A stretch of DNA of 64,000 bases, from assembly GCF_003614185.1 (NCBI RefSeq), contig NZ_KZ987724.1, positions 1,668,633 through 1,732,632 of the forward strand, in the 5' to 3' direction. The notes beneath the pieces are model-generated. The model ran no database searches, was not told the DNA's origin, and worked only from the letters and a program-made list of their open reading frames with translations. The number at the start of each line of letters is the position of its first letter. Positions within the stretch are counted from its first letter, which is position 1. Source of the stretch: Paenibacillus aceti (GTDB taxonomy: Bacteria; Bacillota; Bacilli; Paenibacillales; Paenibacillaceae). The position numbers were made by a program, and so were the translations under genes. Below are positions 1-64,000 of this stretch, piece by piece.

Positions 1-385
1 CCGCCGGAACAAGGCCATGGTCAATCAGCGCTTCGCCGATCGCATCCCCGACCCTGACCCGCGGATTGAGCGAGCCGTACGGGTCCTGGAAGATCAGCTG
101 GAGCTGCGGACGAATTTTGCGCATTTCCTGAGGGGATAAGGTATATAAGTCCTGCCCCTTAAAGATAATGTCCCCGGCTGTCTTCTCCGTCAGACGCACG
201 ATGCTTTTCCCAACTGTACTTTTCCCGCTGCCGGATTCCCCGACGAGTCCGAAGGTCTCCCCGGGCTGGATAGCAATACTAATATCATCTACTGCGCGCA
301 CATGACCGACCGTGCGATTCAACAGACCTGCCTTGATCGGAAAATACTTCTTCAAATGATTGACTTCCAACAATGGCTCAGACAC
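1..385 (-). CDS. Peptide ABC transporter ATP-binding protein (OppF/DppF type), partial
   Basis: N-terminal 128 residues of a second ATPase of the peptide importer; the rest lies beyond the window edge. Visible are an N-terminal stretch typical of OppF (KYFPIKAGLLNRTVGHVRAV), a Walker A motif GESGSGKST, and the Q-loop region with FQDPYGSLNPR, the usual OppF/DppF wording. It would energise peptide uptake as a heterodimer with the ATPase encoded just upstream. The start is a GTG at 385, preceded by AAGGAGG at good spacing, and it overlaps the stop of the upstream ATPase gene by 8 bases, implying translational coupling in one operon. The exact substrate (oligopeptide, dipeptide or nickel) cannot be told from this. 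Confidence 0.88.
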   Translation of the reverse strand, partial: MSEPLLEVNHLKKYFPIKAGLLNRTVGHVRAVDDISIAIQPGETFGLVGESGSGKSTVGKSIVRLTEKTAGDIIFKGQDLYTLSPQEMRKIRPQLQLIFQDPYGSLNPRVRVGDAIGEALIDHGLVPA

Positions 386-1367
386 GAGCAGTCGCCTCCT
401 TCTCATACAGCCAGCAAGCGACCTTCTGCTCCGTGCCTAACTCCTGCAGCTCAGGGGCTTGTACTTTGCAGATCTCCAGGCAATGCTCACAGCGATCATG
501 GAAATAGCAGGATTCCGTCAGATCTAACGGATTAGGCACTTGCCCCGGTATGGAATACAGCTCATCCTGACGCTGATTCAGAATCGGCTTCGCCTTCAGC
601 AAGCCTTGGGTATAGGGATGCCGCGGATTCGCGAACAATTCCGTCACTTCGCCCTCCTCGACCACCTTACCGGAATACATGACGATCACATAATCGGCCA
701 TCTCGGCCACGACTCCCAGATCATGCGTAATCAGCAGAATCGACATGCCTGTCTCTTCACGGAAATTACGCAGGATGTCGAGAATTTGCGCCTGAATCGT
801 CACATCCAGCGCCGTGGTCGGCTCATCGGCAATCAACAGCTTCGGCTCACAAGAGATGGCGATCGCGATCATAATCCGCTGCAGCATGCCCCCGCTAAGC
901 TCATGCGGATAGGAATTGGCGATTTGCTCCGCCCGCGAAATGCCGACCTGCTCAATCAATTCAATCGCCCGTTTACGGGCTTCCTTCTTGCTCATTCGCA
1001 AATGCTCGATCAACGGCTCCATAATCTGCTGCCCGATCGTCAGCACCGGATTCAGCGAAGACATCGGCTCCTGGAAGATCATCCCGATCTCCTTGCCGCG
1101 GATGACCCGACGCTCATTCCTGTTCAGCTTGAGCAGATCTGTTCCCTCTAGATCTATTTTGCCGCTGACTACCTTACCCGAAGGGCCTTGAATCAGACCC
1201 ATCACCGACATCGCAGTGATGCTCTTCCCGCAGCCGGATTCACCTACGATGCAGACCGTCTCTCCCTTGCGTACCTGCAGGCTGACATCGTCGACCGCCT
1301 TCACAGTCCCTTCCTCTGTATAGAAATAAGTGCTTAAATGCTCAATATCAAGCAAATGACTTGCCAT
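378..1367 (-). CDS. Peptide ABC transporter ATP-binding protein (OppD/DppD type)
   Basis: Cytoplasmic ATPase of a peptide-family importer, about 329 residues, normal length for OppD. Walker A GESGCGKS is at about residues 42-49, followed by the Q-loop FQEPMSSLNPV, signature LSGGM and Walker B LLIADEPTTALDV. The C-terminal oligopeptide-transporter extension has clustered cysteines (CYFHDRCEHCLEIC), a region reported to bind a Fe-S cluster in some homologues. I prefer the ATG at 1367 because AGGTGG lies 8 bases upstream; an in-frame GTG at 1379 is possible and would abut the permease stop. Fourth gene of the binding protein-permease-permease-ATPase-ATPase operon. Confidence 0.93.
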   Translation of the reverse strand: MASHLLDIEHLSTYFYTEEGTVKAVDDVSLQVRKGETVCIVGESGCGKSITAMSVMGLIQGPSGKVVSGKIDLEGTDLLKLNRNERRVIRGKEIGMIFQEPMSSLNPVLTIGQQIMEPLIEHLRMSKKEARKRAIELIEQVGISRAEQIANSYPHELSGGMLQRIMIAIAISCEPKLLIADEPTTALDVTIQAQILDILRNFREETGMSILLITHDLGVVAEMADYVIVMYSGKVVEEGEVTELFANPRHPYTQGLLKAKPILNQRQDELYSIPGQVPNPLDLTESCYFHDRCEHCLEICKVQAPELQELGTEQKVACWLYEKEATARV

Positions 1368-1379
1368 TATCACTGCCAC

Positions 1380-2315
1380 CTACCTTTTATGTTTGGGATC
1401 CAGCACATCTCTCAGCCCGTCGCCAAAAATATTGATCGCGATGACTGTGATGAAAATACATAGCCCCGGCGGAACCCATAGCCATGGTCTCTCCTGGAAG
1501 TCGATCAGGTTGTTAGCCGCATCGATCATATTCCCCCAGGTCGGGGTCGGCTGAATGACGCCGAGCCCGAAGAAGCTCAGCACCGATTCCATCAGGATCG
1601 AGCCGCCGATATTCAATGTGGCGATAACGATCAAGAGCGGCGTAATATTCGGCAGCAAATGATGGAACAGCTTACGGCGATCCCGCAGCCCGAGCACAAT
1701 CGTCGCCTGCATATATTCGCGCTCCCGTAGACTGAGCATCTCGCCTCTGACCAGCCGCGCCAGTCCCGGCCAGCCGACGACGCTGAGCATCAGCATGACG
1801 ATATACATCCGGTAATCCGTCGGAACCTTCCATGCCGACAGCATCGCCCCGGCGATGAACAGCAGCGGCAGACTGGGAATCGTCAACAGCAGATCCGCGA
1901 TCCTCATAATGATCTGATCCACAACGCCGCGATAATAACCGGCAATCGCGCCCAGCAAGGAACCGATGAATACCGATAGAACCATCGACGCGAAGCCGAC
2001 GGTCAAGGAGATGCGGCCGGCCAGCATGACCCGGGTCAGAATGTCGCGTCCCAGCTTATCCGTTCCGAGCCAATGCTGGGCACTCGGCGGCTTATTCATC
2101 ATCGCCAGATTGTTGTGATTGCCCGAGTATGGCGAGAAGAGCGGACCGATAAAGCATAGTAAAATCATAAATACAACCGTCACAAACCCGCTAACAGCGA
2201 GCTTATTTCTCATAAGGCGTCTGATCGATTGCCTCCACAGCGAAGACTTCGCGACTGGCGCCTTCACAGGCGTCTTCGCTCCTCCGGAGGCCAGATTACC
2301 ACTTACAGCTGACAT
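1380..2315 (-). CDS. Peptide ABC transporter permease (OppC/DppC type)
   Basis: Inner-membrane permease of the peptide importer, with about six membrane helices. The first helix follows a basic N-terminal stretch (SIRRLMRNKLAVSGF). It has the OppC N-terminal domain, the phrase HWLGTDKLGRDILTR typical of DppC/OppC, and the cytoplasmic EAA loop (GLRDRRKLFHHLLPN) that docks on the ATPase. Two in-frame ATGs exist: the one at 2324 is only 2 bases from TAAGGAGG, so the ATG at 2315 (spacing 11) is more plausible. The gene sits 16 bases after the other permease and just ahead of the first ATPase. Confidence 0.92.
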   Translation of the reverse strand: MSAVSGNLASGGAKTPVKAPVAKSSLWRQSIRRLMRNKLAVSGFVTVVFMILLCFIGPLFSPYSGNHNNLAMMNKPPSAQHWLGTDKLGRDILTRVMLAGRISLTVGFASMVLSVFIGSLLGAIAGYYRGVVDQIIMRIADLLLTIPSLPLLFIAGAMLSAWKVPTDYRMYIVMLMLSVVGWPGLARLVRGEMLSLREREYMQATIVLGLRDRRKLFHHLLPNITPLLIVIATLNIGGSILMESVLSFFGLGVIQPTPTWGNMIDAANNLIDFQERPWLWVPPGLCIFITVIAINIFGDGLRDVLDPKHKR

Positions 2316-2331
2316 AGGGCACATGACCTCC

Positions 2332-3285
2332 TTATAGTTTGACTCGTGGATCAGCCAGTTTATAGAGCAAATCCGACAGCAAAGTCCCGATCACCGTCAG
2401 AATGGCAATGAACATCGTAAATCCCATCAATAGCGGATAATCCCGCGATGAGAAGGAAGACATATAGAGCTGGCCGATTCCGGGCCAGTTAAATATTTTC
2501 TCAATGATCAAAGAACCTCCAAACAAGCCCGGCAGCTCGAAGCCCACCAGAGTGATCGCCGGAAGCAGCGCATTGCGCAGAGCATGTGTGAACAGGACCT
2601 TGCGTTCCTTCAGCCCCTTGGCCCGGGCCGTCCGGATATAATCCTGCTTGATGACATCGATCATATTGCTGCGGAAATAACGGGTTAAGGAACCGAGGCT
2701 AAGCAGCGTCATGACCATAACCGGCAGCGCCATATGCTGAATCACTTCCTTAACATAAGCGAGCCCGGTCGCGTTGCTGCCTGTCGTTGTCATGCCCCCA
2801 GGAGGCAGCCATTTCAAATCGACCGCGAAGCCCTTGATTAACAGCAGGCCGATGAAGAAGGACGGAATCGACATGGCGGCGAAGATAATGACCATGATTA
2901 AGGAATCGAACAGGGAGTATTGCTTGTATGCGGCGATGACACCGATAATGACGGAAATCAGCCAGGTAAAGAAGGTTGATACAATCGCCAGCAAGAAGGA
3001 GTTCCAGATATATTCATTAAAAAGCTGCAGAACCGGCTTCTGCTGGGCCAATGAATATCCGAAATTACCGTGGAAGGCGTTCTTCATCCATATAGCGTAG
3101 CGTTCTAGAACCGGTTTATTAAGTCCGTATATTTGTCGGAGCTCCTCCTTGCGTTCCGGACTGAGCTTCAAATTGCCGCTTATGAAATCACCAGGGGTAA
3201 AGGCATATAAGCAAAATATAAGCAAGGAAGCGGCGAATAAAATAATTATCATATAAGTGAGACGTTTAACAAGATATGTACTCAT
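2332..3285 (-). CDS. Peptide ABC transporter permease (OppB/DppB type)
   Basis: Second integral-membrane permease of the peptide importer. It starts MSTYLVKRLTYMI, the usual OppB/DppB opening in which a basic residue pair precedes the first membrane helix, and carries the EAA loop GLKERKVLFTHALRNALLP. About six membrane helices, 317 residues, normal for the family. The start at 3285 is chosen because AAGGAG lies 6 bases upstream; a further in-frame ATG at 3306 adds seven residues that do not look like OppB. Lies 63 bases after the binding-protein gene in the same operon. Confidence 0.92.
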   Translation of the reverse strand: MSTYLVKRLTYMIIILFAASLLIFCLYAFTPGDFISGNLKLSPERKEELRQIYGLNKPVLERYAIWMKNAFHGNFGYSLAQQKPVLQLFNEYIWNSFLLAIVSTFFTWLISVIIGVIAAYKQYSLFDSLIMVIIFAAMSIPSFFIGLLLIKGFAVDLKWLPPGGMTTTGSNATGLAYVKEVIQHMALPVMVMTLLSLGSLTRYFRSNMIDVIKQDYIRTARAKGLKERKVLFTHALRNALLPAITLVGFELPGLFGGSLIIEKIFNWPGIGQLYMSSFSSRDYPLLMGFTMFIAILTVIGTLLSDLLYKLADPRVKL

Positions 3286-3348
3286 GATCGGCTCCTTATG
3301 ATGCATCCCCCATACTGCCAGGCAGTACAGGGGATGGCGGTTAATAAT

Positions 3349-5073
3349 TTATTTCAGAGACCAATTATTCACATCCTGGAAGCCAGCGAACGGATTGTTC
3401 ACCACGCCGTCCAGACGGCCGTTGTAAGCATAATAGCTCTTTCTGTAGCTTGTAAAAATAATCGGCAGCTCATCGTTCAAAATTTTGTACATTTCCGCAT
3501 AATACTTCTTGCGCTGCTCTGTATCGCTAGTGGACAGGGCATCAAAATACAATTCCTTCACCTTCGGATTGTCGTAGCCCTTCACTTCGCCGTTGATGAA
3601 CTGCTGCACGCCATCGGATGGATCGCTCAGAATTGGCGTTGAGAAGGAGACGAGATCATAGTCGCCACTTTCGTACTTATCCACCAGCGCGTTGAAGTCG
3701 GCAAATACCTCCGGCTGGAAGTCCACACCGATTTCCTTGAAGCCCTCAGTAGCCAGTGCGATGAAGATATCCGTAGACGGACTCTTGCTGCCCAGGAAAT
3801 GCAAGGTCAGCTTCTTGCCATCCTTCTCGCGGATTCCATCTGAGCCGACGGTCCAGCCTGCTTCTTCCAGCAATTGCTTCGCTTTTTCCGGATCATACTC
3901 ATAAGGGTTGATTCCTTCCTCCGTATAAGACCAGGAGATCGGCGCCGTTGGAATATTAGCGACCTGTCCCGCTCCTTGGTTGGCCTCAACATAGATGCTT
4001 TGCCGATCCAACCCATAGGTAATCGCTTGACGCACTTTCTTATCCGCATAGGTCTCATGCTGCAGATTAACTCCGAGATATCCGTATACGCTTGGTGTGT
4101 AAGGAACGATATTCAAGTAACCCATATTCTTCAGCTTCTTCAGATTGTCCTCAGTTGCCGTGAAGGAACCATAGTCCACTTCGCCAGTCTCCAGATACTG
4201 CCAAGTATCTCCCTCGGAGGTTTTATAGATGAAATGCTCAGTCTTTGGCTTGCCCAGATAGAAATATTCATTGGCTACGAAGCGAACCTCCTGACCTGGG
4301 ATGAACTTCTCCAGCTTGTAAGGGCCATTGCCGACCGGGTTCTCGTGCAGCTTCCTAATGTATTCGAGATCACCGAATTTATAATCCTTGCCGTAATAAG
4401 CCTTGGACAGAACCTCGCCGCCAAGTGTGATCGGTGCCGTTGCGATCGGCTTCTCCAGGGTTACTGATACGGTCAGCGGATCGCTAACCTGGATGCCTTC
4501 GATCGAAGTGGCTTTGCCTTCTTTATAATCTTGTCCGCCCTTGATGCCAATCGCCGTAATGATCGAATCGCCGTCATAGGCTTTGTCGTACAGCAGCGTC
4601 CAGGTAAAGGCCACATCCTCCGCCGTCATCGGCGAGCCATCGCTGAATTTCAAATCTTTGCGTAGATGGAAGGTATATGTGAGTTGATCATCGGATACGT
4701 CCCAGCTCTCGGCAAGCTCTGGAACCGGTAAGCCTTGCTCATCCTGGGTGACCAGTCTGGAGTACAACAACGACGATACGTTGCCATCATAACCGCTTTG
4801 GTGAAAATAAGGCGTAAATGCACCGCTCGGGTTCTTCAACCCGACGATGATCGTATCCGTGCGTTTCTGCGCCAATGCCGGTAATTTCGACATATCACTG
4901 GCCGCAATTGGCTGGTCATCGGTGACTGCACTGTTCTCCGCGCTGGTATTGGCCGCTACATTGCTTGATTCGGAACCTGCTGCGGTATTATTCCCACCGC
5001 CACTAGAGCAAGCCGATAGTAACAATGAACCCGCTAGTATTAACGTAGTCAATAGAATTGCACTCTTTCTCAT
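3349..5073 (-). CDS. Peptide ABC transporter substrate-binding lipoprotein (SBP family 5)
   Basis: Extracellular lipid-anchored receptor of the peptide importer. The start at 5073 gives a short basic n-region, hydrophobic core and lipobox LSAC with the lipidated Cys at residue 22, then a Gly/Ser/Asn-rich linker. An upstream ATG at 5130 would bury the signal peptide and lacks a ribosome site, whereas GGAGAGG precedes 5073. The mature part has family 5 wording: DLKFSDGSPMTAEDVAFTW, VGNGPYKLEKF and KVRQAITYGLDRQ. About 574 residues, normal for OppA/DppA. It is the first gene of the operon and has its own strong promoter (5192-5220), consistent with binding protein made in excess. Confidence 0.93.
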   Translation of the reverse strand: MRKSAILLTTLILAGSLLLSACSSGGGNNTAAGSESSNVAANTSAENSAVTDDQPIAASDMSKLPALAQKRTDTIIVGLKNPSGAFTPYFHQSGYDGNVSSLLYSRLVTQDEQGLPVPELAESWDVSDDQLTYTFHLRKDLKFSDGSPMTAEDVAFTWTLLYDKAYDGDSIITAIGIKGGQDYKEGKATSIEGIQVSDPLTVSVTLEKPIATAPITLGGEVLSKAYYGKDYKFGDLEYIRKLHENPVGNGPYKLEKFIPGQEVRFVANEYFYLGKPKTEHFIYKTSEGDTWQYLETGEVDYGSFTATEDNLKKLKNMGYLNIVPYTPSVYGYLGVNLQHETYADKKVRQAITYGLDRQSIYVEANQGAGQVANIPTAPISWSYTEEGINPYEYDPEKAKQLLEEAGWTVGSDGIREKDGKKLTLHFLGSKSPSTDIFIALATEGFKEIGVDFQPEVFADFNALVDKYESGDYDLVSFSTPILSDPSDGVQQFINGEVKGYDNPKVKELYFDALSTSDTEQRKKYYAEMYKILNDELPIIFTSYRKSYYAYNGRLDGVVNNPFAGFQDVNNWSLK

Positions 5074-5191
5074 GAACCTCTCCTGCCCCTCTGTAAATAT
5101 AAATTTGACTTCAACATCTGAGTAGTTCATCCTATGTACATAACCCTATTATTCCGACAGACTCAGTATGTTTTAAAATCCGTTAGTGCTT

Positions 5192-5220
5192 ATTATAAGT
5201 ATGTCTATCGGTTCTGTAAA
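5192..5220 (-). promoter_or_regulatory. Sigma-A type promoter of the peptide importer operon
   Basis: On the minus strand TTTACA (5215-5220) and TATAAT (5192-5197) are separated by exactly 17 bases, close to the vegetative consensus. Transcription would start near 5185 and leave a leader of about 110 bases before the binding-protein gene. It lies between the regulator gene terminator (5262-5298) and the importer. Confidence 0.7.
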
Positions 5221-5261
5221 GAGAGAACTGAAAAATATTTCTCAATATAGCGAAACTAAAA

Positions 5262-5298
5262 AAAGCCCTTCCCTCCAAAAACACGAGGAAAAGGCTTT
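5262..5298 (-). terminator. Rho-independent terminator of the wHTH regulator gene
   Basis: Directly after the stop of the regulator at 5304. On the minus strand AAAGCC-TTT-TCCTC pairs with GAGGGA-AG-GGCTTT and is followed by a T run. It separates the regulator transcript from the importer operon, which has its own promoter. Confidence 0.7.
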
Positions 5299-5303
5299 GC
5301 GAT

Positions 5304-6212
5304 CTATTTTTCAATATAATCGATTAATTTGCTCTGAAATTCATGCAGCGCTTTGCGTCGTAGGCTGTACTCGGAAGCCGTCTCGCCCTGAATATGAACA
5401 TAGATCAGCCCGGCACTTCGCAGCTTCGAAATATGATCGTGGGTAATCCCTTTGGACAGCTTCATCTCTCGTACAATTTCAATAAAGGTACGCGGTCCCT
5501 GATGTAAATAACGGAGTATCCTAAGTCGGCTCTTCTCGGATATCGCACGGATCATGCGAAAATCATGCGCAGGCATGAAATTCTCCTGTTGGCAGTCCGT
5601 CCGGGAGGAATAGTGACAGAAGATTACATTTCCATACTGAATAATGACATTCATCGGTTGAAAATGATACTGCGGAACCAGCAGCAGCTTGTCCACCCCG
5701 GGAACGGGCTCGAACACCAGGCCATTCGTCGTCTCGTCAATGAAGGCTTCCTGATCCATCCGGGCCATAGCGGCCTGTCTTTCCTGATAATGCTCCAGTA
5801 GTAAATGATGGATCGCCGGAACAGATTTCTCGAAATATTGCCGGTTCCATTCGCTGAATACCGCAATCATCCGCTGCTGAAATTCCCCCATATTAGCCGG
5901 AAATTGATTGCCGTAAGGAGCGAATAATTCATACAGGTCTCCCGCCGAGAGCGTTTGCAGCCAGTCGATCACCTCACTGATTTCCTCTTTTCCCGTGGAC
6001 AACAGGATGAGCAGATAGGTGAACTTCCAATCTCCATTTACCTCCAGCTCATCAAGCATCGCGCCCAGCTCAGGCGTAATTTGCTGCCTAACATCCCGCG
6101 CCCAGTTCTGTGTCAGATCGATTTTCTTATGGGATTTACGGCAGATATAGCTATGTAAGCTGCTCATAAATTCGAATTTGCGGCTATATTGTATGTCTAA
6201 CTGGTACGCCAC
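5304..6212 (-). CDS. ArsR-type winged-helix transcriptional regulator, long form
   Basis: Probable DNA-binding regulator of the adjacent peptide importer. About 302 residues, much longer than classic ArsR (about 100). The first 200 residues form a helical-plus-sheet domain of unassigned function; the last 90 form a winged helix with the ArsR-like phrases SEKSRLRILRYLHQGPRTFIEIV and GITHDHISKLRSAGLIYVH. The start is GTG at 6212 with GGAG upstream. It is a paralogue of the protein at 46912-47829 (same N-terminal MAY opening, similar EPVPGVDKLLLVPQYHFQP versus QELPVQHIILVPSIHFRP, same wHTH position). Both sit beside a transporter. The effector is unknown; regulation of the importer is inferred from position only. 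Confidence 0.8.
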   Translation of the reverse strand: MAYQLDIQYSRKFEFMSSLHSYICRKSHKKIDLTQNWARDVRQQITPELGAMLDELEVNGDWKFTYLLILLSTGKEEISEVIDWLQTLSAGDLYELFAPYGNQFPANMGEFQQRMIAVFSEWNRQYFEKSVPAIHHLLLEHYQERQAAMARMDQEAFIDETTNGLVFEPVPGVDKLLLVPQYHFQPMNVIIQYGNVIFCHYSSRTDCQQENFMPAHDFRMIRAISEKSRLRILRYLHQGPRTFIEIVREMKLSKGITHDHISKLRSAGLIYVHIQGETASEYSLRRKALHEFQSKLIDYIEK

Positions 6213-6254
6213 CTATCTCCACTTCCTCGCTCAATTTAAATATGCATCTGTTGT

Positions 6255-6295
6255 AAAAGAAGGACACGATGAAATGCTCACCGTGCCCTTCTTTT
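6255..6295. terminator. Bidirectional-looking hairpin terminator
   Basis: AAGAAGGACACG pairs with CGTGCCCTTCTT across a short loop, with A-rich and T-rich flanks on both sides. Lies just after the stop of the CorC-family gene (6305) and upstream of the regulator gene; on the minus strand it would end the CorC transcript. Confidence 0.75.
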
Positions 6296-6304
6296 ATCTA
6301 TAGT

Positions 6305-7624
6305 TTAAGCGCCAGCTTCCTCTAGCGGAATAAATTCCTGCTGCAGAAATTTGACGCGCGAAATTCTCTTGTTGTCTGTTTCCTCTATGATGTACAAACA
6401 GCCGTCATACTCTACAGTTTGGCCTACCTGGGGAGGTAGCACCTCAATTCTAGAATAGAGCCAGCCGCCAATCGTGTCATAATCATCCGAATCCAATTCC
6501 AGTCCGAAGCGATCATTGATCGATTCGATCAGCATCAAACCGTCGATCGAGTATACATTCTCTTCGATTTGCTCGATGCCCGGGCGCTCTTCGTCAAATT
6601 CATCCTGTATTTCCCCGATAATCTCCTCGATGATATCCTCCAGCGTGACCAGACCGGACGTTCCGCCATATTCATCGATCAGAATCGCAATCTGGCATTT
6701 GCTTCGCTGCATCTGCTTCATCAGATTACTGATCGGCATGGACTCAGGAACCGCTATAATGGGACGGATCAGAGGATGATAGTCATCCGACTCGGAACGG
6801 ATCAAATCCTTGATATGAATAAAGCCTATAATATGGTCTTTATCTTGATTACATACCGGGTACCGGGTACGTTTGCCATCCAGAGCAATCTCCAGATTCT
6901 CATCCATCGTATTCTGCGTATATAGACAGATCATTTCCGTACGCGGTATCATCACTTCTCTTGCTGTTGTATCTGCAAATTCGAATATATTATCAACCAG
7001 AGACATCTCAGTACTATCGATCAGGCCACTCTCACTGCTCTCCTTCATCATGACACGGATCTCTTCCTCCGTATGCAATGATTCCAGCCCAGAGACCGGC
7101 GTAATTCCGAATAATCTCAATAAGCCTGAAGACATGCGATTCAGCACCCATACTGCCGGGTACATGATTCTATAGAATACCTTCATTGGCGGAGCTAATA
7201 ATAGGGTTACGGATTCGGCTTTGCGTACAGCGATCGTCTTAGGGGCAAGCTCCCCAAGCACCACATGAAGCATGGCGATACACACAAATGCCAGAATCAG
7301 TGAAGTCACATGCACAGCGCTCTCGCCCATACCTGCCCATGCGAACAATGGAGCTAGCATTCGAGCCACGACGGGCTCACCAAGGAAGCCTAACCCTAAT
7401 GAACATAGCGTAATTCCGAGCTGGCAGGCTGATAAATAGCCTTCCAGATGATTCAATAAATGCTTAGCAGTGACAGCACTCTTACGTCCTTCTTCGACCA
7501 AAGCATCAATCCGGCCGCTCCTGATCTTTACGATGGCGAACTCAGCCGATACGAAAAAACCATTTAGCAAGACCAATAACAGCATTAGTCCTAATGAAAA
7601 AAGACTTGGTAAAGGGTCAGTCAA
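6305..7624 (-). CDS. Hemolysin/CorC family membrane protein (DUF21, CBS pair, CorC_HlyC domain)
   Basis: Integral membrane protein of the CNNM/CorC group, often linked to Mg2+ or Co2+ efflux. About 439 residues, normal length. The DUF21 membrane domain covers about residues 1-200 with three to four helices (GLMLLLVLLNGFFVSAEFAIVK opens it). A CBS pair follows, opened by VMIPRTEMICLYT, with IGFIHIKDLI and IAILIDEYGGTSGLVTLEDIIEEIIGEI, and a C-terminal CorC_HlyC domain. The start appears to be TTG at 7624 because an in-frame TAA lies 18 codon-bases upstream; the ribosome site there (AGGA) is weak, while a perfect AAGGAGG lies about 45 bases further upstream and cannot serve this frame. Ion specificity is not visible. 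Confidence 0.85.
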   Translation of the reverse strand: MTDPLPSLFSLGLMLLLVLLNGFFVSAEFAIVKIRSGRIDALVEEGRKSAVTAKHLLNHLEGYLSACQLGITLCSLGLGFLGEPVVARMLAPLFAWAGMGESAVHVTSLILAFVCIAMLHVVLGELAPKTIAVRKAESVTLLLAPPMKVFYRIMYPAVWVLNRMSSGLLRLFGITPVSGLESLHTEEEIRVMMKESSESGLIDSTEMSLVDNIFEFADTTAREVMIPRTEMICLYTQNTMDENLEIALDGKRTRYPVCNQDKDHIIGFIHIKDLIRSESDDYHPLIRPIIAVPESMPISNLMKQMQRSKCQIAILIDEYGGTSGLVTLEDIIEEIIGEIQDEFDEERPGIEQIEENVYSIDGLMLIESINDRFGLELDSDDYDTIGGWLYSRIEVLPPQVGQTVEYDGCLYIIEETDNKRISRVKFLQQEFIPLEEAGA

Positions 7625-7790
7625 TACGGATCCTATTCCCGCTTACTTACGGAGAATAGGTGCACCTCCTTCGCGGTATAAAATAATATTGTTGTTTATT
7701 ACGGTTATATATCGTCAACTCCCCAACGAACTCATCTCCTTTTGAAGTCGGTTTTCTTATCAAAAGCCAACTTTTTGAACTATATCTATA

Positions 7791-7830
7791 ATTATATTAT
7801 TATACACTACACAGTCAAACCATAGTGTAT
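7791..7830 (-). promoter_or_regulatory. Promoter of the CorC-family gene with flanking inverted repeat
   Basis: On the minus strand TTGACT (7813-7818) and TATAAT (7791-7796) are 16 bases apart. The -35 box sits between the arms of an 8-bp perfect inverted repeat, ATACACTA (7802-7809) and TAGTGTAT (7823-7830), a plausible operator. The transcript would carry a leader of about 160 bases; apart from an isolated AAGGAGG near 7670 nothing recognisable is in that leader. Confidence 0.6.
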
Positions 7831-7881
7831 GACTGGAGTTAAGGCGTTTTTTATGAAAATTTTCTACCTCTCTACATAACA

Positions 7882-7920
7882 GGAAAGAGCCCCCTTATCA
7901 TACAGGAGGCTTCTCTTTCC
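7882..7920 (-). terminator. Terminator after gerQ
   Basis: Just downstream of the gerQ stop. On the minus strand GGAAAGA-GAA-GCCTCC pairs with GGGGGC-TCTTTCC. The following T-rich tract is short, so efficiency is uncertain. Confidence 0.55.
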
Positions 7921-7932
7921 AGCGGATCGTTC

Positions 7933-8469
7933 TTAGCGACAACCTCTTGTCGGAGGTACGCTGCCAGTAGCATATGGATATTGATAATTCAGAGGCTCAT
8001 CAAATGTAGCATAATCGAGGTTAACCATCAGCAGAACTGTTCTCACTCCCGTGTTGGGATCACTGATAATGATATGATCGCGCCCGGCCGCTTCCAGCAC
8101 ACCCTTGAAGATTTTGGCATTCCATTCCGAATTGTTCTCGTAGGTCATATAGAAAGTTCCGACTTTTCCCAGATTCATACGCAGAATATTCTCGATAAAA
8201 GATTGCTCAAAAGCCGGTGTCTGCGTAGGCACGACCGTACCTGTGGAGGTCATGGGACTGCCCGAAGGTACTTGCGGTGGCATCCCGGAAGTTTGGGTCT
8301 GCGGGTTATACATTTGCGGAGCATTCGATTGACCGGATGGCATCTGGCCCATTGGCATTTGACCTGTAGGCATCTGTCCTGATGGCATGCCGTAGGTGCC
8401 TACCCCTGGATAATTGCCAGGAGCAGTATTTCCAATCTTATAGCTTACTGGGCGGTAGGGTGTAAACAT
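7933..8469 (-). CDS. gerQ: Spore coat protein GerQ
   Basis: Outer-coat protein needed for the cortex hydrolase CwlJ to function during germination; in Bacillus subtilis it is cross-linked by transglutaminase. About 178 residues. The N-terminal half is low complexity with repeats of the type SGQMPTGQMPMGQMP (about residues 28-50) and many Gln residues. The conserved C-terminal domain contains SFIENILRMNLGKVGTFYMT and KIFKGVLEAAGRDHIIISD, the GerQ signature. Start ATG with TAAGGAGG upstream. It follows cwlJ directly, the same pairing as in Bacillus, here as a cwlJ-gerQ operon. Confidence 0.93.
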   Translation of the reverse strand: MFTPYRPVSYKIGNTAPGNYPGVGTYGMPSGQMPTGQMPMGQMPSGQSNAPQMYNPQTQTSGMPPQVPSGSPMTSTGTVVPTQTPAFEQSFIENILRMNLGKVGTFYMTYENNSEWNAKIFKGVLEAAGRDHIIISDPNTGVRTVLLMVNLDYATFDEPLNYQYPYATGSVPPTRGCR

Positions 8470-8515
8470 GGATCTTTTTCCTCCTTAAAATTAAAACTTA
8501 TTTCTTCCGACTTGA

Positions 8516-8938
8516 TCAGAATACATTCGGGCAATCTTCACCAGAAGGTGCAAAGAAGCAATGTGCCTTAAATCTTCCCGTATTCTGCTGATCATACCAA
8601 GTGCCCGGGCAATCCCCGGCCGGTCTGAAGAACCACAGCGCATTGCTGGCTGGCCAGATCTTCTCGCCATTAATGACACGTTGGGCTAGACGGATATCGC
8701 GATCACGGGCAGCTTGATAGAAATAACCTTTTTGCGTGGCTTCAAAACCACCCGGTGACTGGAATACCATATCATCCATGCTGCGGATATTCCTGAAATC
8801 GAGACAATTGCCGAGAATCCGGTTCACGCCTACATTTCCAACCATGAGCATTCCCTGCTCGCCTTCCCCTTCGGCCTCGGCGCGAATCAGTCTCGCCAGC
8901 AGCTTAACATCATTGGAGTTCGCTTTAATAACTGCCAC
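8516..8938 (-). CDS. cwlJ: Spore cortex-lytic enzyme CwlJ (SleB-type cell wall hydrolase)
   Basis: Cortex peptidoglycan hydrolase that acts at germination, located in the coat with GerQ. About 140 residues, the CwlJ length, without signal peptide. The single hydrolase_2 domain shows LARLIRAEAEGEGEQGMLMVG with the catalytic Glu, VGNVGVNRI, and the C-terminal ALWFFRPAGDCP...HCFFAP. The start is a GTG at 8938 with AAAGGGG upstream. Expected to be expressed in the mother cell; the promoter could not be assigned with confidence. Forms an operon with gerQ. Confidence 0.93.
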   Translation of the reverse strand: MAVIKANSNDVKLLARLIRAEAEGEGEQGMLMVGNVGVNRILGNCLDFRNIRSMDDMVFQSPGGFEATQKGYFYQAARDRDIRLAQRVINGEKIWPASNALWFFRPAGDCPGTWYDQQNTGRFKAHCFFAPSGEDCPNVF

Positions 8939-9204
8939 GTACCGTTCCCCTTTCCTTACTTCTCAACGCTATATCGTATGTGCGATCGCCTATATTGGTG
9001 CATCGGAACTCTATAATTTAATCATGTCAAGGGGATCGAGACACGCTTATGACTGAATGCGATTCCAATTTCGAATATTTAGTGACTATTTCTATGGACG
9101 CGCTTACATGAATAGCATATACTGTAAATGAATATGGATAATACATACTTCGTAAGCGTACTCACCCAGAGCTCCTTCCATAAAACCTTTTAGGAGGTTC
9201 GTAA

Positions 9205-10521
9205 ATGAAAATCGCGATCATTGGCGGTGGACTTGCCGGCTTAACTGCCGCCGCTTACCTTTCCAACAGTCCAGACACCGAAGGTACGGTGTTCGAGCGC
9301 AGCCCGCAAATTGGCGGAAGAGCGTTCACTTATGAGAAATCGGGTTTCACATTGAATTATGGAGCGCATGCAGTATATGGGATCGACAGACACACGCTGC
9401 AGAATATGGAGAATGAACTGGGCCTTCAGTTTCAGAGCAGGCAGGTCGATAAACGCAAAGTAGTGTATGCCAAGCGCGAGAGCTTAACGCCGGCTCCTCT
9501 CGATTTTGTTAATATTGTGAAGACCGAAGTTCTTACCGGTATGGAGAAAGTCAGATTTATAACCGAAATCGCCGCCATTATCGGTCACCTCCATCAATTG
9601 AAGAAGCATCGGACCTTGGGGGAATATCTGGAGCATTCCCAGGCTTCCCAGGATGTCAAGGAATTATGGGAGCATCTGGTCTGCTCCAACTTCTTCATCA
9701 GCCCGGAGGATGCGCGCCAAGTATCCGGTGAAGCCATTGCAAGCTATTACCACAATTTATTCCTGTCCGGCCGGCCGGTCAGCTACATTCTTGGCAGTTG
9801 GTCAACGATTACCAACCAGTTGCGCAGCAAAGTTGAAGCAAATGAGAAATGGAGCATCGCCCTCAAGGAGCCTGTCGAATCCATCCGTAAGGAGAACGGC
9901 AAGTACATTCTGAAGACCAAAACCCGGGAAGATCTGGAATTCGATCAAGTTGTCCTGGCGATGCCTGTTCAGCAGGTAACCAAGCTGCTGGAGACTACAC
10001 CATGGAATCAAGCGATTGAGCCGTACAAGAACAATACGGCGAATGAAGTGCTCGTATACGATATCGGCCTCTCGAAGATCGTATCACGTCCGTTCCACTA
10101 CATTAGCGATATGGATAACAAGCTGTTCATCAGTGATGTATCGGCGACCGATCATACTGTGGCGCCATCCGGAGGACAGCTTCTGCAGGGCATCGCTTAT
10201 CTGAATGATGATGCATTGAGCGATGACGAGAAGAAGCAATACCTGGAGAGCAAGGTACAGCAGATGGAGAAGCTGTTCGACACCTACTATCCAGGCTGGC
10301 GGGAAGTTACCGAGGTCAAGCGCATGTCGAAGAAGGCCATGGTATCCAGCGTTAAGAATATCGTGACTAACCGGCTGCTTCCCCATCAATTGCCGGATGT
10401 GCCGCTCTACTTCTGTGGTGACGGCTGCGAAGGCAAGGGAGAGCTCGCTGAACGATCCTTCTCTAGCGGCAGGGCTGTAGCCAAGCTGCTCTTATCCCGG
10501 ACCGGAACACTGACGCACTAA
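9205..10521 (+). CDS. FAD-dependent NAD(P)-binding oxidoreductase (phytoene desaturase/amine oxidase-like)
   Basis: Flavoprotein of about 438 residues with an N-terminal dinucleotide-binding motif KIAIIGGGLAGLTAAAYL followed by FERSPQIGGRA, the classic FAD signature of phytoene dehydrogenase and amine oxidase relatives. The C-terminal FCGDGCEGKGELAERSFSSGRAVAKLL is the second FAD-binding segment. No membrane helices. Strong ribosome site AGGAGG before the ATG. It stands alone, divergent from cwlJ, and the neighbours do not indicate a substrate; carotenoid genes are not nearby. Confidence 0.85.
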   Translation: MKIAIIGGGLAGLTAAAYLSNSPDTEGTVFERSPQIGGRAFTYEKSGFTLNYGAHAVYGIDRHTLQNMENELGLQFQSRQVDKRKVVYAKRESLTPAPLDFVNIVKTEVLTGMEKVRFITEIAAIIGHLHQLKKHRTLGEYLEHSQASQDVKELWEHLVCSNFFISPEDARQVSGEAIASYYHNLFLSGRPVSYILGSWSTITNQLRSKVEANEKWSIALKEPVESIRKENGKYILKTKTREDLEFDQVVLAMPVQQVTKLLETTPWNQAIEPYKNNTANEVLVYDIGLSKIVSRPFHYISDMDNKLFISDVSATDHTVAPSGGQLLQGIAYLNDDALSDDEKKQYLESKVQQMEKLFDTYYPGWREVTEVKRMSKKAMVSSVKNIVTNRLLPHQLPDVPLYFCGDGCEGKGELAERSFSSGRAVAKLLLSRTGTLTH

Positions 10522-10564
10522 TATACATTAATCATTTACGAATACAATCATTCACGAAAAAAAA

Positions 10565-10591
10565 AAGAGCTGTCCGAAAAGGACAGCTCTT
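10565..10591. terminator. Hairpin terminator between convergent genes
   Basis: Perfect stem AAGAGCTGTCC/GGACAGCTCTT with a 5-base loop. On the minus strand it is followed by a run of ten or more T, so it is a strong terminator for the DUF2500 gene; it may also stop the oxidoreductase transcript. Confidence 0.88.
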
Positions 10592-10614
10592 AGCTCTTGC
10601 ATTAATTTAGAAAT

Positions 10615-11010
10615 TCAGTATTCATGCAGCCCACGATACATTCTACTCGAGCGTTCAAAGCCATAATACCGGCTTCCCTGAAACGTCAGCTTCCCTTCAT
10701 CTCCTTCAGAGCATCTGCCATACTCCTGTCCGCTTACTGCAAATTCGAGCCGATCTCCGCTCTCCACCTCAAAAGTGATGAAATACTTCGTATCCGAGCG
10801 ATTGACGGACTGCTCTGTATCATGTCTGTGGGATACCTCGGTACGCTTGCTTACGATGATTGATGTAACGTTCAGGACAGGCTGTCGGTTATTGGCAAAA
10901 TAACGTCTAAGGCCACTCGCCGAGGTTAGAAGCATCACCCCTAAGATGACGACGAGGAAGATCGGAAAAGCGGTATTCATTACTCCTAGCATTTCGGACC
11001 ATGATTCCAT
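10615..11010 (-). CDS. DUF2500 family membrane-anchored protein
   Basis: About 131 residues. One membrane helix at about residues 14-34 (AFPIFLVVILGVMLLTSAS), then a soluble beta-rich domain with NVTSIIVSKRTEVSHR, KYFITFEVESGDRLEFAVSG and GKLTFQGSRYYGFER, the pattern of DUF2500. The start ATG follows GGGAGGGAG. Function unknown; probably an envelope protein facing outward or inward that cannot be decided here. Single-gene transcript ending in a strong terminator. Confidence 0.85.
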   Translation of the reverse strand: MESWSEMLGVMNTAFPIFLVVILGVMLLTSASGLRRYFANNRQPVLNVTSIIVSKRTEVSHRHDTEQSVNRSDTKYFITFEVESGDRLEFAVSGQEYGRCSEGDEGKLTFQGSRYYGFERSSRMYRGLHEY

Positions 11011-11106
11011 TCTTCTCCCTCCCTATCTAGTCGAGCGGTACATTTGTTCACGCCCTTTGTTGTCCTTCTATGTATATGCCCGCTAACTCAAAACTTGATA
11101 TCTGCA

Positions 11107-11313
11107 ATTGCAGGGACCGCTCAAAAATTCCACTTTTGATCACGAAGTACATCAAGAAGTAATTCGACATCGAATCTTGAATTCACTCGGGCCTTCCGGT
11201 ACTCACGTACCCACCACGTACGCTGCGTTCCTCACGCCCGACTTCATCCAACCTTCTCGGTGCTGAAAACCGGAATTTTGAGCCTTATTGCAGGGACCGC
11301 TCAAAAATTCGGG
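11107..11313. repeat. Dispersed intergenic element bounded by 24-bp direct repeats
   Basis: The 24-base sequence starting ATTGCAGGGACCGCTCAAAA occurs at 11107-11130 and again at 11287-11310, exactly 180 bases apart. The right copy also forms a hairpin with CCGGAATTTTGAGC at 11270-11283. Between them an open frame reads through to both repeats and contains FRYSRTHHVRCVPHARLHP, wording I recall from many short hypothetical entries of Paenibacillus genomes; I take it as a non-coding dispersed element, not a gene. It fills the gap 11011-11347. Confidence 0.6.
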
Positions 11314-11347
11314 TTTTGATTCCGGGGCTTATCCTTATTTAACAGCA

Positions 11348-11382
11348 AAAGCCCTCGATCCCGTGAATGGAATCGAAGGCTT
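11348..11382 (-). terminator. Terminator of the small Cys-rich protein gene
   Basis: On the minus strand AAGCCTTCGAT pairs with ATCGAGGGCTT around a loop, followed by TTTTGC. Lies 27 bases after the stop at 11409. Confidence 0.7.
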
Positions 11383-11408
11383 ATAATGTCGAGGTGACGA
11401 CAATGGGA

Positions 11409-11594
11409 TTATGCGTAGTATAGTTGCAGCAATTGACGAGTTTCCTCAGCTCCGTCATGTTCTTCGTGTAACATTCCTTTCTCAGCCCAGCAAGCTTGAC
11501 ATGCTTCCTCAGTAGTACACAGATGAGCGTCTTCACAAGTATAGCAGAATTGCAAATAATTACGGGTTGTTTGCTCTTGATTCATTGTTTTCAT
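11409..11594 (-). CDS. Small cysteine-rich protein of unknown function
   Basis: Sixty-one residues, not recognised. Five cysteines lie in a compact pattern: C17-x2-C20-x5-C26-x5-C32-x2-C35, which looks like a metal or redox site formed by two CxxC pairs. The rest is acidic (EEHDGAEETRQLL). There is a good ribosome site (TTAGGAG, 9-base spacing) and its own terminator, so it is very likely a real gene although short. No signal peptide or membrane helix. It could be a zinc-ribbon-like protein; no function is claimed. Confidence 0.7.
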   Translation of the reverse strand: MKTMNQEQTTRNYLQFCYTCEDAHLCTTEEACQACWAEKGMLHEEHDGAEETRQLLQLYYA

Positions 11595-11861
11595 GACTAC
11601 TCACTCCTAAGTTTATTTTTTGGTTGGATTCTCTCTTGTTATGTCTTATCTTCTTTCAAGTTAAATATATCACAAAGTCTCAGGGTAACATGTGATTATT
11701 TTCACAATATGAGAAGTATCACAATAATTATTTTTGTATAACAAACATACTAAAGAGAAACTGAGTAGAAGTGACCGATAAAGCTTGCAAATACCGCGAA
11801 TGTTAGGCGGCCTGATAAATTAATAACTTAGAGAACACGAACCAGCGGTTGCCCTATATTG

Positions 11862-12044
11862 TACCGAAACAGGGTATCGCTATTAGCCTCAAAACGAGCC
11901 ATTTCAAAATCTGACGAAACTGGGTATCGTTATTTGGGCAAATCAGGGGGGAAACGACGGTTTTTTACTCGAATAACGATATGGTGTTTCGTTAGATTAG
12001 AATGGGTGCTGATTTCGAGGAAATAGCGATATGGAGTTTCGTTA
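11862..12044. repeat. Quadruple stem-loop element A (TAACGA/TCGTTA family)
   Basis: Four units centred near 11872, 11922, 11984 and 12034, spacing 50-62-50. Each is a short palindrome of the form TAACGA-9 bases-TCGTTA (here TACCGA..TCGCTA, TGACGA..TCGTTA, TAACGA..TCGTTA, TAGCGA..TCGTTA). Loop orientation is plus, plus, minus, minus, so the whole element is also a 183-bp imperfect palindrome; the spacers between units 1-2 and 3-4 are also inverted copies. It starts 45 bases past the stop of the Asp-box lipoprotein gene. The rest of the gap 11595-12089 shows no gene. Confidence 0.8.
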
Positions 12045-12089
12045 GAGCTAATTTCCACAACGTGCGACACGGCACACAGAACACGACTC

Positions 12090-13403
12090 TTATAGCACGC
12101 GCCAGCTCTCACCACCATCCACTGTCTGCATGAGCAGAGAGCGTTTGCCATCTCCCTTGGCCACGAGCAGCCAGCCCACTTTGGCTGAGAAAAATTGCAG
12201 TTTTACAACTTGACTATATTCCAGCTTCGTCATAACATCCCTTAGCTTCGAGCTTGGCGGCAGAGGACTCCACGTCTTCCCTTGATTCACAGTGTGATAT
12301 ACGGTCCCCTCGCTAATATTCCACCCTTCCTGACTATTGAGGAAGAACGGAGCCGCGCCCTTATTGGTCTCGGTCATCCAGTCGATATCAAAAGGAGTGA
12401 AGGACCAGGTTTTCCCTCCGTCAGAGGTGAAATATCCATTATATTTCGCCTCTTTATCACGAACGCAGCCGATGGGAATCCAGCCTGTGGCCGGATTGCT
12501 TGAGAAGAAGGTTGGCGTCCCCGCCAGAAAAGCGCGGCAATTCTTGAATTTGCTCATATCAAAGAACTGATCGCTCTTATTCCAGGACACCCCGCCGTTT
12601 CTCGTCACATAAAATTCCGGCTGTCCAAATTCTATAGCGCTAATATAGCCGACTTTCTCGCTGGTGAAGACCATAGAGATGGAGCTTGTCTGAATCGGCG
12701 CGGTTGTAGCCGCAGAAGGACTGGTCGGGAATAACGGATTGCTCATCACTTTAATCCAGCTCGCCCCACCATTATTCGTCAGATGAAGCGTTTTCGTCAC
12801 ATCGCCGCTCTGACTGCTGTCAACCGTAAGAATCCAACCCCGTTCCTCATTGATAAAAAATACGGAAGCAACCTCGTTCGCCTTAGGCAAAGAGGCCATC
12901 TTCCAGGTAATTCCCCCATCTACCGTCCGAAGCACAATCGCTTCTCCAGTGTCTGTGAAATTACGGATAATCCAGCCATGGGTGGGGCTGGTGAAATATA
13001 TATCCTTGCCATATTGAGGATTACTCGAAAATAATACCGATGTGGCCGGAGAAATATTCGTCCAGGTCTTACCGCTATCATGAGTGATATACAAGCGGAG
13101 TTCACTGCGGGTCGTCCCCCAGGCAAGCCCGGTGGAATCCCCCAGCAGCTGAAAATCCGTCAATCTCGTCTGAATCTGATATTTCTTCGTATCATTCACG
13201 GTCGAATCCGCATCCGGCTTATTCCCCGCCGCGTCCGGGTTAATGACAGTCAAGGTTTGTCCTTCTTCGGACCCCTCCTCCAACTGAGCCTTATTATCGG
13301 CCGTAGGCGGATCGGAGGCACAGGCCGTCAGCAACATGCCAGCCACCGTCATAATAACGATTAACTTATACCACCTTCTCAAGAAATAAAACCTCACTTT
13401 CAA
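12090..13403 (-). CDS. Asp-box beta-propeller lipoprotein (YCF48/BNR-like)
   Basis: Secreted lipid-anchored protein of about 437 residues. The N-terminus has a basic region, hydrophobic stretch and lipobox LTAC with Cys28, then a charged linker. The body holds seven Asp-box type motifs: DSGKTWTN, DGGITWKM, NNGGASWIK, NGGVSWNK, DGGKTWSF, NQGKTWSP and DGGESWRV, consistent with a seven-bladed propeller of the YCF48/sialidase-like fold. No catalytic sialidase residues are recognised, so a structural or binding role is more likely than hydrolysis. The first codon seems to be TTG (13403) with a weak ribosome site; GTG at 13397 is an alternative. It follows the deacetylase gene on the same strand. 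Confidence 0.8.
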   Translation of the reverse strand: MKVRFYFLRRWYKLIVIMTVAGMLLTACASDPPTADNKAQLEEGSEEGQTLTVINPDAAGNKPDADSTVNDTKKYQIQTRLTDFQLLGDSTGLAWGTTRSELRLYITHDSGKTWTNISPATSVLFSSNPQYGKDIYFTSPTHGWIIRNFTDTGEAIVLRTVDGGITWKMASLPKANEVASVFFINEERGWILTVDSSQSGDVTKTLHLTNNGGASWIKVMSNPLFPTSPSAATTAPIQTSSISMVFTSEKVGYISAIEFGQPEFYVTRNGGVSWNKSDQFFDMSKFKNCRAFLAGTPTFFSSNPATGWIPIGCVRDKEAKYNGYFTSDGGKTWSFTPFDIDWMTETNKGAAPFFLNSQEGWNISEGTVYHTVNQGKTWSPLPPSSKLRDVMTKLEYSQVVKLQFFSAKVGWLLVAKGDGKRSLLMQTVDGGESWRVL

Positions 13404-13490
13404 ATGCTCGTCCAGCCCTGCTATAAAGCTGCTCTATCCTCTTAAATCGCTACGATTCTATCAAAATTATAGCATAGGGCTCACATAGAT

Positions 13491-14600
13491 TTATAATCTC
13501 TTATCCTTGGCGAAGTTCACTGAGAAGTGCTGATCAGGCTTGTAAACGGCGAAGGTATAGCCTTTGTCTCTCAAGTAATCGATAACCTCCGGCAAAATCT
13601 TGACCGTCTGCGATCTTTCATGCATTAAGATGACTTCAGTATCACGATGTACCTGCTTCTTGACTTCCTGCAATATCTTGTTCGGACTCTTCGAATAGCT
13701 CCAGTCCTTGGAGTCGACCGTCCAGTCCCATAGTTTGAAGCCAGACTTCACAATATCATCACGGAACTTCTTATCGATCATCGGCGCGCTCCCATAAGGA
13801 GCACGGATCAGCCATGGCGATGTTCCGATAATATCTTCAATCAGACCCTGTTCCTTCTGAAACTCCTTGATGAACGGCTTGCTTCCCTTGCTTTTATCGT
13901 ATAATTTCTTCTTGTCATGACTCATACTATGCATACCGATATAGTTACCAGCATCGGCCGCCTTCTTCACAGCCTCCTCATTTCCCGCCAAATTGCTGCC
14001 GACCATGAAGAATGTAGCGTGAATCTCATTTTCATTAAGTATTTTGACAATCTCGGATGTAAATTTGCCTGGGCCGTCATCGAAGGTCAGATAGACCACC
14101 TTCTGGTCCTTGTTCTGATCCGTCTTCTTAACCGGCTTCTGACCAGCATTATTGTTCTTGCCCTCTGGCGATTGACCTTTATCTTTGTCTGCCGCATTTG
14201 ACTCAGGAGCTTCCTTGCCAGAATCCTTCTGATCTACAGCTTCTTTATCTTGACCTGCTGATTTGTCTTGCTCTCCTGAATCCGGGACGTTGGAGGGCTC
14301 GTCTGAATTTGCCTTCTGATCAGAGGGATCGCCGCTATTATTATCACCTTCATGAACAACCTCAGTTCCTGAAGATGAGGAATTGTCCTTCGGACTTACT
14401 AATTGGGGAGAAACTACCGTGGCTGTAGAGCCCGTATCATCCTTCCAAAAGTTCTGAGCTGCTACCACTGATAAAATAATGGCAACCGACGCCAAAAGAA
14501 CCGCGATAGATACAAGGGGCTTAATTCGACGTTTTTTCTTCTTTCTCGAGCTTCTCGATCTCCAAAACTCTGGATCTTCTGTGTTTCTAAGATTAGACAT
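13491..14600 (-). CDS. Membrane-anchored polysaccharide deacetylase (NodB domain)
   Basis: Probable peptidoglycan or polysaccharide N-deacetylase acting outside the membrane. About 369 residues: a very basic N-terminus (RSSRKKKKRRIK), one membrane helix at about 28-50, a long disordered linker rich in Ser, Asp, Asn, Gly and Lys (about 55-165), then a NodB domain. Catalytic motifs are intact: TFDDGP, HSMSH (metal histidines), RAPYGS, WDWTVDSKDW and ILMHE. The ATG is preceded by GGTGAT. Located between lactate dehydrogenase (divergent) and the Asp-box lipoprotein; sensitivity of the wall to lysozyme may depend on it, by family analogy. Confidence 0.9.
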   Translation of the reverse strand: MSNLRNTEDPEFWRSRSSRKKKKRRIKPLVSIAVLLASVAIILSVVAAQNFWKDDTGSTATVVSPQLVSPKDNSSSSGTEVVHEGDNNSGDPSDQKANSDEPSNVPDSGEQDKSAGQDKEAVDQKDSGKEAPESNAADKDKGQSPEGKNNNAGQKPVKKTDQNKDQKVVYLTFDDGPGKFTSEIVKILNENEIHATFFMVGSNLAGNEEAVKKAADAGNYIGMHSMSHDKKKLYDKSKGSKPFIKEFQKEQGLIEDIIGTSPWLIRAPYGSAPMIDKKFRDDIVKSGFKLWDWTVDSKDWSYSKSPNKILQEVKKQVHRDTEVILMHERSQTVKILPEVIDYLRDKGYTFAVYKPDQHFSVNFAKDKRL

Positions 14601-14871
14601 TCATATCACCGCTGTTTCTATCGTATTTAATAATTACATTAATAGAATAATATATTTAGACTGCGCCTTCCTTACAGAATGGTTACAATCTATTACATTT
14701 GGTAATGCGCCTGGCTGAGCATAGATCTCTTCCCTTTATTAAAATCCCTGAATAAAAAACGTCGTTTATTGGCATAAATATACCATTGCAAACGTTGAAT
14801 CCTTTTTTTCGACAAAGCTTCGGTTCGACATTTTATATTAAAATTTTGTAGTTTAATTTATAACATTTTAG

Positions 14872-14899
14872 TTCAAAATTTACTGGTTTCATGTACAAT
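14872..14899 (+). promoter_or_regulatory. Possible promoter of the lactate dehydrogenase gene
   Basis: TTCAAA (14872-14877) and TACAAT (14894-14899) are 16 bases apart in an AT-rich region, about 75 bases before the start codon. The -35 box is only a fair match. The rest of the 14601-14976 gap is AT-rich and shows no gene. Confidence 0.4.
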
Positions 14900-14976
14900 G
14901 AATGAAGTACAATCTGCCGAGGTACACATACATATGGGTGATGTACTACTTTTCGAATCAATAAGGAGTGAAGTGA

Positions 14977-15903
14977 ATGGAAACTCAAGTCTGTTCAAGT
15001 AAAGTAGTTATTATCGGTACCGGGGCCGTAGGAGCAACAACAGCTTACACCTTATTGCTTCGGGAACGGGTATCGGAGCTGGTTCTGATCGACGCGAACA
15101 AAGAGAGAGCGCTTGGCGAAGCTCTAGATATGAATCACGGTCTGCCGTTCACCGGCGGCATGAAAATTTGGGCGGGCGATTATAGCGATTGCGCCGGGGC
15201 CGACATTATCGTCATCGCGGCTGGAGCCTCCCAGCAGCCCGGCGAGACAAGACTCGATCTGCTGAAGCGTAACGCCAGCATATTTGACAGCATCATCCAT
15301 AATATCGTGCAATACAATACCCATGGTATCATTCTTGTCGCTACGAACCCAGTGGATATTTTATCCTATGTATCCTTGAAAAAGAGCGGCTTCCCTTCCA
15401 ACCGGGTTATCGGCTCCGGGACTCTGCTAGACAGCGCGCGCTTCCGCTATCTGATCGGCGAAGCCAAAGAGATCAATCCGCGCAGCATCCACGCCCATAT
15501 TATCGGGGAGCATGGGGATTCCGAATTGCCGTTATGGAGCCTGGCTAATGTGGCCGGTATCGATGTTGAATTCACGGCTGAAGAGCGCGAACGCATCTTC
15601 GAGAGCACCAAGAACGCGGCATATGAGATCATTAATGCGAAGGGCGCTACCTCTTATGCTATCGCCCTGGCACTGGATCGCATTATCGTCTCGATACTTA
15701 AGAATGAAGCGTCAGTCTTGAACGTCTCCACCCTGCTGAATGATTACAACGGAGTATCCGATGTCTATCTTGGAGTGCCTTGTATCGTAGACAGCACGGG
15801 CGTACGCGAGGTGCTCGATCTTGAGCTGAATGATAAGGAGCTGGAGAAATTCCAGGCTTCTGCGAACAAGCTCAAAGAGGCGATTGCCGAACTGGACCTG
15901 TAA
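14977..15903 (+). CDS. ldh: L-lactate dehydrogenase
   Basis: Cytoplasmic enzyme interconverting pyruvate and L-lactate with NAD(H), used to regenerate NAD+ in fermentation. About 308 residues, near the usual 310-320. The N-terminal Rossmann motif is KVVIIGTGAVGATTAYTLL. The substrate loop reads SQQPGETRLDLL, with the Gln that separates lactate from malate dehydrogenase. The catalytic His lies in GEHGDSELPLWS and the substrate Arg in DSARFRYLI. The ATG has AAGGAGTGA upstream. Monocistronic, with a strong terminator right after the stop. Confidence 0.93.
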   Translation: METQVCSSKVVIIGTGAVGATTAYTLLLRERVSELVLIDANKERALGEALDMNHGLPFTGGMKIWAGDYSDCAGADIIVIAAGASQQPGETRLDLLKRNASIFDSIIHNIVQYNTHGIILVATNPVDILSYVSLKKSGFPSNRVIGSGTLLDSARFRYLIGEAKEINPRSIHAHIIGEHGDSELPLWSLANVAGIDVEFTAEERERIFESTKNAAYEIINAKGATSYAIALALDRIIVSILKNEASVLNVSTLLNDYNGVSDVYLGVPCIVDSTGVREVLDLELNDKELEKFQASANKLKEAIAELDL

Positions 15904-15908
15904 GAAAA

Positions 15909-15957
15909 TAAAAAGCAGCCGACATGCGGGGGTGACCTGCGAATCGGCTGCTTTTTT
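15909..15957 (+). terminator. Terminator of ldh (probably shared with leuA)
   Basis: AAAAGCAGCCGA pairs with TCGGCTGCTTTTTT, followed by T-rich sequence, 6 bases after the ldh stop. The A-rich left flank means it can also act on the converging leuA transcript. Confidence 0.88.
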
Positions 15958-16001
15958 CATTATTCATTTGAGGGACTCATTCTATTCTATGATGGTTATT
16001 A

Positions 16002-17549
16002 TCAATAAATCACAATATTCCCTTCGCGTCGCTGCTCACGATCCTGGCGGCTAATGAGACGATTCATCGCTTCCAGATAAGCCTTGGCGCTGGCTTCGAT
16101 GATATCGGTGCTCACCCCGCGCCCGCTGGCCGACACCTCGCCCTGTCTCAGCACGACATGCACCTCGCCTTGCGCATCCGTTCCTTGGGTCACGGAATGA
16201 ATCGTATAGTCCTCAAGCTCAGCCGTAATCCCCGTAGCCTTGGCGATCGCTTGATATACAGCGTCCACGGAACCATTTCCTACCGCAGCCTCCTCGACGA
16301 CATCCCCGTTCTCCATCATGATCCGCACCGCCGCCGTTGGCATCGTCTTATTACCGTAAGATACCTGGATATTGTCGAGCGTAAACGGCTTAGGCCCGTC
16401 AGCTAGATTCTCGTCCAGCAATGCCCGGATATCCTCAGACAGAATATTCTTCTTGCGGTCAGCTAGTACCTTGAACTTGGCAAAAGCGATATTGAGTTGC
16501 TCCTCATGAAGCTCATAGCCCAGATCAATCAACTTCTCCTTGAAGGCATGGCGTCCAGAATGCTTGCCAAGCACGAGCTTGCTTGAGCTGGCGCCGATTG
16601 TCTCCGGGGTAATAATCTCATAGGTGCTACGATTCTTCAGCATCCCGTCCTGATGAATACCTGATTCATGAGCGAAAGCGTTGGCACCCACAATCGCTTT
16701 ATTGCCAGGCACGCTCATTCCGGTCAATTTGCTGACCATCCGGCTAGTACGGTAGATTTCACTCAGATTCAAGGAAGTCTTCGCTCCATAGTAATCGCTT
16801 CTCGTCTCCAGCGCCAAGGCGACTTCCTCCAGGCAGGTGTTGCCCGCCCGCTCGCCGATGCCGTTGATCGTTCCCTCGAACTGGTCAACACCGTTGGCAA
16901 TTGCAGCTAGCGTATTGGCCGTAGCCATGCCCAGATCGTCATGACAATGCGTGCTAAGCTGAATTTTCTCAATTCCCGGCACACTCGCTTTGATCGTCTT
17001 GAACATATTGCCGAACTGCTCCGGGGTCGCGAAGCCCACAGTATCCGGCAGATTGACCACGCTGGCGCCAGCATCGATCGCCATCTTGGTCACTTCACAC
17101 AGAAAGTCGATCTCCGTACGGCTGGCATCCTCTGCGGAGAACTCCACCTTGCTGAAGAATTTCCGACCGTAGCGAATCGCGGATGCCGCGGTTTCGAGAA
17201 TTTTCGCCTTATCCATATGCAGCTTATGTTCACGGTGGATCGGCGAGGTGGCCAGCACGAGATGAAGGCAAGGGTCCTCGGCTTCGCGCAGCGCTTCGAC
17301 AACCGCATCGATATCCTTCATATGACAGCGGGCCAGACTGAGCAGCGTCGCATGCTTGACCTGTCTCGATACCGCGCGGATGCTCTCGATTTCCCCCGGA
17401 GATGCCGCCGCAAAGCCAGCCTCAATCCGGTCGATCCCCAGCTTCTGCAGCTGCAGAGCAATCTCAACCTTCTCCTCTGTCGTCAGACTTACTCCTGGAG
17501 ATTGTTCTCCGTCACGCAGCGTTGTATCAAACACGTAAATTTTTCTCAT
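16002..17549 (-). CDS. leuA: 2-isopropylmalate synthase
   Basis: First committed step of leucine synthesis: condenses acetyl-CoA with 2-oxoisovalerate. About 515 residues, full length. The catalytic TIM barrel opens with DTTLRDGEQSPGVSL; metal ligands lie in STHCHDDLGMATAN and the active-site lid in GIGERAGN. The linker and the C-terminal leucine-sensing LeuA dimer domain (FTLDNIQVSYGNKTMPTAAVRI) are present, so feedback control is expected. Unlike most clusters, leuB, leuC and leuD are not beside it. Expression is controlled by two tandem T-boxes in a leader of about 740 bases. Confidence 0.93.
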   Translation of the reverse strand: MRKIYVFDTTLRDGEQSPGVSLTTEEKVEIALQLQKLGIDRIEAGFAAASPGEIESIRAVSRQVKHATLLSLARCHMKDIDAVVEALREAEDPCLHLVLATSPIHREHKLHMDKAKILETAASAIRYGRKFFSKVEFSAEDASRTEIDFLCEVTKMAIDAGASVVNLPDTVGFATPEQFGNMFKTIKASVPGIEKIQLSTHCHDDLGMATANTLAAIANGVDQFEGTINGIGERAGNTCLEEVALALETRSDYYGAKTSLNLSEIYRTSRMVSKLTGMSVPGNKAIVGANAFAHESGIHQDGMLKNRSTYEIITPETIGASSSKLVLGKHSGRHAFKEKLIDLGYELHEEQLNIAFAKFKVLADRKKNILSEDIRALLDENLADGPKPFTLDNIQVSYGNKTMPTAAVRIMMENGDVVEEAAVGNGSVDAVYQAIAKATGITAELEDYTIHSVTQGTDAQGEVHVVLRQGEVSASGRGVSTDIIEASAKAYLEAMNRLISRQDREQRREGNIVIY

Positions 17550-17575
17550 TCCCCATCTATCCCTTCAAAATTAAT

Positions 17576-17952
17576 AAAAAAACCTCCTTCGCCTCCGCGC
17601 CAAGCCATTCACTGACCTAACGCAGGGGCGAAAGAGGTTTACTTCCGCGGTACCACCCTTGTTTTGCCGTCCATGCCAGACAGACCTCCAGATTTCCCCG
17701 GAAACTGCCCATTAAACCATGTACATGTACGGCCTCTTAACGAATCACGACCTGTTCACGGTCTGATTCTTCATGCGATAACGGGCACAGACCCGGCAGC
17801 TCTTAATGACCTTCCTCTTAACAGTCGGAAATCGGAGAACGGCGTTCGGAAATGCGGCTCCAAGGTGAGTTGATACGTGGATTAAGACGGCGATTTCAGC
17901 TGCTACACCGCTCTCTGGACATAAGCCCTCGTATCTGGTCCTTATCATAGCC
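17576..17952 (-). ncRNA. T-box leader, proximal (leucine)
   Basis: Transcription-attenuating riboswitch that senses uncharged tRNA. Minus strand shows Stem I with the AG-bulge type hairpin (GAGAGCGGTGTAGCAGCTG), a specifier internal loop AACUCA giving the Leu codon CUC followed by a purine, the T-box GGGTGGTACCGCGGAAG, and a terminator whose arms CCTCTTTCGCC and GGCGAAGGAGG precede a T run at 17576-17582. When tRNA-Leu is uncharged the antiterminator forms and leuA is transcribed. The specifier assignment is from my own pairing of the basal stem. Confidence 0.9.
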
Positions 17953-17972
17953 ATTGGTTTGATATATACAAT

Positions 17973-18268
17973 AAAAAAAACCCCTTCATCCCGCACGCAA
18001 AATATGCGCTACAGGGACGAAAGGGATTAACTTCCGTGGTACCACCCAGCTTCACTGCACATCGCAAAAATGTACAGCCTCAAAGCAGAGCGAGTTCACT
18101 CGCTATCTGCACATGTTAACGGTTGCCAGCCGGCTCTCCCTATCGCTATTCAGCGGTTCAGGACAGCAGCTCGGAGGCGAGTCGGTACTCGGGATTAAGA
18201 CGGTGATTTCAGCAACTACACCGCTCTCTGGACATAAGCGCCCGCATGACCTGCTCCTCTTCATAGCC
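17973..18268 (-). ncRNA. T-box leader, distal (leucine)
   Basis: A second complete T-box upstream of the first. Stem I has the same layout (GAGAGCGGTGTAGTTGCTG), the specifier loop reads GACUCG, again CUC, and the T-box is GGGTGGTACCACGGAAG. Its own terminator, CCCTTTCGTCCC...GGGATGAAGGGG, ends in eight T at 17973-17980. The two copies are clearly homologous but diverged, and must be passed in series before leuA is transcribed. Confidence 0.88.
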
Positions 18269-18291
18269 AATCTTTTCAAAAACTTGATCAT

Positions 18292-18321
18292 ATTATATTC
18301 ACAAATTCAAATTTTAGTCAA
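18292..18321 (-). promoter_or_regulatory. Promoter of the tandem T-box/leuA transcript
   Basis: TTGACT (18316-18321) and TATAAT (18292-18297) on the minus strand, 18 bases apart, start about 15-20 bases before Stem I of the distal T-box. It lies between the gerC stop (18345) and the leader. Confidence 0.75.
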
Positions 18322-18344
18322 CCTTTATTTTTTTTGCATATTGA

Positions 18345-19538
18345 TCATTTCGCTGAAGATCCCGTATCTTCAATGATCAGATTTACATTACATTTCACTT
18401 CAGACCTGGTGAAGGCGCTGTCCCAATCCTTCTCCAACTTTCTCCACATTTTGGGGTGCTGAATTCGAAAATGATCGCCAAAACCACCGACGTCCACATG
18501 ATAGGTATCCCGCATTTTGCGGATGACATCATTCATCATGTCCTCCAGCTGCCGTACAAACAGTTTCTCCACTTCCCTGATATACTCTTCGTTTTCAGAC
18601 GACTCCCTCGTATCCCAATTCTCAATAAGCCTGCCGATTGTTTTCACATTAACCTCGAAGGATATTTTATCCCCTTCCACCTTGGACTTAATCTTGGTCT
18701 TCTCGGAGATCACTTCATACGTGATAGTCTGTCCCCCTTGATCAATGGTTTTGAGTACTCCTCCTTTAACACTTCCTTGAATCCAGGAGAGAGCCTGAAC
18801 CTCCCATTCCGATAATGATCCGACCAATTTTCTCGTCTTCCCTTTAATAATCGATGCGCCGGCAACAGCGACCTCATCCACCGAGCTAGCTAGATTCTGC
18901 AGAGTGAAGCTGGAACCGGAATTGATGATTCCATCCAGCTTGGTAAGGTTTTTGGAGGGCAAAATATTATTGGATTTACCCTGATTCTCAACCAGCCCGA
19001 CAAGCTCCAGAGACGGAATCTCGCCGGAATTGTTACTGACGAGAACCTGGCTCGCCTTGCCCTTGCTCATTAACACAATGCAGCTCGGCCTGATCGCGTT
19101 ATCCCTGAGGACGAATTTCAGCAGCTTGTCAATCTCGATTTTCCGGGCCAGCTCCTCCGAAATGACGATCACCTTCACATGATGCCCCATCATCGGTTTG
19201 GATCTTCGGTTGGCCATCTGGCGAATCATCTGGAAGATAGAATCTCCGGTCTCTTGAATATTCGAATATAAGTCACTGCTCGATTTATCTGATTTGCTGG
19301 AAACCTGTCTTTTCTGAAAAGGAATGATCTGAAAGGTAAGTGTAACCAGTTCCTTCCTGGGATAAATACTACCGCTTTCCGCGAGCTGCTCCTCCTCTGA
19401 AGAGCGCTGGGCAACATCCATACCAAGCCCTACAAGAATCGTCTGCTCCTCAATCTCCTTATTGCCCCAGCAGCCCGTCAAGCTGAGCATAAGCAGGAGT
19501 GAGAGAGCAATCAGAGTCTGACGCTTCATAGGATACAT
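18345..19538 (-). CDS. Spore germination protein, GerC (GerAC/GerKC) family lipoprotein
   Basis: Lipid-anchored subunit of a germinant receptor in the spore inner membrane. About 397 residues with lipobox LTGC (Cys23) and the family opening GCWGNKEIEEQTILVGLGMD. A long N-terminal domain and C-terminal REVEKLFVRQLEDMMNDVIRKMRDTYHVDVGGFGDHFR match the GerAC architecture. The start overlaps the end of the permease gene closely (stop TAA precedes the ATG by one base). Third gene of the receptor operon in the order A-B-C. Expected to be made in the forespore; no forespore promoter was identified. Confidence 0.92.
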   Translation of the reverse strand: MYPMKRQTLIALSLLLMLSLTGCWGNKEIEEQTILVGLGMDVAQRSSEEEQLAESGSIYPRKELVTLTFQIIPFQKRQVSSKSDKSSSDLYSNIQETGDSIFQMIRQMANRRSKPMMGHHVKVIVISEELARKIEIDKLLKFVLRDNAIRPSCIVLMSKGKASQVLVSNNSGEIPSLELVGLVENQGKSNNILPSKNLTKLDGIINSGSSFTLQNLASSVDEVAVAGASIIKGKTRKLVGSLSEWEVQALSWIQGSVKGGVLKTIDQGGQTITYEVISEKTKIKSKVEGDKISFEVNVKTIGRLIENWDTRESSENEEYIREVEKLFVRQLEDMMNDVIRKMRDTYHVDVGGFGDHFRIQHPKMWRKLEKDWDSAFTRSEVKCNVNLIIEDTGSSAK

Positions 19539-19539
19539 T

Positions 19540-20634
19540 TTACCTCACGGCTCCTTTCTTGAAGATCTTGGCATACACAAGCAGTAAAGGAGGCAAAATC
19601 ACGAATATTACAACACCGATATCCCCAAAAATTTTACTGACCATAAATAGCTCATTCACATCTCGCGGAATCAAAGCGATGAATAATATGATCGGCATGG
19701 AACAGAACATGAATGGTCTCATCCGTGTCTTGAAGGTTTGAGCAAACCCCAACGAGGAGTTATACTGCAAAATCGAAAAGGTGGTCAGAATTTGCATGAT
19801 CCAGATCACTAGTAGAAAGAAATCGAATCTCTCAAAGAAAAGCCCCGTAATTTCAAAGCTGCGCAGCAAATCCACGGTCGGCCAAGTGCTACTGATGACC
19901 CCATGGACACTCATCCCCCCGATCACCATTACAAAAGCGACCAGATTCAGAAATAAAGGGATCGAGATGCCGATAATTACTGCCTTTCCAGCCTTCTCCG
20001 GATGCTGCATAGAGGCCGTGAGGGTGAACATCAGCTCATGACCTAAGAATACGAGTATCGTTGAGCTTACCCCCTTGATCACCGGAAAGATCCCATCTCC
20101 CAACACAGGCAGTAAATTGTCCACCTCGAATATTTTGCCGCTCAAGATCATTGAAAACACAAATACAACGACGGTGCTCGGCAGTATGATCTCATATAGC
20201 CGAGCGATTGCTCCAAGTCCGCCCTTGATGATATACAAACCGACCCATATAAAGGACATGATGATGGCCCATCTGGGTATATCCTCAAGCAAATATAGGG
20301 TCGTAACCTCGAACATGACTCTCAATTCAAAAGCGGCTATGAAAATGTAAAATGTGGCGATCAATATACTGAATATGCTGCCACACCATTTCCCCATGAG
20401 CTCCCGGGAAAATTGGTAGAGCGTTTTCCCCGGAAATCTTTGCGATAATCTCACGATACAGAGCCCGGCCAGCATAATTAAGATTCCGCCCAGAATGATC
20501 GAGATCCAGCCATCGGAGGTCTTCATACTATCCGCAAGCACCCTTGGTAAAGTGAGGATTCCCGAACCTAGTATGCAGTTGCTGACGATGACTACCGTCT
20601 GTGAAGTCGTGATTTTCTTATCCTCTGTTAACAT
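19540..20634 (-). CDS. Spore germination protein, GerB (GerAB/GerKB) family permease
   Basis: Integral-membrane subunit of the germinant receptor, related to amino acid permeases (APC superfamily), 364 residues with about ten helices. It opens with KITTSQTVVIVSNCILGSGILTLPR, the typical GerB first helix with the broken-helix glycine motif. Members bind the germinant (amino acid or sugar). Ribosome site GAAGGGAG precedes the ATG, 24 bases after the GerA gene stop. The ligand cannot be read from sequence. Confidence 0.92.
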   Translation of the reverse strand: MLTEDKKITTSQTVVIVSNCILGSGILTLPRVLADSMKTSDGWISIILGGILIMLAGLCIVRLSQRFPGKTLYQFSRELMGKWCGSIFSILIATFYIFIAAFELRVMFEVTTLYLLEDIPRWAIIMSFIWVGLYIIKGGLGAIARLYEIILPSTVVVFVFSMILSGKIFEVDNLLPVLGDGIFPVIKGVSSTILVFLGHELMFTLTASMQHPEKAGKAVIIGISIPLFLNLVAFVMVIGGMSVHGVISSTWPTVDLLRSFEITGLFFERFDFFLLVIWIMQILTTFSILQYNSSLGFAQTFKTRMRPFMFCSMPIILFIALIPRDVNELFMVSKIFGDIGVVIFVILPPLLLVYAKIFKKGAVR

Positions 20635-20658
20635 AGAAATACTCCCTTCATCACGCCA

Positions 20659-22344
20659 TCATTTGTCCCTGCGGCTAGAATCCTTCGTCTTCATCATTAT
20701 GGGACGCCGATTCATGACCTTCAGCGGCATGCGCACAATGAAATCCTTCCAATCATTCCACCGGAAGGGACTCATCGGGCTCACATACGGTACGCCGAAG
20801 CTCTTCAGTCTAGCCACATGGCTGCATACTAGGATGAAGAACAGCACGGTACCATATAAGCCGAGAAAAGCTGCGCAGAACATCGCTAGGAAGCGAAGAA
20901 TACGAAGAGTAATCCCCGTGCTATAGGACGGAATAGCAAAGGATGAAATCGCGGTTACCGCTACCACAATGACCAGGAAGGGACTGATAATTCCCGCATT
21001 CACTGCCGCATCCCCAATGATCAGACCTCCAACGATACCCATGGCAGGCCCGATCGGCTTCGGCAGGCGAATACCCGCTTCCCTAAGAATTTCAATCGAA
21101 ATTTCCATAATCAACGCCTCAATAATGGAGGGAAAGGGGACGCTCTGCCGCGATTCAATAATCGTAACCACCAGCTCGGTAGGAATCAGCCCTTGATTAT
21201 ACGAGATAAAGGATATATAGATAGCTGGCGTAAATACCGCCAGAAAAGCGGTGAAGAATCGCAGCAAGCGCAGCAGTGTCGCTGGTATCCATCGTTCGTA
21301 GTAATCCTCTGGCGATTGAAGTAGCATGCTAAAGGTGACAGGAACGATCAAGACAAAGGGAGTTCCGTCGAGCAAGAGGGCGACCCGGCCCTCCATTAAT
21401 GCGCCGATCACCCGATCCGGCCTTTCCGTACTCTGAACCTGCTGGAACAAGCTGAAGCTATTGTCTTCAATCAGCTGCTCAACATAGCCTGACTCCGCCA
21501 CATAATCGAGATCGATCGCCTCGATCCGGTGGATGACCTCATCAACCAGCTCGGAATTAGCAATATCCTCTACATAAGCGACGATCAGATCCTTCTTGAC
21601 CCTCGACCCAACTTTGAATTTGGTCATCCGCAAGCTCTCATTCCTGCCATGCCGTCTTAATAAAGCCGTATTCTCGCTTAACGTCTCCGTGAAGCCTGTC
21701 CGCGGCCCTCTTAACAGGCCTTCCGATACCGGTTCTTCAATCGCTCTACTATTACCGGCTGAGCCGCTAAGCATCAGCACCTCTTCCACGCCTTCTACCA
21801 GCAAAGCGACCGTGCCTGTCAATATGTCCTCCACGACTTGATGCAGCTGATGCGTATCACTCACCTGGCTGATCGGCAGGATCAGATTCAGCAGATTCTC
21901 CTTCGTGACCGGGATATCATCGTCTGGATGCCCCTCCTCCCCACCCTTATTCATCAAGGATTCCAGAACCTGCGTGTCAACCAGCGTCTTATCATAGAGT
22001 CCATCGACATATAAAAGAGCCGCTCTGTTCTCGCCTCCCACCATGAACTCCCTGATGTGTATATCACAGTGCTTCGTCGCCCGCTCCTTAAGCCAAGCGA
22101 GATTATCCTCATACCTCTCCATGACCTGCTGTCCGTCCGCTTGACCCTGCTCATGAGGACTACTATTCTCAGCCGCATTGGACTTGTCCCCTGCATTGCC
22201 GCTGTCCTTCAGCGAATTCCGCCTGCGCAGATTGGTATGGGCCCATTGAAACAGATAATTGAAGATTATAGGCAGAATCAATAGCATTACAGCTTGAAGA
22301 ACAACATCCCAACCGGGAAAATGATCCACTATGACTTTCCACAT
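20659..22344 (-). CDS. Spore germination protein, GerA (GerAA/GerKA) family
   Basis: Largest subunit of the germinant receptor, 561 residues. An extra N-terminal membrane helix (VVLQAVMLLILPIIFNYLF) precedes a polar region and then the GerA cytoplasmic domain (VGSRVKKDLIVAYVEDIANSELV, PDRVIGALMEGRVALLLDGTP) and four to five C-terminal helices including ESRQSVPFPSIIEALIMEISIEILREAG. The family forms an ion channel released by germinants. It is the first gene of the operon, with AGGGGGATGG before the ATG. The N-terminal helix is not universal in GerA proteins. Confidence 0.92.
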   Translation of the reverse strand: MWKVIVDHFPGWDVVLQAVMLLILPIIFNYLFQWAHTNLRRRNSLKDSGNAGDKSNAAENSSPHEQGQADGQQVMERYEDNLAWLKERATKHCDIHIREFMVGGENRAALLYVDGLYDKTLVDTQVLESLMNKGGEEGHPDDDIPVTKENLLNLILPISQVSDTHQLHQVVEDILTGTVALLVEGVEEVLMLSGSAGNSRAIEEPVSEGLLRGPRTGFTETLSENTALLRRHGRNESLRMTKFKVGSRVKKDLIVAYVEDIANSELVDEVIHRIEAIDLDYVAESGYVEQLIEDNSFSLFQQVQSTERPDRVIGALMEGRVALLLDGTPFVLIVPVTFSMLLQSPEDYYERWIPATLLRLLRFFTAFLAVFTPAIYISFISYNQGLIPTELVVTIIESRQSVPFPSIIEALIMEISIEILREAGIRLPKPIGPAMGIVGGLIIGDAAVNAGIISPFLVIVVAVTAISSFAIPSYSTGITLRILRFLAMFCAAFLGLYGTVLFFILVCSHVARLKSFGVPYVSPMSPFRWNDWKDFIVRMPLKVMNRRPIMMKTKDSSRRDK

Positions 22345-22464
22345 ATATCCATCCCCCTAACCGCTCCATCGCCTGAAATTATAGAATCCGTCGATATTAC
22401 TAGCACGAGTAGTATTTCCGTAGTGAAACAAATCATACGAAGCTGGTTCCGGCAAACGCAAAAA

Positions 22465-22504
22465 GCGCTTATTTGGCGGAATCCATACCGCAGCAAATAA
22501 GCGC
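22465..22504 (-). terminator. Terminator of the DUF3900-like gene
   Basis: Long stem GCGCTTATTTG-GCGG pairing with CCGC-A-CAAATAAGCGC, followed on the minus strand by TTTTTGCG. Lies 30 bases after the stop at 22534 and ahead of the germinant receptor operon. Confidence 0.85.
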
Positions 22505-22533
22505 ATGCTTGTTATGAGGCTAATCGCTCTATT

Positions 22534-23625
22534 TTAAAAAGGAGGCAGGTCATCTTCCTCGGGCTTCTTCTCCATGATCCGCTGGGCCACAATCTCGAAC
22601 GGGTCCGGCTGCAACAGCTCTACAGGGGAAAAAGCTTTATCAAACGTGATTGAATCGCCTTCGAGGATGACCGCGTAACGGCCATTCACCCTGGCGATAT
22701 GAACCTCGTTGCCGAAATCGGCCAGCTTGCCCTTGACTACCGTATCCCCGATCCTGAATTTCAGCTCAATCTCCGGCTTGATCTCCACGATCCGTTCGGC
22801 TGCCTCGATCACTTCCGTCGGCTCCCATTTATCCTGAATGACTCTCTTCTCACTCGCTGCCCATAGCTCGATCTCCTTCTCCACCTGCTGGCGTTCCTCT
22901 TCATTCTCATCCGGCCATTTGGTCTCCACATAGGTCTGGACGAACTCCATCACCTGTTCATTAACGATTTCCGGGATCGACATTTCATAGGTGACGAAGC
23001 GGAGGAAATCTTCGAAATATTTAGCGTGGGAGGACTGATGGATCTTCAGCTCCCATTCATCCACCATACCCTCTTCATACATATACGGATATAGGATCGA
23101 TTTCATATTTCGCGCGCTGATCGCCATCTCCACCTTGCTGATCAGGCTGTGTTCATCGGAAATCCGGGCAATCTTCGGTTCAAAGTCACATTTCAGCACG
23201 AAGATATACGGGTCCTCCGAATATTTCTCCAGCTTTGCCTGGACTACGATCAAGGCGCCACCGCGAACCGAGCTCGCCTCCAGATAGCCCCGGACCAGAT
23301 CATCACAAGCATTCTTGTAATCCTCCTTGTCCTCGGCGCCGCGCAGCCGGGCGAACATATTGAAGTTCGGATTGCTGTCCAATTCATAGCCAGGCTCAAC
23401 GATAAAGCGACCGATTTTCGTAGGAGCCTGCTCCACCACAGGATTCTTCTCTACCTTGCGCTTGGCGATCCTGGTGAACTCTCCATCGAGGAATGAGCGG
23501 ATCTCACTCTCCAGATATTCATAGCCGTCCATCGTCTGAAAGTGCTTGTAATTCTTGACGGTCTGGCCTTCCTTCCCTTCTACCTGAATGACAAAGAATG
23601 ATAAGTAATTAACCGTAAATTTCAT
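22534..23625 (-). CDS. DUF3900-like protein, function unknown
   Basis: Soluble protein of about 363 residues with no signal peptide or membrane helix. The opening FTVNYLSFFVIQVEGKEG and the acidic C-terminus (KKPEEDDLPPF) match my memory of the DUF3900 family of spore-formers. The layout (HFQTMDGYEYLESEIRSFLDGEFTRI, ELDSNPNFNMFARL, KNMKSILYPY-like segments) loosely resembles nucleoid-associated NdpA-type proteins, but this is only an impression. Start ATG with AAAGGGG upstream and an extended -10 promoter. Monocistronic. Confidence 0.72.
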   Translation of the reverse strand: MKFTVNYLSFFVIQVEGKEGQTVKNYKHFQTMDGYEYLESEIRSFLDGEFTRIAKRKVEKNPVVEQAPTKIGRFIVEPGYELDSNPNFNMFARLRGAEDKEDYKNACDDLVRGYLEASSVRGGALIVVQAKLEKYSEDPYIFVLKCDFEPKIARISDEHSLISKVEMAISARNMKSILYPYMYEEGMVDEWELKIHQSSHAKYFEDFLRFVTYEMSIPEIVNEQVMEFVQTYVETKWPDENEEERQQVEKEIELWAASEKRVIQDKWEPTEVIEAAERIVEIKPEIELKFRIGDTVVKGKLADFGNEVHIARVNGRYAVILEGDSITFDKAFSPVELLQPDPFEIVAQRIMEKKPEEDDLPPF

Positions 23626-23677
23626 GAAATGATAACCCCTTTACGTACCTGAAAAAATCCGTAGCAGACAACAGCTC

Positions 23678-23706
23678 ATTATATCACGAAAAACGTTGGA
23701 ATAGGG
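23678..23706 (-). promoter_or_regulatory. Extended -10 promoter of the DUF3900-like gene
   Basis: Minus strand TGATATAAT, an extended -10 (TATAAT at 23678-23683), about 55 bases before the start codon. The -35 region (about 23701-23706) is a poor match. The rest of the 23626-23929 gap is AT-rich and holds the promoter region of the divergent methyltransferase-like gene. Confidence 0.5.
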
Positions 23707-23929
23707 CTTTAAATCTGCCTTCCTTTTTGTAACAGAGCGGAGTTGTAGCTAGATAAACTGAGAATGGGCATAAAGGATGGATGTGCAAAAAACGTATTTA
23801 GGTTTTCTATTATGAATTTTTCATATGATGTAATTTTATAACGATAAACAATGATATTGCTATTTCTCGGCCGCTATCGTGTACAATAGATGTTGAACTC
23901 ATACTTTCTAGCAAAGGAGATGCGCTCTC

Positions 23930-24598
23930 ATGAATCATAGCAACGTCCCCGCTGAAATTATCGAGCGGGCCAATACACCCAGAGGCGAAATCCAGCTGCA
24001 ACGTAGGGGGGAAAATTACGAAATCATCAGCAACGGCACATTTCTTATGGCGACTTATAATGGAGAATCAGAGCGACTGCTCGTCCGCAGCGCCTTGCAA
24101 TATGTATCACAGCCCAAGCATGTATTAATCGGCGGATTAGGAGTCGGTTTCTCGCTGCAGGAAGCGCTGCTTGACCCTCGCATAGAACAGGTCACTGTCG
24201 TAGAGATTGAGCAGAAAATCATCGACTGGAACCGCACGGAGCTGGCTGATGTCTCTGACCGGGCTCTCGAGCACCCCAGGACCAGGCTGGTTCACGCGGA
24301 TCTTATCGAATGGATTGGAACGACCCGCGATAAATTCGATCTGGTCTGCCTCGATATCGATAACGGACCGGATTGGAAAGTGTTCGAGCAGAACCACTCG
24401 CTCTATCACGAGAACAGCTTCGATATATTATACCGACTGCTGCAGCCCGGTGGCTGCATTACATTTTGGAGCGCCACAGCTTCTTCGCAGTTTGCGCAGC
24501 GGATGGAGCGTTATTTTGGCCAGGTCGAAGTGCTTGAAGTGAAGCAATCCCGCGGGGAACCGGATTATATATTTCTCTCTCGCAAGTCGGAGGTGTAG
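23930..24598 (+). CDS. Spermidine synthase-like protein (SAM-dependent transferase fold)
   Basis: About 222 residues, Rossmann-like fold. Motif I is VLIGGLGVGFSLQEAL, followed by VEIEQKIIDWNR with the acidic ribose-binding residue, VHADLIEWI, and DLVCLDIDNGPDW, which resembles the spermidine synthase DxxD region. It is shorter than true spermidine synthases (about 275-300) and lacks their N-terminal domain, so an uncharacterised relative is more likely than an SpeE. Ribosome site AAAGGAG. It is 6 bases from the recombinase gene, so the two are probably co-transcribed. Confidence 0.78.
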   Translation: MNHSNVPAEIIERANTPRGEIQLQRRGENYEIISNGTFLMATYNGESERLLVRSALQYVSQPKHVLIGGLGVGFSLQEALLDPRIEQVTVVEIEQKIIDWNRTELADVSDRALEHPRTRLVHADLIEWIGTTRDKFDLVCLDIDNGPDWKVFEQNHSLYHENSFDILYRLLQPGGCITFWSATASSQFAQRMERYFGQVEVLEVKQSRGEPDYIFLSRKSEV

Positions 24599-24604
24599 TG
24601 ACGA

Positions 24605-25690
24605 ATGAATGTACAAAAAGTAATCGACCGCAAGAAGCTGGACGAAAGAATCGTCCACATGCCCTGGTTCGTGCAGCAGTTCATCGATTATAAGCTGCCG
24701 GACCTCTCCCCCTCCACACTGTTAGAGTATGTTCGCGACTATGAGCAGTTCTTCGGCTGGATGCGCGCCGAGGGCTTGTCTGTCGCCGACAATAACGGGG
24801 GGGTTACCCTGCTGGAGCTGGAGACGCTGCGGATGGAGAGTGTGGTAGGCTATCGGCTGCATTTGACGACAAGGACCGAAGGGACGAACTCCCGCATTAC
24901 CGTAGCACGCAAAATGTCCTCGCTGCGCTCTCTGTTTCATTATTTGAGCCAGATCGCCGAGGATGAGAACTTCTATCCGTTATTGAAGCGCAACATTATG
25001 GCCAAGGTGGAAATCAAGCGGATTCATAAGCCGAAGGATACCGCGGCCAAGCTGAAGGGGAAAATCCTTGAAGAGGATGAATTGATCGAATTCATCAGCT
25101 ATATTGCCGAGGGGTATGGACATGACATCGAGAACAATAAGCAGGCGCTCTATTCCTACGAGCATAATAAGGAGCGCGATGCCTGTATCGCCAGCCTCAT
25201 TCTGAATTCCGGGCTGCGGGTATCCGAAGTCGTCAATCTGAATGTCGATGATCTCGATCTGAACAATAAATTGCTCCAGGTCTACCGCAAAGGCAATAAT
25301 GACGAGACCTTCAAGACTCCGGTCTATTTCCGCGAGCAATCGAAGGATGACCTCGTTCACTATTTGACGCTGAGACAATCCAGATACCGCACCCCGAAAC
25401 GGGAAAAAGCCCTCTTCGTCGCTCTGCCCAACGGTCATACCGAAGGCAAGCGAATGACGAAGAGAGCCATCCAGGCGATGATTATCAAATATGCGAAACG
25501 CTTCGGCAAGCCTTATCTAACCGTACATAAGCTGCGCCATTCGTTCGCGACCGATTACTATTTGCAAAATGATATCTATAAGACCAAGGAACAGCTTGGA
25601 CACGCTTCGACCGAGACAACCGAGGTATATGCCCACTTGACCGACAAGACGATGTCCGAAGCGATTGAGCGACGGGTTGATAGTCAATAG
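24605..25690 (+). CDS. xerS: Tyrosine recombinase, XerS type
   Basis: Site-specific recombinase of 361 residues, longer than XerC/XerD (about 300) and matching XerS. The N-terminal SAM-like DNA-binding domain has MPWFVQQFIDYKLPDLSPSTL...YEQFFGWM. All catalytic residues are visible: Arg in NSGLRVSEVVNL, His-x-x-Arg in HKLRHSFATD, His in LGHAS and the nucleophile Tyr in TTEVYAHL. Probably a chromosome-dimer resolution enzyme rather than a phage integrase: there are no phage genes or att-like repeats around it. The ribosome site GGAGGTG overlaps the end of the upstream gene. Confidence 0.85.
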   Translation: MNVQKVIDRKKLDERIVHMPWFVQQFIDYKLPDLSPSTLLEYVRDYEQFFGWMRAEGLSVADNNGGVTLLELETLRMESVVGYRLHLTTRTEGTNSRITVARKMSSLRSLFHYLSQIAEDENFYPLLKRNIMAKVEIKRIHKPKDTAAKLKGKILEEDELIEFISYIAEGYGHDIENNKQALYSYEHNKERDACIASLILNSGLRVSEVVNLNVDDLDLNNKLLQVYRKGNNDETFKTPVYFREQSKDDLVHYLTLRQSRYRTPKREKALFVALPNGHTEGKRMTKRAIQAMIIKYAKRFGKPYLTVHKLRHSFATDYYLQNDIYKTKEQLGHASTETTEVYAHLTDKTMSEAIERRVDSQ

Positions 25691-25703
25691 GACGACCGAC
25701 GCT

Positions 25704-26231
25704 CTATGGGGCTGGGGATGCAATTCCTGCTTCCCTGGCAATCCAAGCTGCGATTTGCTGCGACTCATCCGCGCCAAAATGAAGCGGTGGGGCAGCGATA
25801 GCTCTAACACGTGACCCGTCTTGATTCCGCGTCACATAGGCTCTGACCTGGCTTAGCTCCTGTAGCAGAGACAGGTCCTCCCGGCCCCGGAGCAGCACAA
25901 TCTTCGGATACGCTTCCCTCTTGAAGCCCTCTACCAAGATCAGATCATAGCACTTGAACCGCTCGATCAGCTGCACCAGTGAGGTCGCCTGTTCCTCAAT
26001 TACCGCCGTCCGGTAAGGCGAAGTGATGGCAATCGCGGCCGCACCATGCTGATGATGCGAATAGGTGTCGGTTCCTTCGCGATCCATCTCAAAGCCATGC
26101 GCATCATGCTTAATCACAGCCACCTGCAGATTCATAGCTTTGAAGCTCTCCAGTAATTTGCCGATCAGCGTCGTCTTCCCACTATTCTTATACCCGACGA
26201 TCTGGATCACTGCCGATTTACTCATCACCAT
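25704..26231 (-). CDS. mobB: Molybdopterin-guanine dinucleotide biosynthesis adaptor MobB
   Basis: GTP-binding protein assisting MobA in forming MGD cofactor. About 175 residues. Walker A is GYKNSGKTTL, followed by VAVIKHDAHGFEMDREGTDTY (the MobB signature) and LILVEGFKREAYPKI. Two start ATGs (26231, 26225) overlap the moeA stop, so translational coupling is expected either way. Last gene of the pyrK-pyrD-LpdD-like-moeA-mobB operon. mobA and the other moa genes are not in the window. Confidence 0.92.
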   Translation of the reverse strand: MVMSKSAVIQIVGYKNSGKTTLIGKLLESFKAMNLQVAVIKHDAHGFEMDREGTDTYSHHQHGAAAIAITSPYRTAVIEEQATSLVQLIERFKCYDLILVEGFKREAYPKIVLLRGREDLSLLQELSQVRAYVTRNQDGSRVRAIAAPPLHFGADESQQIAAWIAREAGIASPAP

Positions 26232-27499
26232 GCGGCGCCAGACAGCTTCAGCGCTTTTACCTTCTCCCCAGCCTGTATCCCGGTGGTCGTCGGGGGGATT
26301 ACGATCAGAACATCGCTATCCTTAATCGTAATCATCACACTCGATTCATCGAGCAGCGCCGGATAGACGACCGGCTTCCCGGTAGATAGCTCCAGCCGCC
26401 CCCTTACAAAACGGGTGAAGTTGTTGATTTTCGGATAATCTGCCCCCAGCTCCGCTTCAATCTCTGGCAGAAAAGGCTGCGGCCTGCCCAGCATCCCGCC
26501 GATCAGCGGTCGCACGAACAGCTCAAAGCCCACAAAACAGGCGCCAGGATTGCCGGAAAGAGCAAATAGTAGCTTGCCGTCCTGTACGGCAGCAGTCGTA
26601 ACACTACCGGGACGCATCATAACCTTGTTGAACAGCAACTCGACATCCGGCCCCTTGACCAGATCGGCCATAATATCATAATCACCAACGGATACTCCTC
26701 CGGTCGTGATGACGATGTCATAGCTGGCCAAAGCCTCGGAGATGATCTGCCTTGCCCGGTCTAGCTGATCCGGGATCGCTTCCAGCAGATGAGGCTCCCC
26801 GCCGGCCTCGGCGATCTGGCAAGCCAGCATATACGTGTTGCTGTTGCGGATCTTGCCATCCTGCAGCGGCTCTTCAACCTTGAGCAGCTCAGAGCCGGTG
26901 GAGAGCACCGCGACCTGCGGACGCCGCATCACTGGAACCTCGGCCAGGCCGAAGGTAGCCAGCACCGAGATTTCTCCGGCAGATATTTTACAGCCTTTAT
27001 CCAGCAGCTTGTCTCCATCCGCAACCTCAAAGCCGACCGGAGTAATGTTCTTCCCCGGCGGGATCTCCCGTATTAACTTAACATAAGTCACGCCGTCCTG
27101 TACCTTCTGTTCCGTCATTTCCAGCATGACGACCGTATCCGCCTCATCCGGCACCTTCGCCCCGGTCATGATCCGGGCGGCAGTACCCGGGAGGATCTGA
27201 ATGGCGGGCAGGCTCCCACAAGGGATCTGATCGACAACCTCGAGTAGAACCGGCTGCTCCGCACTGCAATTCTGAGTATCCCCGCTAATAATCGCATAAC
27301 CGTCCATCCCTGAGCGACGAAAATACGGATAAGGATGCGGTGCATAAATATCCTCAGCCAATATCCGTCCTGCGGATTCAGTAATCTTCACCCGTTCTAT
27401 ACCGCTTGTAGCTACAAAAGGCATAATTCTAGCTTGCGCTGCCGCGGCAGAAATCGCCTGGCGGTGAAATTTATCTCCAGTTGATGCTTCCTTATTCAT
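26225..27499 (-). CDS. moeA: Molybdopterin molybdenumtransferase MoeA
   Basis: Inserts molybdate into adenylated molybdopterin. 424 residues, full length. Visible are the N-terminal AEDIYAPHPYPYFRRSGMDGYAI with the conserved SxMDGYA, PGTAARIMTGAKVPDEADTVVM, and the catalytic domain ITTGGVSVGDYDIM and FALSGNPGACFVGFELFVRP. Overlaps the upstream LpdD-like gene by 4 bases (ATGA) and the downstream mobB by 7, a tightly coupled operon. Confidence 0.94.
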   Translation of the reverse strand: MNKEASTGDKFHRQAISAAAAQARIMPFVATSGIERVKITESAGRILAEDIYAPHPYPYFRRSGMDGYAIISGDTQNCSAEQPVLLEVVDQIPCGSLPAIQILPGTAARIMTGAKVPDEADTVVMLEMTEQKVQDGVTYVKLIREIPPGKNITPVGFEVADGDKLLDKGCKISAGEISVLATFGLAEVPVMRRPQVAVLSTGSELLKVEEPLQDGKIRNSNTYMLACQIAEAGGEPHLLEAIPDQLDRARQIISEALASYDIVITTGGVSVGDYDIMADLVKGPDVELLFNKVMMRPGSVTTAAVQDGKLLFALSGNPGACFVGFELFVRPLIGGMLGRPQPFLPEIEAELGADYPKINNFTRFVRGRLELSTGKPVVYPALLDESSVMITIKDSDVLIVIPPTTTGIQAGEKVKALKLSGAAW

Positions 27500-27858
27500 C
27501 TCTCTATTCTCCTTCCATCGGCTTGCCCCTCATACTCGGAACAGGTGCTTAAATAATCTCTGAAAATGGCATCTGTACGAGCCGAGACTTCGACGATTTC
27601 AGCCTTGCTTAAATGATCATAATGAATTCCCATAATGACCGTGACTGTACGCCTTAGCTCCTGAGCAGCCTGATGGGCCATGCCAGCGGTTAAGACATGC
27701 TCTTTGTGGCCTGGCACTGCGGAAGTAATAACCTCTATCTTCTCTCCACTCCAGTATGCTGTGGATGTCGCCCCTATATGAGCAGCCCCGCCAGTAATCA
27801 ATATCGCGAGATCTCGCCCCATAGGAACAGCCTGTAGCTTAATATCTTCAAATGCCAT
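27496..27858 (-). CDS. LpdD-like (prenylated-flavin chaperone-like) domain protein
   Basis: About 120 residues. The pattern ITGGAAHIGATSTAYW, a PGHKE motif and GIHYDHLSKAEIVEV resembles the small LpdD/prenylated-FMN decarboxylase-associated family as I remember it. The gene is 36 bases after pyrD and overlaps moeA by ATGA, so it is co-expressed with pyrimidine and molybdenum cofactor genes. No UbiD-type decarboxylase or UbiX flavin prenyltransferase is in the window, so the role here is open; it might serve a flavin or cofactor in this operon. Family assignment is moderate, reality of the gene high. Confidence 0.6.
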   Translation of the reverse strand: MAFEDIKLQAVPMGRDLAILITGGAAHIGATSTAYWSGEKIEVITSAVPGHKEHVLTAGMAHQAAQELRRTVTVIMGIHYDHLSKAEIVEVSARTDAIFRDYLSTCSEYEGQADGRRIER

Positions 27859-27894
27859 GTTTGCCTGCCTCCTAAGAACATCCTTGCTATTATT

Positions 27895-28827
27895 CTATAG
27901 GATGCCGCGGATTTCGTCCAAGCAGGATATCTTCTCGGAGATCATGAACTGTTCTAACTGCCCCAGCAGATCCTCTCCAGCACGTAAATTCATAAAATTA
28001 TAGGTTCCGACCTGAGTAACCGTCGCTCCGGCCATAATAAACTCGATGATATCTGTCGCACTGCAAATTCCGCCCATGCCCATCACCGGGATGGAGACGG
28101 CTTGGCTGACCTGATGCACCATGCGCAGCGCAATCGGCTTGATCGCAGGCCCGGACAGACCCGCATAGAGATTATTGAATACGCTGCGGCGTTTATATAT
28201 ATCTATCTTCATGGCGGAGAAAGTATTGACCAGCGACACTCCGTCCGCCCCTTCCTGTTCGCACATCACGGCCATACTGACGATGTCCTCGGCATTTGGG
28301 GATAGCTTGATGACGAGCGGAAGTGTTGTCGCAGCGCGAACCTTGCGGACGACCTCGCGCGCCGTCTCCGTCTGGATGCCATAAGCCATCCCGCCCGCCT
28401 TCACATTCGGACAGGAGATATTCAGCTCGATCATATCGACCGCAGGCTTGCCTGCAAGCTGTCTTCGCTTCGCATCCGCTTCGATCAATTCCGCCCCTTC
28501 TACATAATCCTGAACGGTGTTTCCGCCCAGATTGACAATGCGGACAAGCTCCATCTGCTCCCAGCGCGGACATTCATCACGGAGGAATGCCTCTACTCCC
28601 GGATTCTCCAAGCCGACGCTATTCAATAGACCAGACGGTGTCTCAAAGACCCGAATCCCCTCATTACCTGCCTTAGGCTGCAGGGTCAAGCCTTTGCCAG
28701 AAATACCCCCAAGGCGGTTAATATCATAAATCGCACCGTATTCCTGTCCAAAACCGAAGGTTCCCGACGCCATCACGATCGGATTCTTAAAGGTCAGCTT
28801 GCCAAAAGAACATGATAAGTCGATCAT
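27895..28827 (-). CDS. pyrD: Dihydroorotate dehydrogenase B, catalytic subunit
   Basis: FMN enzyme oxidising dihydroorotate to orotate in pyrimidine synthesis, class 1B (NAD+-dependent with PyrK). 310 residues. Key segments: [17 protein letters not shown], the FMN and substrate-binding [28 protein letters not shown] with the catalytic Cys of class 1B, and [26 protein letters not shown] for phosphate binding. Overlaps pyrK by 4 bases. Detached from the rest of the pyr genes. Confidence 0.94.
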
Positions 28828-29519
28828 TCGAACACTACCTCCTCAGCTGGGAATACTGGACCGTCTGTACAGGCCTTCTTCCGTTTATCTTTGCATTTCA
28901 CGCTGCATACGAGACATGCTCCGATTCCGCAAGCCATCCGATTCTCCAACGATACATATACTTTAGCCCGGCCGGAGGAAGCCTGTTGCTTACGCTGCAC
29001 CGCATGCAGCATCGGATGCGGTCCGCAAGCGATAATTGTGTCATAGGCATCAAAATCCACATCATCCAGGATGACTCCGCCCACATTGACATGTACCTGC
29101 CCGCTTGCTGCCTCGCGGAACTCCTCTACCATATAAGGCTCGCGGCTGAAGCCAAGATATACTTCGGCCGCCGGCACCTGCCGCAGGGCATAATAAAACG
29201 GGGCAATACCGATTCCCCCGCCAATAAAGGCTGTCTTGCCCTCCGGAGCCGTAAATCCGTTCCCCATTGGACCTTCGAGGGTAAGCTTGTCTCCCTTTTT
29301 CAATCGCGAGAGCAATGCTGTACCTTCCCCGACCACCAAATATAGAAATTCAATTCGTTCAGGCGTAATGTCAAAAATACTGAGCGGCCTGGACAGCAGC
29401 GGATAATTGTCCCAGGCGCGAATCATGTAAAACTGGCCCATCCTCCCGGCGAATTGACCGGCGACAGCCAGACGAAATACTCCTGGTGATACCTCGATAT
29501 TGGATATTACTTCCGTCAA
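28824..29519 (-). CDS. pyrK: Dihydroorotate dehydrogenase B, electron transfer subunit
   Basis: Ferredoxin-reductase-like subunit carrying FAD and one [2Fe-2S] cluster, passing electrons from PyrD to NAD+. About 231 residues. FAD-binding [20 protein letters not shown]-binding [15 protein letters not shown], and the C-terminal cluster motif [15 protein letters not shown]...CTDGPVF with four cysteines. The start is a TTG at 29519 with AAAGGGG upstream. First gene of the five-gene operon. Confidence 0.93.
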
Positions 29520-29746
29520 TTTGTTCAGTCCCCTTTCTGTATCGTAGACGCCTGTTTTCGCTTATGTTCAGACACTTCATCTTAAGATGCAATTTTTTCA
29601 CCCATCAGTCTGTGACAAACCTCACTACAATATCAACAGGTGAATAAATGAAGCGTTTTCTCGCAAAATTAATAATTCCATCATAATATTGGTCGAATAT
29701 GGGCATACCAAAACATGACATTTATTTTTGGAGAAGAGGTAATGCT

Positions 29747-30556
29747 ATGTCCACAGGGCTTAAACGCTGGATGATCGTCATCACAATACTGCTTCTGCTG
29801 TTCCCGAGCTCCGGGAGCATGCAAGCCGAACGGTCGTCACCGGGTGCACCGGGTGCGGAGGACACGGCACCTACATCCACAGAGGCCAGCACCAAGCCGC
29901 TTAATCTGGCGGAACTGCAGCGCAAGTATTCCGAGACCTTCGTATTCCGCGGTCCCCGGGTCAAGCAGGTGGCTCTCACTTTCGATGATGTGCCTGATCC
30001 CCGCTTTACCCCGCAGGTGCTGAAGATTCTGAAGCGTGAAGGAGTCAAGGCGACCTTCTTCGTCGTAGGCAGCCGGGCCAAGAAGCACCCGGATCTTGTG
30101 CGCAATATTCATAAGGATGGCCATATCATCGGCAACCACTCCTATACTCACCAGCAATTCAAGAAACATACGCTCGCTGAGTTCCAATCCGAAATTCTGC
30201 GCACCGAGAAGGTGATTCAGAATATCGTCGGTTACCGTCCGAGACTGATTCGACCCCCGTACGGCGATATTAACGAGGCACAGGTACGCTGGGCCAAGCG
30301 TCATAACTACCGGGTTGTGAACTGGAACGTCGATTCTCTCGACTGGAAAGGTCTCGACAAGGAGAAGGTCAAGCAGAATGTACTGGAAACCGTAGGACCC
30401 GGATCGATTGTATTGCAGCATGCCGGAGGCGGCTATGGCACCGATCTGAGCGGGACGATAGAAGCACTGCCTGAGATCATTCGCGAGCTCAAAGCCAAAG
30501 GGTATCAGTTCGTGAATGTGGCGACGATGCTGCAGACCGAGAAGCATAAATTATGA
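29747..30556 (+). CDS. Secreted polysaccharide deacetylase (NodB domain) with altered motif 1
   Basis: About 269 residues from the ATG at 29747 (GAGG 7 bases upstream); an earlier in-frame ATG at 29699 adds a polar stretch before the signal and is less likely. A signal peptide or membrane anchor (MIVITILLLLFPSSGSM) is followed by a NodB domain: LTFDDVPDPRFTPQVL, GNHSYTHQQF, RPPYGDIN, NWNVDSLDWKG and IVLQHAGGG. The usual TFDDGP is TFDDVP; both Asp residues are kept, so activity is probably retained. Similar to the YlxY/PdaA/PgdA group. Monocistronic. Confidence 0.88.
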   Translation: MSTGLKRWMIVITILLLLFPSSGSMQAERSSPGAPGAEDTAPTSTEASTKPLNLAELQRKYSETFVFRGPRVKQVALTFDDVPDPRFTPQVLKILKREGVKATFFVVGSRAKKHPDLVRNIHKDGHIIGNHSYTHQQFKKHTLAEFQSEILRTEKVIQNIVGYRPRLIRPPYGDINEAQVRWAKRHNYRVVNWNVDSLDWKGLDKEKVKQNVLETVGPGSIVLQHAGGGYGTDLSGTIEALPEIIRELKAKGYQFVNVATMLQTEKHKL

Positions 30557-30559
30557 TAC

Positions 30560-30604
30560 AAAACGGGCCGCACCAGATTGAGAAAATCCGGTACGGCCCT
30601 GTTT
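30560..30604. terminator. Bidirectional terminator between convergent genes
   Basis: AACGGGCCG-C-ACC pairs with GGT-A-CGGCCCTGTTT; A-rich on the left and T-rich on the right. It lies between the deacetylase (+) and the LysM/3D gene (-), both ending within 10 bases. Confidence 0.85.
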
Positions 30605-30611
30605 ATTGCTT

Positions 30612-31319
30612 CTATTTTAATACGTATAGCTTAACTTCCTGATATCCAAATTGATTCACGAATGACGGGCTGCCTGGAATGAAAATATCGATTCGCTTTC
30701 CTTTAATCGCGCCCCCGATATCCGTGGCCGTAGCAACGAACGCCTTCTTCGGCAAGCCATCATGACTATGTCCGGTGACCAGCACCTTGGTTCCCAGCGG
30801 AATGACCTTCGGGTCAACGGCGATCGTTCCGAGCTTAAGCGGATTACCATAGAAATCTACCGCGCCATAGCCGCCATTCTCACTCGGTGCCGAGGAGTAA
30901 GCAGATGCCTTCACATCGACGGTTTTGCTATAATTGAAGCTCTTGCCCCAGGCTTCGACGATCTTCTGATCAGCAAGCACGTTGAGCGTTGGCAGAATCG
31001 CTGCTGGGCTCGTAGACGCCGCCTTCACCTCAGGGGCAGCTGCCTTAGTACTGTTGCTATTATCGCTATTGCTATCATCAGGAATTGTGATACTAAGGCC
31101 CTCGTAGATATTCGTAGCCTTAACGGATGGATTAGCTGTAATCAGCTTGTCCATCGACACTCCATATTGCTTCGACAGAGTATAGAAGGTATCTCCTTCC
31201 TTCGCTGTATGTAACGAGTCAGCCAGCGCAGGAACGGTCTGCATCGCTCCGAATAATCCGGCAGTGATCATCGCCGTCTTCATAATACGCTTGAAAGTCC
31301 ATGTATGTTGTTTCTTCAT
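30612..31319 (-). CDS. LysM and 3D domain secreted cell wall protein
   Basis: About 235 residues. Signal peptide ending near VPALADS; one LysM domain (TAKEGDTFYTLSKQYGVSMDKLITANPSV) for peptidoglycan binding; a Ser/Asn/Ala linker; and a C-terminal 3D domain named for its three Asp residues (VKASAYSS, AVDPKVIPLGTKVLV, ATATDIGGAIKGKRIDIFIPG), with a double-psi barrel fold like lytic transglycosylase MltA. Related to Bacillus YocH/YabE type muralytic proteins. The gene is directly behind a c-di-AMP riboswitch, in line with control of wall turnover by that nucleotide. Confidence 0.9.
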   Translation of the reverse strand: MKKQHTWTFKRIMKTAMITAGLFGAMQTVPALADSLHTAKEGDTFYTLSKQYGVSMDKLITANPSVKATNIYEGLSITIPDDSNSDNSNSTKAAAPEVKAASTSPAAILPTLNVLADQKIVEAWGKSFNYSKTVDVKASAYSSAPSENGGYGAVDFYGNPLKLGTIAVDPKVIPLGTKVLVTGHSHDGLPKKAFVATATDIGGAIKGKRIDIFIPGSPSFVNQFGYQEVKLYVLK

Positions 31320-31332
31320 GTTGTCCTCCTTT

Positions 31333-31523
31333 TATGCGCCTGCGGAGTTAGTTGTCGGATTCGGGAAAGGAAGTTCCCTACGCAAGGAAGTAACAATCTT
31401 TTTAATAATTTGTTACTATTCTACCTGCGCTTCACCCCAAGAATGCTAATCTGGTATCGCTCCATTATCAGACTAGCTCTTCGTTAAATCGTCCCCCGCA
31501 CTTGTTCTAGCAAGTTTCGGCCT
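31333..31523 (-). ncRNA. ydaO/yuaA c-di-AMP riboswitch
   Basis: Minus strand carries the conserved blocks of this class in order: CCGAAAC...GCGGGGGACGA, CTTGGGGTGAAGCGCAGGTA, GTAGGGAACTTCCTTTCCC, and CGAATCCGACAACTAACTC followed by CGCAGGCG. High c-di-AMP normally turns the downstream gene off. Here the aptamer ends only a few bases before AAAGGAGG of the LysM/3D gene and no poly-T terminator follows, so control may act on ribosome access or inside the aptamer. Confidence 0.9.
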
Positions 31524-31909
31524 TTTGAATATATCACAACTTTGTAACCAATAGCTCATGTAATTGTTACCATTTTCGCACAAAGCCTGATACGACGCGG
31601 ATTTCCACAACTAAAATAATGACAAAAATTACGTCATCTTCGTAGATTATAGACTAGTGAAAGTGGGCTGGTGGCTGTTGAGTCTTGGTGAGTTAGCTGA
31701 GTAAGTTAGAGTAGTAGAGTAATAGAGTTTCATGTGAGGGGCGAGAGCTAAGTTTAAGGGAAATTAGTCGATACATTCGTTCGTAGGAGCTAGTACGAGG
31801 CAAATTACTGCGCATGGTGGGGAAAATTTGGATATGGTGCATCTAGTGTGTGAATTCCTGCGAAAGTGCATCTTTTTCCTCCGTTTTAGTTCGATTGCGG
31901 AGAAATCAA
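31524..31909. other. Intergenic region without a gene
   Basis: No credible coding frame. It holds a 5-bp-arm hairpin (ATGAC...GTCAT near 31620-31640), a purine-rich stretch with loose GAGTNAG repeats (31675-31730), and CCTGCGAAAGTGCA near 31857-31870, which resembles the TTCCTGC units of the stem-loop element at 49.2-49.4 kb and lies 62 bases before the terminator centre at 31926. Confidence 0.5.
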
Positions 31910-31943
31910 GTGAAAAAGCCTGCATTTCTGCAGGCTTTTTCAC
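31910..31943 (-). terminator. Terminator of the amino acid ABC transporter operon
   Basis: Perfect 14-bp stem GTGAAAAAGCCTGC/GCAGGCTTTTTCAC with a 6-base loop, 14 bases after the ATPase stop. The T run is inside the right arm. Its CCTGC/GCAGG core equals the core of the element at 49.2-49.4 kb. Confidence 0.82.
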
Positions 31944-31956
31944 AAAGCTTTACTGG

Positions 31957-32679
31957 TTAAAGCACCTTGCTCAAGAATTCCTTCGTCCGCTGCTGCTGAG
32001 GCGCACCGAACAACTGCTCAGGTGGACCTTGCTCCAGTATCTGGCCTTGATCCATGAAGATAATGCGGTCGCCGACTTCGCGAGCGAAGCCCATCTCATG
32101 GGTGACGATCACCATCGTCATCCCTTTGTCAGCCAGCTTCTTCATGACATCGAGCACCTCGCCGACCATCTCGGGATCGAGCGCTGATGTCGGCTCATCG
32201 AACAGCATCACATGCGGCTCCATCGCCAGCGCTCTGGCGATCGCAATCCGCTGCTTCTGCCCGCCGGAGAGCTGCGAAGGATAAGCATCCCGCTTATCCT
32301 GCAGACCGACCGTCTGCAGCAAATCCATCGCGACCGCCTCCGCCTTGTTCTTCTCCATCTTCTTCACACGGATCGGCGCCAGCGTAATATTGTCGAGCAC
32401 CGTTTTATGCGGGAACAGGTTAAACTGCTGGAATACCATCCCCATCTTCTGGCGCGTCAAATTGATGTTATGCCCTCGTGACGTAATCGATTCGCCCTCG
32501 AACAGAATCTCACCGTCAGACGGAGATTCCAGCAAATTCAGGCAGCGTAGAAAAGTACTTTTGCCCGACCCGCTCGGACCGATCACGACGACGACTTCCC
32601 CTTGCGAGATTTCCAGGTCAATTCCCTTCAAAATATGAAGCTGACCGAATTTTTTATGCAAATTTTTAACGGTTATCAC
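31957..32679 (-). CDS. Polar amino acid ABC transporter ATP-binding protein (GlnQ/ArtM type)
   Basis: Cytoplasmic ATPase, 240 residues, the compact size of the GlnQ group. Walker [25 protein letters not shown] (Q-loop wording typical of polar amino acid ATPases), [16 protein letters not shown] and Walker [16 protein letters not shown]-loop [11 protein letters not shown]. The start is a GTG at 32679 that overlaps the permease stop by 14 bases. Last gene of the binding protein-permease-ATPase operon. The amino acid cannot be stated. Confidence 0.93.
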
Positions 32680-33328
32680 TGGCCTTCAACTTCCTTTCGA
32701 ACACACCCAAGATCCGTGATAGTGTAAATGTCAGAATAAAGTAGATCACTGCGACGATCAGATACGGAGTCATCCCGTTATACGTAATGCCGACGACAGA
32801 GCCGGATTGGAAGATCAGCTCCGTCACCCCGATAATAGAGACGATGGAGGATTCCTTAATGATCGTAATGAACTCATTACCAATGGCCGGGAGCACCGAC
32901 TTGATCGCCTGCGGAATGATGATGAACCTAAGCGACATCCCCTGCGTCATCCCTAGCGAACGTGCCGCTTCCCCTTGACCGCGATCTACGCCTTGAATAC
33001 CCGCGCGGAAGATCTCCGCTAAATAAGCCGAGCTGTTGATCGACAGAGTAATCGCGCCCGATTGAATCGGCGTAAAATTAACACCGAATAATTGCGAGAA
33101 GCCATAATGAATAATTAATAATTGCACCATCATCGGCGTACCGCGCAGGAACTCTACCCAGGCATTGCCAAGGAAACGAACCATTTTCCAGGGCGACATC
33201 CGCACGAGAGCGATTAATAGCCCCAGAATAAAACCGCAAATGACACCGATCGCAGCCAGCAAGAGCGTATACTGCACACCGGTGAAGAAGTAGTCACGGT
33301 ACTCCCAAAACATCGTAAAGAACTTCAT
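32666..33328 (-). CDS. Polar amino acid ABC transporter permease (HisM/GlnP type)
   Basis: Membrane subunit, 220 residues with about five helices. The opening [24 protein letters not shown], the phrase [19 protein letters not shown] and the EAA loop [28 protein letters not shown] are diagnostic of this family. Start ATG with GGGAGG upstream. It lies 103 bases after the binding-protein gene, with an intervening hairpin. Confidence 0.93.
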
Positions 33329-33373
33329 AACTAGATCATTCCTCCCATTTCATCCGAACACTTGCAGAAAAAG

Positions 33374-33406
33374 AGAAAATAGCGAAAAGCTGCTCCGCTA
33401 TTTTCT
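33374..33406 (-). terminator. Intra-operon hairpin between binding protein and permease genes
   Basis: AGAAAATAGCG pairs with CGCTATTTTCT, followed on the minus strand by TCTTTTTC. Located inside the operon, it probably ends part of the transcripts and keeps the binding protein in excess over the membrane subunits. Confidence 0.7.
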
Positions 33407-33431
33407 AAATTAGATCCATAAAGAGCCTTTT

Positions 33432-34253
33432 TTATTTCACTGCCAGTTCACTGGCGGCTTGAATGTATTCCTCCATGCTTCCATCTTCCATCAGGCGAGT
33501 CAGGGTAGCGTTCACCTTCTCAAGAAGCTCGTCATTGCCCTTCTTCACAGCGACGATGTATCCATCATCCTCTGCCTCCGGCTGCGCCTCTGCGATGGTC
33601 AGACCATCGATATTACTTACATATGCCTCAGCTACAGGGCCTTCGATAATGGCTACGTCTACACGACCTGTTTTAAGCTGCATCATAATATCTTGAGTTT
33701 TCGCCAGAGAAGTGATCTTGGCATCTTGGATCGTCTGCGCGATCTCCTCCTGGATCGAGCCCTTCTGAACGCCGATCTTCTTACCTACCAATGTATCGAT
33801 CGTCTTGTAGCTGCCTTCTTCTCCAGCACGAGTGACAACCGCCTGCGTAGCCGTGAAGTAAATCTTCGACATGTCTACTTCCTTCTGACGATCAGGTGTA
33901 GGACTCAAACCGGAAATGGCAAAATCAATTCGACCGCTGTTCAATTCATTCATTAATGAAGAGAATTGAAGATCTTTGATTTGCAGCTCCGCGCCCAGAT
34001 CCTTGGCAATCTCCTTAGCGATTTCAATATCGAAGCCGACGATTTCATCCTCGCCCTTCTCATTCTTAATATGGAACTCATATGGAGCGAAGTCTGCGCT
34101 TGTTCCGAGCGTAACTACCTTCTTGCCAGCATTGCCGTTATTTGCGGCACCCGACTCTGGCGCGTCTCCATTATTGTTTTTATTTTGTCCGCATGCTGCC
34201 AGCAAGCTGGTCACCATCAATAGAGCTATAATTAATGTTCCCCACTTTTTCAT
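33432..34253 (-). CDS. Polar amino acid ABC transporter substrate-binding lipoprotein (SBP family 3)
   Basis: Extracellular receptor, 273 residues, with lipobox LAAC (Cys21) after a short basic n-region, then an Asn/Gly-rich linker. Family 3 wording: VTLGTSADFAPYEF, IVGFDIEIAKEIAKDLGAEL, LMNELNSGRIDFAISGLSPTPDRQKEVDMSKIYF with the ligand-binding Arg and Asp pattern, and KIGVQKGSIQEE. First gene of the operon, with its own strong promoter at 34296-34324. Arginine, glutamine or cystine are all possible ligands. Confidence 0.93.
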   Translation of the reverse strand: MKKWGTLIIALLMVTSLLAACGQNKNNNGDAPESGAANNGNAGKKVVTLGTSADFAPYEFHIKNEKGEDEIVGFDIEIAKEIAKDLGAELQIKDLQFSSLMNELNSGRIDFAISGLSPTPDRQKEVDMSKIYFTATQAVVTRAGEEGSYKTIDTLVGKKIGVQKGSIQEEIAQTIQDAKITSLAKTQDIMMQLKTGRVDVAIIEGPVAEAYVSNIDGLTIAEAQPEAEDDGYIVAVKKGNDELLEKVNATLTRLMEDGSMEEYIQAASELAVK

Positions 34254-34295
34254 TTTCTCTCTCTCCTGTCTTTAGCGTTCTTTGATTACTTGGCA

Positions 34296-34324
34296 ATTAT
34301 AAATCACAATGCATATATATGCAA
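34296..34324 (-). promoter_or_regulatory. Promoter of the amino acid ABC transporter operon
   Basis: Minus strand TTGCAT (34319-34324) and TATAAT (34296-34301) with a 17-base spacer. The -35 box overlaps the palindrome TGCATATATATGCA, which might be an operator. Confidence 0.65.
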
Positions 34325-34528
34325 AGGTTAATTTCGATTTTCATAATTATTTCACAAGTAAAGCGCAGAAAACAGATCGTTTTTTTCCATAAACTCCATC
34401 ATACTGCACATTTACGCACCAGCAATCACTTGAACGCGTTAAATCGTCAATGAATATTTATTAATCAAATCATGCATTATTCAATTTTTAGTCACTTGGA
34501 CATAATATGACTAAGGAGTTGAACCTTT

Positions 34529-36274
34529 ATGCTGCTAGAAGCTCTATATCATGTCCCTAGAGACAAATGGGCCTATGCCTACGACAATTCGACGATCCAT
34601 CTGCGGATCAGAACGAAGCGCGATGACCTGGAGCAAGTGATTGCTATGACAGGGGACAAATATAATTGGGCCGGTACCTACCAGGAATATCCGATGGAGA
34701 AGGCCGCCCATGATCGCATGTTCGACTATTGGGAAGTGGCGGTGCGTCCCCGGTATCGGCGCTTGTCCTATGCTTTTAAGCTAGTTGCTGGCACCGAGAC
34801 GATCTATATGCTCGATTCAGGACTTCAGCATGACCCTCCCTCACCGCCCGGAGAATGCTTCGAATTCCCGTATATTCATGAGATCGACGTATTCAAGGTA
34901 CTGGAGTGGGCCAAGGAAGCTGTCTTCTATCAGATTATGCCCGAACGGTTCGCCAATGGCGATCCGGGGAATGATCCGAAGCCCGTAGAGGGCTGGGGAA
35001 AGACCCCGACCTATGATAATTTCTTCGGCGGAGATTTGCAAGGGGTGCTTGATCATCTGAATTATCTTGTTGAGCTAGGGATCAACGCGATTTACTTCAC
35101 CCCCTTGTTCGTCGCGCCTTCCAACCATAAATATGACACGATCGATTACAGACAAGTAGACCCTCATTTTGGTGATAATGCGTTGCTGAAGAAGGTGGCC
35201 GAAGCCTGTCATGAACGTGGAATACGCGTCGTGCTCGATGCCGTCTTCAATCATTGCGGGGAACAATTTCCGCCCTTCCAGGATGTGCTGAAGCATGGCC
35301 AGAACTCTAAATATGCCAATTGGTTCCACATTAATGAGTATCCGGTGAAAATCAAGGACGGGCTCCCCACCTATGACACCTTCGGCTTCTTCGGCAATAT
35401 GCCCAAATTCAACACCGCCAACCCGGAGGTGAAGGAATATTTGCTCGGTGTAGCTGAATACTGGATACAGGAGATCAAGCTGGATGGCTGGCGTCTGGAT
35501 GTAGCTAATGAGATCGACCATCATTTTTGGCGGGATTTCCGTAATGTTGTCAAGAGAGCGAATCCAGAGGCTTACATTATCGGGGAGGTGTGGAGCGATT
35601 CCCTTAACTGGCTGCTGGGCGATCAGTTCGATTCTGTCATGAATTATCCTTTTGCTGACAAGGTGCTGGAGTTTTTCGGCGGTGGTATGGACGGCTACAG
35701 CTTCTCGAATGAAATGGGCTCGCTTATTATGCGCTATCCCCAGCAAACGAATGAAGTTATCTTCAATATGCTCTGCACACATGACACGCCGCGACTGCTT
35801 ACCCGAGTTGGTGGGGATACCCGAAAGCTTAAGCTCTGTGTCGTCTTCCTGTTCACCTATATCGGCACGCCCTGCATATTCTATGGCGATGAGATCGGCT
35901 TGACCGGGAATGGTGATCCCGATTGCCGCAAGTGCATGGAGTGGGATCCGCAGAAGCAGAATAAGGAACTGCTCGATTTCTATATAATCATGATTGCCCT
36001 GCGCAAGAAGCATGCCGTATTGAGACAGGGGCGCTTCCGCTTCCTGCAGGCCAAGAGCGATAACCCCTGCATTATCTACGAACGTATGAATGATAGTATG
36101 CATTTCACGATTTGGATGAACAACACGGATAAGGCCTGCGTGCTCTCGCATCCGATTCAGACCAGTGACTGGCAGGATGCACTGACCGGAGAGAACGTCG
36201 CCCCCGAAGCAGGCACGATGAATATTAAGCTAGATCCGTTCGGATTCCGCATTCTGTATCGCAAAATACAATAA
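34529..36274 (+). CDS. Alpha-glycosidase, GH13 neopullulanase/maltogenic amylase/cyclomaltodextrinase type
   Basis: Intracellular (no signal peptide) starch-oligosaccharide hydrolase, 581 residues. The N-terminal starch-binding domain (about 1-125) precedes the GH13 barrel, as in the GH13_20 subfamily. Conserved regions: VVLDAVFNHCG (region I), DGWRLDVANEIDHHFW with nucleophile Asp (II), GEVWSDSLNWLLGDQFDSVMNY with the acid Glu (III) and CTHDTPRL (IV). The MPERFANGD phrase is typical of this group. Ribosome site AAGGAG. Adjacent to glgBA, so it may degrade maltodextrins or glycogen branches; convergent with glgA. Confidence 0.9.
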   Translation: MLLEALYHVPRDKWAYAYDNSTIHLRIRTKRDDLEQVIAMTGDKYNWAGTYQEYPMEKAAHDRMFDYWEVAVRPRYRRLSYAFKLVAGTETIYMLDSGLQHDPPSPPGECFEFPYIHEIDVFKVLEWAKEAVFYQIMPERFANGDPGNDPKPVEGWGKTPTYDNFFGGDLQGVLDHLNYLVELGINAIYFTPLFVAPSNHKYDTIDYRQVDPHFGDNALLKKVAEACHERGIRVVLDAVFNHCGEQFPPFQDVLKHGQNSKYANWFHINEYPVKIKDGLPTYDTFGFFGNMPKFNTANPEVKEYLLGVAEYWIQEIKLDGWRLDVANEIDHHFWRDFRNVVKRANPEAYIIGEVWSDSLNWLLGDQFDSVMNYPFADKVLEFFGGGMDGYSFSNEMGSLIMRYPQQTNEVIFNMLCTHDTPRLLTRVGGDTRKLKLCVVFLFTYIGTPCIFYGDEIGLTGNGDPDCRKCMEWDPQKQNKELLDFYIIMIALRKKHAVLRQGRFRFLQAKSDNPCIIYERMNDSMHFTIWMNNTDKACVLSHPIQTSDWQDALTGENVAPEAGTMNIKLDPFGFRILYRKIQ

Positions 36275-36341
36275 AGCCGGGTCACAGCAGGATACCATCA
36301 GTTGGCGCTACTCACTGATCGTATTCTGCTGTGCCCGGCTT
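36274..36341. terminator. Long bidirectional terminator
   Basis: Extended stem: AAGCCGGG-T-CACAGCAG-G-ATAC-C-ATCAGT pairs with ACTGAT-C-GTAT-T-CTGCTGTG-C-CCGGCTT. Between the converging amylase and glgA genes; T-rich on the plus side. Confidence 0.85.
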
Positions 36342-36346
36342 ATTTT

Positions 36347-37777
36347 CTATGCTTGCAAGCGCGCATAAATCTCCGCATATTGCTTGGCCGATTGCTGCCA
36401 GCTATAATCCCCAGCCATCGCATTCTTCACGATGCCTGCCCATATTTCCGGCTGCCTGTAGAACGAGACGGCTCTGTTCAATGTATATAGCAGATCATGG
36501 GCATTGAAGTTATGGAAGCTGAAGCCATTGCCCTCCCTGGTATATTCATTATATGAATGGACCGTATCATTCAGCCCCCCCGTCTCCCGCACGACTGGAA
36601 TGCTTCCATAGCGCAGCGCCAGCAATTGGCTAATTCCGCAGGGTTCAAAACGCGAGGGCATCAGGAACAGATCGCTGCCGGCATAGATACGCCGAGACAG
36701 CTGATCGCTGAACAGAATCTTCGCCGCCAGCTTCTGTGGATGACGGAAGGCTGCTTCCCTGAACCAATTCTCATAGCTCTGGTCGCCCGTGCCAAGCAGC
36801 ACGAATTGTACATCATTGTTATGAAGCCATTCATCCAAAATCCGCGTCAGTAGATCAAGCCCCTTCGGCTCGACCAATCGGGTTACCATACCGATCAGAG
36901 GAATCGCCCCGTTCTCAGGCAGACCGACCTCTCTCTGCAATTCCAGCTTGTTCTGCTGCTTCTTGGCCAGGCTACTGCGATATTTTACATAAATCTGATC
37001 GTCTGTCGCCGGGTTATACAACTGCGCATCAATCCCGTTCACAATTCCGGTGAGCCGATCTCCGAGCGAGCGCAGCAAACCGTCCATTCCATAACCATAG
37101 TAGGGAGTACGAATCTCGGATGCATAGGTAGGACTGACCGTCGTCACATGATCGGCATAGACCAGCCCAGCCTTCATGAAGCTGACATTCCCGTAGTATT
37201 CAACCCCATCCGCTGTAAAATAATGATCCGGAACACTAAGCAAATCGCCTAGCACCTCACGCGGAAATATGCCCTGATACAGTAAATTATGAATCGTATA
37301 GACCGTGCGGATTCCCTGATAGGCCTCATCCTCCCGAAAATGCTCCTTAAGCAGTAGCGGGATCATCGCCGTATGCCAATCATGACAGTGGAGAACATCC
37401 GGCCGAAATCCAAGGCGCGGCAGCAACTCCAGTACCGCCCGATTCAGGAAGGCGAACCGCTCCCCATCATCTCCGTAGCCATAGACCCCGTCCCGGCCAA
37501 AATAATACTCGTTATCGATAAAATAGACCGGCACACCCTCATGCACCAGATATTCAATGCCACCATACTGTCTGCGCCAGCCGACAGGCACCTCCATCTC
37601 CCCCAGATGCTGTAGCTGATCCGTGAATCTGGATGGGATGTCCTTATATTTAGGCAGCACAATACGCACATCATGCCCCGCCTCATGCAGCGCCTTCGGA
37701 AGCGCTCCGATCACATCGGCGAGCCCGCCTGTTTTGATGAACGGGAATACCTCTGCTGCGGCGAACAATATTTTCAT
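36347..37777 (-). CDS. glgA: Glycogen synthase (ADP-glucose dependent)
   Basis: Elongates alpha-1,4-glucan from ADP-glucose; GT5 family. 476 residues, full length. The N-terminal KxGGL motif is in KILFAAAEVFPFIKTGGLADVIGALPKAL. The GT-B C-terminal domain has GIVNGIDAQLYNP, GMVTRLVEPKGLDLL and the E-x7-E region FLMPSRFEPCGISQLLALRYGSIPVVRETGGL. Overlaps the end of glgB by 4 bases (ATGA), so glgB-glgA is one operon. Confidence 0.94.
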   Translation of the reverse strand: MKILFAAAEVFPFIKTGGLADVIGALPKALHEAGHDVRIVLPKYKDIPSRFTDQLQHLGEMEVPVGWRRQYGGIEYLVHEGVPVYFIDNEYYFGRDGVYGYGDDGERFAFLNRAVLELLPRLGFRPDVLHCHDWHTAMIPLLLKEHFREDEAYQGIRTVYTIHNLLYQGIFPREVLGDLLSVPDHYFTADGVEYYGNVSFMKAGLVYADHVTTVSPTYASEIRTPYYGYGMDGLLRSLGDRLTGIVNGIDAQLYNPATDDQIYVKYRSSLAKKQQNKLELQREVGLPENGAIPLIGMVTRLVEPKGLDLLTRILDEWLHNNDVQFVLLGTGDQSYENWFREAAFRHPQKLAAKILFSDQLSRRIYAGSDLFLMPSRFEPCGISQLLALRYGSIPVVRETGGLNDTVHSYNEYTREGNGFSFHNFNAHDLLYTLNRAVSFYRQPEIWAGIVKNAMAGDYSWQQSAKQYAEIYARLQA

Positions 37778-39750
37778 AATATAGGCTTCCTCCTTGATGT
37801 TTTTTTGCCTGATCCTGGGACGGTCGGTCGATGCGACGGCTTAAGCCTACGCTCTGCTCTTACTACCAGCTTCCAGATCATTATGCTAAGCGGTGGGAGC
37901 GTCAGCTCGATGCTATTCTCATGCTCATGCCACGGCTTCGGCTCACTGTAGAGCGGAGCGATGCGTTTCTGCCCAACCCCGCCATAGCTCTCTTCATTGC
38001 TGTTGAACAGCTCGACGTACGTCCCTGCTCTAGGAACGCCAATTCGATAGCTCTCCCGCTGCACTGGCTGAAAATTAATAATAATTAGCAGCAGATCACT
38101 GGCCCGCCGCCCTTTGCGCATATAGCAGATTACGCTCTGTGCGGCATCATGTGGATTAATCCACTCATACCCAGTATGGACATGATCCTGCTCCCACAGC
38201 CCGGGCTCTCTTAAATAGAGATGATTCAAGGCGCGGGTATATTCCTGCATTTTATGATGCATTTCGTAATCCAGCAGCAGCCAGTCCAGCTCGGCCTGGT
38301 CTCTCCATTCTATGAACTGCCCGAATTCCCCGCCCATGAACAGCAGCTTCTTCCCCGGAGAGGTCATCAGATATCCGAGCAGAACCCTTAACCCGGCGAA
38401 TTTCTGCTCATAGCTCCCCGGCATTTTGTTCAGCAGTGACTTCTTGCCGTGCACCACCTCATCATGGGATAGAGGAAGTGTATAGTTATCCGCAAAGGCG
38501 TACCAGATCGGAAAAGTAAGCAGATGATGCCGCATCGAACGATCCCCGAACTCGCTTTCAATATAAGATAAAGTGTCATTCATCCAGCCCATATTCCATT
38601 TATAATTGAAGCCAAGCCCGCCTTTGTCTACTGGCATCGTAACTCCCGGCCAGGAACTGGACTCCTCCGCCATCATGAGAGCATACGGGTGGTATTGGAA
38701 TACCGCCCTATTCAGCTGCTTCAGAAAAGCGATCGCCTCCAGATTCTCCACGCCGCCGAGTTCATTGACCGGATGCTGCCCCGCCGATTTCTCGAAATCC
38801 AGCCGCAGCATACTCGTCACCGCGTCTACTCTCAGGCCGTCGAAATGATACATATCGAGCCAGAACAAGGCATTGGAGATCAGAAAAGACCTGACCTCCG
38901 GCTTGCCAAAATCAAAGCTCAGCGTTCCCCAGCCGGGCTTCTCCGCCTTCTCTTCATCCGCGTACTCGAACAGCGGTGTTCCATCAAATCTGCGCAAGCC
39001 ATGCGCGTCCTTCGTGAAATGGCCAGGCACCCAATCCAGCAGTACGCCAAGCCCCGCCTGATGACAACGGTCCACGAAATACATCAGATCCTGCGGTTCA
39101 CCATAACGGCTCGTCGGCGCATAATAACCCGTAATCTGATACCCCCAGGACAGATCATAAGGATGCTCGGCTAACGGCATCAATTCGATATGTGTATATC
39201 CCATCGATACAGCATAAGGGATGAGCAGATCAGCCATTTCCCGATATGTATAGAAGCTCCCGTCCTCCTTCTGGCGCCATGTTCCGAAATGAAGCTCATA
39301 TATATTGAGCGGCCTATCGTACAAGGCTCGGCGTTTACGCAGCCATTTCCCATCCCCCCACTCATAGCCGGAAATCGACTTCACGATCGATGCCGTTGCC
39401 GGCCGTATCTCCGCATAATAAGCATACGGATCTGCCTTCAGGAATTTGCTTCCATCCGCTCCGATTATTTCATACTTGTAAAAAATTCCTTCCCCCACCC
39501 CCGGGAAAAAGCGACTCCAAAATCCCGATTCGGGTATCTTATATAATAAATCATTCTCCCCGTCCCACTGATTCCAATCGGAGACCACAGCGACTTGCTG
39601 CGCATGGGGAGCCCATACGGTGAATCGTACACCGGCCTGACTGTTCTCCACTGCAGGATGTGAACCGAGGATAAGATAGCTCCGGTAGAGCGTTCCTTCA
39701 TGAAATAAATAAATATCATCCGCAGATATTATTCCTGTTCGTTCGGACAA
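37774..39750 (-). CDS. glgB: 1,4-alpha-glucan branching enzyme
   Basis: Introduces alpha-1,6 branches in glycogen. 658 residues. N-terminal CBM48 (VRFTVWAPHAQQVAVVSDWNQWDG), then the GH13 barrel: YTHIELMPLAEHPYDLSWGYQITGYYAPTSRYG, LLDWVPGHFTKDAHGL, DGLRVDAVTSML with nucleophile Asp, MMAEESSSWPGVT with acid Glu and LPLSHDEVVHGKKSL. The start is a TTG at 39750 with GGGTGAT upstream. Its C-terminus ends in a basic tail (SHRPTVPGSGKKTSRRKPIL). Divergent from glgC. Confidence 0.94.
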   Translation of the reverse strand: MSERTGIISADDIYLFHEGTLYRSYLILGSHPAVENSQAGVRFTVWAPHAQQVAVVSDWNQWDGENDLLYKIPESGFWSRFFPGVGEGIFYKYEIIGADGSKFLKADPYAYYAEIRPATASIVKSISGYEWGDGKWLRKRRALYDRPLNIYELHFGTWRQKEDGSFYTYREMADLLIPYAVSMGYTHIELMPLAEHPYDLSWGYQITGYYAPTSRYGEPQDLMYFVDRCHQAGLGVLLDWVPGHFTKDAHGLRRFDGTPLFEYADEEKAEKPGWGTLSFDFGKPEVRSFLISNALFWLDMYHFDGLRVDAVTSMLRLDFEKSAGQHPVNELGGVENLEAIAFLKQLNRAVFQYHPYALMMAEESSSWPGVTMPVDKGGLGFNYKWNMGWMNDTLSYIESEFGDRSMRHHLLTFPIWYAFADNYTLPLSHDEVVHGKKSLLNKMPGSYEQKFAGLRVLLGYLMTSPGKKLLFMGGEFGQFIEWRDQAELDWLLLDYEMHHKMQEYTRALNHLYLREPGLWEQDHVHTGYEWINPHDAAQSVICYMRKGRRASDLLLIIINFQPVQRESYRIGVPRAGTYVELFNSNEESYGGVGQKRIAPLYSEPKPWHEHENSIELTLPPLSIMIWKLVVRAERRLKPSHRPTVPGSGKKTSRRKPIL

Positions 39751-39972
39751 TGTATAATCACCCGCTTCTTCAAATAATTTTTATAGAGTTTGCTCTTAGC
39801 CGCTTCCTATTTAGGAATTTTGCGATAACTCCCGATCTTGAAAGTAAAAATGCTTCATTACAAAAATTATTGTAATAATTTCTGATAATTTCCATACCTT
39901 TAGTTTCAACAACATCATATCTAGTGTATGTAAGAACAACACAGTCCAAACCACACGGGAGGGAAAAAAGAA

Positions 39973-41193
39973 GTGAATAAAAAAAATTGTATCGCAATGC
40001 TGCTAGCTGGAGGTGAAGGTCGCAGGTTATCCCCCTTGACATCCAAGCTCGCCAAACCGGCCGTACCCTTTGGTGGCCATTACCGAATCATCGATTTTCC
40101 TCTCAGCAACTGCGTTAATTCAGGAATCGACACCATCGGTGTACTTACCCAATATGAGGCGGAATCGCTCCATGAACATATCGGCGCAGGAGAGGCCTGG
40201 AATCTCCCGCAGCATGCGAACGGCGGAATTTCCCTGCTGCCCTCTTATAACGCCGGCGTGAAGGAATATGCAGGTACAGCGGATGCCATTTATAAGAATA
40301 TCGAATACGTGGATCAATTCCAGCCTGATCAGGTTCTGATCCTGTCAGGCGACCATATTTATCATATGGACTATCGCAGACTGCTTGATTATCATCTGAC
40401 GGTGAACGCTACAGCGACGATCTCCGTGATGCCAGTGCCTTGGGAAGAGGCGCATCGCTTCGGTGTGATGACGACGGATGAACAGCAGCGAATTACAGAA
40501 TTCGCGGAGAAGCCGAAGCATCCGGCCAGCAATCTGGCCTCGATGGGGATTTATTTATTCAACTGGGATTTCCTGAAGCAGCACTTGATCGCAGATGCCG
40601 CCGATTCCCATAGCAGCCATGACTTCGGCAAGGATCTGATCCCGAAAATGTTGTGCGGCAGCCAACCGCTTCATGCTTACGAATTCAAAGGATATTGGCG
40701 TGATGTAGGGACTGTTCACAGCCTGTGGGAAGCTCATATGGACTTACTGGCCGAGAATACCGAGTGGAGTCTAACAAATAATAAGGCTTGGCCGATGTAC
40801 ACGCAAGGAATGTCCGCTCCTCCATCCTTCCTGAACCACCAGTCGCAGATCAACAACTCGTTAGTGCATAGCGGCTGCGAGCTTGAAGGCCAGATTGAGC
40901 AATCCGTGATCTTCGGAGGAGCCTGCATCGGCCGCTCTACGAAGATTAAAGACAGCGTCATTATGCCCGGCGCCAAGATCGGCCGTAATGTCTTGATTGA
41001 GAAGGCAATTATCGGAGAAGGCTCAATTATTAAAGATGGAGCAGTCATCAAAGGAACTCTTGCCGAGATTATGGTTGTCGGCCCAGGTGAGACCGTCACA
41101 GCCAAGCCTACACTCATTCCACAGCCATCCAGGCTGCTTATGGAAGTATATGAGAAGACCCCTCGGCTCAGAGCAGAGGGCATGCCTTCCTGA
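39973..41193 (+). CDS. glgC: Glucose-1-phosphate adenylyltransferase
   Basis: Makes ADP-glucose for GlgA. 406 residues. The nucleotidyltransferase N-terminus has [45 protein letters not shown]; catalytic GDHIYHMDY and the substrate phrase [21 protein letters not shown] follow, and a left-handed beta-helix C-terminal domain ([27 protein letters not shown]). The start is GTG at 39973 with GGGAGGG upstream. glgD, usually paired with glgC in Bacillus, is not adjacent. Divergent from glgB with 222 bases between. Confidence 0.94.
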
Positions 41194-41202
41194 ACATCAT
41201 AA

Positions 41203-41240
41203 AAAGGGACTCTCTAGAAGCAATTCAGAGAGTCCCTCTT
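41203..41240. terminator. Terminator between glgC and the histidine kinase gene
   Basis: AAGGGACTCTCT pairs with AGAGAGTCCCTCTT across an 11-base loop. Serves converging transcripts, 10 bases after the glgC stop and 8 bases from the kinase stop. Confidence 0.88.
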
Positions 41241-41247
41241 GATGTAA

Positions 41248-42711
41248 CTATACTTCTGGCGTCTCCAGGACATCCATAGTCTGGGTATTGGCATCCCGAG
41301 CCTCGGAATCATGCACCGGCATAGGCAGGACAACCGATACCGTCGTACCTACATTAAGCTCGCTGCGAATGTCCATCTGGCCTTGATGCAGTTCCACAAG
41401 CTGCTGCGTAATCGCCAGCCCCAGTCCGGTTCCTCCGCCTTGATGATTCACCTGGAAGAAGCGGTCGCGAACCCGGTTCAGATTCTCCTCGCTGATCCCG
41501 ATCCCGCTATCGACAACCTCCACCTGAACCTGCTCTGTTGAAATTTGCATGATCACGAGATGAATCCAGCTATTCTCGTGGGAGAACTTGATCGCATTAT
41601 CCACCAGATTAAGGAAGACCTGCTTCAAGCGATTGCCGTCGCCGATCACTGTGATCGGCTTATCTGTCCGATCATCGAGCTTGATCTGAATTTGCTTCTT
41701 CTCCGCCTTGGCCCATACGTTCAGCATAATCTCCTTCAGCAGTTCCTGAAGATGGACACGGCCGATCACCAGCTTCATCTCATTTTGCTGCAGCTTGGAG
41801 AAGTCCAACATCTCCTCAACCAGCCCGATAAGCCGATCGGTCTCCTTGGAGATGATATTCATACCGATCTTCGTCTCTTCAGGATCAAATCCGCCGGAGG
41901 TCAGCGTCTCGCTCCAGCCCTTGATGCCTGTGAGCGGAGTACGAAGCTCATGAGAGATCGAAGAGATGAAGTCATCCTTGATCTGGTTGCTGCGGACGAT
42001 TTCCTGAGCCATGTAGTTCAGCGTCGAAGCCAGCTCGCCTAATTCATATTTATAATCGCCCTCGATGCGCGTGTCGAATTTGCCTTTGGCCAACTGGGCA
42101 GACACAGCGCGAATATTGTTAATCGGCTTCACGATCGAATTCGCCAGCCCGATACTGAATAAGGTGACAAGGGCCAGAACGGCAACGCAGACCGCGGAAG
42201 AGATCAAGGTCAGGTTCATCATTTTGGAGTTGACTGCCTCCAGCGAAGTAACATACCGCACGATATAAGCATTATCTCCCCTTACTTGAAGCGGCGAGGA
42301 GACCGCCATAACCATCTCGCCCGTGGAGGGCTGCCTGCCGATCCATTTGCCCACACTGCCCGATGCAGCCTGCAGCACATCGCTGGTCTGGATCGCCTTC
42401 TCATCCTGGAACGGATTGCTGCTTGCCTTGACATCGCCTTTGCGGTTCAGTATAAGAAGCTCTGTGTCTTTCAGTTCAAAGGCATCCAGCATTTCCGTAA
42501 AATAATTCGGATCATTATCCGCATTCAGCTTTACGAATTTCTGGAAATAATCGGACGCCCATGTCGTGTGATTCGACATATGGTTATAAATCGTATCGTA
42601 ATAGTACATGCGTATGGCCAAAGAGAAGATCAGTTCGACCATGAACAGCGTTACGAATACGACGATAAAATAGTGCATGACAATCTGTCGTCCGATACCC
42701 TTCTTGATCAT
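41248..42711 (-). CDS. Sensor histidine kinase (HAMP, HisKA, HATPase)
   Basis: Membrane kinase of about 487 residues. The first helix is at about 10-35, an extracytoplasmic sensor of about 120 residues follows, the second helix is at about 165-190, then HAMP (SIVKPINNIRAVSAQL), HisKA with phospho-His at about 254 in SISHELRTPLTGIKGW, and HATPase boxes (VFLNLVDNAIKFS, VVDSGIGISEENL, GTGLGLAIT). Start at 42711, overlapping the regulator stop as ATGA with GGCGAGGG upstream; an earlier in-frame start at 42729 lacks this fit. Last gene of the ATPase-lipoprotein-regulator-kinase operon. Stimulus unknown. Confidence 0.92.
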   Translation of the reverse strand: MIKKGIGRQIVMHYFIVVFVTLFMVELIFSLAIRMYYYDTIYNHMSNHTTWASDYFQKFVKLNADNDPNYFTEMLDAFELKDTELLILNRKGDVKASSNPFQDEKAIQTSDVLQAASGSVGKWIGRQPSTGEMVMAVSSPLQVRGDNAYIVRYVTSLEAVNSKMMNLTLISSAVCVAVLALVTLFSIGLANSIVKPINNIRAVSAQLAKGKFDTRIEGDYKYELGELASTLNYMAQEIVRSNQIKDDFISSISHELRTPLTGIKGWSETLTSGGFDPEETKIGMNIISKETDRLIGLVEEMLDFSKLQQNEMKLVIGRVHLQELLKEIMLNVWAKAEKKQIQIKLDDRTDKPITVIGDGNRLKQVFLNLVDNAIKFSHENSWIHLVIMQISTEQVQVEVVDSGIGISEENLNRVRDRFFQVNHQGGGTGLGLAITQQLVELHQGQMDIRSELNVGTTVSVVLPMPVHDSEARDANTQTMDVLETPEV

Positions 42712-43406
42712 TGTCCCTCGCCTTTCCATTTATAGCCGAATCCCCATACCGTCTGGAGGAACATCGGCTCGGAAGGATTGTTCTCGATCTTCTGACGCAG
42801 CCGGCGAATGTTAACGTCAACGATCTTCGGATCGCCCATATATTCTTTGCCCCACACATGATCCAGCAGCTGATCGCGGCTCAGCGGGGAATTCTCATTC
42901 TCCAGGAAATATTGGACGAGCGAGAACTCCGTCGGGGTCAGCTCGATCAACTGTCCGCCGCGCTTGAATTGCTTCGAGATCAAATCGAGCGTGAATGGTC
43001 CCGAAGTAAAAGTAACCTTCGTGCTGCTCTCCCGATATACATTCACCCGCCGCAGCAAAGAATGGATGCGGGCGATCAGCTCGGTCGGGCTGAATGGCTT
43101 GCTGACATGATCATCCGCTCCGACAGACAGCGCATAGACCTTATCCTGCTCCTGCACCTTGGCAGTCAGAAAAATTATTCCGATCCGCTCATTCGTCTCG
43201 CGGATTCTACGGCACACCTCGAAGCCGTCGATGCCGGGAACCATCACATCAAGCAGCGCAATATCGATATCCGGTACGCTCTGGAGCTTCGCCAGCGCCT
43301 CATTCCCTTCCGCGGCCTCCAATACTTCGAAGCCGTTCCGCTTCAAGTTGATCACAATAAAACTGCGGATCGATTCCTCATCTTCCAATATCAAAACCTT
43401 ACTCAC
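42708..43406 (-). CDS. OmpR/PhoB-family response regulator
   Basis: 232 residues. The receiver domain has acidic pocket LEDEES, phospho-acceptor Asp53 in ALLDVM, FLTAK and VSKPFSPTELIAR. The C-terminal winged helix is typical of the OmpR group (IELTPTEFSLVQYFLEN, RDQLLDHVWGKEY, VDVNIRRLRQKIE, VWGFGYKW). Cognate partner of the kinase gene with which it overlaps. It lies 40 bases after the FG-GAP lipoprotein gene. Regulated genes unknown; the operon itself is a natural candidate. Confidence 0.94.
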   Translation of the reverse strand: MSKVLILEDEESIRSFIVINLKRNGFEVLEAAEGNEALAKLQSVPDIDIALLDVMVPGIDGFEVCRRIRETNERIGIIFLTAKVQEQDKVYALSVGADDHVSKPFSPTELIARIHSLLRRVNVYRESSTKVTFTSGPFTLDLISKQFKRGGQLIELTPTEFSLVQYFLENENSPLSRDQLLDHVWGKEYMGDPKIVDVNIRRLRQKIENNPSEPMFLQTVWGFGYKWKGEGQ

Positions 43407-43446
43407 TTCGCGTCTCCTCCCTCTATCATAAACAGCAAACTCCCGT

Positions 43447-44715
43447 TTAACGCTTGATTTCCTGCTCGCCCTTATTCACCTTCACATTCGTCTTGCTATA
43501 GAAGCCGATGACCTTGTCATAATCCCAAGCCAGAAGCTCCCACTGATCCTTATAGTTCTCCCACTCCGATAGCGAGAAGAAGCGTATTTCAGCCACCGTC
43601 TCCCCGGTATCCACCTTGACGAACCATAAATGCTCATCCGGGTCTGACTTGGCATCGACTGTAACATTGCCTGGCCAATCCTTCGGGAAGTTGAAGTAGA
43701 AGCGGCCCGACGGGTCCATATACTGTTGTCTTATAAACTTGATCCCGCCTCCTTCTTCCCACTGATAGTAAGAGAAGAGCGGTATTTCGTACTGGGGTGA
43801 TTCCCAGCCGATCGGCTTCTCGGAGCGGCCCACCTCAAGGATTCCATCGCCATCTACATCACCGCTATATACCGGATAGTTCTTATACATGAAATCCTGC
43901 GATGGCACTACATCCTCGAACTTGCCGTCCTTCATGACGAGCACATGGGAATAGGCATGATGCGACCCAAAGGCAGCATCCAGAATAATCCCCTTCAATT
44001 TAGGAGTAATATTACCGCTAACCGTATTGTAATATTCCTCTATATTATCATCCAATTGAATGGAATCCAGCTCCTTGAATGATGATCCTTCAAGCTGATA
44101 CGTCGTTACTGTAGCCCCCTGGAGCCGCTTCAAATTAACGACCGTAATATCCAGTTGACCATCCTGATTCAAATCATCAATCAGGAAGTTACTATAGGGG
44201 ATCGTCAGCAGATTTTCCACTTTCTCACCATCATAGGAATAGACCGTCAGACCTTTCTGCACATCCTCTCCACCACCTGAGAAGCCTGCGATGATGTTGA
44301 GTCGGCCATCACCAGTCAGGTCCTTCAGATCGAAGGTTTCGAGGTTCTGGCCCTCGCCATCAAATCTCACCTGAACGACCCAGCTATCGCCCTGCTGCTC
44401 CAGAATCATCCCATGAATACGCACAGTTTCATCTGGAGTCTCATAGAAGACGATCGCTTCCTTGACACCATCATTATCCAAATCCGCCGTCCGAATAGAG
44501 CTCTTCACATCCTTCGGTGCGATGATGGAGCCCTTCGTCTCGACATTAATCACATTGAATAAGGATTCCCGGTCAGAGGATAGCTGCGGTGTTCGCATCA
44601 ATGATTTGGGATCATCGATAATGCCACAGCCGCTAAGTATGAACAGCAGCACGCAGCCCGAGCAAACCATCAGCACATATCTCAGATTACCTTTCAAACT
44701 CATCACTCTCTTCAT
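43447..44715 (-). CDS. FG-GAP/VCBS-repeat lipoprotein
   Basis: Predicted secreted lipoprotein, 422 residues; lipobox LSGC with Cys30 after a hydrophobic segment. Four FG-GAP-type calcium loops: DLDNDGVKEAIVF, DLTGDGRLNIIAGF, DLNQDGQLDITVV and DVDGDGILEVGRS, suggesting an integrin-like beta-propeller. No enzyme motif seen. The start ATG overlaps the ATPase stop by 4 bases. Its place between an ABC ATPase and a two-component system suggests an extracellular sensing or binding part of one system, but this is inference. Confidence 0.82.
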   Translation of the reverse strand: MKRVMSLKGNLRYVLMVCSGCVLLFILSGCGIIDDPKSLMRTPQLSSDRESLFNVINVETKGSIIAPKDVKSSIRTADLDNDGVKEAIVFYETPDETVRIHGMILEQQGDSWVVQVRFDGEGQNLETFDLKDLTGDGRLNIIAGFSGGGEDVQKGLTVYSYDGEKVENLLTIPYSNFLIDDLNQDGQLDITVVNLKRLQGATVTTYQLEGSSFKELDSIQLDDNIEEYYNTVSGNITPKLKGIILDAAFGSHHAYSHVLVMKDGKFEDVVPSQDFMYKNYPVYSGDVDGDGILEVGRSEKPIGWESPQYEIPLFSYYQWEEGGGIKFIRQQYMDPSGRFYFNFPKDWPGNVTVDAKSDPDEHLWFVKVDTGETVAEIRFFSLSEWENYKDQWELLAWDYDKVIGFYSKTNVKVNKGEQEIKR

Positions 44716-45446
44716 GCCAGATCAATTAATCGTTTCTCCCCGGAAGTCAGCCTTCTCCCCACGATATCCAATTTAAGTTCCCCGGAATGGATGCCCCAAA
44801 TTCTCGTACAGTATTTCTCAGCCAGTTCTATCGGGAGCGCAGTCACGATCGTCGTCTTCTGCGTCTTGCATAGCTGACCCAGCGTTTCCATCACCCGCTC
44901 CGCCGATTTCGGATCCAGTCCCATCGTCGGCTCATCGGCCGCTATAAATTTCGCGCCGTGGACCAGCGCACGGCAGATCGCTACACGCTGCTTCTCACCG
45001 CCGCTAAGCTTGCCCGCTTTGACATGGGCTTTGTCGAGCAGACCGAACTTTTCCAGCTCATCCATCGCCCCCATATAATCATCCGAACGAACCATACCAG
45101 TGAAGCGGCGGATCGCCGAGACTTGGCCGACTTGACCAATCAGTACATTCTTGAGCGCCGTGCGCTCGGGATACAGAGAAGGGTTCTGTTCCAAATATGC
45201 AAATCTGGAGCGCAATTTATACGTTCCTTTGCCGCCGCCCTGGATCAGCTTGTCCTCATTCCAGATATAATCCCCACTATCCCATGGTTCACGAAGCGCC
45301 AAGCAGCGTAGCAGCATACTTTTGCCACTGCCGCTAGGTCCCACAATACCGATCAACTCCCCCTGGGCGAATTCCGTGTTAATATCGCGAAGCACTTGCT
45401 TCTTATTTCCATCCACCGATTTTTTTAAGTGGCTAACCTTGATCAT
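44712..45446 (-). CDS. ABC transporter ATP-binding protein without adjacent permease
   Basis: About 244 residues. Walker [13 protein letters not shown]-loop FAYLEQNPSLYPE, signature LSGGEKQRVAICRAL, Walker B FIAADEPTMGLDPKS, and a degenerate H-loop: the usual THD reads TALPIELAEKY, with no His at the switch position. Resembles PhnC/FtsE-type ATPases. Start ATG at 45446 (AAAGGAG upstream); an in-frame codon at 45476 would add ten non-conserved residues. It starts the four-gene operon, but neither permease nor binding protein of ABC type follows. Absence of the switch His could mean a regulatory, not transport, role. Confidence 0.82.
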   Translation of the reverse strand: MIKVSHLKKSVDGNKKQVLRDINTEFAQGELIGIVGPSGSGKSMLLRCLALREPWDSGDYIWNEDKLIQGGGKGTYKLRSRFAYLEQNPSLYPERTALKNVLIGQVGQVSAIRRFTGMVRSDDYMGAMDELEKFGLLDKAHVKAGKLSGGEKQRVAICRALVHGAKFIAADEPTMGLDPKSAERVMETLGQLCKTQKTTIVTALPIELAEKYCTRIWGIHSGELKLDIVGRRLTSGEKRLIDLA

Positions 45447-45533
45447 GTCTGATTCTCCTTTGTAGCGGTAGTTCACTCTACTTTATAGTTTATTGGAAAT
45501 AGAGATGAAAATCCATTACAGCCTGTTCATATT

Positions 45534-46718
45534 TCAGGATTTTTCGAGAGAGCGCTTCTTAAAACCAAAGCCTGTCAGTGTAAATAGCATATATAAGCTG
45601 CCTAACAGAATAAATAACCAACCCGGTCCAACGCTCTCCATCACCGCCCCGCCAGCATTCGGACCGAGAATACTGCCGATGCTGAAATGGAAAGAGGCGA
45701 TGACATTGGCGGCCGGAAGCAGCGCAATCGGAAGCAGGTCCGCGGCATAGGCCAGCCCGAGGGAGAAGAAAGAGCCGACCAAGCCCCCCGCCCCCATGAA
45801 TAGGAGCAAAAGTCCCCAGAAAGAATTCCCGACGAGCGGAACGGACAGGAACAAGAGACCGCCGCTCAGCCCCGCGATCATCAGTACGACCTTACGGTTA
45901 TAACGGTCACTGAGCATCCCTAGTGGAAGCTGCAGGATCAGTCCGCCGATTCCGAAGAACGGCAGCAGTGTCGCGATCTGCTCTGCGCTTAGTCCAATCC
46001 GCAGGCCATAGATCGGGAAGTTGCTGTTCATCGTCGATTCCATATAACCGTATAGGAGTGACGTGAACAGAGCAAACCAGGCCAATCTGTAGATTTGACC
46101 ATATTTACGAGTTTCCTTCACACTGCGCGCGGTCCTCTCAGGATACATATTCGGCAGCCGGATCAGAACGAGGACGATGGCCACAGCAGTCAGAATAGAC
46201 AGCAGCACAAAAGGAAGCAGCTGACTGTAATTCAACAGCCTGATGCCAAAAGGACCAAAGCTGAAGCCTAGTCCATAGGACATGCCATATAATGATAGAT
46301 TACGTCCGCGCCGCTCTCTTGGCGATAACAACAGCAGCCAGAGCTGCGAAGTGAAGTGGATCGCGCTGTCGCCAACCCCTACGAGCAAACGCAGCACAAA
46401 CCAGATCGATAAATTAGAAACGAGCGGAAATATCGGCAGAGCGATCATCACGGCAACCATCCCGCCCAGCAGCAGCTTCTTGAAGCCTGTGTATCCGAGC
46501 ACCCGCTCGGCCACGAGCGTCATGGCAAATGAACCGACATACAGAGCAGCAGCGTGCATCCCGTTCACCGAGGAAGGAATCCCCCGCTCCTCCATGAAGA
46601 TAGCGAGAACTGGCAAGAGCAGTCCTTGGCTTAATCCCGATATAATAATGACCAGGGTCAATAGGAAAAATGGCGATAAACGAATCGGAAATTTACTAGA
46701 TTTTGTAGTAAGTGTCAA
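45534..46718 (-). CDS. Major facilitator superfamily transporter
   Basis: Integral-membrane transporter, 394 residues, twelve predicted helices in two six-helix halves with a central basic loop (MYPERTARSVKETRKYGQ). Motif A-like MLSDRYNRKVVLMIAG lies after helix 8 (the second half). Family members export drugs or sugars; the substrate is unknown. The start is a TTG at 46718 with a strong AGGAGG. Divergent from the long ArsR-type regulator at 46912, which is the likely controller. Confidence 0.85.
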   Translation of the reverse strand: MTLTTKSSKFPIRLSPFFLLTLVIIISGLSQGLLLPVLAIFMEERGIPSSVNGMHAAALYVGSFAMTLVAERVLGYTGFKKLLLGGMVAVMIALPIFPLVSNLSIWFVLRLLVGVGDSAIHFTSQLWLLLLSPRERRGRNLSLYGMSYGLGFSFGPFGIRLLNYSQLLPFVLLSILTAVAIVLVLIRLPNMYPERTARSVKETRKYGQIYRLAWFALFTSLLYGYMESTMNSNFPIYGLRIGLSAEQIATLLPFFGIGGLILQLPLGMLSDRYNRKVVLMIAGLSGGLLFLSVPLVGNSFWGLLLLFMGAGGLVGSFFSLGLAYAADLLPIALLPAANVIASFHFSIGSILGPNAGGAVMESVGPGWLFILLGSLYMLFTLTGFGFKKRSLEKS

Positions 46719-46757
46719 GTTGTCTCCTCCTGCATAACAAAGAAAACCGTCAATACG

Positions 46758-46787
46758 ATATGACGATTTCCTTCCAAGATGTCATAT
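46758..46787. promoter_or_regulatory. Inverted repeat between the MFS and regulator genes
   Basis: ATATGAC (46758-46764) and GTCATAT (46781-46787) form perfect 7-bp arms about two helical turns apart, in the divergent region between the transporter and the regulator. A plausible operator for the regulator, untested. Confidence 0.4.
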
Positions 46788-46911
46788 GTAATATGATGCC
46801 AACCGGTCCACGGCAGCTGAGCGATTCCTCAAACATTATAGTAGACAAGCCCTATTCCCACAAGCATAATTAAGATGTATAAATTTAAGTTTTTTCTGGG
46901 AGGCCTCAATA

Positions 46912-47829
46912 ATGGCTTATGATGTAAAAGTCGACGTTTCGCCGATTTATGAGTTGCTAAGCAGCTTCATGATATATACGACCCGAAAATGGATTAATAA
47001 TCTGGATGTCGGGCGCGAATGGATTCAGGATATTCAGCAAAGCCTGAGCGAGGACGCAAGACAAGCCTTTGCCGAAGCAGCGGATTATCCGTTCAGTGAT
47101 TATGATCTGCTCTATGCGCTGGCATTAGAACGCGATGCAGCGGCTGATATCAGCCGCTTCCTGCAGAATTTGGCACATGGAAATGCTTCCGACTTGCTCG
47201 CCCAGGTGAACCTTTATATACCGAGTGCAACATTAGAAGATATGAAGCGAATGCAGACCGATTATGCTCCGCTGCTCCATATCTGGCAGCAAAATTATTT
47301 CAGCAGCATTGAAGAGCCGTATTCCGTTATGCTGGAAGAGGACGCCTTGGAGAAGCAGGGCCTGCTTGAGAAGATGGACCACGAACCCTTGATCGAATTG
47401 GCTTCAGGCGGTCTCGTACTGGAGCAGGAGCTGCCCGTTCAGCATATCATTCTGGTTCCATCGATTCATTTTAGACCTGTCAATACGTATTGCTTCTATG
47501 AAAATGCTCTGCTGATCCAATATCCGATCGACATTCCCGAGGTGGATGAGGACGAGCCGCCGATTTGCCTACTGCGCCTGACACAGGCCTTATCCAAGCC
47601 GGAGCGCCTGCACCTGTTGCGTTATTTGGCAAATGAGCCCAAATCGATGCAGGAGCTGATTCGCGACACGAATGAGTCGAGAGCGCAATTGCAGCATGAA
47701 CTGATGATTCTCAGATCCGCTGGCTTGCTTCGCGTACATTTACCGGACCGCACGACAGAGAAATTCAGCATCCGGCCCGATGGTGTATCCGAGCTGCAGA
47801 TGTTCCTGGAATCCTATATTCGCATATAA
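46912..47829 (+). CDS. ArsR-type winged-helix transcriptional regulator, long form
   Basis: Paralogue of the regulator at 5304-6212. 305 residues with a roughly 215-residue N-terminal domain (LYALALERDAAADISRFLQNLAHG, LEQELPVQHIILVPSIHFRPV) and a C-terminal wHTH (SKPERLHLLRYLANEPKSMQELI, QLQHELMILRSAGLLRVH). Start ATG with GGGAGG upstream. Divergent from an MFS transporter, which it probably controls; the inverted repeat at 46758-46787 is a candidate site. The ligand domain is not recognised. Confidence 0.8.
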   Translation: MAYDVKVDVSPIYELLSSFMIYTTRKWINNLDVGREWIQDIQQSLSEDARQAFAEAADYPFSDYDLLYALALERDAAADISRFLQNLAHGNASDLLAQVNLYIPSATLEDMKRMQTDYAPLLHIWQQNYFSSIEEPYSVMLEEDALEKQGLLEKMDHEPLIELASGGLVLEQELPVQHIILVPSIHFRPVNTYCFYENALLIQYPIDIPEVDEDEPPICLLRLTQALSKPERLHLLRYLANEPKSMQELIRDTNESRAQLQHELMILRSAGLLRVHLPDRTTEKFSIRPDGVSELQMFLESYIRI

Positions 47830-47844
47830 AGCTGTAGTCACAAG

Positions 47845-47886
47845 ATTCTATTCGCATAATTCTATCCGCATGATTCTATTTGCTTA
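47845..47886. repeat. Short tandem repeat, 14-bp period
   Basis: Three adjacent units ATTCTATTCGCATA, ATTCTATCCGCATG and ATTCTATTTGCTTA, and a fourth, poorer one to 47900, begin 16 bases after the regulator stop. No function seen. Confidence 0.6.
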
Positions 47887-47972
47887 ATTCGCATATTTGC
47901 ATTTTCGCTGCCGCTTCTGCTAAGTTAGGATAAATATGATAGTAGCGTCAGGTGTAAGAAGGAGTGATAGAG

Positions 47973-48752
47973 ATGAAACAGACTATGCGGCAACAAATTA
48001 TTTTTGATCTGGACGATACTTTGATCTATTGCAATAAATACTTTGATCTGATTCTCAGCCAGTTTGCCGATCTCGTCTCGGAATGGTTCAGCGAGCATCA
48101 GTTAGCGATTCAGGAGATTCGCGACAAGCAGATCGAAATCGATGTAGCCGGAGTGCAGCAGGTCGGATTCGCCAGCCAGCATTTCCCGGAATCTCTGATC
48201 GACACATACCGCTATTTCTGCCAGAGATTCGGTCAGCGGCGCGATGAGTTCAAGGAGAAGCAATTGATGAAGCTTGGACTCAGCGTATATGAACAATCCG
48301 TCGAGCCCTACCCGGGCATGGTGGATACCCTGGATTTCCTGCAAAGACGGCAGCACGAGCTATATTTGTACACCGGTGGCGAGACCGTAATCCAGCAACG
48401 TAAAATCGAGGAAATGAGGCTGGCTGATTATTTTCAGGACCGGATCTATATCCGTCAGCATAAAAATATCGAGGCCCTGGAGGAAATTCTCTCCTCCCGC
48501 TCGTTCGACCGCCTGAACACCTGGATGATCGGGAACAGCCTACGCACTGATATTTCACCGGCCTTGTCGGCAGGAATCCACGCCATCCATATCAAGCATC
48601 CCGATGAATGGTCCTATAATCTCGTCGAGCTGGCACCACGAAGAGATTCCCACTTATATACCGTCGCTTCGCTCGACGAAGTGCCCGGCATCATCGTCGG
48701 CTCTGGCCAAGCACACAGACGCTCCGCCAGAGTATCGCATCGCTCTTTATGA
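47973..48752 (+). CDS. HAD-superfamily hydrolase
   Basis: Probable phosphatase of about 259 residues. Motif I is IIFDLDDTLIYCN with the nucleophile and acid Asp, motif II is LYTGG, the region of motif III holds QRKIEEMRL, and motif IV is GNSLRTDISPAL. A helical cap is inserted after motif I. The start ATG at 47973 has AAGGAG 8 bases upstream; a GTG at 47964 lies too close to it. Substrate unknown. The final residues (SGQAHRRSARVSHRSL) are polar and lack homology I know. It stands alone. Confidence 0.85.
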   Translation: MKQTMRQQIIFDLDDTLIYCNKYFDLILSQFADLVSEWFSEHQLAIQEIRDKQIEIDVAGVQQVGFASQHFPESLIDTYRYFCQRFGQRRDEFKEKQLMKLGLSVYEQSVEPYPGMVDTLDFLQRRQHELYLYTGGETVIQQRKIEEMRLADYFQDRIYIRQHKNIEALEEILSSRSFDRLNTWMIGNSLRTDISPALSAGIHAIHIKHPDEWSYNLVELAPRRDSHLYTVASLDEVPGIIVGSGQAHRRSARVSHRSL

Positions 48753-48852
48753 CCTCGTAGCTGGCATGTATTTACGAACAGTCTCGCGATCTGCTCAGAC
48801 TGTTGAGCAGCCTGCTACGAACGTCGAGGGGTTGATCATTGTTCTATTGTTC

Positions 48853-49034
48853 TAACGAAACACAGAACGTTATTGGCTTCAAAACAAGGGCTCTGCGAAT
48901 CTAACGAAACTCCATAGCGCTATTTGAGCTAAAAGACAGCTTTCAGCAGCTATTTTAGCGATATAACGTTACCCTGTTTCGTTACATTTTCCGCAGGCCC
49001 TTTTGGGTCTGAATAGCGTTACCACGTTTCGTTA
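48853..49034. repeat. Quadruple stem-loop element B (TAACGA/TCGTTA family)
   Basis: Units centred near 48862, 48912, 48974 and 49024, spacing 50-62-50, orientation plus-plus-minus-minus as in elements A and C. Cores: TAACGA..ACGTTA, TAACGA..GCGCTA, TAACGT..TCGTTA, TAGCGT..TCGTTA, so arms have drifted while the spacing has not. 100 bases after the HAD gene stop. Confidence 0.8.
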
Positions 49035-49205
49035 GAGCTCGCTTGTGATCCTATATAGCACAAATCCCCGTCTCCAACCTGCATTTGCCCCATGACAACT
49101 AGTTCCTTCTATCTGCTTTCTACCCTCACTCGACCTATAATAGTAGAATAATACATATTTGCACAACACGCCCGGTTTATCAACCTATATCCGACCTGCC
49201 ATAGC

Positions 49206-49393
49206 AAATTCCTGCGTTTATGCAGGAATTTCACCTCCGTTCCAGTCTGGAATGATAAATTCCTGCAATAATGCAGGAATTCTCTCCAGATTGGCTTGAT
49301 TCGAAGGAAAATGGAGGAAAATCCTGCACTTTTTGCAGGAATTGGTGTAGAATAGGTGACTTTAGGCGATAAAGCCTGCATATTTGCAGTTTT
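49206..49393. repeat. Quadruple stem-loop element E (TTCCTGC/GCAGGAA family)
   Basis: Four hairpins: AAATTCCTGC/GCAGGAATTT (49206-49231), AAATTCCTGC/GCAGGAATT (49257-49282), AATCCTGC/GCAGGAATT (49320-49343) and the poorer AAAGCCTGCA/TTGCAGTTTT (49371-49393). Centres are 51, 62 and 50 bases apart. The 1-2 and 2-3 spacers pair partly (CCTCC..TTCC..TCTGG with CCAGA..GGAA..TGGAGG). It lies 3' of topB. The remainder of the gap 48753-49614 holds no credible gene. Confidence 0.78.
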
Positions 49394-49614
49394 CGTTGCG
49401 TGCCGGGTAGGAGTTGGTGCGAGAGTCATTACTAGTTTCGTGGATGTAAGATCTGGCCGCCAGTTGCAAGGCCATATTCTCACACCGCACGTAGTACACA
49501 GTAAGCAGCACGCAGTAAGCAACTCCCAGCGCGGTGTTTCGCCGTATGACAGGGGCCACGGTCGACCATAATGCGACTGAGTGCTCCAACCGTCATAGAC
49601 TGAGCAGACCACCG

Positions 49615-52008
49615 CTAACTATCCGTCCTTTCCACGCCCAGCTTGCCGCTCATACGATCGAGCAGGACAATCCGGCCCTTGTAATCGCCGGACGCATGCT
49701 TGAACGATAGGAGCTGGGTATGGCCCTTCTCCAGCAAGGAGAGCAGCATCGTCCGAGAGATCTTCTTGCCGGCATGCTCCTTCCAAATGACAAAGCCGCA
49801 GCCCTGCTTGTAATGCGTGCAGCCGTAGCCTTTGCGGCCCTCGATCAATTGGCCGCCGCAGCCGCTGCGCGGGCATGGGGCGAGCGCTTCGAAGCCGCCG
49901 ATGGCGCCGGACGCGCGGGATGCACTAGACGTGCTGGATGAACCTCCAGCACTGCTGGCTTGTCCGGCGGCCGCTTGCCCGGAAGCCCGGCCGCTGCCGG
50001 ACTTCCCGCCGCCCGATGCCTCGGCAGTCCCAGCGGACCTGCCGGTTCTGCCCGAGCTGCTTCCCTGCCTCACGGCCGTCGCAGCTCCCGAAGCAGAGCC
50101 GCCCCCTCCCTTGGAGCGTGAGCGGCTGCCCCGCTTGCTCTTCTCCTTCTCCTCGGGCCCGCCAGCAAACAAGGAAGCGTCCGCCTTCGGCTGCACACGC
50201 ACCTTCTCGATAATCGAGATCGTAAATCGCTTCACGTTCTCCATGAACTTCTCGCCGGTCGCCTCGCCCTTCGAGATCTGATGCAGCCGTCTCTCCCATT
50301 GTCCGGTCATCTCCGGCGAAGTTAACAGCTCTACTCCGGCATGCCTGATCAATTCGATGGCTGTACGCCCCTTCTGCGTGACTGTGATCCTCTTGCCCTG
50401 CATCGTAATATATCCGACGCTCTTCAGCCGCTCGATTGTCGCCGCCCGGGTCGCTGGCGTACCGAGACCGGATTCCTTCATCGCCTCGCGGAGCTCATCG
50501 TTCTCCAACTGCTTGCCCGCACTCTCCATCGCCTTCAACAGAGTCCCCTCTGTATAGGGCTTCGGCGGCTGTGTAGCCTTCTCCTTGGCCTCGGCCTCCT
50601 TGCATAGCACCGCCTGATTGCGATCCACCGAGAATGGCTCGCTCACCAGCTCCGCCTGCTCTTCCTCTTCATCCTTCTTGCCGCGGCGCTTGCCCGATTT
50701 ATGATCATCGCCGGGCAGACACACCTTCCAGCCTAGTGAGAGCAGTTCCTTGACATTCGTCTTGAACAATTCCTGCTCCACTTCCGTCATCACCGTATGC
50801 TGCTTATATTCCGCTGCCGGATAGAAATGCGACAGGAAACGGCGGACGACGAGATCATAAATATTTCCCTCTTCCTTGCTGAGCGTTCCCGGTCTTCTCA
50901 AGGTCGGTAGAATCGCATGGTGATCCTCGACACGGGAAGGATTGCAAACCGATTTATTATTCACATGCACCAGCTTCTGATTTCCGCCCTCGGCCAAATC
51001 CTTGTAATCGGTAGATTTCAGCATATGCAGCGTCTTGTGCATACCCTCAATATTTTGCTCCGTCACATAATTGGAATTTGTACGCGGGTAAGTAATCAGC
51101 TTATGGCGTTCGTATAAAGCCTGGGCGAGATCCAGCGTCTTCTTGGCGGAATAGCCGAACTTCGCGTTCGCATCACGCTGCAGCAGAGTCAGATCATACA
51201 GCTTATAAGGATACTCCCTCGTCTCCTTAACCTCATATTCCGCGATCCGCCCCACTTTGCCCCGCACTTTATCGGCCAAGGCCCGCGCCTTCTCCGCATC
51301 CGTCAGGCGGTCGCCTTGCCAGGTTCCGACGTAAGAGCGCTCCGCCTGCTCAAATTCAGCCTTGATCTCGTAATAGGTCAGTGAATCGAAGCTCTCGATT
51401 TCCTTCTGACGATCATAGATCAGTGCAAGTACAGGCGTCTGCACACGTCCGACCGACAGCAATGTATTATGCTTGGTCGTGAAGGCTCGCGAAGCATTCA
51501 TGCCGATAAGCCAATCCGCCTCGCTTCTCGCCCTCGCCGCCTTCGTCAAATTGGCGAACTCCGCACTATCCCGCAGCTCAGCAAACCCCTTGGCAATGCT
51601 CTCTGAGGTCAGATCGGAGATCCATAGCCGCCGCACCGGCTGCATCAGCTTCAGCTGCTGCTGGATCAGCGCGAAGATATACTGGCCTTCGCGCCCGGCA
51701 TCGCAGGCGTTGACAATAGCGTTACACCGCTTGGACAACTCCCCGATCGTCTTCAATTGATCCTTCGTCTTCGGGTTCGGCACTATTTTGAATTGCTCCG
51801 GCATAATCGGCAGATCATAGAAATTCCATCTTTTATACTTGTCATCATAGGCGTCAGGCTCTGCCAATCCAAGCAGATGTCCAATCGCCCAAGTAATAAT
51901 ATATTGCTCTCCTTCCAGATAGGAACGATTATTCTTCGCTCGCGGCTCAATCACCGCAGCAATAGTCCGCCCCATATCCGGTTTCTCAGCAATTACGAGC
52001 GTTTTCAT
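49615..52008 (-). CDS. topB: DNA topoisomerase III
   Basis: Type IA topoisomerase, 797 residues. The Toprim opening is LVIAEKPDMGRTIAAVIEP; VNACDAGREGQYIF carries the acidic metal triad; the active Tyr is in YPRTNSNYVTEQ. The domain is complete up to about residue 600. The C-terminus has a long Gly/Ser/Ala-rich linker (about 640-715, strongly GC-biased) and a single zinc-finger-like module CPRSGCGGQLIEGRKGYGCTHYKQGC. Ribosome site AGAGGGG. It is longer than many Bacillus TopB (about 730) because of the linker. Confidence 0.93.
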   Translation of the reverse strand: MKTLVIAEKPDMGRTIAAVIEPRAKNNRSYLEGEQYIITWAIGHLLGLAEPDAYDDKYKRWNFYDLPIMPEQFKIVPNPKTKDQLKTIGELSKRCNAIVNACDAGREGQYIFALIQQQLKLMQPVRRLWISDLTSESIAKGFAELRDSAEFANLTKAARARSEADWLIGMNASRAFTTKHNTLLSVGRVQTPVLALIYDRQKEIESFDSLTYYEIKAEFEQAERSYVGTWQGDRLTDAEKARALADKVRGKVGRIAEYEVKETREYPYKLYDLTLLQRDANAKFGYSAKKTLDLAQALYERHKLITYPRTNSNYVTEQNIEGMHKTLHMLKSTDYKDLAEGGNQKLVHVNNKSVCNPSRVEDHHAILPTLRRPGTLSKEEGNIYDLVVRRFLSHFYPAAEYKQHTVMTEVEQELFKTNVKELLSLGWKVCLPGDDHKSGKRRGKKDEEEEQAELVSEPFSVDRNQAVLCKEAEAKEKATQPPKPYTEGTLLKAMESAGKQLENDELREAMKESGLGTPATRAATIERLKSVGYITMQGKRITVTQKGRTAIELIRHAGVELLTSPEMTGQWERRLHQISKGEATGEKFMENVKRFTISIIEKVRVQPKADASLFAGGPEEKEKSKRGSRSRSKGGGGSASGAATAVRQGSSSGRTGRSAGTAEASGGGKSGSGRASGQAAAGQASSAGGSSSTSSASRASGAIGGFEALAPCPRSGCGGQLIEGRKGYGCTHYKQGCGFVIWKEHAGKKISRTMLLSLLEKGHTQLLSFKHASGDYKGRIVLLDRMSGKLGVERTDS

Positions 52009-52060
52009 ATTTCAAGCGCCCCTCTTTCCTAGCATTGCAGTTTTACAAGTTTCACAGATA

Positions 52061-52086
52061 AAAAGGGCCGCGCTCCGCGCAGCCCT
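52061..52086 (-). terminator. Terminator of gltD
   Basis: GC-rich stem GGGCTGCGC/GCGCGGCCC with a 3-base loop followed by TTTTT on the minus strand. It lies 285 bases after the gltD stop, so element C would be within the gltD transcript. Confidence 0.82.
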
Positions 52087-52168
52087 GTAGCTAACTCATA
52101 TTATAACATATTTTCACTCGTCCTCGTAAGTGCGTCGTATTTCTCAGGACAGATCGTCCCTCTCCGCC

Positions 52169-52351
52169 TAACGAAACTACTAATCGTTATTTCATCAAAA
52201 ACAACGCTATTTCAAATCTAACGAAACTCCATATCGTTATTTGAGCGAAATCCCCCCATAACACCCCAAATCAGCTGCAATAGCGATACCCAGTTTCGTT
52301 AAAATCTACAGAAGTCCATTTGCCCCTAAATAACGATACCACGTTTCGTTA
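52169..52351. repeat. Quadruple stem-loop element C (TAACGA/TCGTTA family)
   Basis: Units centred at 52179, 52229, 52291 and 52341, spacing 50-62-50, orientation plus-plus-minus-minus. Cores: TAACGA..TCGTTA twice, TAGCGA..TCGTTA and TAACGA..TCGTTA: the best preserved of three copies. It starts 20 bases after the gltD stop and precedes that gene's terminator. Spacers 1-2 and 3-4 are inverted relatives. Confidence 0.85.
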
Positions 52352-52370
52352 GCGCTTAAAGCGATTAAAA

Positions 52371-53861
52371 TCAAGGAAGCAGCGAGCTTCCCGTCAACAA
52401 ATACTTATCGACTTCTCTGGCGGCATCGCGGCCCTCCTGAATCGCCCAGACGACCAGGCTCTGACCCCGGCGCATGTCACCGGCGGTGAATACTTTGTCA
52501 ACACTAGTGCTATATTGGCCGTAGCGCGCTTTGACATTGCTGCGTCGGTCCGTCTCTAGCCCCAACTCATCGATTAGCGTCGCCTCCGGGCCATCAAACC
52601 CGATGGCGATCAGCGCCAGCTGAGCCGGGAATACCCGCTCCGTTCCGGGAACAGGCTCATAGCTTTTGCGGCCTGCTGCATCCACCGAACGCTGGATCTG
52701 GACCGTATGCAGCTCTTGCAGATTCCCCTGCTCATCACCGACGAACCTTGTCGTCATGATCGAGAACTCCCGTGGATCATGACCATACAGCGCTTTGGCT
52801 TCCTGCTGAGCATAATCAAGCGTGTAGACATTCGGGAATTGCGGCCACGGATTGACTAGCGAATCGCGCTCCAGCGGAGCCTTGGCATGGGTGCCAAATT
52901 GCGTAATGCTACGGCAGCCGTGACGCAGCGCAGTAGCGACACAGTCCGAGCCGGTATCACCGCCGCCGATCACGATCACATCCTTACCTGCCGCTGAAAT
53001 ATATTGCCCATCCCGCAGCCCCGAATCCAGATAGCTCTTGATCGTGCCGTTCAGATAAGGCATCGCATAATGCACTCCCTGCAAATGACTGCCTTCAATC
53101 TCGAACTGACGCGGCTTGGTCGCCCCGCCGCACAGAACGACGGCATCATATTGCTCGACCAGCTGCTGCGCCATGATATCCTTACCGATCTCCGTACTCG
53201 TTACGAACTTCACGCCTTCTGCCGCGAGCAAATCAACACGGCGCTGCACGACCGCTTTATCCAGCTTCATCGTCGGAATCCCGTACATCAGCAGACCGCC
53301 GATCCGATCCGAGCGCTCATACACGGTAACTTCATGTCCCGCCTTATTCAATTGCGCTGCACAGGCGAGCCCGGCCGGGCCAGAGCCGACAACAGCAACT
53401 CTACGGCCTGTGCGCCGCGCAGGCGGCTCCGGGACGATCCAGCCCTCGTCGAAGCCCCTGTCAACGATCGCTTGCTCGATCGTCTTGATCGTCACCGGCT
53501 GGCCGATGAGGCCCACCGTACAAGAGCCCTCGCAAGGAGCCGGACAGACTCGTCCGGTGAACTCCGGGAAATTATTCGTTCTGTGCAAGCGGTCCAGCGC
53601 TTCTCTCCATAAGCCGCGGTAGACGAGATGATTCCATTCGGGGATCAAGTTATGAAGCGGACAGCCCGACGTGCCCCCACTCATCTCCATCCCTGTATGA
53701 CAATAAGGAGTTCCGCAATCCATACAACGGGCTCCCTGCCTCTGCAATTCCTGATCCGTCAAGTGCTTGTGGAACTCCTGCCAGTCCTGCACCCGCTCCA
53801 GCGGACTGCGATCTCCTGGTAGCTGACGGGTAAACTCCATAAATCCAGTTGGTGTAGACAT
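52371..53861 (-). CDS. gltD: Glutamate synthase small (beta) subunit
   Basis: NADPH-oxidising flavoprotein subunit of glutamate synthase, feeding electrons to the large subunit. About 496 residues. N-terminal cysteines for [4Fe-4S] clusters (QGARCMDCGTPYCHTG, GCPLHNLIPEWN, CPAPCEGSC), FAD site VVGSGPAGLACAAQL and NADPH site VIGGGDTGSDCVATALRHG. Start ATG at 53861 (GGGGGAAATAAA upstream) gives the standard MSTPTGFMEF opening; an upstream in-frame start at 53894 is unlikely. The large-subunit gene is not adjacent. Confidence 0.93.
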   Translation of the reverse strand: MSTPTGFMEFTRQLPGDRSPLERVQDWQEFHKHLTDQELQRQGARCMDCGTPYCHTGMEMSGGTSGCPLHNLIPEWNHLVYRGLWREALDRLHRTNNFPEFTGRVCPAPCEGSCTVGLIGQPVTIKTIEQAIVDRGFDEGWIVPEPPARRTGRRVAVVGSGPAGLACAAQLNKAGHEVTVYERSDRIGGLLMYGIPTMKLDKAVVQRRVDLLAAEGVKFVTSTEIGKDIMAQQLVEQYDAVVLCGGATKPRQFEIEGSHLQGVHYAMPYLNGTIKSYLDSGLRDGQYISAAGKDVIVIGGGDTGSDCVATALRHGCRSITQFGTHAKAPLERDSLVNPWPQFPNVYTLDYAQQEAKALYGHDPREFSIMTTRFVGDEQGNLQELHTVQIQRSVDAAGRKSYEPVPGTERVFPAQLALIAIGFDGPEATLIDELGLETDRRSNVKARYGQYSTSVDKVFTAGDMRRGQSLVVWAIQEGRDAAREVDKYLLTGSSLLP

Positions 53862-54037
53862 TTTATTTCCCCCATCCGTTGCCAACAAGAGCATTCAAGC
53901 CGGATCGGCTGATCCGGCTTGTCTATGCGGTGCATATCCACAATGCGACCGCTTAGCGAACCCTCCCGTTTTTGTGTAACTTGATGTTAGCACTCCGGGG
54001 GAACGTTATTAATGGATTTATAAATTGATATTTTGTA

Positions 54038-54538
54038 CTATTCTGCACTCGGATGTTGTCTTACATAGGTCATAAACCGATAGTGATAAGGGTTCTTCTC
54101 ATCACGAATCCCTTCCGTCTCCTGCTCCAGCCGGAACTGGCTCCAGTCGATCTCCGGGAAGTACGTATCCCCTTCGATCTCCTCATCGATCTTCGTGACA
54201 TGCAGGCGGTCCGCATAAGGAATCAGCAGCTTATAGATCCCGGCTCCGCCGATTACCATCAATTCCTCGCCAGCCGCAAGAGCTAATACTTGCTCCTCCG
54301 AGTGCACCACTTCCGCGCCCTCAGCATGATACCCGCGATCATTCGTCATGACGATATTGCGGCGATTAGGCAGCGGACGACTGCGCATGGACTCCCAGGT
54401 TTTACGGCCCATTAGCACGGTCTTTCCGGTCGTCTGCGCTTTGAAGAAGGCCATATCCGCCGGCAGGCGCCAAGGCAGATCATTGTTGCGGCCGATCACT
54501 CCGTTCCTGGCCATGGCCCAAATGAATGTCATTCCCAT
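54038..54538 (-). CDS. folA: Dihydrofolate reductase
   Basis: Reduces dihydrofolate to tetrahydrofolate with NADPH. 166 residues. Opening FIWAMARNGVIGRNNDLPWRLPADMAFFK with the catalytic acidic residue (in LPADM), then GKTVLMGRKTWESM and VIGGAGIYKLLIPYADRLHVTKI. Ribosome site GGAG with 7-base spacing. Follows thyA by 74 bases on the same strand, the usual thyA-folA arrangement that couples dTMP synthesis to folate recycling. Confidence 0.94.
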   Translation of the reverse strand: MGMTFIWAMARNGVIGRNNDLPWRLPADMAFFKAQTTGKTVLMGRKTWESMRSRPLPNRRNIVMTNDRGYHAEGAEVVHSEEQVLALAAGEELMVIGGAGIYKLLIPYADRLHVTKIDEEIEGDTYFPEIDWSQFRLEQETEGIRDEKNPYHYRFMTYVRQHPSAE

Positions 54539-54612
54539 AGAGCTTCTCCACCTTCCTGGAATTCGTTAGTTATCTTTTCGCTCCTAAGACTAGTCTGTTA
54601 TTCTGCCCAATT

Positions 54613-55407
54613 TCATATCGCTACAGGGGCTTTAATTCCAGGGTGATGCTGGTATCCGACGAACTCGAAATCGTCATAGACATAATCGAAGATCGAATCC
54701 GGCTTGCGCTTGATCACAAGCTGCGGCAAAGGATATGGCTCCCGCTGCAATTGCGTATTCACTTGCTCCAGATGATTCTTGTATATATGCACATCCCCAC
54801 CGGACCAGATGAACTCACCAACCTCAAGACCGCATTGCTGGGCTACCATATGAGTCAACAGAGCGTAGCTGGCGATATTGAACGGCAGACCAAGGAAGGT
54901 ATCGACCGATCGCATCGTCAGCATGCAGGACAGCTTCCCGTCAGCCACATAGAACTGGAATACGAAATGGCAAGGCGGCAGCTTCATCTCATCAATCTCC
55001 GCTACATTCCACGCGCTGACCAGATGCCGACGTGAATCCGGATTATTCTTGATCGAGTCAATCACTCTCGAAATCTGATCGATCCTTCTCCCATCCGGCG
55101 TTGGCCAGGAACGCCATTGCGAGCCGTATACAGGACCTAAATCCCCGTTCTCATCCGCCCATTCATCCCAAATCGTAACTCCATTTTCCTTCAAGTATTT
55201 TATATTAGTGTCCCCTCTCAGGAACCAGAGCAGCTCGTGAATCACCGACTTCAGGTGAATACGCTTAGTCGTCATCAGCGGGAAGCCTTCACTCAGATCA
55301 AAACGCAATTGTCTGCCGAATACCGAATAGGTGCCTGTGCCTGTCCGGTCTTCTTTCTCTGTTCCATGGTCCAATACATCCTGCAATAAGTTCAAATAGT
55401 TCTTCAT
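54613..55407 (-). CDS. thyA: Thymidylate synthase
   Basis: Makes dTMP from dUMP and methylene-tetrahydrofolate. 264 residues, the short ThyA form. Conserved segments: [42 protein letters not shown], the catalytic Cys in [17 protein letters not shown]-type [21 protein letters not shown] and [13 protein letters not shown]. Upstream of folA, probably co-transcribed. Confidence 0.95.
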
Positions 55408-55514
55408 CTATCAAACACCTCAATCACTTGTTTAAAATGGCATGTCCTAACCATTATAGCAGACTGTTTTGTACAATGGAGCAGAATATAAATCCGACTT
55501 AGCAGCGAGCGGCA

Positions 55515-56105
55515 TCACAGGCGAATATGCTTAATCGTAATCAGCTTACGGTCGAGCGACCTCCTGAAGCGACTTCTCGTATCAGGCGGCAGCGTAATCC
55601 CACAGATAGAAGCGATGCGCTCCACGACCTCATCCACATGCATATTATCAGTCTGTATCTGCTCTGCAAAGGTCGGCTCAGACAGGCTGGCAAGGCAACG
55701 GTCTATCTGCTGAATCGGCCAGGAATCCGCCCTTTCCCCTCGACTTCTAAGGCGCTTGAACAGAGTTTCCCTGGAGGCAAGTAAGGTCACATGCTTCACT
55801 TCAATCCCTTCCCCCCTGAGCCTGCCAACTATTTCTGCAAAATATGAAAAATCAGTTATCGTCATCGGCACAATCACTGTCCCGTCATATTCCTCGCTTA
55901 AATGCTTCAGCATCATATAATTGATCTGCCTCCACATCGGGTAATCCTGAAAATCTGCTAGATGTATAGATTTAGGCAGCTGTTTTCTAATGAAGAAGCC
56001 AGTATTCTCGGGATCATACACGATGGAATTCAAGATTCTTCCCTGTAATTCATATGCGGTTGTCGTCTTTCCTGAACCGAAGGCTCCATTAATCCACAGA
56101 ATCAT
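55515..56105 (-). CDS. tmrB: TmrB-like ATP-binding protein (tunicamycin resistance homologue)
   Basis: P-loop protein of about 196 residues. The start at 56105 gives MILWINGAFGSGKTTTAYEL, matching the Bacillus subtilis TmrB opening; the 21 codons upstream of this ATG are probably untranslated. Walker A GAFGSGKT; YDPENTGFFIR, YPMWRQINYMML, VPMTITDFSYFAEIVGRLR, HVTLLASRETLFKRLRSRGE, QIDRCLASL and QTDNM all follow the TmrB pattern. TmrB is thought to bind tunicamycin at the membrane; no C-terminal helix is obvious here, so the function may differ. Located between uppP and thyA. Confidence 0.82.
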   Translation of the reverse strand: MILWINGAFGSGKTTTAYELQGRILNSIVYDPENTGFFIRKQLPKSIHLADFQDYPMWRQINYMMLKHLSEEYDGTVIVPMTITDFSYFAEIVGRLRGEGIEVKHVTLLASRETLFKRLRSRGERADSWPIQQIDRCLASLSEPTFAEQIQTDNMHVDEVVERIASICGITLPPDTRSRFRRSLDRKLITIKHIRL

Positions 56106-56169
56106 GTTCCACCATCCTGACCTTATTTTGTTAATTATGAGGAATCGCCCGTCGTCTAGGCCATCCACA

Positions 56170-56217
56170 TAAAAAACGAAACCCGAGCCGAAAAAGTTTC
56201 TCTTTCGACCCGGGTTC
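56170..56217 (-). terminator. Terminator of uppP
   Basis: AACCCGGGTCGAAA pairs with TTTTCGGCTCGGGTT, followed on the minus strand by CGTTTTTT. Between uppP and tmrB. Confidence 0.82.
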
Positions 56218-56236
56218 TATGCTTCAAGCTCAAGAT

Positions 56237-57100
56237 TCAGTTCGTGGAAAAGATTCCCGCGATCCCTGCTACAAGCACGAAAATAGCGAAAATCATACGG
56301 TAGATCGCAAACACCTTCATCGGCTTCTTCTGTAAATAAGAGATAAATTTCTTAATTACGGCCAGCGCCACAACGAAGGAAACGACAAAGCCGATAATGA
56401 GCGAAATGATCTCAGTGCTCGTCAGGCTCGTCAACCCGCCAATCTTCAAAATCTTCAGTAGACTCATACCGACCATCACCGGAATGGCCAGGAAGAAGGA
56501 AAATTCCGCAGCCGCGACCGTAGACAACCCTGCGACCCAGCCGCCGATGATCGTCGATGCAGAACGGGACATGCCCGGAATGATCGCCAGACACTGGAAA
56601 GCACCGATAATGATCGCTTGCTTCACCGTCACATTAAGCTCATCACCGCCCACTCCCGGCGTGCCATTGTTACGGAATCTCGATTCGGCATACATCATCC
56701 AAATCCCGCCAAAGAACAGAGTAATGGCAACTACCACCGGCGTGAATAAGTATTTATCCGACAAGTCATTTAACAGGATACCGAATACCCCGCCTGGAAT
56801 GCAGGCGATAGCCAGCATCAGCCAGAACCTGAACCCGGACCGTTCAAACCCGACCTTCCGCGGGAAGAAGTTCACCAGGGTGTCCTTGATTTTGGCCCAA
56901 TAGAGGAAAATAACCGCCAGAATTGCGCCGAGCTGAATGACGTAAGTATACATTTCTACAAAGGAGGGAGTCGTACCCTCAAAGCCCATCAGGTTCTCGA
57001 AGATAACAAGGTGACCTGTGGAGGATACCGGCAAGAACTCGGTAATCCCTTCTACAATGCCTAGAATAATCGATTTCAAAAAGTCCAAAATATTGTCCAT
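56237..57100 (-). CDS. uppP: Undecaprenyl-diphosphate phosphatase (UppP/BacA)
   Basis: Membrane enzyme recycling the lipid carrier for wall synthesis; confers bacitracin tolerance. 287 residues with about eight helices. Signature segments GIVEGITEFLPVSSTGHLVI (Glu and Ser of the active site), and PGMSRSASTIIGGWVAGL with the conserved Arg. Start ATG with GGCAGGAAATGG upstream. Monocistronic with its own terminator. Confidence 0.94.
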   Translation of the reverse strand: MDNILDFLKSIILGIVEGITEFLPVSSTGHLVIFENLMGFEGTTPSFVEMYTYVIQLGAILAVIFLYWAKIKDTLVNFFPRKVGFERSGFRFWLMLAIACIPGGVFGILLNDLSDKYLFTPVVVAITLFFGGIWMMYAESRFRNNGTPGVGGDELNVTVKQAIIIGAFQCLAIIPGMSRSASTIIGGWVAGLSTVAAAEFSFFLAIPVMVGMSLLKILKIGGLTSLTSTEIISLIIGFVVSFVVALAVIKKFISYLQKKPMKVFAIYRMIFAIFVLVAGIAGIFSTN

Positions 57101-57286
57101 TTCCTGCCTATTCTCCTTTTCAACACGTTCGTTCTCATCCTATTAACAAATTTGGCACGTTTCAACTTTACCAGTTCACTGTATAAGAAATCAAGCATTG
57201 TCTATGATCTGCTATTCTGGCGTGTCGATCGCTTCTATATATACCTCCACCAAATCTATATGCGGGCTTGGCTAGGAAATATGAAA

Positions 57287-57315
57287 TTGACTTATATATC
57301 TATATATCGTAATAT
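57287..57315 (+). promoter_or_regulatory. Promoter of the ArsR/persulfide enzyme operon
   Basis: TTGACT (57287-57292) and TAATAT (57310-57315), 17 bases apart, about 45 bases before the proposed start codon. The -10 box lies inside the palindromic operator. Confidence 0.7.
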
Positions 57316-57323
57316 TACGATAT
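57304..57323. promoter_or_regulatory. Perfect 20-bp palindrome, probable ArsR operator
   Basis: ATATCGTAAT followed by its exact reverse complement ATTACGATAT. It overlaps the -10 box and probable start point, where an ArsR dimer would block transcription of its own operon. Confidence 0.75.
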
Positions 57324-57358
57324 AACGAAATAGATTGAGGATCGAGGTGTTATTCCCT

Positions 57359-57649
57359 GTGGACAACAATTTCAAAGCCTATCATCAGGCAGCGGAAATA
57401 TTGAAGGCCCTGGCGCATCCTGTAAGGCTCTGTATCATCCGGGGACTGATGGAGAAGAAGCAGTGCAATGTTTCTTATATGCAGGAATGCCTGGATCTGC
57501 CGCAATCGACGGTATCCCAGCATTTGCAGAAGCTGCGCAGCGCCGGGATCGTTGAAGCGGAGCGCAACGGACTGGAGATTCACTACCGAATCGTTGATGA
57601 GAAAATTCAACAGCTGATCACTGTATTATTCAAGGAGGAACAAGTATGA
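57359..57649 (+). CDS. ArsR family transcriptional regulator
   Basis: About 96 residues, classical ArsR size. wHTH with AHPVRLCIIRGLMEKKQ, the recognition helix around LPQSTVSQHLQKLRSAGIV and the wing EIHYRIVDEKI. Start is best placed at the GTG 57359 (GAGGTG 9 bases upstream); a TTG at 57335 is possible. Three cysteines (about residues 25, 36, 44) are all in the N-terminal half. Given its ATGA overlap with a persulfide-processing enzyme and the palindrome at 57304-57323, it is probably an autoregulatory sensor of reactive sulfur species, in the manner of SqrR/BigR, but the Cys positions differ from those I know. Confidence 0.85.
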   Translation: MDNNFKAYHQAAEILKALAHPVRLCIIRGLMEKKQCNVSYMQECLDLPQSTVSQHLQKLRSAGIVEAERNGLEIHYRIVDEKIQQLITVLFKEEQV

Positions 57650-60165
57650 GTAGAAAAGTATTAATCGTCGGCGGTGTCGCCGGAGGAGCAACAACTGCAG
57701 CCCGCCTGCGGAGACTCGATGAGGATGCGCATATCGTCATGTTCGAACGGGATGCCTATATCTCCTTCGCCAATTGCGGACTGCCTTATTATATCGGGGA
57801 CTCCATCAAGGAGCGCTCCAAGCTGCTGGTGCAGACACCGGAGGCCATGTACCAACGCTTTAATATCGATATCCGTACGGAGAGTGAAGTGGTAGAGCTG
57901 CGCCCGGACACCCAAACAGTGCTCGTCCGCAGCAAGGAACGCGGCGAATACGAGGAGAGCTATGATGCGTTAATCCTCTCCCCGGGTGCCAGACCGATCC
58001 GCCCGAATCTGCCGGGGATTGACAGCCCGCGTGTCCATACTCTGCGCAATATCCCCGATACAGACCGCATCAAGGCGCGCGTCGTCCAAGAGAAGGTTCA
58101 ATCGGCGATCGTCATCGGCGGTGGCTTCATCGGCATAGAGATGGCTGAGAACCTACGTGATATCGGACTGGATGTGACCCTGATTGAAGGCGGGCCGCAA
58201 ATTCTTGCTCCATTCGATCCGGAGATGTCAGCCGAGCTAGCTAAAGAACTGGAGGAGCAAGGCGTGAAGCTGCTCATGTCCCAGACGGTGACCTCCTTCC
58301 AGGACGTAGACAACCGTATCATGGTACAGACCGCAAGCGGCGATGCATTAACCAGCGATATCGTCATTCTCGCCATCGGCGTTGCACCGGACACTGCCTT
58401 CCTGAAGGACAGCGGACTGGAGCTTGGGCCGCGCGGCCATATCATTGTCGACGATCATCTGAAGACCAATCTGGATCAAGTGTATGCTGTCGGAGACGCG
58501 GTTGAAGTCGTGGATTTCGTGAATGGGAGCAAAACGGCGATTCCACTGGCTGGACCGGCGAATAAGCAAGGGCGTATTGCTGCGGACAATGTCTGCGGTC
58601 TTAGCACGAGTTATAAGGGTTCACAGGGCACTTCCATCATCAAAGTATTCGGCCTGACGGGTGCGGCAACGGGCAATAACGAGAAAATTTTGCAGCGACT
58701 GGGATTACCCTACCACGTATCCTATATTCATCCGAATTCCCACGCCGCATATTATCCGGGCGCTACCCCGCTATCATTGAAGCTGTTATTCGATGATCAA
58801 GGAAAAGTGCTCGGCGCCCAAGCTGTCGGCTATGACGGTGTCGACAAGCGTATTGACGACATCGCAACCGTCATCCGCTTCCGCGGTAATGTCACGGATC
58901 TGACAGAGCTGGAGCTGGCCTACGCCCCTCCCTACTCCTCAGCGAAGGACCCGGTTAATATGGCCGGCTATACCGCCGAGAATATTCTCAGCGGCCGAAC
59001 CCATGTGTTCACCGCACATCAATTAGAGATGCGGGATCAGGCGAGTACGATCCTCGTTGATGTCCGCTCTGAAATCGAGCATGCTAATGGCCATATTCCT
59101 GATTCTCTGAACATTCCTGTCGATGAATTACGCAGCCGACTTGGTGAATTGGATTCCTCGAAGGAGATCTGGGTATACTGCCAGGTCGGGTTAAGAGGGT
59201 ACACCGCTAGCCGTATTTTGCAGCAGAAGGGCTATAAGGTTCGCAATCTGAGCGGCGGCTACAAGACATATCAAATGGCAAATTATAAGCCTGGTAAAAT
59301 AATCGACACCCCCAAGCAGCCACCAGTCAAGACGGAAGAAGCCAAGCGGGAGGGAACTGAAGCTAAAGCGCAGATCGCTTCTGCTGCTGAACCTGTGATT
59401 CAAGCGACAGCCGAGCTGGACGCCTGCGGACTATGCTGCCCGGGACCGTTAATTCAGTTGAAGCGCAAGATGGATGAGCTGAATGATGGCGAGATCCTGC
59501 ATGTGAAGGCGACGGATGCCGGCTTCTATGAAGACGTTCAAGCCTGGGTCAAAATGTCCGGGAACCAAATCAGACAGGTTAGCAAAAATCCGAATGGTAC
59601 AGTGGAAGCCTATGTGGAGAAGGGGGCTCCTGCTATTGGCGAGGCTGCTGTCTCCGTCCCGGCGCAAGCCTCCACTTCCCCCACATCTGCATCTGCTGAG
59701 GGAAGCTCGATGATCGTCTTCAGCGGCGATCTGGATAAGGCGATCGCTTCGTTCATTATCGCTAACGGAGCCGCTGCGAGCGGGAAGAAAGTGACGATGT
59801 TCTTCACCTTTTGGGGATTGAACGTCATCCGCAAGCCAGAGAAGGTCGCGGTCTCCAAGAATATGATCGGTCGCATGTTCGGCGCGATGATGCCGCGCGG
59901 CAGTAAGAAGCTGTCCCTATCCAGAATGAACATGATGGGGATGGGCGCGAAGATGATCCGCTCCGTGATGAACAATAACAATGTCTCCTCCCTGGAAGAA
60001 TTGATTCAATCGGCGATTCAGCAAGGCGTTGAGATCGTAGCCTGTCAAATGTCGATGGACGTGATGGGCATCAAGCAGGAGGAGCTGATCGACGGCGTTA
60101 AAGTCGCTGGCGTTGGCTACTATCTCGGCAAAGCCGATCAATCGGGCATCAATTTATTTATATAA
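57646..60165 (+). CDS. CoA-disulfide reductase-rhodanese-TusA-DsrE fusion protein
   Basis: Four-domain flavoprotein of 839 residues for persulfide and low-molecular-weight disulfide metabolism. Residues 1-450: pyridine nucleotide-disulfide reductase of the CoADR type, FAD motif VGGVAGGATTAARLRRL, single active Cys44 in FANCGLPYYIGD, second nucleotide site VIGGGFIGIEMAE. About 465-550: rhodanese with Cys512 in VYCQVGLRGYTA. About 590-660: TusA-like with DACGLCCPGP (Cys594, 597, 598). About 688-839: DsrE/DsrF-like (FSGDLDKAIASFIIANGAAASG). Short Lys/Glu/Ala linkers join the last domains. It could take sulfur from glutathione- or CoA-persulfides and relay it. Overlaps the ArsR gene by 4 bases. 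Confidence 0.92.
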   Translation: MSRKVLIVGGVAGGATTAARLRRLDEDAHIVMFERDAYISFANCGLPYYIGDSIKERSKLLVQTPEAMYQRFNIDIRTESEVVELRPDTQTVLVRSKERGEYEESYDALILSPGARPIRPNLPGIDSPRVHTLRNIPDTDRIKARVVQEKVQSAIVIGGGFIGIEMAENLRDIGLDVTLIEGGPQILAPFDPEMSAELAKELEEQGVKLLMSQTVTSFQDVDNRIMVQTASGDALTSDIVILAIGVAPDTAFLKDSGLELGPRGHIIVDDHLKTNLDQVYAVGDAVEVVDFVNGSKTAIPLAGPANKQGRIAADNVCGLSTSYKGSQGTSIIKVFGLTGAATGNNEKILQRLGLPYHVSYIHPNSHAAYYPGATPLSLKLLFDDQGKVLGAQAVGYDGVDKRIDDIATVIRFRGNVTDLTELELAYAPPYSSAKDPVNMAGYTAENILSGRTHVFTAHQLEMRDQASTILVDVRSEIEHANGHIPDSLNIPVDELRSRLGELDSSKEIWVYCQVGLRGYTASRILQQKGYKVRNLSGGYKTYQMANYKPGKIIDTPKQPPVKTEEAKREGTEAKAQIASAAEPVIQATAELDACGLCCPGPLIQLKRKMDELNDGEILHVKATDAGFYEDVQAWVKMSGNQIRQVSKNPNGTVEAYVEKGAPAIGEAAVSVPAQASTSPTSASAEGSSMIVFSGDLDKAIASFIIANGAAASGKKVTMFFTFWGLNVIRKPEKVAVSKNMIGRMFGAMMPRGSKKLSLSRMNMMGMGAKMIRSVMNNNNVSSLEELIQSAIQQGVEIVACQMSMDVMGIKQEELIDGVKVAGVGYYLGKADQSGINLFI

Positions 60166-60173
60166 AATCAAGC

Positions 60174-60220
60174 AAAAGGCTATCCCGGTCTTTCCTAGTG
60201 AAAGTGGGATAGCCTCTTTG
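60174..60220 (+). terminator. Terminator of the persulfide enzyme operon
   Basis: AAAGGCTATCCC pairs with GGGATAGCCTCTTT around a 21-base loop with T-rich tail, 8 bases after the stop. Confidence 0.82.
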
Positions 60221-60356
60221 CTATAATCCAACTTATGTAAATCTTGCTCGACTCACAGCATAGTTATTTATCTTCAAGATAGGCAAATGTCGTGAGCACT
60301 CTGGGTCAACATCCATAGACTATAGTTGAGACCATCCCTGAGTAAGGAGGATAGCT

Positions 60357-60626
60357 ATGGATTATCAACAAATTTGCTGGAACTGTATGAATAAATATGT
60401 TGGCATTACGACGAATGACGGGCAGAATTATGACGGCTTCATCGCCCATGTCGATAATGACTTCGTCACTCTGGCCATACCAACCGATGAGATGATGGCG
60501 GGGATGCCCGCGAATAAACGACAGTTCGGATTCCATCCCGGCTTCTTCCCGCGGCGTCGCTTCTTCCGCAGACGGATACCGTTTTACGCTATTAACAGTA
60601 TATTTCTGCTCCCCTTCTTCTTATAG
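60357..60626 (+). CDS. Small protein with Sm-like N-terminal segment, function unknown
   Basis: 89 residues, ribosome site AAGGAGG 6 bases before the ATG, so a real gene. Residues 1-45 (CWNCMNKYVGITTNDGQNYDGFIAHVDNDFVTLAI) have the strand pattern of Sm/LSm or coat-protein-type folds, preceded by CxxC. Residues 60-80 are strongly basic (FFPRRRFFRRRIPF) and the C-terminus is hydrophobic (INSIFLLPFFL). I do not recognise a family. A spore-coat or nucleic-acid-binding role is possible but unsupported. Confidence 0.75.
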   Translation: MDYQQICWNCMNKYVGITTNDGQNYDGFIAHVDNDFVTLAIPTDEMMAGMPANKRQFGFHPGFFPRRRFFRRRIPFYAINSIFLLPFFL

Positions 60627-60721
60627 AGAAAGTTGTAAGGATAAGACTGTATGTGTGGCCCTGATTAAGGGATGTGGAATTTCCATATCCCTTTCTTGTA
60701 AGTCTAGCGGCCAGCCAACGA

Positions 60722-60967
60722 TTAACGCAGTGGCTTCTTTAAGGAATACAGTTCCTCCTCGATCGATGCCCATTTTTGCTCCACAGCTTGCCGTGCATCC
60801 TCTACCGCCTTGTTATAGACATAGGGCGCCAGTTCTTTGAGCATGAAATCGAGCAACTGCTCCGCCGCGATATCCCCGATGCTCTCCGAACGCTCTAGCT
60901 CAAAATACTCCTTCACCCGCTCCACAATCTCCTGCTTCTGCTCTCTTGGCAGCTTAATCGGTATCAT
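60722..60967 (-). CDS. DUF2164 family protein
   Basis: 81 residues. LPREQKQEIVERVKEYFELERSESIGDIAAEQLLDFMLKELAPYVYNKAVEDA fits the DUF2164 pattern (helix-rich, with IGxxxAExLLDF and YNxAVxDA). Ribosome site GAGGAG. No membrane segment. Function unknown; members are common in Bacillales and in enterobacteria. Lies alone on the minus strand. Confidence 0.85.
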   Translation of the reverse strand: MIPIKLPREQKQEIVERVKEYFELERSESIGDIAAEQLLDFMLKELAPYVYNKAVEDARQAVEQKWASIEEELYSLKKPLR

Positions 60968-61081
60968 AATGCTACTTCTCCTCTCCCATGTTTAATGCTT
61001 CAATAACTGACTGATTCATTTCTCCGCCTCTGAGCTATCTGTCTGCAGGCCCGCCTCCGAGAATAATCCACTTCCATATCT

Positions 61082-62128
61082 TCATAGGCATTTCCCCTCT
61101 CCTGATGGGTTCAATATCCGATCGATGAGCTTCTGATTCTCATGCCCATCCTTAACAGTCGGCAGGTCAGGGTCTAACCGATCTTCCGCCACATATTGAT
61201 AGACCTTTTCCACGAACGGATAGAGGGCCGGGTAATAAGCTCTTGCTTCCATAGATAATAGTGCCGGGATAGGATCAGACTTGGGGAGATGCAATTCTTC
61301 GAGCAATCCGTTTTCTTTTCCAAGACAAAGCACTCGGTCATCCGTCAATTGGATAGTTCCAGCGCTGCCGAACAACCTTAATTGCGAGCCAAAACTATGA
61401 TGAATTCCCGATAACAACTGTATGGAGAAGGTAAAGCTGTCCCTCATCCTCCCGTGGATCAAAAAAGCATCCTCCGCATCTCTTACTTCTGAAGCTCCTT
61501 CAGGCACATGCGTATGAATTAGACCGTTCAGCTTCTCTATTTCGCCTCGGCCGCCGATCCATAGCAAACAATCAATCATATGCGTACCCAACGCACCTAA
61601 CATACCACCGAAGCATTGCCTTTTCCCCATCCAGCCGATCGCTGTTGAACGAAGTCGCTGATATTGGGCACTGGATATATGGTATTCAAAATGAAGAAGC
61701 CGGCCGATCTCGCGATTTCTTACCAATTTTTGTACTTTCTGACGTAAAGGGTGGAATCGCCACTCGAAATCAACAACTACCTTGGCATTATATTGCTCGG
61801 TAAGCCTTAGCAGCTCCGCAGATTCATTACTGTTCATTGTAAATGGCTTTTCACATACAACATGAATTCCTTTGCATATTGCATACTTAACCATTTCAAA
61901 GTGATAGACTGGCAAAGTGCTAACAAATAATAACTCCAAATCCTCATACTCAAGCATATCCTTCCAAGCGGTGTAATGGATAGGGGTGCACTCCCAGCTC
62001 GACATTTCTTCAGGGATCACATGACGGGTCATTGTGCTGACCGCGACCACTTCCAGATCTGGATGGGCTTGAATGATTGGAGTCTGAACCTTTAGGCCAA
62101 AACCGCCCCCAATGATTCCAACTCGCAT
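61082..62128 (-). CDS. Gfo/Idh/MocA family oxidoreductase
   Basis: NAD(P)-dependent dehydrogenase of about 348 residues acting on a sugar, cyclitol or related substrate. N-terminal Rossmann GIIGGGFGLKVQTPII, the hallmark CEKPFTMNSNESAEL (EKP motif) and DFEWRFHPLRQKVQKLV; the C-terminal alpha/beta domain has GGMLGALGTHMIDCLLWI where the GxHxxD segment serves catalysis. Immediately downstream of the P-loop protein gene (21 bases), so perhaps co-transcribed. Substrate unknown. Confidence 0.88.
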   Translation of the reverse strand: MRVGIIGGGFGLKVQTPIIQAHPDLEVVAVSTMTRHVIPEEMSSWECTPIHYTAWKDMLEYEDLELLFVSTLPVYHFEMVKYAICKGIHVVCEKPFTMNSNESAELLRLTEQYNAKVVVDFEWRFHPLRQKVQKLVRNREIGRLLHFEYHISSAQYQRLRSTAIGWMGKRQCFGGMLGALGTHMIDCLLWIGGRGEIEKLNGLIHTHVPEGASEVRDAEDAFLIHGRMRDSFTFSIQLLSGIHHSFGSQLRLFGSAGTIQLTDDRVLCLGKENGLLEELHLPKSDPIPALLSMEARAYYPALYPFVEKVYQYVAEDRLDPDLPTVKDGHENQKLIDRILNPSGEGKCL

Positions 62129-62149
62129 TCGATCTTCCCCCTTTGATGA

Positions 62150-62710
62150 TCATAGTTTGAAATGTTCTTTAATCATCTTGGCGACATCTTCTGCATGAAT
62201 CGCTGAATTGTTAATACGTAAATAGTTGTCCTTCTGGATTTCTCCGTCGTAGGAGTTCAATCTGTGCCTCTCCAGCGTCTTTTTTAGTTCCTGTTCAGAC
62301 CATTCGGTATTGCGCTTAGAAGGCTTATGCTCCAGTCGATGCGGTGTCTTATTGCGCTCCAGCCGCTGTTCCAGATCCGCTTCCAGCTCAACATAATAGA
62401 CCTCGGCTCCACGGGACTCGAACATCTCACTAATTCGCTCGATATATGCCCAATCATCTGCTTGATCAAAGGCCCATACATATGTAAAAATCATGCCGGG
62501 TAAATCACTCTTGGACACTTCCTCAAAGATTTCTTCACGGAATAGATTAACTAATCTCTTGCCTGGCTTGCTTCCATAGCTGAAAAAGGGCGTCACCAGT
62601 TCGATCGTCATATGGTTATGAAACAGCTTCAGATCCGTGATCTTCTCAAGCTCATGTCCGACGGTCATCTTGCCGACAGCCTGCGGCCCGAACAAAATTA
62701 TCAGTTTCAC
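62150..62710 (-). CDS. P-loop ATPase/kinase-like protein (shikimate/nucleotide kinase-like fold)
   Basis: About 186 residues. Walker A FGPQAVGKMTVG at the N-terminus. LFHNHMTIELV, MIFTYVWAFDQADDW and AEVYYVELEADLEQRLERNKTPHRLEHKPSKRNTEW resemble the AAA_18/shikimate-kinase-like family of small kinases and resistance-type enzymes. The best start is GTG at 62710 with GGGGGAGGGGAG upstream; an ATG at 62728 lies within that ribosome site. Substrate unknown; the paralogous layout to TmrB at 55515 is only at fold level. Confidence 0.8.
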   Translation of the reverse strand: MKLIILFGPQAVGKMTVGHELEKITDLKLFHNHMTIELVTPFFSYGSKPGKRLVNLFREEIFEEVSKSDLPGMIFTYVWAFDQADDWAYIERISEMFESRGAEVYYVELEADLEQRLERNKTPHRLEHKPSKRNTEWSEQELKKTLERHRLNSYDGEIQKDNYLRINNSAIHAEDVAKMIKEHFKL

Positions 62711-62850
62711 CAGACTCCCCTCCCCCATATGAATTTCAAAGAATATATCAACAAAATAGAGTCAGGTCAACCCTTTTAAAACTAGAGTCTTCACTCTTTT
62801 TCGTGCCCAAAGATGTGAACATCCCCCTGTTCTGGCCAGATCACTCGGAC

Positions 62851-63033
62851 ACGGACATAAATGTCCGTTAGCGTTGATTCTGTGGCATCCCGCCCTTGTA
62901 ATGGACATTATTGTCCGTTACAAGGGAAATTGTCGTGAAAAATGGCATTTTGTGCTTCTAAGGGTCAAAAGTGTCCGTTAGAAGCGGGTAGTGGTCGTTT
63001 TCAGGCTCTAACGGACATTTTTGACCGCTAGAG
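62851..63033. repeat. Quadruple stem-loop element D (TAACGGACA/TGTCCGTTA family)
   Basis: Four hairpins: ACGGACAT/ATGTCCGT (62851-62868), CCCTTGTAATGGACA/TGTCCGTTACAAGGG (62893-62926), GCTTCTAAGGGTCA/TGTCCGTTAGAAGC (62954-62985) and CTCTAACGGACA/TGACCGCTAGAG (63006-63033). Centres are 50, 60 and 50 bases apart. Each has a 2-4 base loop. It lies between the GNAT gene and the P-loop gene, both transcribed leftward. The rest of the gap to 63340 has only the hairpin at 63149-63195. Confidence 0.82.
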
Positions 63034-63148
63034 TCCTGACCGTCCGTGTTTGTCTCTTGCGCTACGCAAGCTTAATAGATGGTACAAGGATCGAAGCCGA
63101 CGCGAATAAATACTGAGTTTGGGATTTTGGGATTGTGGCTTTGGTCCA

Positions 63149-63195
63149 CAAAAAAGTTGGACGAAGAACATGACGTTTCCCCACCCAACTTTTTA
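63149..63195. terminator. Hairpin, possible terminator
   Basis: AAAAAGTTGG pairs with CCAACTTTTT around a 24-base loop, with T-rich right side. It is 140 bases past the GNAT gene stop on the minus strand. Confidence 0.5.
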
Positions 63196-63340
63196 TTTTG
63201 GAGGCTTATTGGACAGCCCCATCATTTAGATCAACGAGATTATTCCCGCAGCTGATCGATCTTATCGGGAGTGAAGACTGTGGCAGCTGCGATGACTGAA
63301 GCATCTCCTTTCACATTATTAGAGCCTGCCCCAGCACACT

Positions 63341-63628
63341 TTAATATTTCACATCTGCGTATTCTGACCGAGTATCCAGTTGCCTCTTGGCAAATGGACA
63401 TAGTCCGAATAGCTTGATCTCATGCTGTCTTGCATAATCAACCACGGTGGACATCAAATCCTCAGCCAGTCCTTGTCCACGGTAATTATCATCCACATAA
63501 GTATGATCAATAATATACAGGGTTTCGCTCGACACACTATAGGTCATTTCAGCGATGACATCCCCATTATTTTGAATGAAAAATTGATGTTCCTGCGCAT
63601 TATGCTCAACTTTACTCATTAATCTCAC
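63341..63628 (-). CDS. GNAT-family N-acetyltransferase (YjdJ-like)
   Basis: 95 residues, the small single-domain acetyltransferase type. AEMTYSVSSETLYIIDHTYVDDNYRGQGLAEDLMSTVVDYAR carries the acetyl-CoA loop (RGQGLA), followed by CPFAKRQL and the typical ending EYADVKY. Overlaps the upstream ferredoxin-like gene by ATGA, the same pairing as yjdI-yjdJ of enterobacteria. Substrate unknown. Confidence 0.85.
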   Translation of the reverse strand: MRLMSKVEHNAQEHQFFIQNNGDVIAEMTYSVSSETLYIIDHTYVDDNYRGQGLAEDLMSTVVDYARQHEIKLFGLCPFAKRQLDTRSEYADVKY

Positions 63629-63861
63629 TCCTTATCCGTCTTGTTCTCAGAAGTTTTCAGCTTGTAAGTCAATGCTCCACTAGGGCAAGTATCGATATGG
63701 GCAGCGATCTTATCTGCCGGAGCGCCAGCCGTATTGACCCATGGCCGCTTCTTCAGATCAAAGACCTCCGGCATTCCCTTCACGCATACACCCGAATGAA
63801 TACATTTCTCCGCGTCAAAATACACTTCAATTTCCTCACCTTTATACACTTTCTTACTCAT
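63625..63861 (-). CDS. Fer4_19-type (YjdI-like) mono-cluster iron-sulfur protein
   Basis: About 78 residues. EVYFDAEKCIHSGVCVKGMPEVFDLKKRPW...DTCPSGALTY fits the divergent single-cluster ferredoxin family Fer4_19, with three visible cysteines (C-x5-C and CP). Start ATG at 63861; a GTG at 63870 is an alternative since GGGGAAGG lies between 4 and 11 bases upstream of the two. Probably a redox partner for the co-transcribed acetyltransferase gene product, by conserved neighbourhood only. Nothing else is seen to the window end at 64000. Confidence 0.85.
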   Translation of the reverse strand: MSKKVYKGEEIEVYFDAEKCIHSGVCVKGMPEVFDLKKRPWVNTAGAPADKIAAHIDTCPSGALTYKLKTSENKTDKE

Positions 63862-64000
63862 GATGAACACAACCTTCCCCTAATGAAAATGTCAAAAATG
63901 CCAAACTTCACACTCATTACAGATCATAATGATCATACTGGAATGTAAATATAGTTACTGCGTAAAGTATAGCTGTCGAGATTAAGTTTGCCTATATTCT

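Follow-up and report, generated by a model that had tools for sequence, protein, structure and literature searches.

MITEs and other small mobile repeats (ERIC, Correia and BOX) are non-coding, intergenic sequences of 100-200 bp with inverted symmetry and many copies. To our knowledge, it has yet to be settled why bacteria maintain populations of dispersed repeats with a single chromosomal protein serving them, and most work on this question has used REPIN-RAYT systems. In the portions of the published accounts drawn on here, REPIN-RAYT systems comprise dispersed, high-copy, extragenic palindromic repeats and a chromosomal partner gene with an adjoining repeat; the repeats amplify locally and persist where the gene is missing (PMC8049555, PMC2817692), and one of these accounts states that evidence for any benefit from REPINs is scarce (PMC8049555). 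The four-site element of Paenibacillus aceti described here resembles MITEs, ERIC, Correia and BOX in being non-coding and intergenic, 100-200 bp long, symmetrical by inversion and present in many copies; unlike a REPIN, which is built of two inverted REPs with a variable spacer, it holds four sites at a fixed 50-62-50 spacing. Our analysis suggests that it belongs to a repeat-plus-protein system not previously described. No description of these repeats was found in the open-access literature (most subscription papers lay outside this search), and no Paenibacillus title appeared among the 15 literature matches listed, out of 522, for six 9-mers. Because no part of it belongs to any named system, the system would be new, while what it works like is known.

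The element pairs two direct 21-bp motifs, spaced by 50 bp, with two inverted ones at the same spacing, and a 62-bp centre lies between the pairs. Within the 64-kb stretch of the P. aceti genome that was analyzed (hereafter the window), the original prediction had placed three copies, A, B and C, with motifs oriented ++-- at a 50-62-50 spacing; all three are present in that orientation at those positions, and the spacing between motif starts is exact in A and C and one base off in B, whose first motif is short by one base, giving 49 instead of 50. A fourth copy, D, had been missed; its motifs are near-palindromic 22-mers of a second spelling, or dialect. The left half of element A is G-type and its right half C-type. 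Element C has orthologues in GM2 and G008 between the same flanking genes, while D2_2 carries neither the element nor the neighbouring gene. An Rfam scan of the window returned no family match for the elements, the gathering score being reached solely by a c-di-AMP riboswitch (ydaO/yuaA leader) at 31321-31532 on the minus strand (70.7 bits). Separately, a small inverted repeat, AATTCCTGC...GCAGGAATT, occurs twice within 80 bp at about 49205-49285 of the window, and a similar string ends locus L330.

Table 1. Four-site elements in the window (columns: element, position, strand, dialect, motif starts with orientation, spacing).
A	11862..12044	.	first (TAACGAAAC)	11862 (+), 11912 (+), 11974 (-), 12024 (-)	50-62-50
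B	48853..49034	.	first	48853 (+), 48902 (+), 48964 (-), 49014 (-)	49-62-50
C	52169..52351	.	first	52169 (+), 52219 (+), 52281 (-), 52331 (-)	50-62-50
D	62849..63030	.	second (TAACGGACA)	62849, 62899, 62959, 63009	50-60-50

We scanned for the geometry with exact patterns and used the reversed pattern as a control. TAACGAAACNNNNTANCGNTA has 365 exact copies in the P. aceti genome (182 on the plus and 183 on the minus strand) and the reversed TAACGAAACNNNNTANCGNTA pattern has 0; with at most 3 mismatches the window holds 19 matches, in which some single sites are counted once per strand, compared with an average of 1.1 and a maximum of 4 in shuffled sequence. Among matches with at most 2 mismatches lying less than 300 bp apart in 1.2 Mb of P. 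aceti sequence (two contiguous blocks), ++ neighbours were exactly 50 bp apart in 25/28 pairs, -- neighbours exactly 50 bp apart in 27/28 pairs and +- neighbours 61-63 bp apart in 27/33 pairs. Random intergenic placement would yield, by rough estimate, about 0.1 pair per single distance, so the geometry exceeds random placement there, the comparison by which the original prediction had proposed to be judged. Across the 86 motif clusters of a 1.33-Mb sample, made up of the two blocks and loci fetched around motif matches, 57 contain a ++-- unit within 1 bp of 50-62-50 (exact in 45) and 5 carry extra 50-bp units, the remaining clusters being truncated, single or rearranged. Pooling 81 non-redundant full elements (99 minus 18 at ≥85% identity) gave 324 motifs, themselves selected by motif likeness, in which G5, A6 and T20 are invariant (324/324), C9 is kept in 323/324, and variation is seen at positions 16 and 19 and in the middle bases. 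The motif arms have thus drifted less freely than originally proposed. The supposed symmetry of the unit about its centre is broken at the middle bases: in 57/99 elements one half has C-type and the other G-type bases there. The element itself carries no transposase, in agreement with the earlier view that it is not an IS.

The copies lie between genes: of 85 clusters flanked on either side by genes called by codon score, none extends more than 30 bp into such a gene (0/85), which together with the 365 exact motifs makes for a high-copy extragenic dispersal like that of REPIN-RAYT systems as the cited portions describe them. Flanking genes are tandem in 55 cases, divergent in 15 and convergent in 15, much as around long gaps generally (203, 64, 38). 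Paenibacillus genomes hold up to well over a hundred copies. Central pairs of the TAACGAAAC dialect were found in 5/41 genus genomes (P. aceti 90, GM2 (G003) 136, G008 63, D2_2 (G031) 41, G024 2) and, across the order, in 11/296 genomes from 4/48 genera and two families. The geometry recurs in other genera of Paenibacillaceae, and at the order level the 62-bp centre is present in 10/10 loci read, each with outer motifs recognisable on at least one side. Carriers of the geometry among the matches listed are Paenibacillus sp. GM2, D2_2, Fux382_bin13, P. glycanilyticus, P. daejeonensis, BK033 and J2TS4; also among the matches listed, 16 loci from other organisms have exact motifs and no four-site geometry.

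Clustering of the proteins encoded near elements yielded a family of about 218 amino acids, seen at D2_2 L121, G169 L320 and P. glycanilyticus L167 (three clades), whose gene lies outside the window. The family occurs in 32/41 genus genomes with up to 11 matches per genome. An element was found no more than about 430 bp downstream of this gene in 11/11 close homologues read, of which 8 were taken by sequence alone and the other 3 (L121, L320, L167) had led to the family. The homology-chosen loci are those of GM2 (L324), G008 (L325), G014 (L326), G005 (L327) and P. aceti (L328), together with a second GM2 gene (L331) and the second and third G008 genes (L332, L333). Downstream of L324, L325, L331 and L332 the motifs read ++-- at 50-62-50; L326 and L327 have + - - at 62 and 50, the first motif of L327 being degenerate and about 430 bp distant; L328 has an array at 50/61; and at L333 one motif overlaps the stop codon, at -2 bp from it, and the others follow at 48 and 160 bp. 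The chance of a downstream element is estimated at below 1% for one G008 gene, from 83 pairs in 6.5 Mb. Two distant P. aceti paralogues (34% and 30%) have no downstream element (0/2), and further gene-element adjacency in G020, G035, G068, G292 and G294, noted by coordinates and unsystematically, stands outside the 11/11 count. An upstream element is also present at D2_2 L121; at those of the other loci where upstream sequence was read, none lies within the stretch covered. The element sits 3' of its gene (11/11 downstream), unlike the REPIN-RAYT partner, which is always flanked on both sides; a partner gene with an adjoining repeat, local amplification, and repeats where the gene is missing are features shared with REPIN-RAYT systems, so far as the cited portions describe them. 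Upstream of the partner gene we also observed a conserved leader at L324, L325, L326, L121, L320 and L167, consisting of GGTCGTNAAGNANACGCCG, a hairpin and mostly a T-run; it resembles an attenuator, its stem sequence varies between clades, and Rfam gave no match on six partner-gene loci, a set without L121.

The partner has a C-terminal winged helix and an N-terminal domain of no known family. Pfam and NCBIfam searches returned nothing above cut-off, PADLOC gave weak HTH-like matches alone, and PHROGs gave one unnamed family below E 0.001, covering the C-terminal part. One of five full-length models was good (pLDDT 78.6 against 48-58), and the N-terminal part modelled separately reached pLDDT 54. 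By structure comparison of the predicted model, the C-terminal part has a wHTH fold of the MarR/ArsR winged-helix type, and the whole model matched winged-helix chains throughout, with no nuclease title among the 50 matches listed. Foldseek also returned weak matches to 6p4o chains (XPB-Bax1 endonuclease complex) and 1y88 (AF1548), over 188-207 columns at E 0.003-0.011. The partner thus resembles these nuclease-plus-winged-helix proteins in near-full-length model matches, and D71, E84, Q86 and H91 are invariant in 7 homologues; it departs from them in that none of these matches reaches E ≤ 0.001, TM is about 0.2-0.3, and the N-terminal part has no Pfam match. This part may be a nuclease, a candidate of PD-(D/E)XK type. 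The protein is under purifying selection (GM2-G008 dS 0.39, dN 0.031). A phage or plasmid origin of the gene was rejected: no relatives were found in phage records or viral contigs, and the one plasmid record with a relative is a 2.7-Mb Paenibacillus cellulosilyticus replicon, at 30% identity and with no annotated gene there.

The spelling of the sites tracks the paralogue. The TAACGAAAC dialect pairs with the first gene group, and in GM2 and G008 the second group has TAACGGAAA; TAACGGAC accompanies both the third G008 gene and the P. aceti homologue, and TAACGGAAC the G014 gene, 19 of the 20 G014 pairs listed starting TAACGGAA. When evaluating a multi-dialect pattern across the genus, we observed pairs in 28/41 genomes, with 0-1 for the reversed control in each; at least 5 pairs were present in 24/27 genomes with a close homologue (E ≤ 1e-50) versus 1/14 others (Fisher 4e-7), and the 9 genomes without any homologue had 0 pairs. 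The sole genome with at least 5 pairs and no close homologue, G067, has fragments of such a gene. At the family level (88 genomes; reversed control 0-2 each), at least 5 matches were present in 25/54 genomes with a close homologue versus 4/34 without (p 0.001); the genomes in both tables are related, so these p-values are too small. Some findings count against the partner reading: G004, G017 and G068 have a close homologue and 0, 1 and 1 pairs, 29/54 family genomes with a close homologue have fewer than 5 pattern matches, and P. aceti carries its 90 first-dialect central pairs with no first-group homologue, its best homologue (53%) adjoining second-dialect sites. The weaker family-level link may reflect other spellings or genes without elements.

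Taken as a whole, these data are best explained, with a probability of roughly two in three, by four-site arrays that are served by the ~218-aa partner, to which binding, cutting and mobility would be due. Each element would present four DNA sites of 21-22 bp, each with a strong TAACGNAMC-like half, at a spacing that seats one protein complex; the winged helix would read the TAACG half-sites, and several protein copies would assemble on the four sites. Each partner gene would carry a copy of its own element directly 3', with different paralogues corresponding to different dialects, and gene and elements would be inherited vertically, and the elements would make up a population scattered across intergenic regions. 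The N-terminal domain, which might be a nuclease, may act on DNA in rare copying to new places and in local amplification, and copies would be retained because the complex is of use, or at any rate tolerated, at their positions.

Orthologous copies change far less in the motif core than in the spacers: 12/448 core versus 161/789 spacer changes between G008 and GM2, 4/224 versus 111/394 between D2_2 and GM2, and 19/336 versus 186/592 between GM2 and P. aceti, or 2-6% of positions versus 20-31%. We aligned 24 shared pairs, omitting the array site at P. aceti 1745602, and counted the 19 with a 183-bp reference; references were picked for good motifs, which may lower core change on one branch only, and the gap exceeds the factor of two attributable to that choice. 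Indel events over all pairs numbered 11 (G008-GM2), 8 (D2_2-GM2) and 37 (GM2-P. aceti), with 8/24 pairs free of indels, and the 37 events indicate that spacing does decay. Core conservation suggests selection on sequence-specific, putatively protein-bound sites, and motif sequence kept at fixed spacing likewise suggests bound sites rather than decaying transposons. This constraint would also be expected if the elements were host architectural or regulatory sites that spread long ago and are now immobile, operators of a DNA-binding organiser or regulator whose N-terminal domain is inactive as a nuclease. The MarR/ArsR type of the winged helix fits such operators, as do the G008 elements, which are common to GM2 in 11/11 placed rows (15/18 in reverse, with a few loci twice), and the first-dialect copies of P. 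aceti, which include no near-identical dispersed copies (nearest identity median 81%, best 88.5% of 45). Unlike classical operators, the elements lie closer to gene 3' ends, at a median distance of 84 bp against 166 bp for 5' ends. Nor does immobility agree with their turnover: P. aceti elements are common to G008 in 2/12 and to D2_2 in 0/13, so sites appear to be often gained or lost, and the second-dialect copies of P. aceti have a nearest identity of median 92% (8 copies). We consider the operator reading unlikely, although it deserves to be kept in view.

The second-dialect elements of P. aceti thus look recent and the first-dialect elements older; in this genome the homologue adjoins second-dialect sites and a first-group gene was not found. 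A first-group gene does not always mean recent copying, since in G008 and D2_2, which have one, the 10 elements compared per genome include no dispersed pair with more than 84% identity, and high nearest-copy identities in GM2 were discounted because overlapping loci may hold the same arrays twice. Among placed rows, D2_2 elements are also in GM2 in 5/5 and in P. aceti in 0/2, and P. aceti elements are common to GM2 in 9/16, a value inflated by element-centred GM2 windows (3/10 in a 400-kb region fetched regardless of elements). Several second-dialect copies of P. aceti, for example at window positions 62760-63032, are bordered on one side by a further repeat that they share, AAGTCGATCTTCCGACTTGAAGACGCC...; the second-dialect repeat may therefore be a composite of greater length. 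At GM2 loci L133, L160, L162, L195 and L287, whole elements stand in tandem, each unit including 17-61 bp of local flank and most arrays counting 4-5 units; for several of these loci the orthologous place in G008 is occupied by just one element.

Recent-looking second-dialect copies, tandem arrays in GM2, inverted ends and intergenic dispersal could also be read as an ordinary MITE, non-autonomous transposon ends that were spread by some transposase and are now decaying, the gene being a coincidence or a passenger. We regard this as improbable, given a core much better kept than the spacers at fixed sites, the adjacency to and co-occurrence with the gene, and a search of 99 elements for a target-site duplication, in which none was convincing at any of the offsets tried, the element ends not being set by empty sites; comparison of D2_2, GM2 and G008 gave no clean empty site, their flanks being too diverged for a clear junction. 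The lack of a convincing duplication, the conserved internal 50-bp units and the link to a specific gene family likewise distinguish the element from MITEs, ERIC, Correia and BOX.

The original prediction had viewed the element as an RNA or single-stranded DNA hairpin selected for its structure, and element C is indeed predicted to fold into a long hairpin at -48.2 kcal/mol (z -8.95 versus shuffles), a strong fold that is what any inverted repeat would give. Excess covariation, on which that proposal was to stand or fall, was not found: in 22 aligned P. aceti elements no base pair of the four small hairpins has changed on both sides, and the score of the long palindrome is 0.085 versus 0.083 in shuffles; in the 81 elements pairing in the local hairpins does not exceed that of column shuffles, and in the long palindrome it falls slightly below it (z -3.2). 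At position 19, 187/324 motifs have C, facing an almost invariant A, which would make a G-U wobble in RNA of the opposite strand; at position 16, 85/324 have A or G, facing an invariant A without compensation; with C-type and G-type halves in 57/99 elements, a cruciform would have unpaired bubbles at the middle bases. Polarity is also unlinked to transcription (29 same, 26 opposite). Selection for a hairpin or RNA structure was rejected for want of covariation in local hairpins and long palindrome alike; this explanation is already largely refuted and is left with very little probability. A palindrome without compensatory changes (0 two-sided pairs, the long palindrome equal to shuffles) also sets the element apart from REPIN-RAYT systems.

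That the repeats are REP/REPIN elements served by a RAYT (Y1) transposase, a reading that shares the logic of dispersed extragenic palindromic repeats and a vertically inherited partner gene as given in the cited portions, has almost no probability left, since PF01797 (Y1_Tnp, RAYT) has no match at E ≤ 0.001 in the element-rich GM2, G008 and D2_2, the P. aceti copies look IS-like, and the partner is unrelated to Y1 transposases by domain search. RAYT was accordingly rejected as the partner in these three genomes. PF01797 matches occur in 2/14 genomes searched; in P. aceti they lie at 14 places as an IS200-like Y1 transposase that is absent from the other element-rich genomes, and their identical scores make them look like an IS.

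Returning to four-site arrays served by the partner, Paenibacillaceae may carry a counterpart of REPIN-RAYT that evolved independently on a nuclease-like, winged-helix protein instead of a Y1 transposase. Every paralogue would establish and serve a population of four-site elements in its own dialect, all with a single constant nucleoprotein geometry, and besides copying its sites the protein may guard them against mutation of the core; we put this forward tentatively, as a quite conceivable extension. If true, it would add to REPIN-RAYT an unrelated second system whose architecture is fixed and whose spellings track the paralogue, with many natural gene/element pairs, so that site specificity, mobility, host benefit and protein-site co-evolution could be compared directly across dozens of species. 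It would also offer the first functional handle on an unnamed protein family present in 32 of the 41 genus genomes.
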